Assembly: GCA_025363315.1 (NCBI GenBank)
Contig: JANYED010000121.1
Coordinates: 1-38,322, forward strand
Direction: 5' to 3'
Length of the DNA: 38,322 nucleotides
Origin: Polaromonas sp.
GTDB taxonomy: Bacteria > Pseudomonadota > Gammaproteobacteria > Burkholderiales > Burkholderiaceae_C
Below are positions 1-38,322 of the stretch, one piece after another. The position numbers and the translations under genes are program-made. Every line of letters starts with the position of its first letter. Position 1 is the stretch's first letter. Under the pieces are notes generated by a model. It worked only from the letters and a program-made list of their open reading frames with translations, did not search any database and was not told the origin of the DNA.

Positions 1-33
1 TTCAGAGCAGCTCGGCAAGATGGTCGCCCGTGA
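1..33 (+). CDS. C-terminal tail of an antitoxin-like gene (partial)
   Basis: The first reading frame is open from the window edge and ends FRAARQDGRP followed by TGA at 31-33. That stop overlaps the GTG start of the PIN-domain gene at 30 (GTGA). A four-base overlap with a downstream PIN toxin is typical of a VapB-type antitoxin, which would sit in exactly this place. Only about ten residues are visible, so the antitoxin identity rests on context, not on any domain. Confidence 0.5.
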   Translation, partial: FRAARQDGRP

Positions 34-461
34 TTTGTGTCGTTGACGCCAGCGTGGCCGTCAAATGGTTTGCAGAAGGCGATTGGGCACTGCGTGAAGA
101 CGATGTTGAACCCGCACTTGAGATTTTGAAAGCCAGCACACGCGGCAAACTGGACTTTTATCAGCCACCCCATTTTTTGGCCGAAGTAGCAGCCGTGTTG
201 GCACGTTTAAGTCCAGACCGAGCACAAACATGCATCACCGACTTGGCTCAGCTCAACATCACTTGGGCAGCACCCATTGTGGCCTACGCCAAAGCCATTG
301 AACTGGCGCGCCAGCTAGACCACCACCTGTTCGACACGCTGTACCACGCGGTGGCGCTATCTGTTCCTGGCTCGGTGCTGGTAACTGCTGATAGGCGCTA
401 CTTTGACAAAGCCCGGCACTTGGGGCAGATTGCTTGGCTGGCCGACTTTAGTTATGCGTAG
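30..461 (+). CDS. vapC: PIN-domain ribonuclease toxin, VapC family
   Basis: A 143-residue protein with the layout of a PIN-domain RNase. It begins MICVVDASVAVKW, with acidic Asp6 on the first strand, then Glu52 (FLAEVAAVL), Asp102 (LFDTLYHAVAL) and Asp121 (VTADRRYF). Together these form the usual metal-binding acidic cluster. VapC toxins cleave RNA, often initiator tRNA or a rRNA loop, and are neutralised by a VapB partner; the target here cannot be read from sequence. The start is GTG at 30, overlapping the stop of the upstream reading frame, which implies translational coupling with its antitoxin. All four acidic positions are present, so the protein is probably active. Confidence 0.88.
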   Translation: MICVVDASVAVKWFAEGDWALREDDVEPALEILKASTRGKLDFYQPPHFLAEVAAVLARLSPDRAQTCITDLAQLNITWAAPIVAYAKAIELARQLDHHLFDTLYHAVALSVPGSVLVTADRRYFDKARHLGQIAWLADFSYA

Positions 462-544
462 TGGATTCTGAAATACTTATTAATTTTGGAGCAGTCAACC
501 CAACTATTGATTGGCTTTAAGACCAATAACCCCCTGAATCTGTC

Positions 545-566
545 ATTCCGGGCGAAGACCCGGGAT
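545..566. repeat. Short palindromic element, REP-like
   Basis: ATTCCGGG and CCCGGGAT are near-perfect inverted arms around CGAAGA. It resembles the 'TCATTCCGGGCGAAGACCCGGGATC' type of intergenic palindrome I recall as widespread in proteobacteria. Only one copy is in this window, so its repeat status is not shown here. It lies in the gap between vapC and the next minus-strand gene. Confidence 0.4.
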
Positions 567-602
567 CAATCTTTGGTCATGCAAGCTCTACTGCGTGCAG
601 CT

Positions 603-670
603 AGCCCGCCTACCGCGCCGCACACAGCGGTTTGAGCGTCAAACCGACCCCACGGCGCAATAGGCGGGCT
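603..670. terminator. Nested hairpin, possible two-way terminator
   Basis: Outer arms AGCCCGCCTA (603-612) and TAGGCGGGCT (661-670) are perfectly complementary. They continue inward after a two-base mismatch as GCGCCG/CGGCGC. In the loop lies a second perfect hairpin, CGGTTTGA-GCG-TCAAACCG (628-646). The plus-strand side is followed by a T-rich run (TTTATGTCTTTGTGTCTTT), so it could end vapC transcripts. On the minus strand it lies about 40 bases after the stop of the heptad-repeat pseudogene. Terminator is the likeliest role; a small mobile-element remnant is the alternative. Confidence 0.5.
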
Positions 671-709
671 TTATGTCTTTGTGTCTTTGCATGTTGAACG
701 CTTGCCTGT

Positions 710-1347
710 TTACTTAGCAAGCAAAGTTTTGCCCCTGGCCAACAGACCTGCAACCAGCGGCAGCACCTCCGCCACGCCCGGGCTAGATTGCCTGGCCTGC
801 AGCTGTAGGTAAACAGCATTCAGCGCTTTAAAGTCTTCAGGGTTATTTGAGCCTGCGGTGATTTTGTCGGCTATTCGCTTGACCTCTTTAAGCAGTGCTA
901 TCAACTCATTGTTTGCCGCTATTTTCTGATCGGCTGCCGCTATGTCTGCTCGGCTGCCGCTATGTCTGCTCGGTTTGCCGCTATGTCTGCTCGGTTTGCC
1001 GCTATGTCTGCTCGGTTTGCCGCTATGTCTGCTCGGTTTGCCGCTATTTTCTGATCGGCTGCCGCTATTTTCTGATCGGCTGCCGCTATGTCTGCTTGTA
1101 ACGGACAAAGATTGGCAATCGCCTCACCACGCCGGCGCTCATAGATAGGTATCAAATGGGGCTTGCCGTCGGCCTGCGCTCGGCTGATTTTGTTGGCGTA
1201 GTCGGTCATCAGCTCTGCCTCGCATTTTTTAAAAGCGTCTTTACCTGCATCTTGCGCTTGCGCAGCCACTGGCGTCAGCGCCAGCCACGCCGCCATGACA
1301 AGACCCGTCAGGGGCATTAAATTTAGCTTTAGCGGTAGTTTGGTCAT
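710..1347 (-). pseudogene. Secreted heptad-repeat protein, frameshifted
   Basis: The gene starts MTKLPLKLNLMPLTGLVMAAWLALTPVAAQAQ, a clear Sec signal peptide ending at AQA. A charged region with two cysteines follows (KKCEAEL and NLCPL). After that come seven-residue repeats of two kinds, ADQKIAA and NRADIAA, which should form an alanine/isoleucine coiled coil. Within the repeats one unit is 20 instead of 21 bases, so the frame is lost and translation stops at AAEQT. The lost C-terminus is intact in another frame: ADIAAADQKIAANNELIALL, then a long region ending LLARGKTLLAK at 710. Restoring one base would give about 212 residues. The N-terminal half is faintly like the DUF1090/YqjC family of periplasmic proteins, but I do not claim that. 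It could be broken, a sequencing error, or a switchable locus. Confidence 0.7.
918..1084 (-). repeat. Tandem 21-bp repeat (eight units) coding heptads
   Basis: Eight tandem units, starting at 918, 939, 959, 980, 1001, 1022, 1043 and 1064. All are 21 bases except the one at 939-958, which is 20. Two unit types alternate in blocks: one codes ADQKIAA, the other NRADIAA. The odd unit carries the left part of one type and the right part of the other, and it causes the frameshift in the host gene. Confidence 0.92.
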
Positions 1348-1386
1348 TAAAGTCTCTTGGGATTATTGGGTGGCAATCAATTGTGG

Positions 1387-1698
1387 TCAGACCGCACGAA
1401 CGGACGCAACCAGCGGCTGTACCGCCAGCCTCAGCCCCATGGCCTTAAGAATGGCCGACAGGCTACTCAGGGCAGGGTTGCCCTTTGGGGACAGCGTTCG
1501 GTAAAGCTGGGTGGGGTTGAGATGGGCTTGTTCAGCCACAGCTTGAACGCCGCCAAATGCTTGCGCCATCTGGCGCAGCACGATCAACAGCTCGGCCTGG
1601 TCGCCGTCTTCTAGCATGCCATTGATCACTTCAAGCGCAAAAGCTGGGTCATCACGGTACAGCTGGGCCATCGCTTCGTCGTTGGGTTTACTTTTCAT
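1387..1698 (-). CDS. HigA/XRE-like antitoxin, apparently orphan
   Basis: A 103-residue protein of the 'addiction module antidote' type (COG3636-like). An N-terminal arm (RDDPAFALEVINGMLEDGD) is followed by a helix-turn-helix region from about residue 45: QAFGGVQAVAEQAHLNPTQL, then YRTLSPKGNPALSSLSAILKAMG. The SPKGNP segment between recognition helix and next helix is characteristic of this family. A good ribosome site, GGAG, lies eight bases before the ATG. The usual partner is a RelE-like toxin encoded just upstream on the same strand. Here that place holds only a fragment of a pseudouridine synthase gene, so the antitoxin looks orphaned. It may still act as a DNA-binding repressor. Confidence 0.75.
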   Translation of the reverse strand: MKSKPNDEAMAQLYRDDPAFALEVINGMLEDGDQAELLIVLRQMAQAFGGVQAVAEQAHLNPTQLYRTLSPKGNPALSSLSAILKAMGLRLAVQPLVASVRAV

Positions 1699-1741
1699 TG
1701 TCTATTCTCCTTTGCCAGTGCTACCAATGAGTCGCCCTATT

Positions 1742-1876
1742 TCACCCCGAAATCGCAGCCAAATCCCCCGCCGTCAACCACCGCCACTGCCCCGCCTTCA
1801 AATCCTCCGGCAAAGCAAGCGACCCAATCCGTGAGCGGTGCAAACCGCCCGCGGCATTTGGCAGCAACATTGGCAT
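1742..1876 (-). pseudogene. Duplicated 3' end of an rsuA-type gene
   Basis: This minus-strand frame reads MPMLLPNAAGGLHRSRIGSL and ends KAGQWRWLTAGDLAAISG, then TGA. It closely matches the last ~35 residues of the intact rsuA at 2447-3184 (GGLHRSRIGALALPDDLKAG..., ending AGDLGLISG). At DNA level 1742-1855 and 2447-2557 are about 80% identical by my hand alignment. Upstream of the shared part the frame is closed by a TGA, so there is no catalytic domain and it cannot work as an enzyme. It lies on the far side of the brnTA module from the intact gene, so the module is bracketed by two rsuA tails. Confidence 0.85.
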
Positions 1877-2086
1877 TCACGACCAATTCAAATTGAGCTT
1901 GCGATGTGACGTGGCGCAGTCGCGCAAATACAAATTAATCAGGCTTTGATAAGGAATTCCGGCATCTTGCGATATGGACTTGAAATAGCTGATCGATTCC
2001 TCATCAAGTCGAATCGTGATTTGTTTTTTAAGTTGCGCTGCGTAGGGGTTCTTTCTGGCAGCGGTGAAGTCGTATTCTTTGCGCAT
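1877..2086 (-). CDS. brnA: BrnA-type antitoxin
   Basis: A 69-residue protein with a basic N-terminus (MRKEYDFTAARKNPYAAQLK) followed by a ribbon-helix-helix core. The strand is KQITIRLDEESISYF, then a helix and the turn DAGIPYQSLINLYLRDCA. The 'NPYA..LKK.ITIRLD' signature is typical of antitoxins that pair with BrnT (DUF497) toxins. BrnA binds the toxin through its C-terminus and represses its own operon through the RHH domain. The start is nine bases after the brnT stop, so the two form an operon in the usual toxin-first order. A palindrome upstream of brnT is the likely operator. Confidence 0.85.
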   Translation of the reverse strand: MRKEYDFTAARKNPYAAQLKKQITIRLDEESISYFKSISQDAGIPYQSLINLYLRDCATSHRKLNLNWS

Positions 2087-2095
2087 GTGACACCT

Positions 2096-2377
2096 TTACG
2101 GGTAGGACTTTGATTCTTGGGTACTTGCTTTGCGGGCTGAGATGATTCGTATCACAATGCCGTCACCCCGGTAGCAGTGACAAACCAGAAGCAATCGCAT
2201 AGCCGCACTCAAACCAAGCAGAACGAAACGATCTTCATCTTTGGAGTGATCGGGGTCATCAATCAGTTTGGCTAGTTCGTCGACGAAAACCGATTTCGCC
2301 TCGTCGAAGCTGACACCATGCTTCCTTACATTTGCCGCAGCTTTGCGTTCATCCCATTCAAAGCTTAGATTGCTCAT
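2096..2377 (-). CDS. brnT: BrnT-type RNase toxin (DUF497)
   Basis: A 93-residue toxin starting MSNLSFEWDERKAAANVRKH, the hallmark FEWD..K...N..KHGVSF start of the DUF497/BrnT family. The fold is RelE-like. Later family features are present: VFVDELAKLIDDPDHSKDEDRFVLLG, where residues around DEDR contribute to activity, and the end VIRIISARKASTQE matching the usual RIISAR.A...E. BrnT is a ribonuclease that slows growth when free of BrnA. The start is fixed by homology of the N-terminus. A promoter just upstream places transcription initiation close to or at the ATG, suggesting a leaderless message. Confidence 0.88.
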   Translation of the reverse strand: MSNLSFEWDERKAAANVRKHGVSFDEAKSVFVDELAKLIDDPDHSKDEDRFVLLGLSAAMRLLLVCHCYRGDGIVIRIISARKASTQESKSYP

Positions 2378-2383
2378 ACATTA

Positions 2384-2412
2384 ATGATAACTACAGTGTA
2401 GTTATGTATCAA
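2384..2412 (-). promoter_or_regulatory. brnTA promoter with operator palindrome
   Basis: Reading the minus strand, TTGATA (2412-2407) and TATCAT (2389-2384) are separated by exactly 17 bases and resemble -35 and -10 boxes. Across and beyond the spacer lies a perfect palindrome, ATAACTAC-AGT-GTAGTTAT (2387-2405). A ribbon-helix-helix repressor bound there would block RNA polymerase. The brnT ATG (2377) is about seven bases after the -10 box, where a transcript would normally begin. Confidence 0.65.
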
Positions 2413-2446
2413 GTACAGAATTTAAATTTAACTCCAGTGAGTCCCA

Positions 2447-3184
2447 TCACCCTGAAATCAACCCCAAATCTCCAGCCGTCAACCACTGCCACTGCCCGGC
2501 CTTCAAATCGTCAGGCAAGGCCAGCGCACCAATCCGCGAACGGTGCAGGCCCCCCGCACCACCCTCACCTTCCACCCGGTTGCCCACCGCTGCAATCATG
2601 CGTTTGACCTGGTGGTATTTGCCTTCCGTCAACGTCAGGCTCAGCTGATTCGGCCCGGTCTGCACACAAGCGGCGGCGCGTACCGGCTTGGGGTCGTCGT
2701 CGAGCACCACACCGCTCAGCAGTTTTTGCACCTGCTTGTCGTCTACCGCGTGCTTGGTCGTTACCTCGTACACCTTGGGCACGTGGTGTTTGGGCGAGCT
2801 CATGCGGTGAATGAATTTGCCGTCATCTGACAGAAGCAGCAGGCCTGTGGTGTCCTGGTCCAGCCGGCCCACGGCTTGCACGCCGGCTGCCGCGCCGCCG
2901 CCGCGCTGGCGTATGGGTGCGGGCAGCAGGGTGTAGATGCTGGGGTAGGTGCTGGGCTTTTGCGAGCATTCGTAGCCCGCAGGTTTGTGCAGCATCAGAT
3001 ACGCTTTCTCAAAGTACTGCCAGGGCGTGCCTTGCACCGTGAAGTGCATACCTTCTGCTACAAATTCAGTAGCTGGTAGCGCACATATCTCTTGGCCTAC
3101 AGCTACCAAACCCTGCTGAACCAGGCCTGCGCACACGCGCCGTGTGCCAAAGCCTTGCGAAAATAAAATGTCTTGTAATTGCAT
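2447..3184 (-). CDS. rsuA: 16S rRNA pseudouridine synthase, RsuA family
   Basis: About 245 residues. An S4-like N-terminal domain (MQLQDILFSQGFGTRRVCAG) is followed by the catalytic domain. This has HKPAGYECS, the catalytic loop GRLDQDTTGLLLLSDDG with its invariant Asp, and GKYHQVKRMIAAVGN near the C-terminus. RsuA makes pseudouridine 516 in 16S rRNA. I chose the ATG at 3184 because family members start MQLxDILFxQGFGTRR; the longer ORF adds eleven unlikely residues. Residues ~26-43 (VAVGQEICALPATEFVAE) fall on a copy of the 46-nt dispersed element, and the codons there are unusually A+T-rich (GTA, ATA, CTA). The gene is divergent from the MATE exporter. Confidence 0.9.
   Translation of the reverse strand: MQLQDILFSQGFGTRRVCAGLVQQGLVAVGQEICALPATEFVAEGMHFTVQGTPWQYFEKAYLMLHKPAGYECSQKPSTYPSIYTLLPAPIRQRGGGAAAGVQAVGRLDQDTTGLLLLSDDGKFIHRMSSPKHHVPKVYEVTTKHAVDDKQVQKLLSGVVLDDDPKPVRAAACVQTGPNQLSLTLTEGKYHQVKRMIAAVGNRVEGEGGAGGLHRSRIGALALPDDLKAGQWQWLTAGDLGLISG
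3057..3107 (+). repeat. 46-nt dispersed element, copy inside rsuA
   Basis: GCTAC-N7-GTAGC followed by TGGTAGCGCACATATCTCTT and GGCCTACAG, ungapped against the other copies. The arms differ from the common GCTAT/ATAGC by a paired change that keeps the stem (C on the left, G on the right). It is antisense to rsuA, where it is read as VGQEICALPATEFVA. It is the second most diverged copy. RsuA proteins I can recall have a similar length here, so it may have replaced rather than lengthened this segment. Confidence 0.65.
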
Positions 3185-3263
3185 GGGTCTATTGTCGCTG
3201 CACACAGGCGCTGGCAAAGCGTGAAAATGCTGGTTAACCTTTCTACCGCATCACAAAGCATTC

Positions 3264-4673
3264 ATGTCCGTACTACCTGCTTCTGCACCGCCTGCACCTC
3301 CCGAGCCACCCGCGCCATCTGCGCCAATATCCGCAACGACGCAGGGCAAATTCGTCACCGGCTCGACCCTCAAACATGTGTTGAACATGACCGCCGCAGG
3401 CTCGATTGGGCTGATTGCGGTGTTTGCAGTGGACTTGTTGAACCTGTTTTACATCTCGCTGCTGGGCCAAAAAGAGCTGGCCGCCGCCGTGGGTTATGCG
3501 GGCACGCTGCTGTTTTTTGTGGTCTCGATATCCATCGGTTTGGCGATTGCCGTCAGCGCCGTGACGTCGCGCGCCCTTGGCCAGGGCAACCGCGACAAGG
3601 CCCGGCATCTTGCAGGCGCGTCGCTGGTGCTGATGGTTGCCAGCATGGCCCTTAGCAGCGCGCTGTTGTACCCGCTGATCGGGCGGTTGCTGGGCCTCTT
3701 GGGCGCGACCGGGTTGACGGCTGAACTGGCGCTGCGCTTTAGCCACTGGGTGCTGCCTTCTGCGCCGCTTCTGGGCGCAGGCATGTGCATCAGCGCGCTG
3801 CTGCGGGCGCTGGGCGACGGCAAACGGGCAATGTACGTCACGCTTAGCGCGGCAGCGGCGGTAGCGGTGTTGGACCCGCTGTTCATTTTTGGCTTTGGCT
3901 GGGGCCTGGACGGCGCGGCACTGGCAACTGGCACGGCCCGGGTGGTCATGGTCTGCGTTGGGCTGTACGGCCTGGTGCGCGTCCACAAGCTGTTTGCATG
4001 GCCCACCAAAGCCGAATTGCTAGAAGCGTCCAAGCCATTTTTTGCGATTGGTTTACCGTCAATCCTGACGCAAGTTGCCACACCGGTAGGAAACGCTTTT
4101 GTGACAGCGGCCATCGCCCCGTTCGGCGACAGCGCGATTGCCGGTTGGGCAATTGTGGGCCGCATTATTCCTGTCGCGTTTGCGGCGCTGTATGCCTTGT
4201 CGGGCGCGGTCGGGCCCATCATTGGGCAGAACCTGGGCGCTGGCCGCTACGACCGTTTGCGGTCCACAATGCTGGACAGCCTCAAAGTGGTGGTGGTTTA
4301 TGTGCTGGTGACCTGGCTGGTGCTGGCGCTGTTCAGTGGCGTGATTGCCGATGCCTTTGGCGCGACAGGCCAAGCCCGCAATGTAATTGTGTTTTTCTGC
4401 CAGTTTGTAGCGGCGAGCTTTGTCTTTAACGGCGGCGTGTTTGTGGCCAACGCCGCCTTCAACAACCTGGGTTATGTGCTGTATTCAACCGCGCTTAACT
4501 GGGGCCGTGCCACGTTGGGCGTGGTGCCGTTTATCTGGCTGGGCGGGCATTACTTTGGCATCAAGGGTGTGCTGGCGGGCTACGGCCTGGGCGTGGTGCT
4601 GTTTGGGGTGGTGGGGGTATGGGGCTGCTTCAAGGTGCTGGGACAGATGGAGCGCAGAAAAGCAAAAAGTTAG
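3264..4673 (+). CDS. MATE-family multidrug/Na+ efflux transporter
   Basis: A 469-residue integral membrane protein with about twelve hydrophobic segments in two related halves, as in MatE/NorM/DinF transporters. Family-like parts are LFYISLLGQKELAAAVGYAG in the first half, ALGQGNRDKA in a cytoplasmic loop, and IGQNLGAGRYDRL in the second half, which mirrors the first. Such proteins export cationic drugs or toxic metabolites in exchange for Na+ or H+. Substrate cannot be assigned. The N-terminus is a Pro/Ala-rich hydrophilic stretch (~25 residues) before the first helix, so a later start is possible, though no better ATG is close. It is divergent from rsuA and convergent with the panE-like gene. 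Confidence 0.9.
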   Translation: MSVLPASAPPAPPEPPAPSAPISATTQGKFVTGSTLKHVLNMTAAGSIGLIAVFAVDLLNLFYISLLGQKELAAAVGYAGTLLFFVVSISIGLAIAVSAVTSRALGQGNRDKARHLAGASLVLMVASMALSSALLYPLIGRLLGLLGATGLTAELALRFSHWVLPSAPLLGAGMCISALLRALGDGKRAMYVTLSAAAAVAVLDPLFIFGFGWGLDGAALATGTARVVMVCVGLYGLVRVHKLFAWPTKAELLEASKPFFAIGLPSILTQVATPVGNAFVTAAIAPFGDSAIAGWAIVGRIIPVAFAALYALSGAVGPIIGQNLGAGRYDRLRSTMLDSLKVVVVYVLVTWLVLALFSGVIADAFGATGQARNVIVFFCQFVAASFVFNGGVFVANAAFNNLGYVLYSTALNWGRATLGVVPFIWLGGHYFGIKGVLAGYGLGVVLFGVVGVWGCFKVLGQMERRKAKS

Positions 4674-4679
4674 CCGTGC

Positions 4680-4734
4680 GCTATGTAATCAATAGCTGCT
4701 TGCACCCGTATTGATTAGGCTACAGCCTGATTTA
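4680..4734 (+). repeat. 46-nt dispersed element, intergenic copy
   Basis: GCTAT-GTAATCA-ATAGC, then TGCTTGCACCCGTATTGATT and AGGCTACAG. It starts seven bases after the MATE stop and ends before the convergent panE-like stop at 4753. The right end AGGC-TACA-GCCT forms a second short stem followed by ATTT. Confidence 0.9.
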
Positions 4735-4752
4735 ACACAAAAAACGCTGATT

Positions 4753-5673
4753 TCAGGCGCTTTTGGCTTCCAGCAGCTTGACCAGCGCCCACAGCACCCG
4801 GTTGGCCGGTGTAGCAACGCCCAGCGCCAGGCCGCGCTGAACGATGAAGCCGTTGAGGTAGTCAATCTCGGTCGGTTTGCCGCGTGCCAGGTCTTGCGCG
4901 GTGGACGACGATTGGTTCGGCATGCTGCCTGCCAGCGCTGCAACCGCTGCCTGCACATCGCCCGTTACATGCACGCCCTCAGCCTGCGCCACAGCCAGGC
5001 ATTCGGCCACCACGTCCTGCATCAAGCCCTGCACCCCCACGCCCTGCACTGTTTTGCCATACGGCAGCTGCGCGATAGCCGACACCGCGTTGTAGGCGCA
5101 GTTCAAGATCAGCTTGGACCACAGCTCGCCGCGCACGTTGCTCGACACCTCTGTCGGCACGCCAGCGGCTAGCAGCGCCTGCACCACCGCAGCTGTACCT
5201 GATGCTTCGATGACCAAATCGCCCCGCCCGTTGTGCTTGACGTGGCCCGGACCGGCCATTTCAGTGGCCACATACACCACTGCTGCGGCTACGGCCTGAC
5301 CAGGTAGCACGGCGCGCAAGCGGTCGGCGTTGTCCACCCCATTTTGCAGGCAAATAATTAGCGCATCGGCACACAAGAAGGGCTGCATCAAGCGCCCTGC
5401 CGATTCGGTGTCGCTTGATTTGACACTGAACAGCACCACGTCAGCGATGGCTATCGAGGCGACGTCAGTGCTGGCCTTAACTTGCACCTGCTCGTCGAAA
5501 CTCAGCGTTTGCAGCCGCAGGCCGTCGCGGTTGATTGCATCGACATGCGACTGCCGCGCAACCAGCATCACATCATGCCCAGCCCGCGCCAGCATGCCGC
5601 CGTAGTAGCAGCCCACCGCGCCTGCGCCCATCACGGCGACTTTCAACTTGGGGGCAGTGATTTCATGGTTCAT
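4753..5673 (-). CDS. panE: 2-dehydropantoate 2-reductase family (PanE/ApbA)
   Basis: A 306-residue NADP-dependent reductase. A Rossmann start, KVAVMGAGAVGCYYGGML (about residues 11-28), contains the GxGxxG motif. VLFSVKSSDTESAG and CLQNGVDN are the usual ketopantoate reductase stretches. The C-terminal helical domain carries the catalytic-lysine region ELWSKLILNCAYNAVSAI and the conserved SSTAQDLARGKPTEIDYLNG. PanE reduces ketopantoate to pantoate in pantothenate/CoA synthesis, but several paralogs act on other 2-oxo acids, so the exact substrate is open. The start was taken as the first in-frame ATG that stays open. It lies inside a seven-base tandem repeat of start-codon-bearing units. Confidence 0.87.
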   Translation of the reverse strand: MNHEITAPKLKVAVMGAGAVGCYYGGMLARAGHDVMLVARQSHVDAINRDGLRLQTLSFDEQVQVKASTDVASIAIADVVLFSVKSSDTESAGRLMQPFLCADALIICLQNGVDNADRLRAVLPGQAVAAAVVYVATEMAGPGHVKHNGRGDLVIEASGTAAVVQALLAAGVPTEVSSNVRGELWSKLILNCAYNAVSAIAQLPYGKTVQGVGVQGLMQDVVAECLAVAQAEGVHVTGDVQAAVAALAGSMPNQSSSTAQDLARGKPTEIDYLNGFIVQRGLALGVATPANRVLWALVKLLEAKSA

Positions 5674-5701
5674 AGTTCATGGTTCATGGTTCATGGTTCA
5701 T
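5664..5701 (-). repeat. ATGAACC heptamer repeat over the panE start
   Basis: On the minus strand the unit ATGAACC (one copy ATGAACT) is repeated five times and followed by ATGAAATC. Each unit holds an ATG, and because the unit is seven bases long successive ATGs fall in different frames. The in-frame start for panE is at 5673; an ATG 21 bases upstream meets a TGA within the repeat. Copy-number changes would alter how many competing starts lie ahead of the gene. Confidence 0.85.
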
Positions 5702-5736
5702 CGAGAACAAGCGCCTGTCTGCGCTTGAAAATCCGT

Positions 5737-6390
5737 CTATTTTGACGCCTGCAGAACCACATCACCCACCATGTCCGCCGTGATGGCGCTCAGCGTCCAG
5801 CTCAGGTGGCCGTGGCCAGTGTTATAAAACCCATTGGCCGCCCGACCCCGGCCTACACGCGGCAGCATGTTGCGCATCATTGGCCGCAGGCCTGCCCAGG
5901 GCACGACCTAACGCGTGTCAATGTTGGGGAAGCATTGCGCCACCCAATTGATCAGCGGCGCGATGCGGTCTGCGCCCAGACGGCTGGTGACCAGCTTGGT
6001 CTCGTCGTCTAGCAAGCTCACACTCGGCGCGCCTGCGCAAACGACGATGCCGTCAAAGGACTGCGCCTTGCCTGACGCGTTCTCTGACGCGTTGTCTGAC
6101 GCGTTATCTTGCGAGGTGGTCACGACGATGGCTTTGTTCCCATCGCTTTGTACTGACTGGACGTCTTGACCGTACAACGTGTGCACGCCCAGACGCTCGG
6201 CAGCCAAAGCCAGGCCGTGGGTGAACTTGTGAATGTCGCCGCCCCTGAACGCCAAAGCGCGGTTTGGCTTGGTCACCATCGCATCGCGTACCGAGCCGCC
6301 CTTGCTGGGCAAAGTGCGTGCACTAATGCAAGACGTGCTGAAAGTCGCGTGCTCAACTGCTGCTTCAAAGCCTGAAAAACCCGTAAAATA
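5737..6390 (-). pseudogene. Decayed D-amino-acid dehydrogenase-like gene (DadA family)
   Basis: The minus strand encodes pieces of a DadA-type FAD oxidoreductase in one frame. An N-terminal remnant, FEAAVEHATFSTSC, is followed by DAMVTKPNRALAFRGGDIHK and FTHGLALAAERLGV. Next come FDGIVVCAGA, SLLDDETKLVTSRLG and APLINWVAQCFPNIDTR. A TAG at 5908-5910 interrupts at this point, and the frame then continues VVPWAGLRPMMRNMLPRVGR and NTGHGHLSWTLSAITADMVG to a TAG at 5737. The FAD-binding N-terminus is gone, and at least two internal blocks seem missing compared with the family (after VVCAG and after TSRLG). The gene cannot make a working enzyme. DadA proteins oxidise D-amino acids to keto acids at the membrane. 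Confidence 0.85.
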
Positions 6391-6400
6391 GGGATCTTTT

Positions 6401-6450
6401 AGGCCTGTAGCCCAATATCTACCTGCGCAAGCAGCTATGAATTAAATAGC
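6401..6450 (-). repeat. 46-nt dispersed element, intergenic copy
   Basis: On the minus strand, GCTAT-TTAATTC-ATAGC, TGCTTGCGCAGGTAGATATT, GGGCTACAG. It lies between the 5' end of the dadA-like pseudogene and trhO, and is the only intergenic copy not between converging genes. Confidence 0.92.
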
Positions 6451-6477
6451 AATAAACTTAGTGAAGCTCGTTCATCA

Positions 6478-7443
6478 ATGCCTTTCCTCACCGCCGCCCT
6501 GTACAAGTTTGTCGAGTTGCCTGACTACGCCGCCCTGCAAGCCCCGCTGCTGGCCGCGTGCGAGGCGCATGGCATCAAGGGCACGCTACTGCTGGCCTCT
6601 GAGGGCATCAACGGCACGATAGCCGGGCTGCCTGACAATATTTATGCCGTGTTGGCTTATTTGAGAAGTGACCCACGTTTGGTCGCGCTTGAGCACAAAG
6701 AGTCATGGGCCAGCGCCATGCCGTTTTACCGAATGAAGGTGCGGCTGAAAAAGGAAATCGTGGCTCTGGGCGTGCCCGATGTGCACCCTGCCCTGATGGC
6801 GGGCCAGTACGTCAAGCCTGATGACTGGAATGAATTGATAGAGCAACCCGGCATGGTGCTGGTCGACACGCGCAACGACTACGAAGTGTCCATTGGCACG
6901 TTCGCAGGCGCGGTAAACCCGGCAACCAGCAGCTTTTCAGAACTGCCTGGCTGGGTTGAGCGAGAGATGCAAAGCGGCGGCATGCTGGCCGAGGTAGACG
7001 GTGTGAAGCCCAGAGTCGCCATGTTTTGCACAGGCGGCATTCGGTGTGAAAAGTCCACCGCGTTTTTAAAGTCCAAAGGCTTTGACCAGGTGTATCACCT
7101 GCAAGGCGGGATTTTGAAGTACCTGGAGACCGTGCTCGAAGCGCAAAGCCGCTGGCAGGGCCAGTGCTTTGTGTTTGACGAACGCGTGTCCGTCGGCCAT
7201 GGGCTGGTAGAGGGCGAGCTGGAGCTGTGCCGTTCATGCCGCGACCCATTGCTAGGTGCTGCGAAAGCATCGCCCCTGTACGAGCGCGGCGTGAGCTGCC
7301 CCAGCTGCCATAGCCGCACAACCGATGCGCAAAAAGCGGGTTACCGGCAGCGTCAAAAGCAGGTGGACTTGGCGGAGGCGCGCAAGCAGGCACACATTGG
7401 TAATAAACAGGAAACAGCACACAGCGCTGTGAAACAAAAGTGA
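6478..7443 (+). CDS. trhO: tRNA uridine(34) hydroxylase, rhodanese-type
   Basis: A 321-residue member of the TrhO/YceA family, which hydroxylates uridine 34 of tRNAs on the way to 5-(carboxy)methoxyuridine. The N-terminal ferredoxin-like domain has GIKGTLLLASEGINGTIAG and the family stretch MPFYRMKVRLKKEIVALG. The rhodanese domain follows, with VLVDTRNDYEVSIGTFAGAV and the active loop CTGGIRCEKS (Cys184 and Cys190). It ends with a four-cysteine tail (CRSCRDPL and CPSCH) and a basic C-terminus. Length is normal. The last codons overlap the next gene by four bases (GTGA), so the two are probably co-translated. Confidence 0.93.
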   Translation: MPFLTAALYKFVELPDYAALQAPLLAACEAHGIKGTLLLASEGINGTIAGLPDNIYAVLAYLRSDPRLVALEHKESWASAMPFYRMKVRLKKEIVALGVPDVHPALMAGQYVKPDDWNELIEQPGMVLVDTRNDYEVSIGTFAGAVNPATSSFSELPGWVEREMQSGGMLAEVDGVKPRVAMFCTGGIRCEKSTAFLKSKGFDQVYHLQGGILKYLETVLEAQSRWQGQCFVFDERVSVGHGLVEGELELCRSCRDPLLGAAKASPLYERGVSCPSCHSRTTDAQKAGYRQRQKQVDLAEARKQAHIGNKQETAHSAVKQK

Positions 7444-8084
7444 CCGCTACCCTGCCCGTTCTTTACAGCTTCAGGCGTTGCCCCTATGCGATGCGTGCCC
7501 GGCTGGCGCTGCAAGTCAGCGGCTTGCAATACGAGCTGCGCGAAGTGTCTTTAAAAAGCAAACCAGCCGGGTTGCTGACTGCATCCCCCAAAAGTACCGT
7601 GCCAGTTCTGGTGCTACCCAACGGCGAGGTCATTGACGAAAGCCTGGACATCATGCGCTGGGCGCTTGTTCAGAACGACCCGGACGGCTGGCTAAATGCC
7701 GGGTCGCTGCAAGACATGTGCACGTTGATCGCAGGCAATGACGGTGCCTTTAAACACGCGCTGGACCGCTACAAATACCCAAACCGCTACCTGCTGGAAT
7801 CTGGCGGCGACGCCAAGTCATTTGCACTGGGGCAAAGGCTTAAGGCTGCAAGTTGGCTGGCGGGGCTTGAATCACGCCTAACCAACGGGTGGCTTTACGG
7901 CCCCAAACCCAGCCTGGCAGACATGGCTACCCTGCCCTTCGTGCGCCAGTTTGCGCACACCGATGCTGCCTGGTTTGCAGCGCAACGCTGGCCGCAGCTG
8001 CAGGCATCGCTGGCGCGGTTTGAGGCTAGTGCGTTGTTTGAAAGCGTGATGGGCAAGCACATGCCCTGGCAGCCAGCGATTTAG
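7440..8084 (+). CDS. Glutathione S-transferase-like protein
   Basis: A 214-residue two-domain protein. The thioredoxin-like N-terminus reads LPVLYSFRRCPYAMRARLAL, with a glutaredoxin-like Cys14-Pro-Tyr. VPVLVLPNGEVIDESLDIMR is the cis-proline/ES glutathione-binding region. The C-terminal helical domain includes PSLADMATLPFVRQFAHTD, the usual N-capping and hydrophobic staple stretch. It starts with GTG overlapping the trhO stop. Substrate is unknown; closest by pattern are the small bacterial GSTs with a CPY/CPF motif. It converges on the LysE-type exporter. Confidence 0.85.
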   Translation: MTATLPVLYSFRRCPYAMRARLALQVSGLQYELREVSLKSKPAGLLTASPKSTVPVLVLPNGEVIDESLDIMRWALVQNDPDGWLNAGSLQDMCTLIAGNDGAFKHALDRYKYPNRYLLESGGDAKSFALGQRLKAASWLAGLESRLTNGWLYGPKPSLADMATLPFVRQFAHTDAAWFAAQRWPQLQASLARFEASALFESVMGKHMPWQPAI

Positions 8085-8088
8085 AGTT

Positions 8089-8134
8089 GCTATGCTTTGG
8101 TGAGCTGCTTGATCACGTGGATATTGAAGCTTAC
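8089..8134 (+). repeat. 46-nt dispersed element, diverged copy
   Basis: GCTAT-GCTTTGG-TGAGC, TGCTTGATCACGTGGATATT, GAAGCTTAC. It aligns without gaps to the other copies but is the weakest match. It fills the gap between the GST stop (8084) and the convergent LysE-type stop (8135). Confidence 0.55.
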
Positions 8135-8749
8135 TTACTTTTCAGTCAGCGCAAGCTTGGCTGCAAGCCCAGCGAAGGCTGCGGTAAAACCGTAGCGCAT
8201 CCAGCTTTGCACGCGGGCTGAATGAACCACCAGCCTGCGAAAAGCGTGTGCTAGCAGGCCATAAACCACAAACACTGCGAACGTCATGGCCATGAAGACG
8301 GCGCTTAGAAGCAGCAGCTGCAGCAGCGGTTGATCGGCGCCGGGTTCGACGAATTGGGGCAAGAACGCCAGGAAAAAGATGGTGAGCTTGGGGTTCAAAA
8401 TATTGAGCAAAAACGCCTTGGCAACCAGGCCAATGGCTGATGTTTTGGACAGCGTGCCGTCCACTGCGAAGGCGGATTTGTCGCGCCAGGTGGCATAGGC
8501 CATGTAAAACAGATACACGGCACCTGCGTACTTGAGCGCCTGAAATGCCACCGCGCTAGCATGCATGATGGCCGCCAGGCCCAGCACCGTGGCCAACAGA
8601 TGCGGCACGATACCGGCCGTGCAGCCAAGCGCTGCGTAAATGCTGGCCTTGCGACCTTGAACAATACCCGTCGAGACAGTGAAAATAACGCCTGTGCCAG
8701 GAATCAGTACAACGACAAGTGAGGTAACGAGAAACTCAAGGCTGATCAT
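8135..8749 (-). CDS. LysE/RhtB-family amino-acid exporter
   Basis: A 204-residue membrane protein with about six hydrophobic helices. The start MISLEFLVTSLVVVLIPG leads into GTGVIFTVSTGIVQGRKASI, the conserved 'PGP...' type region of the LysE superfamily (here PGTG). AFLLNILNPKLTIFFLAFLP is the second family signature. RhtB-type proteins export homoserine, threonine, leucine or similar. The ATG at 8749 is preferred over the 41-residue extension in the ORF track, because the family begins at this point and the extension is basic and unlike a membrane lead. Confidence 0.9.
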   Translation of the reverse strand: MISLEFLVTSLVVVLIPGTGVIFTVSTGIVQGRKASIYAALGCTAGIVPHLLATVLGLAAIMHASAVAFQALKYAGAVYLFYMAYATWRDKSAFAVDGTLSKTSAIGLVAKAFLLNILNPKLTIFFLAFLPQFVEPGADQPLLQLLLLSAVFMAMTFAVFVVYGLLAHAFRRLVVHSARVQSWMRYGFTAAFAGLAAKLALTEK

Positions 8750-9051
8750 GGGTGCTCCGATGGGGTGAATGGTTTTCGCGCGGGAGTGTACGTTGCGCTG
8801 AACGTCATGTAAACCGCACAAACGTGGCGCATAAAACCTGTTTTTCGACTGGCTTACTTGTTTAGTAAACAACCATGTTGGACATTGACTTGAACACTGC
8901 GCCGCGCCTTCTCAGGGCGCTTGCAAATACGCCCCATCAATCAACAGTGCCGTAGGCACTCACCGACAGCAGGCGCTGGGGTCTTCCGACAGACGACGGC
9001 ACGTCGGTGGCAGACACTCCAATTCCAATTAATTAACTTGGATATTGCCCC
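8750..9051. other. Intergenic region with short dyads
   Basis: No gene is seen here. It separates the divergently transcribed LysE-type exporter and the alpha/beta hydrolase, so it must hold both promoters. Two small dyads stand out: CGACG-GCA-CGTCG at 8994-9006 and TCCAA-N9-TTGGA at 9024-9042, the latter just before the hydrolase start. Either could bind a regulator, but neither matches a site I can name. Confidence 0.45.
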
Positions 9052-9873
9052 ATGAATTACGTCACAACAGCCGACAAAACTCAGCTTTATTTTAAAGATT
9101 GGGGTACGGGTCGCCCCGTCATCCTGATGCACGGCTGGCCACTATCAGCGGACAGCTGGGACGACCAGGCAATGGCGATTGCCGATGCTGGCTACCGCGC
9201 TATTGCTTATGATCGCCGCGGGTTTGGCCGCTCAAGTCAGCCGTATAGCGGCTACGACTACAACACGCTGGCTGACGACCTGGCAGCAGTTATCGAACAC
9301 ACAGGGGCTGAAGATGCGGTCTTGGTAGGGTTTTCAATGGGCGGCGGTGAGGTGGCGCGCTACATGTCGCGCCACGGCGGCAAAAACGTCAGCAAGGCGG
9401 CGTTGATTGCCTCGGTGGTGCCATATATGCTGAAAACAGAAGACAACCCACACGGCACGCCGAAAGCAGTTTTTGATGAGATGACACAAGGTATGAAGGA
9501 AGATCGTGCCAAATTTTTTGCCGCGTTTTTCAAAGACTTTTACGGCGTCAGTTTGATGTCTCATCCAGTCAGCGATGCGTTGATTGCCAACTCGTGCAAC
9601 GTGGCCATGACAGCTGGGCTGCCGGGGACGCTGGCCTGCGCTGCAGCATTTGCCACCACCGACTTTCGTCCTGACCTGGCGCACTTTAAGGTGCCAACAT
9701 TGATCATTCATGGCACCGACGATAAAACCGTACCCATCGACGCTGCTGGCCGCGCTGCCGCCAGGGGTATCGCCAACGCAACGCTGATCGAATACGAAGG
9801 CGCACCACACGGCCTGTTTGCCACCCACAAAGAGCGCTTTACGAAGGACTTGTTGGAGTTCATTCGCCAATAG
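9052..9873 (+). CDS. Alpha/beta hydrolase, cofactor-free haloperoxidase/esterase type
   Basis: A 273-residue enzyme of the non-heme chloroperoxidase/arylesterase group. The oxyanion loop is LMHGWPLSADSWDDQ and the nucleophile elbow is VGFSMGGGE (Ser95). The acid is in IIHGTDDKTVPID (Asp223 or 224), with His253 in EGAPHGLFATHKERF. The YDRRGFGRSSQP stretch is also typical. Despite the family name the natural role is usually ester or lactone hydrolysis with incidental perhydrolase activity. All triad residues are present. It is monocistronic and converges on glmM. Confidence 0.9.
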   Translation: MNYVTTADKTQLYFKDWGTGRPVILMHGWPLSADSWDDQAMAIADAGYRAIAYDRRGFGRSSQPYSGYDYNTLADDLAAVIEHTGAEDAVLVGFSMGGGEVARYMSRHGGKNVSKAALIASVVPYMLKTEDNPHGTPKAVFDEMTQGMKEDRAKFFAAFFKDFYGVSLMSHPVSDALIANSCNVAMTAGLPGTLACAAAFATTDFRPDLAHFKVPTLIIHGTDDKTVPIDAAGRAAARGIANATLIEYEGAPHGLFATHKERFTKDLLEFIRQ

Positions 9874-10020
9874 ATTTCCGCATAACGAGAGCTGACTGAC
9901 GCAACAGCAAAAGGCACTTTATGCGATTTATCGATCACAACAGCGGCCTTCGGGGTACTTGGTTATGCCCGGGCAGACGGCTGGTGCATCGGCGTTTGTG
10001 GCAGCTTGCTGTTGCAAATT

Positions 10021-10074
10021 GCTATTTTTTCAGGAGCTGATCGCACCCGTATCTATTGGCCTGCAGGTGTTTTT
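10021..10074 (+). repeat. 46-nt dispersed element, intergenic copy
   Basis: GCTAT-TTTTTCA-GGAGC, TGATCGCACCCGTATCTATT, GGCCTGCAG followed by GTGTTTTT. CACC and GGTG flank the second half and are followed by five T residues, a terminator-like end on the plus strand. It lies between the convergent hydrolase and glmM genes. The rest of the gap (9874-10113) holds nothing I recognise. Confidence 0.85.
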
Positions 10075-10113
10075 ATTAATCCAGAGAGCTCTTTGACGAT
10101 ATTTTTTGCGCGC

Positions 10114-11445
10114 TCACCCTGTCACCGCCGTTACCAGCCGCTCGGCAGCACGCAGTGCCTGGTCAGCATCGCGCGCCTCCACCATCAAGCGCAGCAGCGG
10201 CTCGGTGCCGCTGGCGCGTATCAGCACGCGGCCGGTTTGGCCGAGTTCGGCTTCGATTGCTGCGGTCTCGCTTTTAAGAAGCGCATTGCTTGCCCAATCC
10301 TGGCCGGGCTTGAGGTGTACGTTAAGCAGCGTTTGCGGGAACAGCGTCACGCCCGCCAGCAACTGGGCAACGGTTTTGCCGCTTCGCACGCAGGCTTGCA
10401 GCACTTGCAGGGCGCTGATCAAGCCGTCGCCAGTCGTGTGTTTGTCCAGCGCCAGCAAGTGGCCTGACCCCTCGCCGCCCAGCAGCCAGCCGCGCTTTTC
10501 CAGCTCTTCCAGCACGTAACGGTCACCGACCTTGGTGCGGACCAACTCAACGCCTTTGTTCTTCAGCGCCAGTTCAATCGCCATATTGGTCATCAACGTG
10601 CCGACAGTACCGGGCACTTTTTCGCCACGGGCCAAGCGCTCGTTGACCATCAGGTAAAGCAGTTCATCGCCATTGAACAATCGACCGTGGCTATCCACCA
10701 ATTGCAGGCGGTCGGCGTCGCCGTCCAGTGCAATGCCGTAGTCGGCTTTGTGCTGTTTGACGGCAGCGATCAGCGCCTGAGGGTGCGTTGCGCCCACGCC
10801 AGCGTTGATGTTCATGCCGTCAGGTGCGCAGCCGATGGCGGTGACTTCGGCTCCCAGTTCATGAAACACCTTGGGGGCAATGTGATATGCCGCGCCATGC
10901 GCACCGTCGACCACGATGCGCAGGCCCTTGAGCGTCAGGTCGTTGGCGAAGGTGCTCTTGCAGAACTCAATGTAGCGACCTGCTGCGTCGTCCAACCGCC
11001 TGGCTTTGCCAAGCGCGGCAGAATCAGCCCAAACGGGCGGCTCTTCAAGCGCGGCTTCGACTGCCAGCTCCCACGCGTCGTCCAGCTTGGCACCTTGCGC
11101 GCTGAAAAATTTGATGCCGTTGTCAGCGTAAGCGTTGTGGCTGGCGCTGATGACCACGCCCAGGCTTGCGCGCTGCGCACGCGTGAGGTAGGCCACGCCG
11201 GGTGTCGGCAGCGGTCCCAGCAGCACCACGTCGACGCCTGCGGAATTAAAGCCTGATTCCAAAGCGCTTTCCAACATGTAGCCAGAGATACGGGTGTCTT
11301 TGCCAATCAGCACGGTAGGGCGGGCCTCCGTGCGCTTGAGTACGCGGCCCACAGCGTGGGCCAGACGCAGCACAAAGTCAGGGGTGATCGGCGGTTGGCC
11401 GACTGTGCCGCGAATGCCGTCTGTACCGAAGTATTTTCTGATCAT
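10114..11445 (-). CDS. glmM: Phosphoglucosamine mutase
   Basis: A 443-residue protein of normal length. It starts [13 protein letters not shown], the invariant GlmM beginning. The active-site phosphoserine loop is [17 protein letters not shown] (Ser102), the magnesium site is [12 protein letters not shown], and the phosphate-binding C-terminal loop is [16 protein letters not shown]. GlmM turns glucosamine-6-phosphate into glucosamine-1-phosphate for UDP-GlcNAc, feeding peptidoglycan and lipid A. It follows folP by 30 bases on the same strand, so it is probably in one transcript with it, a gene order common in proteobacteria. Confidence 0.97.
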
Positions 11446-11474
11446 TTTTTTGTTATCTTTTTTGAAGGCTTTGG

Positions 11475-12344
11475 TTAATCAGCCATTTTAGAAGCTACCC
11501 ACACTTTCAAAGCCTGCACCGTCTCACGCACGTCATGCACCCGCACCACGCGTGCGCCGCGCTCAACTGCCAGCACGGCAGCCACCACACTGGCAACCAT
11601 GCGGTCGGCCACATCCATTTGCGCCACCAGCTCTAACGATGTGCTGCTGACTGCGGCCAGAGACGATTTGCGCGACCAGCCTGCCAGCAATGGATATCCA
11701 GCAGCTAAAAACTCACGCTCCCGCGCAAGCAACTCGAAATTTTGCGCCACGGTTTTGCCAAAGCCGATGCCTGGGTCTAACACGATACGATCTTTATCGA
11801 TGTGTAGCGCCCGTAGATCCTCAGCTCGTTGCTCTAAAAAAGAGAGCACTTGCGCCACCACATCGCCGTGCATCGGGGCGGCCTGCATGGTTTGCGGCTC
11901 GCGGTGCATGTGCATCAGGCACACGCCGCAAGCCGGGTGAGCAGCCACCACATCCAGCGCACCGGGCTGACGGAGCGCCCAGATGTCGTTGATGATGTCA
12001 GCGCCCAAGTCGAGAACCGCCTGCATGACTTCAGGCTTATAGGTATCAACCGACACCGGCACGCCCAAACCAATGGCATGGCGCACCACCGGCAGCACGC
12101 GCGCCAGCTCGTCAGCCAACGGCAGCGGCTGCGCGCCAGGGCGGGACGATTCACCGCCAATGTCGAGTATGTCTGCACCGTCAGCCACCAGTTGATCACA
12201 ATGCGCCAGCGCAGACAGCATGCTGCTGCCTAGCTCAAAAAATTTGCCGCCGTCTGAAAATGAATCGGGCGTGACGTTGACGATACCCATGACCTTGGGC
12301 TGGATAAGGTTAATTTGAAATCTGCTGGTTTGCCAAAGCATCAA
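11475..12344 (-). CDS. folP: Dihydropteroate synthase
   Basis: A 289-residue TIM-barrel enzyme. [18 protein letters not shown] is the first family signature and [18 protein letters not shown] the second. Further family stretches are [38 protein letters not shown] and the sulfonamide-binding region [10 protein letters not shown]. It joins p-aminobenzoate to dihydropterin pyrophosphate in folate synthesis. Its start lies just beyond a strong terminator that follows ftsH, so it may need its own promoter or depend on read-through. Confidence 0.96.
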
Positions 12345-12363
12345 AGCATCCGATGATCAGAAT

Positions 12364-12392
12364 AAAAAAACCCGGGACAAGCCCGGGTTGTG
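12364..12392 (-). terminator. Rho-independent terminator after ftsH
   Basis: On the minus strand AACCCGGG-CTTGT-CCCGGGTT is a perfect 8-bp stem with a five-base loop, followed by a run of T residues (GGGTTTTTTTATT). It lies about 17-45 bases after the ftsH stop and ends 20 bases before the folP start. Confidence 0.92.
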
Positions 12393-12408
12393 CAGATACG
12401 TCAACTTT

Positions 12409-14355
12409 TTAAACGTCAACCTTGGCTGCAGCTGGTGTTGGATCAGGGTTGATAGCGGGTGCACCACCACTTGGGCCACTACCGCCGCCCACTGATGGAT
12501 TGCGCGGTGTCCAGTCTTTCGGTGGCCGTGGTTGCTTGCCGGCGATGATGTCGTCGATTTGCTCCGAGTCAATGGTTTCCCATTCAATCAGCGCCTTGGC
12601 CATGGCGTGCATTTTGTCTTTGTTGTCTTCAATCAGCGTGCGGGCAACCGTATATTGCTGGTCAATGATGCGGCGCACCTCCGCGTCAACCTTCTGCATG
12701 GTGGTCTCGGACATGCTCGTTGTCTTCGTGACGGAGCGGCCCAAAAACACTTCGCCTTCATTTTCGGCATAAACCATCGGGCCCAGAGCCTCGGTCATGC
12801 CGTAACGGGTCACCATGTCTCGGGCCAACGCCGTGGCACGCTCAAAGTCATTGCTGGCGCCGGTGGTCATCTGGTTCATGAAGACTTCTTCCGCAATGCG
12901 GCCCCCAAACAGCATGCTGATCTGGCTGAGCATAAATTCTTTGTCGTAGCTGTAGCGATCAGCTGCAGGCAGGCTCATCGTCACGCCCAGCGCACGGCCA
13001 CGCGGGATGATGGTCACTTTGTGCACCGGGTCGCACTTGGGCAGCATCTTGCCAATCAGCGCATGGCCCGACTCGTGGTACGCGGTGTTGCGGCGTTCTT
13101 CTTCGGGCATAACCATGCTCTTGCGCTCTGGACCCATCAGGATCTTGTCTTTGGCTTTTTCAAAATCGACCATTTCAACTGTGCGGGCGTTGCGGCGTGC
13201 GGCCATCAGCGCCGCTTCATTGCACAGGTTGGCCAAATCGGCACCACTCATGCCGGGCGTGCCGCGTGCAATCACGCCAGGGCTCACGTCCTGGCCGAGT
13301 GGCACTTTGCGCATGTGCACGTTCAAAATTTGCTCACGACCACGAATGTCGGGCAGTGTCACGTACACCTGGCGGTCAAAACGACCGGGGCGCAGCAAGG
13401 CTGCATCCAAAATGTCAGGGCGGTTGGTGGCGGCCACCACAATCACGCCAACGTTGGTTTCAAAGCCATCCATTTCGACCAACATCTGGTTCAGCGTTTG
13501 TTCACGCTCGTCATTGCCGCCGCCCAAGCCAGCGCCGCGCTGGCGACCGACTGCATCGATCTCGTCGATGAAAATGATGCAGGGTGCATTTTTCTTGGCG
13601 TTGTCAAACATGTCGCGCACGCGGGACGCGCCCACACCGACAAACATTTCGACAAAGTCTGAACCGGAGATGGAGAAGAAAGGAACCTTGGCCTCGCCAG
13701 CAATGCTTTTAGCCAGCAGGGTTTTACCCGTGCCCGGGGGGCCAACCAGGAGCAGCCCGCGTGGAATACGCCCACCCAGCTTTTGAAATTTGGTCGGGTC
13801 TTTCAAAAAGTCAACGACTTCCTTGACTTCTTCTTTGGCCTCGTCGCAACCTGCAACATCAGCAAAGGTGACTGGATTGGTAGATTCGTCAAGCAGCCGC
13901 GCTTTGGATTTGCCGAAGCTGAACGCCCCGCCCTTGCCGCCGCCCTGCATTTGCCGCATGAAGTAAACCCAAACACCAATCAGCAGCAGCATAGGGCCCC
14001 AGCTGACCAGAAGTGTCATCAGCAGCGAGCTTTCTTCCCGCGCCTTCACGTCGAACTTCACATCGTTGGCGATCAGGTCGCCGACCAGGCCGCGATCGAG
14101 GTAAGTGGCCGTGGTGCGCACTTTGCGGTCGTCGGTAGTGGTTGCCACAATTTCTGTGCCGCCCTGGCCTTCAGCGATGGTGGCGGTCTTGATGCGCTTG
14201 CCGCGCACCTCTTCCAGGAAGTCGGAGTAGCCTAGGTAGTTAGCACCGACGCCGCCGCGGGTGTCGAACTGTTTGAAAACAGTGAAAAGCACCATGCCGA
14301 TCACCAGCCAGATTGCAACTTTAGAAAACCACTGATTGTTCAAGGAGAACTCCAA
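12409..14355 (-). CDS. ftsH: ATP-dependent zinc metalloprotease FtsH
   Basis: A 648-residue membrane AAA+ protease. An N-terminal helix (~11-27) and a second at ~111-133 ([20 protein letters not shown]) enclose the periplasmic domain. The AAA domain has Walker A GPPGTGKT (205-212), Walker B IIFIDEID, the pore loop [12 protein letters not shown], and the SRH region with RPGRFDRQ. The zinc site is HESGH (427-431). The tail is Pro/Gly-rich and ends DV. FtsH degrades LpxC, sigma-32 and misassembled membrane proteins. A sigma-32-like promoter lies upstream and a strong terminator downstream. Confidence 0.98.
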
Positions 14356-14397
14356 TCAAAAAACCCAAATGCCGAAGAGAAATGTCTCTGACTGGGC

Positions 14398-14425
14398 ACA
14401 TGCGTCGCATTTTATGCCTTTCAAG
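14398..14425 (-). promoter_or_regulatory. Putative sigma-32 heat-shock promoter for ftsH
   Basis: On the minus strand CTTGAAA (14425-14419) matches the sigma-32 -35 box exactly. ACGCATGT (14405-14398), 13 bases further, matches CCCCATNT at the important CAT and T. It is about 45 bases before the ftsH start. Heat-shock control of ftsH is established in E. coli; here it is inferred from the motif only. Confidence 0.5.
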
Positions 14426-14493
14426 GGCAAAAACTGTGTAATTTGAAGCGTACATCCCTTAGGCGGGCACGGGTTTAGGTATTTTTGTGCAGT

Positions 14494-15216
14494 CTAAGGG
14501 CGGGATTTAAGCCCCAGACCGACCAAAAAAGTCTCTGACGAGCCGGGCCGCGACGCTTTCGGTTTGACGCGCTTGACTACGTCAAACGTCTGTTTGAACA
14601 GCTTGACCATCGGGTCATAGGCACCGCCATGAAACAGCTTGACAACCAGCGCGCCATCTTCCTTCAAATGCTGAACTGAAAAGTCAACCGCCAGCTCCAC
14701 CAGATCACTGATGCGCGCCGCGTCGGCTGATTCAATACCAGACAAATTCGGCGCCATGTCTGACATGACCAGATCGAGCTTCTTGCCGCCGCCTGAGGCC
14801 GTCAAAGTTTGCTCCAGGAGTTGTAGCACCTGTGCTTCCCGAAAGTCGCCTTGAATAAACACCACACCCTCAATGGGTTCCATCGCCAGCAAATCCAGCG
14901 CCACAATCTGACCGTTTAGTTCTCTGGTTGCCGCGCCTTTGGGCGACATTTTCCGGCGTGCGTACTGGCTCCACGCACCAGGCGTGCTGCCCAGGTCCAC
15001 TACCAAGCTGCCAGGCTTGATGAGGCCCAGGCTTTCGTCAATTTCTTTGAGCTTGTAGGCCGCGCGCGCACGATAGCCTTCACGCTGAGCCAGCTTCACA
15101 TACGGGTCGTTGATGTGGTCATGCAGCCACGCCTTGTTCACCTTGCTGCCCCGCTTGGCACTGTCTGCATCGGTTTTTTTGACTTTTTCGGTGCTCTTGC
15201 TGGCGTTTGGCTTCAT
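14494..15216 (-). CDS. rlmE: 23S rRNA (Um2552) 2'-O-methyltransferase
   Basis: About 240 residues of the RrmJ/FtsJ family. [20 protein letters not shown] and [11 protein letters not shown] contain the first catalytic Lys. [15 protein letters not shown] is the SAM-binding loop, and [23 protein letters not shown] and [12 protein letters not shown] supply the Asp, Lys and Glu of the K-D-K-E tetrad. The N-terminus has a basic ~20-residue extension. I prefer the ATG at 15216 over the GTG at 15231 given in the ORF track. It methylates U2552 late in 50S assembly. It is followed by ftsH and divergent from yhbY, only 27 bases away. Confidence 0.95.
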
Positions 15217-15243
15217 CGCTTGATTGTCCACCGATAATCAGGG

Positions 15244-15720
15244 ATGCCTCAAATACTCCTGACCCCCGCCCAGCGCAAAGACCATCGCGCTAAAGCCCAT
15301 TATTTATCCGCAGTTGTCATGATCGGCTCTGGCGGCTTGACCCCTACCGTTAAAAAAGAAGTTGACGCTGCGCTGAATGCCCACGGCCTGATCAAAGTGC
15401 GGGCACAAATGGATGCTAAATCCGCCCGCGACGCAGCCTTTCAGGAACTGACCACCGAATTGAACGCCGCGCCCATCCAGCATATTGGCAAACTGCTGGT
15501 GCTGTGGCGGCCCGTGCCAGAAAAGGAAAAGAAAGTCGACGATGACCGCAAGGCGGGCCCACGCGAGATAAAAGTATTGAAAAACAGCTCCCGCTACGGC
15601 CAGCGGCCAGAGGTCAAAGTGCTGCGCGTGTTGGGTAACCAGCGCCTGACGCCCGGCGGTACCGTCAAACGAGCGAAAAAGCCCCAGCTAAAAAGTCTGA
15701 AAAAACGTTCGCAGGATTAA
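15244..15720 (+). CDS. yhbY: CRS1-YhbY domain RNA-binding ribosome assembly protein
   Basis: A 158-residue protein. Residues ~1-100 are the CRM (CRS1-YhbY) domain: LTPAQRKDHRAKAHYLSAVV, the GSGGLT turn in place of GxxG, and GLIKVRA. These are followed by HIGKLLVLWRP. E. coli YhbY is ~97 residues and associates with pre-50S particles. Here about 55 extra, strongly basic residues follow (ending KKPQLKSLKKRSQD), as in many Burkholderiales homologs. The start is close to the divergent rlmE start and has no obvious spaced Shine-Dalgarno sequence (AGGG abuts the ATG). Confidence 0.92.
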   Translation: MPQILLTPAQRKDHRAKAHYLSAVVMIGSGGLTPTVKKEVDAALNAHGLIKVRAQMDAKSARDAAFQELTTELNAAPIQHIGKLLVLWRPVPEKEKKVDDDRKAGPREIKVLKNSSRYGQRPEVKVLRVLGNQRLTPGGTVKRAKKPQLKSLKKRSQD

Positions 15721-15754
15721 TTGTGTTTGGCGGTTTTGCCCATAATTGCACACC

Positions 15755-17788
15755 ATGACACCTCAAAACCCGCTCCTCGACTTTTCTGACACACCGCTTT
15801 TTGACCGTATTCAGCCTGAGCATGTCAGCCCGGCTATCAACGCCCTATTAACTGACGCGCAAGCGGCTCTGGACAAGGTCACCGCGAACGACTTTCCCGC
15901 TGACTGGAACGGCATTTCTGCCGTGTTGGACGTCGCCACTGAAAAGCTTGGCCGTGCCTGGGGCGCTGTGAACCATCTGAACGCCGTGGCCGATACATCC
16001 GAAATGCGCGCCGCCTACAACGCCGCCCTGCCTGTCATCACCGAGTTTTATACCCGGCTGGGAGCCGACGAGCGGCTTTATGCCAAGTACAAATCGATTG
16101 AGGTCAGCACGCTTAACGCTGAGCAAAAACAGGCGCATAAAAACGCGATGCGTAATTTTTTGCTGTCCGGTGCTGAACTGGTTGGCGCAACCAAAGAACG
16201 CTTCGCCAAAATCCAGGAACGACAAGCCGAGTTAAGCCAAAAATTCAGTGAAAACGCGCTGGATGCTACCGATGCATTTGCCTATTACGCGAGCGAATCC
16301 GAACTTGCAGGCGTACCAGCAGACGTGGTGGAAACCGCACGTGAGCTAGCCAAAGCCGACAGCAAAGACGGCTACAAAATCACGTTAAAAATGCCCAGCT
16401 ATCTCCCGATCATGCAGTTTGCCACCAACTCTGCGCTGCGGGAAATCTTGTACCGCGCTTTCTGCACCCGAGCCAGCGATCAGGCGCCTGTCGAGTTCAA
16501 TAAATTTGACAACAGCGCGATCATTGATGAAATTCTGGCCCTGCGTTTGGAAGAATCCAAACTATTGGGTTATGACAACTTCGGTGAAGTGTCCGTAGTC
16601 GCCAAAATGGCCAAATCGCCTGCTGAAGTGGTCACCTTTTTACGCGACCTGGCAAAACGCGCACGGCCGTTTGCTGAAAAAGACGCAGCAGATTTGCGCG
16701 AATTTGCAGCAAAGCATTTGAGCATGAAAGACCCGCAGCCCTGGGACTTTACGTACATCGCTGAAAAGCTGAAAGAAGCGCGCTATTCATTTGGCGAGCA
16801 GGAAGTCAAGCAATACTTCACCGCGCCCAAGGTGCTGGCGGGCTTGTTCAAAATCATCGAGACGCTGTTTGAAGTGGCGATTCACAAAGACGAGGCCCCG
16901 GTATGGAAACCAGGCGTGCAGTTCTTTCGCATTGAGCGAGCCGGAATTTTGGTCGGCCAGTTTTATCTGGACCAGCCTGCCCGCACTGGCAAACGTGCTG
17001 GCGCCTGGATGGACGACGTGCGCGCCCGCTGGTTGCGACCAGACACGGGCAAGCTTCAAACGCCGGTGGCGCACCTGGTGTGCAACTTTGCAGACGGCGT
17101 GGGCGGCCGGCCCGCGCTTTTAAGCCATGATGATGTTACGACGCTGTTCCATGAGTTTGGTCATGGTCTGCACCACCTCTTGAGCCAAATCAACGAGCGC
17201 GATGTGTCGGGCATCAGTGGGGTGGAATGGGACGCTGTCGAGCTGCCGAGCCAATTTATGGAGAACTTTTGCTGGGAATGGGATGTGCTCAAGCACATGA
17301 CGGCACATGTCGATACGGGCGAGCCGCTCCCGCGCGCACTGTTCGACAAAATGCTGGCCGCGAAAAACTTTCAAAGCGGCATGCAGACCCTGCGACAGGT
17401 CGAGTTTTCATTGTTTGACATGTTGCTTCATACGTCACATAACCCTAGCGATGACGTGATGACATTGCTAAACGAAGTACGGGCCGAAGTCGCCGTCATC
17501 AAAGCGCCCCCCTACAGCCGCACCGCCCATACCTTCAGTCACATTTTTTCGGGCGGCTACGCTGCCGGTTATTACAGTTATAAATGGGCTGAGGTGCTGT
17601 CAGCAGACGCCTATGCCGCGTTTGAAGAAGCTGCACAGGCGGGCTTGCCCCAAGTTGACACAGGCCGAAAATACCGCGCCGCAATTTTGGAAGCAGGCGG
17701 GAGCCGCCCGGCAATGGAGTCGTTCAAAGCCTTCAGAGGCCGGGAACCGTCGATAGACGCTTTGCTGCGTCATCAAGGTATGGCGTAG
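15755..17788 (+). CDS. prlC: Oligopeptidase A, M3 zinc metallopeptidase
   Basis: About 677 residues, the normal size for PrlC/OpdA. The zinc motif is LFHEFGHGLHHLL (His466, His470), with the downstream Glu in ISGVEWDAVELPSQFMENF. The substrate-binding tyrosines sit in FSGGYAAGYYSYKWAEVL. It degrades short peptides, including cleaved signal peptides, in the cytoplasm. The ORF track starts at a TTG; the ATG at 15755 (MTPQNPLLDFSDTPLFDRI) matches the family start. It follows yhbY by 34 bases on the same strand. Confidence 0.96.
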   Translation: MTPQNPLLDFSDTPLFDRIQPEHVSPAINALLTDAQAALDKVTANDFPADWNGISAVLDVATEKLGRAWGAVNHLNAVADTSEMRAAYNAALPVITEFYTRLGADERLYAKYKSIEVSTLNAEQKQAHKNAMRNFLLSGAELVGATKERFAKIQERQAELSQKFSENALDATDAFAYYASESELAGVPADVVETARELAKADSKDGYKITLKMPSYLPIMQFATNSALREILYRAFCTRASDQAPVEFNKFDNSAIIDEILALRLEESKLLGYDNFGEVSVVAKMAKSPAEVVTFLRDLAKRARPFAEKDAADLREFAAKHLSMKDPQPWDFTYIAEKLKEARYSFGEQEVKQYFTAPKVLAGLFKIIETLFEVAIHKDEAPVWKPGVQFFRIERAGILVGQFYLDQPARTGKRAGAWMDDVRARWLRPDTGKLQTPVAHLVCNFADGVGGRPALLSHDDVTTLFHEFGHGLHHLLSQINERDVSGISGVEWDAVELPSQFMENFCWEWDVLKHMTAHVDTGEPLPRALFDKMLAAKNFQSGMQTLRQVEFSLFDMLLHTSHNPSDDVMTLLNEVRAEVAVIKAPPYSRTAHTFSHIFSGGYAAGYYSYKWAEVLSADAYAAFEEAAQAGLPQVDTGRKYRAAILEAGGSRPAMESFKAFRGREPSIDALLRHQGMA

Positions 17789-17853
17789 ACACGTTGTGTT
17801 GGCGTTAGACAACGCTTGCAGATGCTTAAAATTTATCTGACGGAGAAATCAAG

Positions 17854-18498
17854 ATGAAGTTCACAGTCAATTCGTTTACTACTAAATCAATAGCTGCTTA
17901 CGCGCTATTCTCTTGGGCTGCAGCCTTTTCTTACGCTCAACCAGTGTACCGAATTGTTGGGCCGGAAGGCAAGGTAACTTTTTCAGACAAGCCGCCGGTA
18001 GAGCCTCAAGCCAAAGTCACCTCGGGTGCAGCCGCATCGGGCAGCGGCGTGGCCAGTGCCTCACTGCCTTTTGAACTTCGTCAAGTCGCCCAAAAATACC
18101 CAGTCACGCTTTACACGGGCGACAACTGCAGCCCCTGCCAGTCCGCCAAAACCATGCTGATGAGCCGGGGCGTTCCTTTCACTGAAAAAACGGTGAACAC
18201 CAATGACGATAGCCAGGCCCTGCAGCGCTTGAGCGGTGACAACACCCTGCCGTTTGCCACCATTGGCGGTCAACAGCTTAAGGGCTATTCGGACTCGGAG
18301 TGGACACAATTTTTAAATGCCGCAGGGTATCCAGCAACGTCCGTCCTGCCTGCCAGCTACCGCCAACCCGCTGCAACGCCGATGGTGGCGGTGTCAGCCG
18401 CACCAGCAGCAGCGGTCCCTGCAGTACCCGTTCGTGCCGCTGCGCCAGCACCACAGCCCGCGCCAGCAGCCACCAACCCATCAGGTATCCGCTTCTAA
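17854..18498 (+). CDS. Periplasmic DUF4124-glutaredoxin protein
   Basis: A 214-residue exported protein. The signal peptide (residues 1-28) ends FSYA before QP. Next comes a short DUF4124-like strand motif, [19 protein letters not shown] glutaredoxin-like domain follows with [20 protein letters not shown] (Cys92 and Cys95, CSPC) and [19 protein letters not shown], which holds the cis-proline region. It ends in an Ala/Pro-rich tail of ~60 residues. A disulfide or mixed-disulfide role in the envelope is likely, partner unknown. The ribosome site GGAGA is well placed. Residues ~9-26, the signal core, are encoded by a copy of the 46-nt dispersed element. The last 18 bases overlap rpiA tail to tail. 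Confidence 0.88.
17878..17929 (+). repeat. 46-nt dispersed element encoding a signal peptide core
   Basis: ACTAC-TAAATCA-ATAGC, TGCTTACGCGCTATTCTCTT, GGGCTGCAG, then CCTTTT. The alignment is ungapped to the other copies and in sense orientation. It is translated as [15 protein letters not shown], which is most of the hydrophobic h-region. Confidence 0.85.
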
Positions 18499-19179
18499 AT
18501 TTGATTGCGGAAAGATCAAGGTCTTCACGCCAGCACCCGTCGCCAGCAGACACAAACTGGCTTTTTGAAACGCAAACACGCCGACTGTGACCACGCCGGG
18601 CCAGTTGTTAACGCTGGCTTCAAACCCCAATGGGTCGGTTATTTTTAAGCCCCTCACATCCAGAATGTGCTGGCCGTTGTCAGTCACCATCGGCGTCCCA
18701 GCCTTCATTCGCACTGTAGCGACGCCGCCCATGGCTGCAAACTGCTTTGCGATGCGCTTGACGGCCATCGGTACCACTTCAACAGGCAAAGGGAAAGCGC
18801 CCAACGTCGTCACCAGTTTTGACGCATCGGCAATGCACACAAACTGCCGGGCCTGCGCCGCCACAATTTTCTCGCGTGTGAGCGCCGCGCCGCCGCCTTT
18901 GATCATGTAGCCCGCATGATCAATCTCGTCTGCACCATCGATGTACACCGCCAGTTCGTCCACGTCGGCTGCATCAAACACCGCAATGCCCAGCGCCTGC
19001 AAGCGCTCTGTCGAGGCAACAGAGCTTGACACCGCACCCTTGATTTGATGTTTTATCGTGCCCAAAGCGTCGATAAATTTGTTGACCGTCGAGCCGGTAC
19101 CGACGCCCACAACGCTGCCGGGGAGCACATAGGCCAAAGCGGCTTGGCCGACCAGGGTTTTGAGTTCGTCTTGGGTCAT
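18481..19179 (-). CDS. rpiA: Ribose-5-phosphate isomerase A
   Basis: A 232-residue enzyme interconverting ribose-5-phosphate and ribulose-5-phosphate. Family stretches are [17 protein letters not shown] (phosphate loop), [19 protein letters not shown] with the catalytic acid, and [26 protein letters not shown] and [11 protein letters not shown] follow in the usual order. Length and order are normal for RpiA. Its 3' end overlaps the convergent glutaredoxin-like gene by 18 bases. It is divergent from pyrD with 50 bases between them. Confidence 0.96.
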
Positions 19180-19229
19180 AAGAGGTTTGCGACAATATGG
19201 CAGGTTGAATCAACAAATCAAATTATCCA

Positions 19230-20291
19230 ATGGCATTACTCCCCTATGCGTTAGCCCGTCCTTTTTTATTTGGCCTGGACGCCGAAACCGCACACGACGT
19301 AGCGATGGGGTCGCTGGCAAAAACCCAGAACACACCGCTATCGTTGCTTTACCGGACCGCCAGGATAGAAGATCCCATTGATTTGGCGGGCTTAACGTTT
19401 CCAAACCGGGTGGGTCTTGCAGCAGGACTGGACAAAAACGCTCGCTGCATTGATGGGCTGGCTGCGATGGGATTTGGTTTTATTGAAGTCGGCACCGTGA
19501 CTCCAAAACCGCAAGCCGGCAACCCAAAGCCGCGCATGTTTCGCCTGCAAGGCGCGAACGCGCTCATCAACCGGCTCGGCTTCAACAACGACGGTCTGGA
19601 TGCATTTATTGCCAACGTACAGAATTCAAGGACTCGCCGAGCCAAGGCAAAAAGCCCCATTGTTTTGGGACTGAACATTGGCAAAAACGCGACCACGCCG
19701 ATTGAAAACGCGGTCGATGATTATCTGATTTGCCTCAATGGCGTGTACCCACATGCTGACTATGTGACGGTCAATATTTCTAGCCCCAATACCAAAAATT
19801 TGCGCGCGCTGCAAAGCGACGATGCACTTGACGCGCTGCTCAGTGCCATTGCCAAACGTCGGGGTGAGTTGGTCAAACAACACGGCAAACGCGTGCCGAT
19901 CTTCGTGAAAATCGCGCCTGATCTGGACGCCACGCAGGTCGATGCGATTGCTGCAGCCCTGAAGCGCCACGACATGGATGGCGTAGTAGCCACTAACACC
20001 ACCCTGTCCCGAGATGCCGTCGACGGTGTGCGCCATGCGAATCAAGCGGGAGGCCTGAGCGGCTCACCGGTCCTTAAAGCCAGCAACCAGGTCATCGGCC
20101 AGCTGCGCGCCGCTTTAGGCAAAGGCTTTCCCATCATTGGTGTGGGCGGCGTGATGAGCGCTGAGGATGCGGTGTCAAAAATAAAAGCTGGCGCAGACGT
20201 GGTGCAAATTTACACTGGTTTGATTTACAACGGGCCAGAACTGGTGACGCAATCAGCAAAAGCCATGCGAAACGCAACCCACAGCGCGTAA
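19230..20291 (+). CDS. pyrD: Dihydroorotate dehydrogenase (quinone)
   Basis: A 353-residue class 2 enzyme. The N-terminal amphipathic membrane-binding helices ([20 protein letters not shown]) mark the quinone-dependent type. Then come [17 protein letters not shown] and [35 protein letters not shown] carries the catalytic Ser that replaces Cys in class 2. The FMN phosphate site is [20 protein letters not shown] and the end is [12 protein letters not shown]. It makes orotate for pyrimidine synthesis at the inner membrane. nikR starts ten bases after its stop. Confidence 0.97.
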
Positions 20292-20301
20292 TCAACACAC
20301 C

Positions 20302-20772
20302 ATGCAACGATTTACCATCTCACTTGACGACGCGTTGGCCCTTGAATTCGATGCGCTGATTGCCGCAAATGGTTACAGCAATCGGTCTGAGGCCGTGCGG
20401 GATTTGATCCGTTCACAGATCGATGCTGCGTCATTGGCACCTACGGCCTCGTTTTGGTGCGCCGCCACGGTGAACTATGTTTATGACCACCATGACAAAA
20501 CAGTTGTGGAACGGGTGCTGTCACTTCAGCACGAACACCACGACCTGGTGGTCACCAGCTTGCACACCCACCTGGATCACCATGATTGCCTCGAGACCGT
20601 GGTGATGCGCGGGCCCATACAAGCAGTTCGCGAGTTTTCACACATGCTGATCGCTCTGCGCGGGGTGCGCCACGGGAGCGTCCAAATGGTGCCGCTCGAT
20701 GTGGATCGCCGCAAACTTGCCCATAGCCATGACCAAAGCGGTCAGCATTTGCATTTCAAGCCGCTCAGTTAA
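20302..20772 (+). CDS. nikR: Nickel-responsive transcriptional regulator NikR
   Basis: A 156-residue protein. The ribbon-helix-helix DNA-binding domain covers residues 1-42 (MQRFTISLDDALALEF, then SNRSEAVRDLIRSQI). The ACT-like metal domain has VNYVYDHHDK (His63/64) and TSLHTHLDHHDCLETVV (His88, His90, Cys96), which are the four E. coli NikR nickel ligands. VMRG and the matching C-terminal strand RGVRHGSVQMVPL follow. It is ~20 residues longer than E. coli NikR, with a His-bearing tail (HSHDQSGQHLHF). Nickel-bound NikR represses or tunes nickel uptake genes. The adjacent TonB-dependent receptor is a natural target. Confidence 0.95.
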   Translation: MQRFTISLDDALALEFDALIAANGYSNRSEAVRDLIRSQIDAASLAPTASFWCAATVNYVYDHHDKTVVERVLSLQHEHHDLVVTSLHTHLDHHDCLETVVMRGPIQAVREFSHMLIALRGVRHGSVQMVPLDVDRRKLAHSHDQSGQHLHFKPLS

Positions 20773-20819
20773 ACCGATGTTGTTGCGGTTTTCGCAAGTG
20801 GTTTTGATGTGTGCCTTTG

Positions 20820-22892
20820 TTAGAAATTAGCCACCAACGTCAACCTGAACGAGCGTGTCTCAATCGGGTGAAAGTGAATGTCATTGACCGGTGCTGTCTC
20901 GGTTTTCAGCTGCGACGCGTAGTAATAATCAATCGCCGAGTTTTTACGGTTGGTCAGGTTAAAGCCTTCCAGCTCCAGCTTGAGCTTGGGGCCAATTTTG
21001 TAGCCAATGCGGCCATTGAGCGTGGCCGTGCTTTGTGACCGGACGGTGTTGTCTTCAATCAAAGGCCGGGGCCCAAAATAGCGCAGCTGAATGGCACCAA
21101 AATACGGCCCCAGGTTGTCGACCGCCAGCGCCAGTGACGCCACGCCCTCGACCGCGCCAGGTATGCGGTCACCGGCAGGGTCAAAGCCGCGAAAGCGTGC
21201 ACGCGCAAAGGACACATCAGCATCGATAGTCAACCATCTGGTGGGCTTGTAGTAATTCGAAAACTCAAACCCCAGCCGCCTGCTGGGCCTGCCGGCTTGC
21301 GTGGTGCCGGCGTCGCCAACAAACGTTAACTCAGAATCAAAGTCCAGCCGGTAGACCGACAGCGCACTTTGCAGGCCCGGAATCACCTCCGAACGCACGC
21401 CGAGCTCCAGCCCGCGTGAACGCACCAGCGGCGGCACCTTGTCTGCTGGCAAACCGCTTTTTGGATCAACCGTGATGGTGGTGCCACGCGCGTCGTTGCT
21501 GTGAAAGCCGTTGCCCGCGCTGGCATAAAACTCGGTCTTGTTAAACGGGCCAAAAATCAGGTTGAACTTGGGGCTGGCCTTGGTGGCAGACGCGTTGCCT
21601 GAATTGGCGCTGTTGCTGCTGTCAACTCTAAAGCTGAAGGTGTCAGCGCGAAGGCCCGCGACCGTGCGGATTTTGTCGGTCCACGCGGTTTTGTTTTCAA
21701 CATACAAACCGAGACTGCTCTCATTGATTTTGTCGTCGCGCGTTACGCTGATAACCTGTCGTGCAACCGTGCTCGCCAGGCCGTTCTTGATCCGGTCAGT
21801 TTGAAATTGCAAACCGATGGTGTTTTCTGACCCCCGTCCAAACAGCAGTGCATTGAACGTGTGGCTTGCATTGATGCCGACTGTCACTCGTCTGTCAGGC
21901 TGATTGAACTGGTCGCCATTGACCGGGTCATCCAAAAAGTAGGTGAAATTGGAATACAAATCGAGCTTGTTGCGAATCACGTAGGCGTTCACCTGTGTCA
22001 ATGATGTGCCGCTGGTGGCGCGCCAGTTGCCAGACAAGCTGTAGCGACTCGCGCTGCCGCCGTCGGTTTGGTCTGCTGCGTCGAATCGGCCCAGCGCGCC
22101 TGACTGAACCGCTCTCAGGGGAATCTGGTCAGTCGCGTGCCACTTGGCGTTGTAGCCCATCAGCGTAACGTTAAAGCCGTCTGACTCACTGCCCTGGCTG
22201 TAGCGCAAAACGCCGTTTTGCTTCAGGTAGTTGTCGCCCACTGTGAACGGGCCATTGCTGCGCTGCAGTTCCAGCGCATACAGCAAGTTGCCGTCCAGCC
22301 ACTTTGGTGATGCCGCTATCAGCGTGCGGCCAAAACCGTTAGAGCCCAAAGTGAACGAGCCAATGCCTTTGTCAAGCTTGTTGGCGTAGTTGACACTGAC
22401 CGCCCCGGCCGAGGCAAAGTCGCCCTCAGTCGCGTAAAACGGCCCTTTGCGGTAGTCCAGCAAGGTGGCCAGCTCAGGAATCAAAAAGTTCACATCAGTC
22501 CAGCCCTGGCCGTGGCTGTGGCTGCGCTGGTTGACCAGCATGCCGTCAATCGTGGTGCGCAGGTCAGTGCCGTGGTCGAGGTTGAAGCCGCGCAGGTAAA
22601 ACTGGTTGGCTTTGCCTTCACCGCTGTGCTGGCTGACGATCAGGCCCGGCACGGCTTCCAGCACCTCGCCGGGGCGGTACACGGTGCGCGCGTCCAGCTG
22701 CTGCTGGGTGACCACGCCCTCATTGGCGGTGCCAGCCTCGCCCAGCACGCTGTTGCGCGAGCTTTCGACGTTCACCGTAGCAAGGCTAGGTGGATTATTG
22801 ACGGCGCTATTTTGCCCCCAGGCTTGACCGGTCAATGCACAGAAGCTGGCCACCAAAACATGGGTTGAATGAAGTTTGAAGTTGTTTGGCAT
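20820..22892 (-). CDS. TonB-dependent receptor, probable nickel/metal uptake
   Basis: About 690 residues. The signal peptide ends near GQAWGQ. The plug domain reads YRPGEVLEAVPGLIVSQHSG, then NQFYLRGFNLDHGTDLRTTI and GPFYATEGDFASAGAV. The beta-barrel ends in the C-terminal aromatic signature TRSFRLTLVANF, and the TonB-dependent NLTNRKNSAIDY motif precedes it. His-rich spots occur in the plug (NQRSHSHGQGW) and near the C-terminus (DIHFHPIE). The gene is tail to tail with nikR, so nickel is the likeliest substrate, but that is context only. The start at 22892 (MPNNFKLHS) was chosen over the TTG in the ORF track. Confidence 0.88.
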   Translation of the reverse strand: MPNNFKLHSTHVLVASFCALTGQAWGQNSAVNNPPSLATVNVESSRNSVLGEAGTANEGVVTQQQLDARTVYRPGEVLEAVPGLIVSQHSGEGKANQFYLRGFNLDHGTDLRTTIDGMLVNQRSHSHGQGWTDVNFLIPELATLLDYRKGPFYATEGDFASAGAVSVNYANKLDKGIGSFTLGSNGFGRTLIAASPKWLDGNLLYALELQRSNGPFTVGDNYLKQNGVLRYSQGSESDGFNVTLMGYNAKWHATDQIPLRAVQSGALGRFDAADQTDGGSASRYSLSGNWRATSGTSLTQVNAYVIRNKLDLYSNFTYFLDDPVNGDQFNQPDRRVTVGINASHTFNALLFGRGSENTIGLQFQTDRIKNGLASTVARQVISVTRDDKINESSLGLYVENKTAWTDKIRTVAGLRADTFSFRVDSSNSANSGNASATKASPKFNLIFGPFNKTEFYASAGNGFHSNDARGTTITVDPKSGLPADKVPPLVRSRGLELGVRSEVIPGLQSALSVYRLDFDSELTFVGDAGTTQAGRPSRRLGFEFSNYYKPTRWLTIDADVSFARARFRGFDPAGDRIPGAVEGVASLALAVDNLGPYFGAIQLRYFGPRPLIEDNTVRSQSTATLNGRIGYKIGPKLKLELEGFNLTNRKNSAIDYYYASQLKTETAPVNDIHFHPIETRSFRLTLVANF

Positions 22893-22954
22893 CGTCACAA
22901 AGACTCCAGCAAAGAGCAAGTCGCCGCAGGATCGGCAATTTAACTAAATACGGC

Positions 22955-22964
22955 TACAATTGTA
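22955..22964. promoter_or_regulatory. Palindrome upstream of the TonB receptor
   Basis: TACAATTGTA is a perfect 10-bp palindrome in the A+T-rich gap 22893-23101, about 60 bases before the receptor start. AATACGG at 22947 and CCGTATT at 22993 also form a loose inverted pair around it. It might be part of a NikR or general promoter region, but it does not match the E. coli NikR operator GTATGA-N16-TCATAC. Confidence 0.3.
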
Positions 22965-23047
22965 AGCTGGATTAAATTTTCTTCTTACCCAACCGTATTC
23001 TCCGGCTGTTTGATTGGGCACTGATGAACGCGAATCAAGTCCTCTAG

Positions 23048-24855
<1,808 letters not shown>

Positions 24856-24857
<2 letters not shown>

Positions 24858-24905
24858 GTCTGTAGCCCAATAGATTCGGGCGTAAGCAGCTATTTTTTCA
24901 ATAGC
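24856..24905 (-). repeat. 46-nt dispersed element between two pseudogenes
   Basis: On the minus strand, GCTAT-TGAAAAA-ATAGC, TGCTTACGCCCGAATCTATT, GGGCTACAG. It is shared by two dead converging genes: the fadH stop TAG (24855-24857) overlaps one end. The minus-strand lhgO remnant runs into the other end and stops at the TAG of ATAGC (24890). Confidence 0.92.
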
Positions 24906-25914
24906 ATTTGACTGACGTACTCTCCAATCGCCAGGCAGCTCGTCAAGCCCGGGGACTCGATGCCGAACAGATTGATGAGACCTGCCGCTTAGTGAACACT
25001 TTCGCCGTGAATCACAAAATCTCCAGCTGGCGCATCCAGTCTTGCAGCTTGGGGCGGACGCCTGCGTAGCCTGCCTGGAGCGTGCCGTCTTGTAAGCCTG
25101 GCCAGTATTTGCGCACCTCTGCGTAAAAGGCGTCGCCCCGGCTGGGGTCAACATCCAGTTCGTCTGGTGAGTTAACCCACTCAACATCTGGCCCAAACCT
25201 GGCTTGACAGCCCAAGTCAATTGTCAGATGCACGCCCAAGCCTGCCGCGTTGGGGACTGGGTAAATCAGGCGTTTGAAAGGAAATTTGCCTTGTAGGTTG
25301 AAGTAGTACCTTTGGCGCAGTAAGTGGTTGGCACATGCTTGGCGTCCAGGCCTTTGATGCATCTGACAACTTGCGGCGCGTTGAGTCCAGCGGCGTTGAT
25401 GCCGGTGTTGGCAGACAATTTGGTACTGTCTTTCGCTATCACTTCAATAGCTGCTCGCGCCCCGTTTAATTGGGCTACAGCCGTATTTAGTACTAAAAAT
25501 CCGCCCACATTTTCAGTATTAACTTGTAGCGACAGCATCAGCGCATGGCTGTCGACGATGCCCGTGCTGGGGGAGTGGATGGCCGCTACGCGTTCTACTT
25601 GCCGCTCCATCGCCAGGGCTTGCTCACGGCCTAAAAGCACCAGGTCATTCACCCTGTTGGCCGCCGCTTTGGCAACGATACCTTGTAGCTGCGCAACCTG
25701 CGCTTTGCTGGTCGCCACTATCAGCTTGCCACAGCGGCTGTGACCGATGCCGCGCTCGATGCAATAGTCATGCAGCAGCACTTCGCCGCGGATGCAAAGC
25801 TGGGCGTTGGCGGCGTCAAGCACCATGACTTCCCTGCCCCTCAAAGCCAGCGCTGTGGCAACTGCCAGCCCCACCACGCCTGCGCCTTTGACGATGCAAT
25901 CGACGTTTTCCCAT
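24890..25914 (-). pseudogene. lhgO: Decayed L-2-hydroxyglutarate dehydrogenase-like gene
   Basis: The minus strand encodes VDCIVKGAGVVGLAVATALA, the FAD-binding start, then IHSPSTGIVDSHALMLSLQ and [21 protein letters not shown] frameshift near 25,300 precedes [31 protein letters not shown] and [21 protein letters not shown] second frameshift near 25,015 precedes [10 protein letters not shown], a TAA, and [20 protein letters not shown]. The 5' end is also shifted: ATGGGAAAAC would need one base less to read MENVDC. With at least three frameshifts and a stop this is a pseudogene of the LhgO/YgaF family. It begins ten bases after the hutG-like stop, so the two were probably an operon. Confidence 0.9.
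25435..25488 (+). repeat. 46-nt dispersed element inside the lhgO remnant
   Basis: GCTAT-CACTTCA-ATAGC, TGCTCGCGCCCCGTTTAATT, GGGCTACAG. It is antisense to the host gene, where it reads [15 protein letters not shown] without disturbing the frame. Confidence 0.92.
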
Positions 25915-25923
25915 TTCTGCGCC

Positions 25924-26772
25924 CTAAAGTTTGCGCGGATCGGTTTTGAGCAACAAGGTTACCAGCGACTGTAGATGCACTTTCAGCGGCGCAAAACCCG
26001 CCGTTGTCTCCAGCGTGTCCTCATTCATATAAATCTTGCGGTTGATCTCCAGTTGAATACTATGGCGCTGCGCTGCTGGATTGCTGTAGCGGCGCACCAG
26101 CTCCACGCCTTTGTAGGGGTGGTTGTAGGCCACGCTGTAACCCAGGCCTCGAAGGTGCGCGCAAACCAGTTGTGACAACATGGGGTGGGCAGTTGTACCG
26201 TCCCGGTCACCCACCACAAAGTCTGCATGCACTTCACCCGGAAAGTCGGTTGCGTTGCTCGATGCAATGGCCGGCATGGAATGGCAGTTGATGTGAATGC
26301 TGTAGCCGTGCAGTGCATGCGCTGCACCAATCGCAGATGCCAGCGCCGCATGGTAGGGCTGCCAGCAATTGGCAATGCGCGCCTGCACTTCAGCCACGCC
26401 AAGCTGGCGGCTGTAAATCGGAAGGCCATCATCCGTTGTGCGCCAGATCAGCCCTTTGCCCAAACGGACTTTACTTAGAACTTTGGGGTCTGTCGCTATG
26501 GGTTCAGGCCATGATGCGTCTAGCAGCGTCTCGTCAATCTCGGTGGTGTTGCGGTTCGCGTCCAGGTAGCTGCGCGGGAAGAATGCCTCGACCCAATGCG
26601 CCCCCAAACCAGGTGCGAAGTCGTAGAGCTTTTCAACATGCGTGTCCTCAGCACGGCGCAAGACCAGCGGGTCGCAACTGAACAAAAAGTCTGCCGGGTA
26701 CTGCGTGCCGCTGTGCGGGGAGTCCAGCACCAAAGCGGTGTTACCGGATAAATGATGAATCATCGGGGACAT
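25924..26772 (-). CDS. N-formylglutamate amidohydrolase family protein
   Basis: About 282 residues, intact, of the HutG/FGase family. LVLDSPHSGTQYPADF is the family start, followed by DTHVEKLYDFAP and ANRNTTEIDETLLD. YSIHINCHSMPAIASSNATD has the His/Ser metal and active-site region. Later stretches are FVVGDRDGTTAHPML, YNHPYKGVELVRRYSNP and IQLEINRKIYMNE. It hydrolyses N-formyl-glutamate or a related N-acyl amino acid. No hut genes are nearby, so the substrate is uncertain. An ATG at 26856 overlaps the stop of the upstream remnant (TGATG), but the family-like start is 26772, with GAAGG upstream. It is the only intact gene in a row of pseudogenes. Confidence 0.85.
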   Translation of the reverse strand: MSPMIHHLSGNTALVLDSPHSGTQYPADFLFSCDPLVLRRAEDTHVEKLYDFAPGLGAHWVEAFFPRSYLDANRNTTEIDETLLDASWPEPIATDPKVLSKVRLGKGLIWRTTDDGLPIYSRQLGVAEVQARIANCWQPYHAALASAIGAAHALHGYSIHINCHSMPAIASSNATDFPGEVHADFVVGDRDGTTAHPMLSQLVCAHLRGLGYSVAYNHPYKGVELVRRYSNPAAQRHSIQLEINRKIYMNEDTLETTAGFAPLKVHLQSLVTLLLKTDPRKL

Positions 26773-26855
26773 ATTTGCGATTGTGCCTTCCTTCAAGCGT
26801 GGGTACCCTGCTTTCAGGCGGACTCGCTTGAGGAGCAACAGGCTTGCGGGTTGCA

Positions 26856-27626
26856 TCAGCCCAGGCTGATCTTGGCAAACTTGGCGATGCGCTGCATTTT
26901 GTCAATTGCTTTTTTTATCTGAATCGCAAAATGAACGCTCGTGGCATCTGACGGAAACAAGCCCTGAGCGGTCAACTTGTCGCGTACCGCAGGCTCTTTC
27001 AAAACCGCGGCCGCTGCATCGTTGATGCGTTTGACAGCCTCTACAGGCGTACCCGCGGGCTCAACCAGGCCAAACCACGATGGGTCATTGTTCGAGAACA
27101 GCTTCAACTCGCCATAGGTAGGCACATTAGGCAGCACATCCAGCCGCATGCCCCAAGACACAGCAATCGCCCGCAACCTGCGTGACTGGATGAACGGCAG
27201 CGACGATGCGACTTGGTCAAAGTACACATTAACCTGCCCTGCCACTACATCGTTCAGCGCAAAGCCTGCGCCAGGGTGCGGGATATGCACTATGACGGTG
27301 TTGGTCGTGCTTTTGAACAGCTCGCCCCGCATCTGGCCAATGGTGCCGTTGCCGGGCGACGCAAAAGTCACCTTGCCACGGTTGATTTTGAGGTATTTGA
27401 TGAACTCTGCAAAGTTGTTGTCAGGCAAGGCCGCGTCGACGACCAGCACGCCTGGCGCTTTGACAAGTTCAGTCACGGCAACAAAATCTTTGATCGGCTC
27501 ATACGGCAATTTTTTGTAGACCGACGGGTTGACGCCATGGGTCGACAACGTGGCCACACCCAGCGCGAAGCCGTCAGATGAAGACTTGGCAACTTCAGCC
27601 ATGCCGATAGAGCCGCCCGCGCCAGC
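26856..27626 (-). pseudogene. Truncated Bug/TctC solute-binding protein
   Basis: The minus strand encodes most of a tripartite tricarboxylate transporter binding protein: AGAGGSIGMAEVAKSSSDGF, VNPSVYKKLPYEPIKDFVAV, VTFASPGNGTIGQMRGELFK and PSWFGLVEPAGTPVEAVKRI, ending AKFAKISLG. The family order is kept, but the first ~70 residues are absent, including the signal peptide and the usual N-x-x-G lead. A TAG stands directly before AGAGG. Without a signal peptide it cannot reach the periplasm. The missing 5' end lies at a junction with a LysR gene that has lost its own 5' end. Confidence 0.85.
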
Positions 27627-27661
27627 CTAGATTCAGTCTTAAATGGAATGAAGTTAAACAA

Positions 27662-28373
27662 ATGAAACGGCTGCAACCAACCCTGCTCGCGCAACTGGAA
27701 GCGGCCACATTTGAGCTGATCACCAGCGGCGACGGTGGTGGTGGTGGTGGTGCGGTTCATCTTTCAACCCTGCCCACTTTTGGCTCGAAGTGCCTGATGC
27801 CGCGCTTGCCCGCCTTTCAAAGGCTGCATCGGCAAATCGCGCTGCACTTTGTGCCCTATGTGCAGGGATATGACTTTACGCGGGCTGATCTGGACTGCTC
27901 CATTTTGTTTGGCGACGACAACTGGCCGGGCGCTGTAACTGAGTACATTGCCGGGCATGAGATGGCGCTAATTGCCCTGCCTTCGCCACCCTCGCGGCAC
28001 ATCAAGTCTGCACAAGACGTAACCAACATCACCTTGCTTCACCGCGTCAGCGTGCCGCAGGCTTGGGTGCATTGGGCTAGCGTACGCGGCGTAAAAAACT
28101 TCAACCCACTGGCTGGGCCGCAGCTGGATCAATTCCACAGCCTGATACGGGTGGTGATGGCGGGCATGGGCGTGGCGCTCGTCCCGCACTGCTTGGTGAA
28201 AGACGACATTGCTGCTGGGCTGGTGTCTGCGCCTTTGAAGACTAACTGCTACGGTGGCTTCCTGGCTACCTAGCTACCTGGCTAACACCGGCTATTACCT
28301 CTGCTACCCCGAGGCATGTAGCCACTTGCTACCCTTAAGCCACTTCAAAACCTGGTTGTTGTCAGCAAGCTGA
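27662..28373 (+). pseudogene. LysR-type regulator without DNA-binding domain, frameshifted
   Basis: The frame starts MKRLQPTLLAQLEAATFELI, which corresponds to the linker just after the HTH domain of a GcvA-like LysR protein. The first ~90 residues are missing. The effector domain follows: LMPRLPAFQRLHRQIALHFV, YVQGYDFTRADLDCSILFGD and PQLDQFHSLIRVVMAGMGVA. Near 28,255-28,290 short duplications of 'CTACCTGGCTA' type shift the frame. The real C-terminus (GYYLCYPEACSHLLPLSHFK, ending SAS) continues in another frame to TGA at 28371. A run of GGT repeats (27734-27752) codes an odd poly-Gly. It cannot bind DNA. Confidence 0.85.
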
Positions 28374-28375
28374 CT

Positions 28376-28430
28376 GCTACTTAATAAGGAGCTGCTCACG
28401 CCCGTATTCATTGGGTTGCAGGTGTTTTTG
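28376..28430 (+). repeat. 46-nt dispersed element, intergenic copy
   Basis: GCTAC-TTAATAA-GGAGC, TGCTCACGCCCGTATTCATT, GGGTTGCAG, then GTGTTTTT. It lies between the LysR remnant stop (28371) and the convergent dnaE stop (28456). Confidence 0.9.
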
Positions 28431-28455
28431 ATACCTGTAATCGGCGTTTTTTACC

Positions 28456-31400
28456 TCACTCGTAGACAATCCTCGCCAGCCCCTTGTCGGCTTGCGCCAT
28501 CCAGCTGGCCAGCGCAGCATCAGTCGGGAAGAACTTCGCCCCGTCGCCCAAAACAACATCCGCTGTCACGTCTGCCGTCACGTCACCAAAATCAGCATGC
28601 CGACTGATCTGTAAACGCACTGGCAGGCCGCGCACCAGCTCGCCCTGCTCGGTCATCTCCCGGCGCGGCGGAAAGTCTTTGACCATGCGGGAAATATCAG
28701 GCGCAGCACCATTCACCGCGACCAACAAACACTTCCCAAACTTGCAGCGTGCGGCCTCCAGGTCCCATACCTGCGTGACTTTGAAGCGCCTGCCGAAACG
28801 CTCTGACGCACCTTGCAGTGTGCCCTGCACAATCACCAGTTCATCATCCTTGAGCAAGTTGCGGTTGACGTTGTAGGTGGCTTCATCGACCGATGCTTCG
28901 AGCGTGTCGGTTTTGTCGTCGAGCTTGAAGATGATCACCTTGCCACGATTGCCGTTGATGACGCGCAGGTCTGTCACGATGCCAGCCAGCACGCGCGTGT
29001 CGCGTGAGTCGAACAAGTCCTCAATCTTCAGCTTTGCAAACTGGCGCACCTCAGATTCGACCTCGTCAAACAAGTGGCCAGACAGGTAAAAGCCGATGGC
29101 TGTTTTTTCAGCTACCAGCCGGGCCTTTATGCCAAACGGCATCGCCTCCACCAGCGCAGGTTCTTGCGTGCTGGCGGCGTGCGAGTCGGACATGTCAAAC
29201 AACCCGCCCTGGTTGGCGTTGGCCTCTGCGGCCAGTGCAAATTCAAAAGCCTGGTCAACCGATGCGAGGAGCGACGCACGATTTAATTGAAGGGTGTCAA
29301 AAGCGCCTGCCTTGATCAAGGCTTCAACCGTGCGTTTGTTGATTTTGGTGCGCTCGACGCGCACGCAAAAGTCATACAGAGATGTGAATAGGCCGCCATC
29401 AACTCTTGCCGCCACTATCGCCGCAATGGCCTGCTCACCCGTACCTTTGATAGCGCCCAGGCCATAGCGCACAGCACTGTTGCTGGTCGGCTCAAAGCGG
29501 TAGTCACCCCGGTTCACATCAGGCGACTCAAACGTCAACCCCATCTCAAGCGCGTCGCGGTGCAGGATTTTCAGCTTGTCGGTGTCGCCCATTTCAACCG
29601 TCATGTTGGCGGCAAAAAACTCGGCCGTGTAATGCACCTTCAGCCAGGCCGTGTGGTACGCCAGCAGCGCGTAAGCAGCAGAGTGCGACTTGTTAAAGCC
29701 GTAGCCTGCAAACTTTTCCATCAGGTCAAAAACTTCGTCGGCTTTTTCCTGTGTCAAGCCGTTTTCACCCGCACCCTTGCGGAACACCTCGCGCTGGGAG
29801 GCCATTTCTTTTTCGTCTTTTTTACCCATCGCGCGGCGCAACATGTCGGCACCGCCGAGTGAATAGCCACCCAATATCTGGGCGGTCTGCATCACCTGCT
29901 CCTGATAGACCATGATGCCGTAGGTCTCTTCCAGCATCGATTTGACGCGCGGGTCGGGGTACTCAGGTGTTTCTTTGCCTTGCTTGCGGGCAATGTAATT
30001 AGGAATCAGCTCCATCGGGCCGGGCCGATACAGCGCATTCATTGCAATCAGGTCTTCCAGGCGATCAGGCTTGGCATCCTTCAGCAAGCGCTGCATACCG
30101 GTACTTTCAAACTGGAAGACCGCCTCGGTCTGGCCGTCGGCAAACAGTTTGTAAACCCGCGCATCGTCCAGCGGCAGGTTCTCAAATGCAAAGTCTTTTT
30201 GCGACGGATGACGCGCAACGATGAAGTCTTTGGCAATCTCCAAAATCGTCAAGGTGGCCAGGCCCAAAAAGTCAAACTTGACAAGGCCAATCGCCTCCAC
30301 ATCGTTCTTGTCAAACTGGCTAACAGCCGATGTGCTGCCGGGCTGCAAATACAGCGGGCAAAAATCAGTCAGCTTGCCCGGCGCAATCAACACACCACCG
30401 GCATGCATGCCGACGTTGCGCGTCAAGCCTTCGAGCTTGCGGGCCAATTCAAGCAGGGTGTAAACGTCTTCTTCTTTGCGCTCACGCTCGGCCAGAATCG
30501 GCTCGGCTTCCAACGCGTAAACCATCTTGTCGTTTTTCTTGCGCTCGGCGGGCAACAGTTGCAGCGTGACGGCCTGGCCGGGTTTGTTGGGTATCAGCTT
30601 GGAGATACTGTCGCAAAAGCCATACGGAAAGTCGAGCACGCGGCCCACGTCGCGGATAGCCGCACGCGCTGCCATGGTACCGAAGGTCACAATCTGGCTC
30701 ACTGCATCGTGGCCGTATTTGTCTTTCACGTAGTCAATCACGCGGTCGCGGTTGGTTTGGCAAAAGTCAATGTCAAAGTCGGGCATGGACACCCGTTCGG
30801 GATTCAAAAACCGCTCGAACAGCAGGTTGTAGCGCAGCGGGTCCAGGTCAGTGATTCGCAAAGAATACGCCACCAGCGAGCCAGCACCCGAGCCCCGCCC
30901 AGGCCCCACCGGACAACCATTTTTTTTGGCCCAGTTGATGAAGTCGCCCACAATCAAAAAGTAACCGGGGAAACCCATGCCCAGAATGGTTTTGATCTCA
31001 AACTCCAGCCGCTCCACGTAGGTCGGCCGCTTTTTGTCGCGCACTTCGACGTTGGGGTAGAGATGCGCCAGGCGTTCTTCAAGCCCTTCAAACGATGTTT
31101 GCCTGAAGTAATCATCTGCCGCCATGCGTACGCCGTTGACTTCGGGCGTGGGGTAGTCGGGCAGCATGGGCTTGCCCAAGTCAAGCTTTAAATTGCAGCG
31201 CTTGGCAATCTCCAGCGTATTGGTAATGGCGGTGGGAATGTCGGCAAACAGCGCCTGCATTTGTGCAGCAGACTTGAAGTATTGGTCACGTGTGAACTTG
31301 CGCACGCGACGTGCGTTGCCCAGTATTTCACCTTCAGAAATACACACCCGCGCCTCATGCGCCTCGTAGTCTTCATAGGTCAAAAACTGCACCGGATGGG

Positions 31401-31989
31401 TGGCCACCACCGGCAGCTTGAGCCGCGCAGCCAACTGCACAGCTGCTGGCACGTGCCGCGCGTCGTCAGCCTGTTCAGCGCGCTGCAACTCGATGTAAAA
31501 ACGGTGAATAAAAATGTCTGAGAAATGCAGCGCGTATCCCATAGCCCGCGCAACATCGCCCTGCACCAGCGCCTGACCTATCGCGCCGCGCTGGGCGCCC
31601 GACAACGCAATCAACCCCTCGTTCAACTCACTGAGCCAGTCCAGGCTGATGATGGCCTGGTCACGCACCACACCGCGCGTCCAGGCTCGGGTTAAAAGCT
31701 CTGACAAGTTCAGGTAGCCCCGATGGCTTTGTGCAATCAACAACAAGCGTGCGGGTGGCGCAGCGGCGTCTTTGCCGGGCACTTGCACCCATACGTCAGC
31801 GGCGATGAGTGGCTTGACGCCGTTGCTGCGGGCGGCCTTGTAAAACTTGACGGTGCCGAACAGGTTGCTCAGGTCACTGATGGCCAGCGCAGGTTGCTGG
31901 TCAAGCGCGGCCGCGGCGGTGATCTCGTCAATGCGGTTGGTGCCGTCGACGACGGAGAATTCTGTATGGAGACGTAAATGGACAAACAT
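28456..31989 (-). CDS. dnaE: DNA polymerase III alpha subunit
   Basis: About 1177 residues, the normal length for DnaE1. The N-terminal PHP domain reads FVHLRLHTEFSVVDGTNRID. The palm has GPGRGSGAGSLVAYSLRITD and the catalytic acidic motif VSMPDFDIDFCQTNRDRVI. Further conserved parts are NVGMHAGGVLIAPGKLTDFC, RPGPMELIPNYIARKQG and YQEQVMQTAQILGGYSLGGA. FAGYGFNKSHSAAYALLAYH is the tandem helix region. The C-terminal OB fold (VLAGIVTDLRVINGNRGKVI) is present. This is the replicative polymerase subunit. The ATG at 31989 is preferred to the GTG at 31992. Confidence 0.98.
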   Translation of the reverse strand: MFVHLRLHTEFSVVDGTNRIDEITAAAALDQQPALAISDLSNLFGTVKFYKAARSNGVKPLIAADVWVQVPGKDAAAPPARLLLIAQSHRGYLNLSELLTRAWTRGVVRDQAIISLDWLSELNEGLIALSGAQRGAIGQALVQGDVARAMGYALHFSDIFIHRFYIELQRAEQADDARHVPAAVQLAARLKLPVVATHPVQFLTYEDYEAHEARVCISEGEILGNARRVRKFTRDQYFKSAAQMQALFADIPTAITNTLEIAKRCNLKLDLGKPMLPDYPTPEVNGVRMAADDYFRQTSFEGLEERLAHLYPNVEVRDKKRPTYVERLEFEIKTILGMGFPGYFLIVGDFINWAKKNGCPVGPGRGSGAGSLVAYSLRITDLDPLRYNLLFERFLNPERVSMPDFDIDFCQTNRDRVIDYVKDKYGHDAVSQIVTFGTMAARAAIRDVGRVLDFPYGFCDSISKLIPNKPGQAVTLQLLPAERKKNDKMVYALEAEPILAERERKEEDVYTLLELARKLEGLTRNVGMHAGGVLIAPGKLTDFCPLYLQPGSTSAVSQFDKNDVEAIGLVKFDFLGLATLTILEIAKDFIVARHPSQKDFAFENLPLDDARVYKLFADGQTEAVFQFESTGMQRLLKDAKPDRLEDLIAMNALYRPGPMELIPNYIARKQGKETPEYPDPRVKSMLEETYGIMVYQEQVMQTAQILGGYSLGGADMLRRAMGKKDEKEMASQREVFRKGAGENGLTQEKADEVFDLMEKFAGYGFNKSHSAAYALLAYHTAWLKVHYTAEFFAANMTVEMGDTDKLKILHRDALEMGLTFESPDVNRGDYRFEPTSNSAVRYGLGAIKGTGEQAIAAIVAARVDGGLFTSLYDFCVRVERTKINKRTVEALIKAGAFDTLQLNRASLLASVDQAFEFALAAEANANQGGLFDMSDSHAASTQEPALVEAMPFGIKARLVAEKTAIGFYLSGHLFDEVESEVRQFAKLKIEDLFDSRDTRVLAGIVTDLRVINGNRGKVIIFKLDDKTDTLEASVDEATYNVNRNLLKDDELVIVQGTLQGASERFGRRFKVTQVWDLEAARCKFGKCLLVAVNGAAPDISRMVKDFPPRREMTEQGELVRGLPVRLQISRHADFGDVTADVTADVVLGDGAKFFPTDAALASWMAQADKGLARIVYE

Positions 31990-32130
31990 CACTACATTCT
32001 AGAACTTGCGTTCCAATGTCCAGCGCTTAAACACTGCATAAATCGGCCGCTTGACCTACACACCGAAATGGTTGCACGTAAGAGGATTTACGTCTTGTCC
32101 AAAAACCTGAAGTTAACAGTTGAGAACGAT

Positions 32131-33432
32131 ATGCCGATCCTGCAAAGCGCACATTACAGTTCATCCCGCCTGGCACAGCAGTTCCAGCGGGTTCGCACGC
32201 AAACGGAAAGCCTGGTGCGGCCACTTAGTGCCGAAGACTGCCAGTTACAGTCCATGCCTGATGCCAGCCCCGCCAAATGGCATTTAGCGCACCTGACCTG
32301 GTTTTTTGAGACTTTTATTCTTGAAAAGTATGAGGCCGCATTCAAGCCATTTGATGCTAGCTTTCGCGTGCTGTTCAACAGCTATTACAACGGCATTGGT
32401 GACAAGCACCCGCGAGCGCAGCGCGGCTTGATCAGCCGGCCGGCGCTGGCCCAGATAATGGCTTATCGAAACGCAGTTGATGAGCGGGTGCTGGCTGTTC
32501 TTCAGCGCCTCCCAAACGACAAGGCATTGACTCAGCTCATTACGCTTGGGTTGCAGCACGAGCAGCAGCACCAGGAGTTGCTGTTGACCGACATCAAACA
32601 TGCGTTCGCAATGAATCCGGCAAAACCTGCTTATGCCAAGCGTTGGCCGCTGTCGAGTATTGCGCCACAGCCGCTGGCCTGGCACGACTTTGAAGGCGGC
32701 CTGGTGGGGCATGGCTTTGATGCTGCCACGGGAGATGCGTTTGCATTTGACAATGAAACGCCGCGCCACCCGGTGTACATCGCACCGTTCGAGCTGGCCA
32801 GCCGACTGGTCACCAACGGCGACTACCTGGCGTTTATGGCGGACGGCGGTTATCAGCGGCCTGAGCTCTGGCTGTCGTTGGGATGGGACTGGGTACAGAC
32901 AGGTCAGCATGCGCTGCCGCTGTATTGGCAAACCAGTGAGTCAAGCCATACTGGACACGCGAATTTCACGCTGCAAGGCATGGTGGATGTAGACCCCAAC
33001 ACGCCGGCTTGCCATTTGAATTATTTTGAGACCGATGCCTATGCGCGCTGGTCAGGAGCGCGCCTGCCCACCGAGTTTGAGTGGGAACTGGCAGCAGCCA
33101 GCTTAAGCGTGCCAGCAATACACGGCAATTTTGTCGAGAACGCCGCATACCACCCCATCCCGTTGCAGCAGGCCAGCCATGTGGCCCCTGCGCAAATGTT
33201 TGGCGATGTGTGGGAATGGACGCAATCGAACTACAACCCATATCCTGGCTACAAGCCTTGGGAAGGGCTGGTAGGGGGATACAACGGCAAATTTATGTGC
33301 AACCAGTTTGTGCTGCGTGGCGGGTCATGCGCCACGCCGCACAGTCATATGCGCGCCAGTTACCGCAACTTTTTTCCTCCGGATGCGCGCTGGCAGTTCA
33401 GTGGCTTGCGCCTCGCGCGCGACGTCCCCTGA
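32131..33432 (+). CDS. egtB: EgtB-type sulfoxide synthase (ergothioneine biosynthesis)
   Basis: About 433 residues. An N-terminal DinB-like domain carries the iron-binding histidines: KWHLAHLTWFFETF (His51) and HEQQHQELLLTDIKHAF (His143, His147), the HxxxHxE pattern of EgtB. The C-terminal FGE-sulfatase-like domain has TNGDYLAFMADGGYQRPELW, ARLPTEFEWELAAASL, FGDVWEWTQSNYNPYPG and QFVLRGGSCATP. EgtB joins a thiol to hercynine with oxygen. The start at 32131 (MPILQSAHYSS) is chosen because the 51-residue upstream extension of the ORF is unlike the family. No egtD is adjacent in the window; an OvoA-like or other substrate is possible but less likely. Confidence 0.88.
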   Translation: MPILQSAHYSSSRLAQQFQRVRTQTESLVRPLSAEDCQLQSMPDASPAKWHLAHLTWFFETFILEKYEAAFKPFDASFRVLFNSYYNGIGDKHPRAQRGLISRPALAQIMAYRNAVDERVLAVLQRLPNDKALTQLITLGLQHEQQHQELLLTDIKHAFAMNPAKPAYAKRWPLSSIAPQPLAWHDFEGGLVGHGFDAATGDAFAFDNETPRHPVYIAPFELASRLVTNGDYLAFMADGGYQRPELWLSLGWDWVQTGQHALPLYWQTSESSHTGHANFTLQGMVDVDPNTPACHLNYFETDAYARWSGARLPTEFEWELAAASLSVPAIHGNFVENAAYHPIPLQQASHVAPAQMFGDVWEWTQSNYNPYPGYKPWEGLVGGYNGKFMCNQFVLRGGSCATPHSHMRASYRNFFPPDARWQFSGLRLARDVP

Positions 33433-33445
33433 GTGCCGGGTAGTT

Positions 33446-33979
33446 TCAGCCGCGAAGCTTCTTTGCTACTTCAGCCACACGCTTGCCGTACGCAGACGCG
33501 GTGTCCAGATCGCCTTGCGGAATCGCACTGGCCGGGTCTTGTGGGCCCACTTGCGCCATCACGCCTGAGTTGGAGCCAATCCGGTTGATGGTGCCATCGT
33601 TAAGTGACGGCTGGCCGACCCAGATCATGCCCTGCTGCATCGCCAAAGTAATGAAGTACTGCAGCGTTGACAGTTTGTCGCCGCTTGGGCTGGCAGAGCA
33701 GGTAAAGCCGCCGGCGACTTTGTCTTTCCAGGCACTGGTGAACCATTTTTTACTTGTGGCATCAGCAAACTTTTTAAACTGCCAGCTGGCCATGCCCATA
33801 TAAGTCGGGCTGCCCATGATGATCGCGTCGGCAGCGTCGAGGCTGGCCCAGTTCGCGTCGGTCAGGTTGCCGTCTGCATCGATGGAGATGAGCTCTGCGC
33901 CTGCGCCATCCGACACAAATTGCGCGACGCGCTGGGTGTGGCCATAACCTGAGTGATAAACAACAACTACTTTTGACAT
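33446..33979 (-). CDS. Flavodoxin-fold NAD(P)H:quinone oxidoreductase-like protein
   Basis: A 177-residue WrbA-like flavoprotein. The FMN phosphate loop is VVYHSGYGHTQRVAQFV at the N-terminus. AIIMGSPTYMGMASWQFKKF is the second FMN loop, and KVAGGFTCSASPSGDKLSTL is the third. It is slightly shorter than WrbA (~198) and lacks some of its inserts. Family members reduce quinones with two electrons. It is the last gene of the pirin-DoxX-flavodoxin operon, which suggests a redox-stress role. Confidence 0.88.
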   Translation of the reverse strand: MSKVVVVYHSGYGHTQRVAQFVSDGAGAELISIDADGNLTDANWASLDAADAIIMGSPTYMGMASWQFKKFADATSKKWFTSAWKDKVAGGFTCSASPSGDKLSTLQYFITLAMQQGMIWVGQPSLNDGTINRIGSNSGVMAQVGPQDPASAIPQGDLDTASAYGKRVAEVAKKLRG

Positions 33980-34031
33980 GAAGAGATCCTAAAAAATAAA
34001 AAAGGGAACACCCGCCGAAAATTATGGCGCT

Positions 34032-34424
34032 TTATTGACCGCGCCGGGCGTCCAAGCTCCACGCCCCTGCGCCCCCCGCGGCGACTGACAGCAAACCACC
34101 AACAATTGCCATATTTTTAAAAAACGACTGAGCTTGCGACGGGTCCGATAAGGGGTGAAAAATAAACGAGATCACAAATGTGAAGAACGCCATGCCAAAA
34201 GCTGCCCAGCGCGTTTGAAAACCCACAAGCAGCAACAGGCCAAGGCCAAGCTCGACAAAAATGGCGATTGCGATGGCCAGTTCAGGCAGAGGCACACCTT
34301 TGGAGGCAGCGTAGCCAGCCGTGGCCGCAAAGCCGCCGATTTTGCCGAAGCCAGCAGGAATGAACAACAACGCCAGCAAGAGGCGGCCTGCCAGAGACAA
34401 CGGGGTTTGAAGAGCAGTCAACAT
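34032..34424 (-). CDS. DoxX-family inner membrane protein
   Basis: A 130-residue protein with four hydrophobic helices. The DoxX pattern is visible: LAGRLLLALLFIPAGFGKI, then PELAIAIAIFVELGLGLLLL, GFQTRWAAFGMAFFTFVISF and FFKNMAIVGGLLSVAAGGAG. DoxX proteins often sit with thiol or quinone redox enzymes. It lies between pirin (59-base gap) and the flavodoxin-like gene (52-base gap) on the same strand. Confidence 0.9.
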   Translation of the reverse strand: MLTALQTPLSLAGRLLLALLFIPAGFGKIGGFAATAGYAASKGVPLPELAIAIAIFVELGLGLLLLVGFQTRWAAFGMAFFTFVISFIFHPLSDPSQAQSFFKNMAIVGGLLSVAAGGAGAWSLDARRGQ

Positions 34425-34483
34425 AAGAAGTCCTTTCGCTTGCGGTGAATAAAAATTTGGCGGGTTGTCAGGCGGTATCTGCG

Positions 34484-35185
34484 TTAGGCAGCGAGGTCAA
34501 ACACCAGCACTTCTGCATCCTGCCCCGCAGTCAATTGCAATTGGCTTTCAGACACCAATAACGCAGCATCACCCGCATCAAGCAGCAGGCCATTAACTAG
34601 CAGCGCTCCGGTGAGCAGTTGCACATAGGTTTTGCGCGCCGGATGCAGCATCAGCGAAGCTGACTCGCTACCGTTTATCAAACCCGCAAAAATTTTGGCA
34701 TCTGCATGCAACGTGACCGACCCGTAAGCGCCGTCATTTGACGCCACCAGCCGCAGCTTGCCGCGTTTATCACCCGCATTGAAGGTTTTTTGTTCGTAAC
34801 TGGGCGCGATCCCTTTGACATTCGGCTCAATCCAAATTTGCAAAAAATGAGTGGTCTGCCCTTCAGCGTGGTTGAACTCGCTGTGCTGCACGCCGGAGCC
34901 TGCGCTCATGCGCTGCACGTCGCCGGGGGGAATGCCTTTGACGTTTCCCATGCTGTCTTTGTGCGCCAGGTTGCCCTCCAGCACATAGCTGATGATTTCC
35001 ATATCTTTATGGCCGTGGGTGCCAAAGCCAGTGCCAGGCGCTATGCGGTCCTCATTGATGACGCGCAGGTTGCCAAACCCCATGTGCTTTTCATCGTAGT
35101 AGCCGGCGAACGAAAACGAGTGGAAGGACTTGAGCCAGCCGTGGTCGGCATAGCCGCGCTCCTGAGATTTTCGAAGTGTCATCAT
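34484..35185 (-). CDS. Pirin family protein (YhhW-like)
   Basis: A 233-residue double cupin. The N-terminal cupin holds the metal motif GFGTHGHKDMEIISYVLEG with two His and a Glu, and a further His in SAGSGVQHSEFNHAEGQTTH. LQIWIEPNVKGIAPSYEQK is the family linker. The start MMTLRKSQERGYADHGWLKS, followed by FHSFSFAGYYDEKHMGFGNL, is classic. Some pirins (YhhW) act as quercetin 2,3-dioxygenases; the natural role is uncertain. It is the first gene of a three-gene operon and divergent from a LysR regulator. Confidence 0.93.
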   Translation of the reverse strand: MMTLRKSQERGYADHGWLKSFHSFSFAGYYDEKHMGFGNLRVINEDRIAPGTGFGTHGHKDMEIISYVLEGNLAHKDSMGNVKGIPPGDVQRMSAGSGVQHSEFNHAEGQTTHFLQIWIEPNVKGIAPSYEQKTFNAGDKRGKLRLVASNDGAYGSVTLHADAKIFAGLINGSESASLMLHPARKTYVQLLTGALLVNGLLLDAGDAALLVSESQLQLTAGQDAEVLVFDLAA

Positions 35186-35268
35186 GTCAACAGCCTTTCA
35201 AAATAAGTTTTCAGATGGCTTAACTGTAGGAGGCCAAGCTCCGCCGAGGACCATTTTCATTTGATGGC

Positions 35269-35291
35269 ATCATTCAATTTAATTGAATGAT
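35269..35291. promoter_or_regulatory. LysR-type operator between pirin operon and lysR
   Basis: ATCATTCAA-TTTAA-TTGAATGAT is a perfect 9-bp inverted repeat and contains the T-N11-A core TCAATTTAATTGA typical of LysR-family binding sites. It lies in the divergent gap and overlaps the first possible ATG (35287) of the regulator, which argues that the real start is the next ATG at 35302. Confidence 0.75.
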
Positions 35292-35301
35292 CAAGCTATA
35301 C

Positions 35302-36225
35302 ATGAAACAAAATGCTATTCGCGACGCGCTGACTCCCGAAACCATCGGCCTGATTGACGCAGTGCACCGCACTGGCAGCATGGCCGCCGCTGCACGTGAG
35401 CTGGGCGTTGTACCCAGCGCATTGACCTACCGCATCAGGCGCGTTGAAGATGCGCTCGATGTGCTGCTGTTTGACAGATCGTCACGCCAGGCAAAATTAA
35501 CTGAGGCAGGTCGAGAATTGGTGCGTGAGGGCAACCGCCTGCTGGCTGAACTGGATCAACTGGCCAACCGCGTCAGGCGCGTGGCCACCGGCTGGGAGCC
35601 GCAACTGACATTGGCAGTTGACAGCGTTGTTTCGCGCAACACGATCATGGAATTGTGTGAATCGTTTTTTGCCCTCAAGCCGCCGACGCGCCTGAAATTT
35701 AGGGAAGAAGCGCTGTCGGGCACGCTGCAAGCACTGACGTCTGGCCAGGCCGATTTAGCCATCGGCGTGGTGTTGGAGTCAAGCGCCAGCAAGCTGCTGC
35801 AAAGTACAGCGCTGGGCAAGATCCGTTTTGTTTACGCCGTGGCACCTCATCACCCACTGGCAAAAGCCGACCAGCCCATCACCGATGACATGATGTTGGC
35901 GCACCGCGTGGTAGCGGTGGCAGATTCGGTGCAGCGCGGCAGTGGCATCAGCGTAGGTCTGCTCGGCGGCCAGGATGTGTTTACCGTGCCGGGCATGCTG
36001 GCCAAGCTGGACGCGCAGATGCGCGGGTTGGGCGCTGGGTTTTTGCCCGAATACCTGGCGCGGCCCTACATTGACGCAGGCCGGCTGGTGGAGAAAAAAG
36101 TCGCACAGCCTCCGCGTGTGGTGAGCGTCAGCTACGCTTGGCGCAAAACCGATGGCAAGGCGCTGCAATGGTGGCTTAAACAATTGGAAAGTGCCAAGAC
36201 GCGTAGTGCCTTGCTTGAGAGGTGA
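35302..36225 (+). CDS. LysR-family transcriptional regulator
   Basis: About 307 residues. The winged HTH is LTPETIGLIDAVHRTGSMAA, continuing AARELGVVPSALTYRIRRVE and LLFDRSSRQAKLTEAGREL. A linker helix follows, then a periplasmic-binding-like effector domain (PQLTLAVDSVVSRNTIMELC, then LQALTSGQADLAIGVVLE and QMRGLGAGFLPEYLARPYI). The ORF opens at ATG 35287, but that codon lies within a strong palindrome; MKQNAIRDAL at 35302 is a better start. It probably regulates the divergent pirin-DoxX-flavodoxin operon and itself. Confidence 0.93.
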   Translation: MKQNAIRDALTPETIGLIDAVHRTGSMAAAARELGVVPSALTYRIRRVEDALDVLLFDRSSRQAKLTEAGRELVREGNRLLAELDQLANRVRRVATGWEPQLTLAVDSVVSRNTIMELCESFFALKPPTRLKFREEALSGTLQALTSGQADLAIGVVLESSASKLLQSTALGKIRFVYAVAPHHPLAKADQPITDDMMLAHRVVAVADSVQRGSGISVGLLGGQDVFTVPGMLAKLDAQMRGLGAGFLPEYLARPYIDAGRLVEKKVAQPPRVVSVSYAWRKTDGKALQWWLKQLESAKTRSALLER

Positions 36226-36294
36226 TCAACATCGGGTTTAGAGTACATTGACAACAACAGTCTCGTACATCCGCATTACCAACATAAAAACACC

Positions 36295-37377
36295 ATGACA
36301 AAAAAAGCCGCCCCCTCCAAAACGCCCGCGCCTGTTCGCAACATCGCCGTCATTGGCGCTGGCATTGCAGGCATGGCTTGCGCCCGCACGCTGGCGCAAG
36401 CCGGCCACCACGTCACAGTGTTTGAAAAAAGTCGCGGCGCGGGTGGCCGCATGTCCACCCGCAACACTGAATTTGGCAGTTTTGACCATGGCTCTCAGTA
36501 CTTCACTGTGCGCGACGCCCGCTTTGAAAAAGCCTTGGCCACCAGCCCCGAACTGGTTCGCCGATGGAGCGCCAACACTGTGCGCATACTTGACGAAGCG
36601 GGCCGCGTGGTGGCGTCTAGTCTGCCGCCGAAAGAAGCGCATTGGGTGGCCGCGCCAGGTATGAACGCGCTGGTCAGGCACTGGGCCCAGCCACTGCAAG
36701 ATCACGGGCAGATTCGTTTTCAAACCCAGGTTACGCGCATCCAAAAAGACGTGCTAAACCCCAAGCGCTGGCAACTACAAACAGAAGGCCCAGACGAAAG
36801 TTCAGGCGCGAGGGCGGTGTACCCAGGTTTTGATGCGGTCGTGATGGCTGTGCCTTCAGTGCAAGCGCATGCGCTGCTGCTGTCGTCGCAGGTTGCCAAG
36901 CCCCTGATGGGTGACATTTCAAAAGTTAGTGTTGCCCCGTGCTGGACCTTGATGGTGGCTTTCCCGCAGGCTTCGCAACCCAACTTGCCGCACCTGGGGC
37001 CGCAGTGGAATGCCGCACGCAGTACCCACCACCGCATCGCCTGGCTGGCGCGCGAGTCGTCCAAACCCGAGCGCGGCGGCGTTGAGCGGTGGACCGTACA
37101 GGCCAGCCCCGAGTGGTCTAAACGCCATCTGGAAGACGATGCCGAACGCGTCAAGGCCAAGCTGCTCAAGGCGTTTACCGAAGTCACCGGCATACGCGCC
37201 CAGCCGCCGTATGCAGAAGTTCACCGTTGGCGCTATGCGCAAACCACCGAGCCACTGGGCCAGAGCCACCTGTGGGACGCCAAGCTGGGCATAGGCGTTT
37301 GTGGCGACTGGTGTTTGGGGCATCGGGTTGAGGACGGATTTGTGTCGGGCCTTGAAATGGCTCTGGCAGTTTTATAA
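36295..37377 (+). CDS. FAD-dependent amine oxidase/renalase-like oxidoreductase
   Basis: A 360-residue flavoprotein. The dinucleotide-binding start, NIAVIGAGIAGMACARTLAQ, leads to VFEKSRGAGGRMSTRNTEFG, the GxGxxG plus GGR motif of the NAD(P)/FAD-binding amine oxidase superfamily. FDHGSQYFTVRDARFEKAL and WVAAPGMNALVRHWAQPLQ match bacterial renalase-like proteins. The C-terminus GICGDWC-like stretch (IGVCGDWCLGHRVEDGFVSG) binds the FAD. No cysteine or lysine for covalent FAD is obvious. Substrate is unknown; renalases oxidise isomeric NAD(P)H forms. gluQ starts ten bases after its stop. Confidence 0.85.
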   Translation: MTKKAAPSKTPAPVRNIAVIGAGIAGMACARTLAQAGHHVTVFEKSRGAGGRMSTRNTEFGSFDHGSQYFTVRDARFEKALATSPELVRRWSANTVRILDEAGRVVASSLPPKEAHWVAAPGMNALVRHWAQPLQDHGQIRFQTQVTRIQKDVLNPKRWQLQTEGPDESSGARAVYPGFDAVVMAVPSVQAHALLLSSQVAKPLMGDISKVSVAPCWTLMVAFPQASQPNLPHLGPQWNAARSTHHRIAWLARESSKPERGGVERWTVQASPEWSKRHLEDDAERVKAKLLKAFTEVTGIRAQPPYAEVHRWRYAQTTEPLGQSHLWDAKLGIGVCGDWCLGHRVEDGFVSGLEMALAVL

Positions 37378-37386
37378 AACTGCGTC

Positions 37387-38319
37387 GTGGCGGCTCCCGG
37401 ATATATCGGTCGTTTTGCCCCCTCGCCCACCGGGCCGTTGCATGCAGGTTCTTTGGTCGCGGCGCTTGCCAGCTGGCTGGATGCCAAAGCCCATAGCGGT
37501 CTGTGGCTGGTGCGCATTGAAGATGTGGACACCCCGCGCTGTGTATTAGGTGCGGCCCAAACGATCCTGCAGCAGCTTGCCGATTGCGGTTTGCACCCTG
37601 ACCAGCCGCCGGTCTATCAGTCGCAGCGCGGCATTTTGTACCAACATGCTTTGGATCAGCTGGTTGCGCAATCGCACGCCTACCCGTGCGGTTGTTCAAG
37701 GCTAGACATTCAAACCGCTCTGGCGACTACCCACCAGCAGCACGAGCGGCATGATGAGCTGGTCTACCCAGGCACCTGCCGCGCTGGACTGGACGGCAGA
37801 AAAGCGCGCTCATGGCGCTTTTTAAGTGCTTTTAACCCGTCAAATGAGCCTGAAGCCCAACAAATACGGGCGCGAGCAGCTCCTGATATTATAGCAAATC
37901 AAGTTGACTGGGTGGATCGACGTTTAGGTGCGCAACGGCAAAACGTCAGCGCCGAGGTGGGGGACTTTGTGCTCAAACGCGCCGATGGCCTGTGGGCTTA
38001 CCAGTTAGCAGTGGTCGTCGACGATGCCGCTCAAGGGGTGACGCACATCGTTCGAGGCTGTGATTTGGCCGACAACACAGCGCGGCAAATCATGCTGCAG
38101 CGCGCCTTGGGCTTGCCGCAGCCCCAGTACCTGCACACCCCCCTGGTGCTTGGCCTTGACGGCCATAAGCTGTCCAAGCAAAACGGCGCGGCCACTTTGG
38201 ACGCTTGCGAGCCGGTTCTTGCCTTGCAATCAGCCGCACTCACGCTTGGGCTGCATGTAAAGGCGGATTCTGTGCAGGAATGCCTCGATATGGCGTTACG
38301 AGCCTGGCTTGCCGCTTAA
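37387..38319 (+). CDS. gluQ: Glutamyl-Q tRNA(Asp) synthetase
   Basis: A 310-residue GluQ-RS, which attaches glutamate to queuosine at position 34 of tRNA(Asp). It starts with GTG. The class I motif is [20 protein letters not shown], with [10 protein letters not shown] following. The zinc site is formed by [10 protein letters not shown] and [26 protein letters not shown] and [20 protein letters not shown] follow, and the KMSKS equivalent is HKLSKQNGA. It lacks the anticodon domain of GluRS, as expected. Residues ~154-170 ([15 protein letters not shown] region) lie on a copy of the 46-nt dispersed element and make this loop longer than in homologs I can recall. Confidence 0.94.
37846..37895 (-). 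repeat. 46-nt dispersed element inside gluQ
   Basis: On the minus strand, GCTAT-AATATCA-GGAGC, TGCTCGCGCCCGTATTTGTT, GGGCTTCAG. It is antisense to gluQ, where it reads [15 protein letters not shown] in frame between the zinc region and DRRLGAQ. Confidence 0.92.
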
Positions 38320-38322
38320 AAT

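Follow-up and report, generated by a model that had tools for sequence, protein, structure and literature searches.

Does one repeat unit of 20 bp, lying among the 21-bp units of a coding array, turn its gene into a reversible on/off locus, or does it mark an ordinary truncation? The question is raised by a minus-strand gene at 710–1347 of the window (the whole 38,322-nt stretch of Polaromonas sp. DNA analysed here). This orphan consists of a signal-peptide-like N-terminus, a heptad-repeat array and a C-terminal domain, and both of its ends are similar to positions 904–1319 of a Brachymonas contig (L011). Translation from the ATG at 1347 gives a protein which begins with MTKLPLKLNLMPLTGLVMAAWLALTPVAAQAQDAGKDAFKKCEAELMTDYANKISRAQADGKPHLIPIYERRRGEAIANLCPLQADIAA and continues with two ADQKIAA and four NRADIAA heptads. 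Judged by inspection, the N-terminus resembles a Sec signal peptide.

Tandem Repeats Finder detected a 21-bp array at 914–1096 (score 241), far above chance expectation, as well as a 63-bp period at 911–1096. Combined with reading of the minus strand, this places the array of 21-bp units at 911–1096. From the 5′ end, the units encode a partial QADIAA, ADQKIAA twice and NRADIAA four times, followed by the 20-bp unit, another ADQKIAA and NNELIAL. On the minus strand the ADQ-type unit reads GCCGATCAGAAAATAGCGGCA and encodes ADQKIAA, and the NRAD-type unit reads AACCGAGCAGACATAGCGGCA and encodes NRADIAA. The four NRADIAA units are identical, which shows recent activity of the array. The initial annotation had described a 20-base unit which breaks the frame of this protein, and both the unit and the break were borne out: GCCGAGCAGACATAGCGGCA, located at 935–954 of the minus strand (or GGCAGCCGAGCAGACATAGC at 939–958 in the register of that annotation), is the single 20-bp unit among 21-bp units. 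Because of this one unit in a 21-bp array, the ORF starting at 1347 (940–1347, minus strand) stops there after 135 codons, at a TAG inside the unit. The C-terminal part (ADQKIAANNELIALLKEVKRIADKITAGS..., 710–937, minus strand) follows in the shifted frame, which reads ...SRADIAAADQKIAANNELIALLKEVKRIADKITAGSNNPEDFKALNAVYLQLQARQSSPGVAEVLPLVAGLLARGKTLLAK past the break and stays open to about 710. Programmed frameshifting was considered as an explanation and rejected, no slippery heptamer being visible by eye at the 20-bp unit.

The sole homolog found, on contig JAAUOI010000047.1 of a Brachymonas sp. MAG (L011/L012), matches on both sides of the break, and in both genomes the C-part comes after the array. 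In this comparison, which rests on one allele per species, the N-parts are about 84–88% identical, with 6/4/18 differences at the three codon positions (NG86 dN 0.11, dS about 2.6). The C-parts show about 58% identity over 50 aa and 12/7/29 differences (dN 0.29, dS saturated). Since the Brachymonas copy is similar on both sides and its differences are biased towards third positions, the C-terminal part was formerly coding, and both segments flanking the break were under purifying selection after the lineages separated. Former coding sequence beyond the break is one mark of a pseudogene or truncated allele, and it was found here in the form of a conserved C-part with codon-position bias. An in-frame ortholog, another such mark and a check suggested by the initial annotation, was not found in the genomes, phages, plasmids and IMG/VR searched, the single homolog being frame-broken too. 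Its frame is interrupted between the signal peptide and the N-part, before the array, at the homologous junction in the array and after the array. The Brachymonas contig has a k-mer coverage of 1.53 and carries at least one other frame-broken gene (near position 4339 of L011, identified by eye as an FtsX-like permease), the remaining genes being mostly intact-looking. Given this low coverage and another broken gene, some of the Brachymonas frame breaks may be errors.

These observations also bear on other readings of the locus. If the 135-aa product were a functional protein, the C-part would be dispensable or a separate ORF. AlphaFold still models the truncated 135-aa chain as two helices with high confidence (residues 25–59 and 65–134, the second being the repeat helix), and a TTG at 1108 begins an open frame that crosses the array into the C-part. 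However, no convincing start codon of its own was seen near the C-part, and its conservation in Brachymonas, with the third-position bias and the same place after the array, argues against this explanation, which we regard as distinctly unlikely. An assembly or consensus error, with a true unit of 21 bp and an intact gene, is also unlikely. The draft assembly has 386 contigs, one of which begins with the window; the array exceeds typical short-read length, and the contig of the homolog combines the low coverage and the additional broken gene described above. On the other hand, the unit carries the first bases of the ADQ type and the rest of the NRAD type, a composition that no chance single-base change to one of the types would give, it lies outside any long homopolymer, and neither a second version nor a second copy of the array was found elsewhere in the assembly. 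As to the origin of the unit, it had been proposed to be a chimera of the two types, which both contain CCGA but one base out of register. The offset of CCGA is indeed 1 in the ADQ unit and 2 in the NRAD unit, and joining ADQ to NRAD at any point of this match yields the exact observed 20-mer with 0 edits. Among shuffled unit pairs, 18% have a match of at least four bases one base out of register, and the CCGA match alone is not beyond chance. The reading as an ADQ/NRAD hybrid joined at CCGA is exact but not unique, as a one-base deletion in a glycine-codon unit explains both the Polaromonas and the Brachymonas sequences at least as well. The NRAD unit is one indel and one substitution away from the 20-bp unit; a glycine-codon NRAD-type unit differs from it by a single base. 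The Brachymonas copy carries a glycine codon before RADIAA at the homologous place. Starting from the glycine-codon unit, the window and Brachymonas require 1 edit each; starting from the 20-bp hybrid, they require 0 and 2, respectively. No glycine-codon unit is left in the window array, however, and the hybrid route requires zero point changes in the window. We consider a one-base deletion in such a GRADIAA-like unit, without ADQ × NRAD recombination, to have a little less than an even chance; it is compatible with a truncated allele. A hybrid origin is plausible but not unique, two sequences being too few to choose between the two routes.

The initial annotation had further suggested that recombination among units could equally restore the frame, making this a possible on/off locus. 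Exchanges were enumerated between exact repeats of at least 8 nt within the array. Homology was longest, at 72 and 51 nt, for in-frame exchanges (21n), which leave the frame broken. Frame-restoring deletions were found at homologies of 37, 33, 24 and 19 nt, and every one of them spans and removes the 20-bp unit; no single duplication restoring the frame was present among the listed exchanges. The C-part would return to frame if 20, 125 or 146 bp were deleted by exchange over repeats of 24–37 nt, but there is no easy way back. As the unit measures 21 bp, a multiple of three, unit gain or loss cannot shift the frame, and since a restoring deletion leaves only 21-bp units, whole-unit exchange cannot break it again. 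Judging from homology lengths, a new break would need a rare 4-bp out-of-register event. With restoring homologies of 24–37 nt, reversion is easy in principle, and the locus would be better described by easy, one-way reversion of a rare mutation than by a two-way switch. Phase-variable loci either have repeat units whose length is not divisible by three or use a switch that inverts or recombines; here we found a 21-bp unit and a single 20-bp unit. They also switch ON and OFF with similar ease, which is not what homology lengths, the only measure used, suggest here (24–37 nt versus 4 bp). In the polyG tracts of meningococci, an example of simple-sequence-repeat phase variation, tract length sets the frame and non-multiples of three correspond to OFF (PMC4085013). 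The present locus is similar in that its frame depends on repeats in the coding sequence and slippage could change it, but differs in that the copy number of the 21-bp unit leaves the frame alone and one odd unit causes the break. Recent expansion of the array into identical units and the break of the Brachymonas copy at the homologous junction, like the deletions over 24–37 nt repeats, would fit a reversible locus in which unit recombination toggles the frame. Set against the loss of the 20-bp unit in every restoring event, its re-creation only by a 4-bp out-of-register junction, the neutrality of 21-bp exchanges and the absence of an ON allele among the genomes searched, this proposal was not upheld and is very unlikely. 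The break at the same junction in both known copies could hint at a hotspot. A slow, mostly one-way contingency locus, with the junction repeatedly broken and healed in two genera and slippage over 24–37 nt restoring the C-terminal domain of a heptad-repeat exported protein, is a long shot.

Searches of Pfam and NCBIfam yielded no family for either half of the protein, matches to ATG14 and CbiN being rejected as far below their cut-offs, and a PDB fold search with the 135-aa model returned no match at E ≤ 0.001. By eye, the protein shares with DUF1090/YqjC (PF06476) its export, a Cys on either side of an A-x-A-x-G-x-x-H motif, and a long helix. Membership was nonetheless rejected, with no BLASTP match, an hhalign probability of 0.2% and no Pfam hit, and its own genome contains no DUF1090 match. 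Size-variable coiled-coil proteins of the surface or periplasm, built on in-frame tandem repeats, are a known class. The gene is like these in that its 21-bp units are heptads whose gain or loss alters helix length, and unlike them in that no sequence relation was found and the copy here is frame-broken.

A profile search did not find the gene in the other 86 congeners, a single weak hit within an unrelated 282-aa frame (E 0.004) being taken as noise. Evenly drawn samples of the family (about 400 genomes), the order (about 400) and the class yielded only the Brachymonas MAG and weak matches. The gene was not found in the Brachymonas group's two other genomes, and phages, plasmids and IMG/VR gave no homologs. 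It is located within the first 1.74 kb of the window, a variable segment adjoining the 3′ end of rsuA. Nothing in this segment aligns to the rsuA-adjacent regions of eight congeners; rsuA itself aligns in those eight and the next transporter gene in three. The surroundings contain a cluster of toxin-antitoxin-type genes, namely a PIN-domain toxin-like gene, an HI1420-type antidote gene and BrnA with BrnT (30–461, 1387–1698, 1877–2377), the antidote gene having no evident partner. The gene is an orphan within a variable, toxin-antitoxin-rich segment. The Brachymonas homolog adjoins two ORFs (1559–1966 and 1963–2484 of L011), one of them VapC-like with a PIN domain by eye and the other probably an antitoxin, and this common setting may reflect a gene travelling with such toxin-antitoxin genes.

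Further features were observed in the window. The 3′ end of the RsuA-like pseudouridine synthase gene recurs as a further, partial copy at 1742–1852 and 2447–2557, with the BrnT/BrnA pair between. This copy is 82% identical to the window's own gene, 83–88% to the rsuA ends of six congeners and 78% to that of a seventh. This looks like an insertion at the rsuA 3′ end leaving a duplicated end. Downstream of the broken gene, a single long imperfect hairpin (AGCCCGCCTA...TAGGCGGGCT, 602–672) folds at −52.7 kcal/mol (z −5.0) and occurs once in the genome; it has no Rfam match, and an integron attC core was not seen by eye at its ends. At 5662–5701, 5.7 copies of the 7-bp repeat TTCATGG lie at the start of a ketopantoate-reductase-like gene (4753–5673, minus strand). 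The ATG of this gene falls at the array edge, and the number of these heptanucleotide repeats could vary. Finally, a short in-frame 12/24-bp repeat, CTGACGCGTTAT, at 6064–6109 lies inside a minus-strand ORF with a ASDNASENASGK stretch.

Taken together, the findings are best explained by recent truncation of an orphan accessory gene in this allele (probability about 0.65), a reading of loss or truncation and not of a regulated state. The gene product would be a small exported protein made of a signal peptide, a short helical N-terminal domain, an alanine-rich heptad-repeat helix and a C-terminal domain, the helix being built from in-frame 21-bp DNA repeats. Ordinary whole-unit slippage alters helix length with the frame unchanged. 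One 20-bp unit, produced either by an out-of-register CCGA junction or by a one-base deletion in a glycine-codon unit, causes a −1 frameshift, ends translation inside the unit after 135 codons and removes the C-terminal ~75 residues. If the break is an ordinary one, the locus would illustrate on a small scale how a single odd unit can throw an in-frame repeat array out of frame, and would caution against calling every repeat-linked frameshift phase variation. A population harbouring both states would make it a contingency locus built on heptad units.
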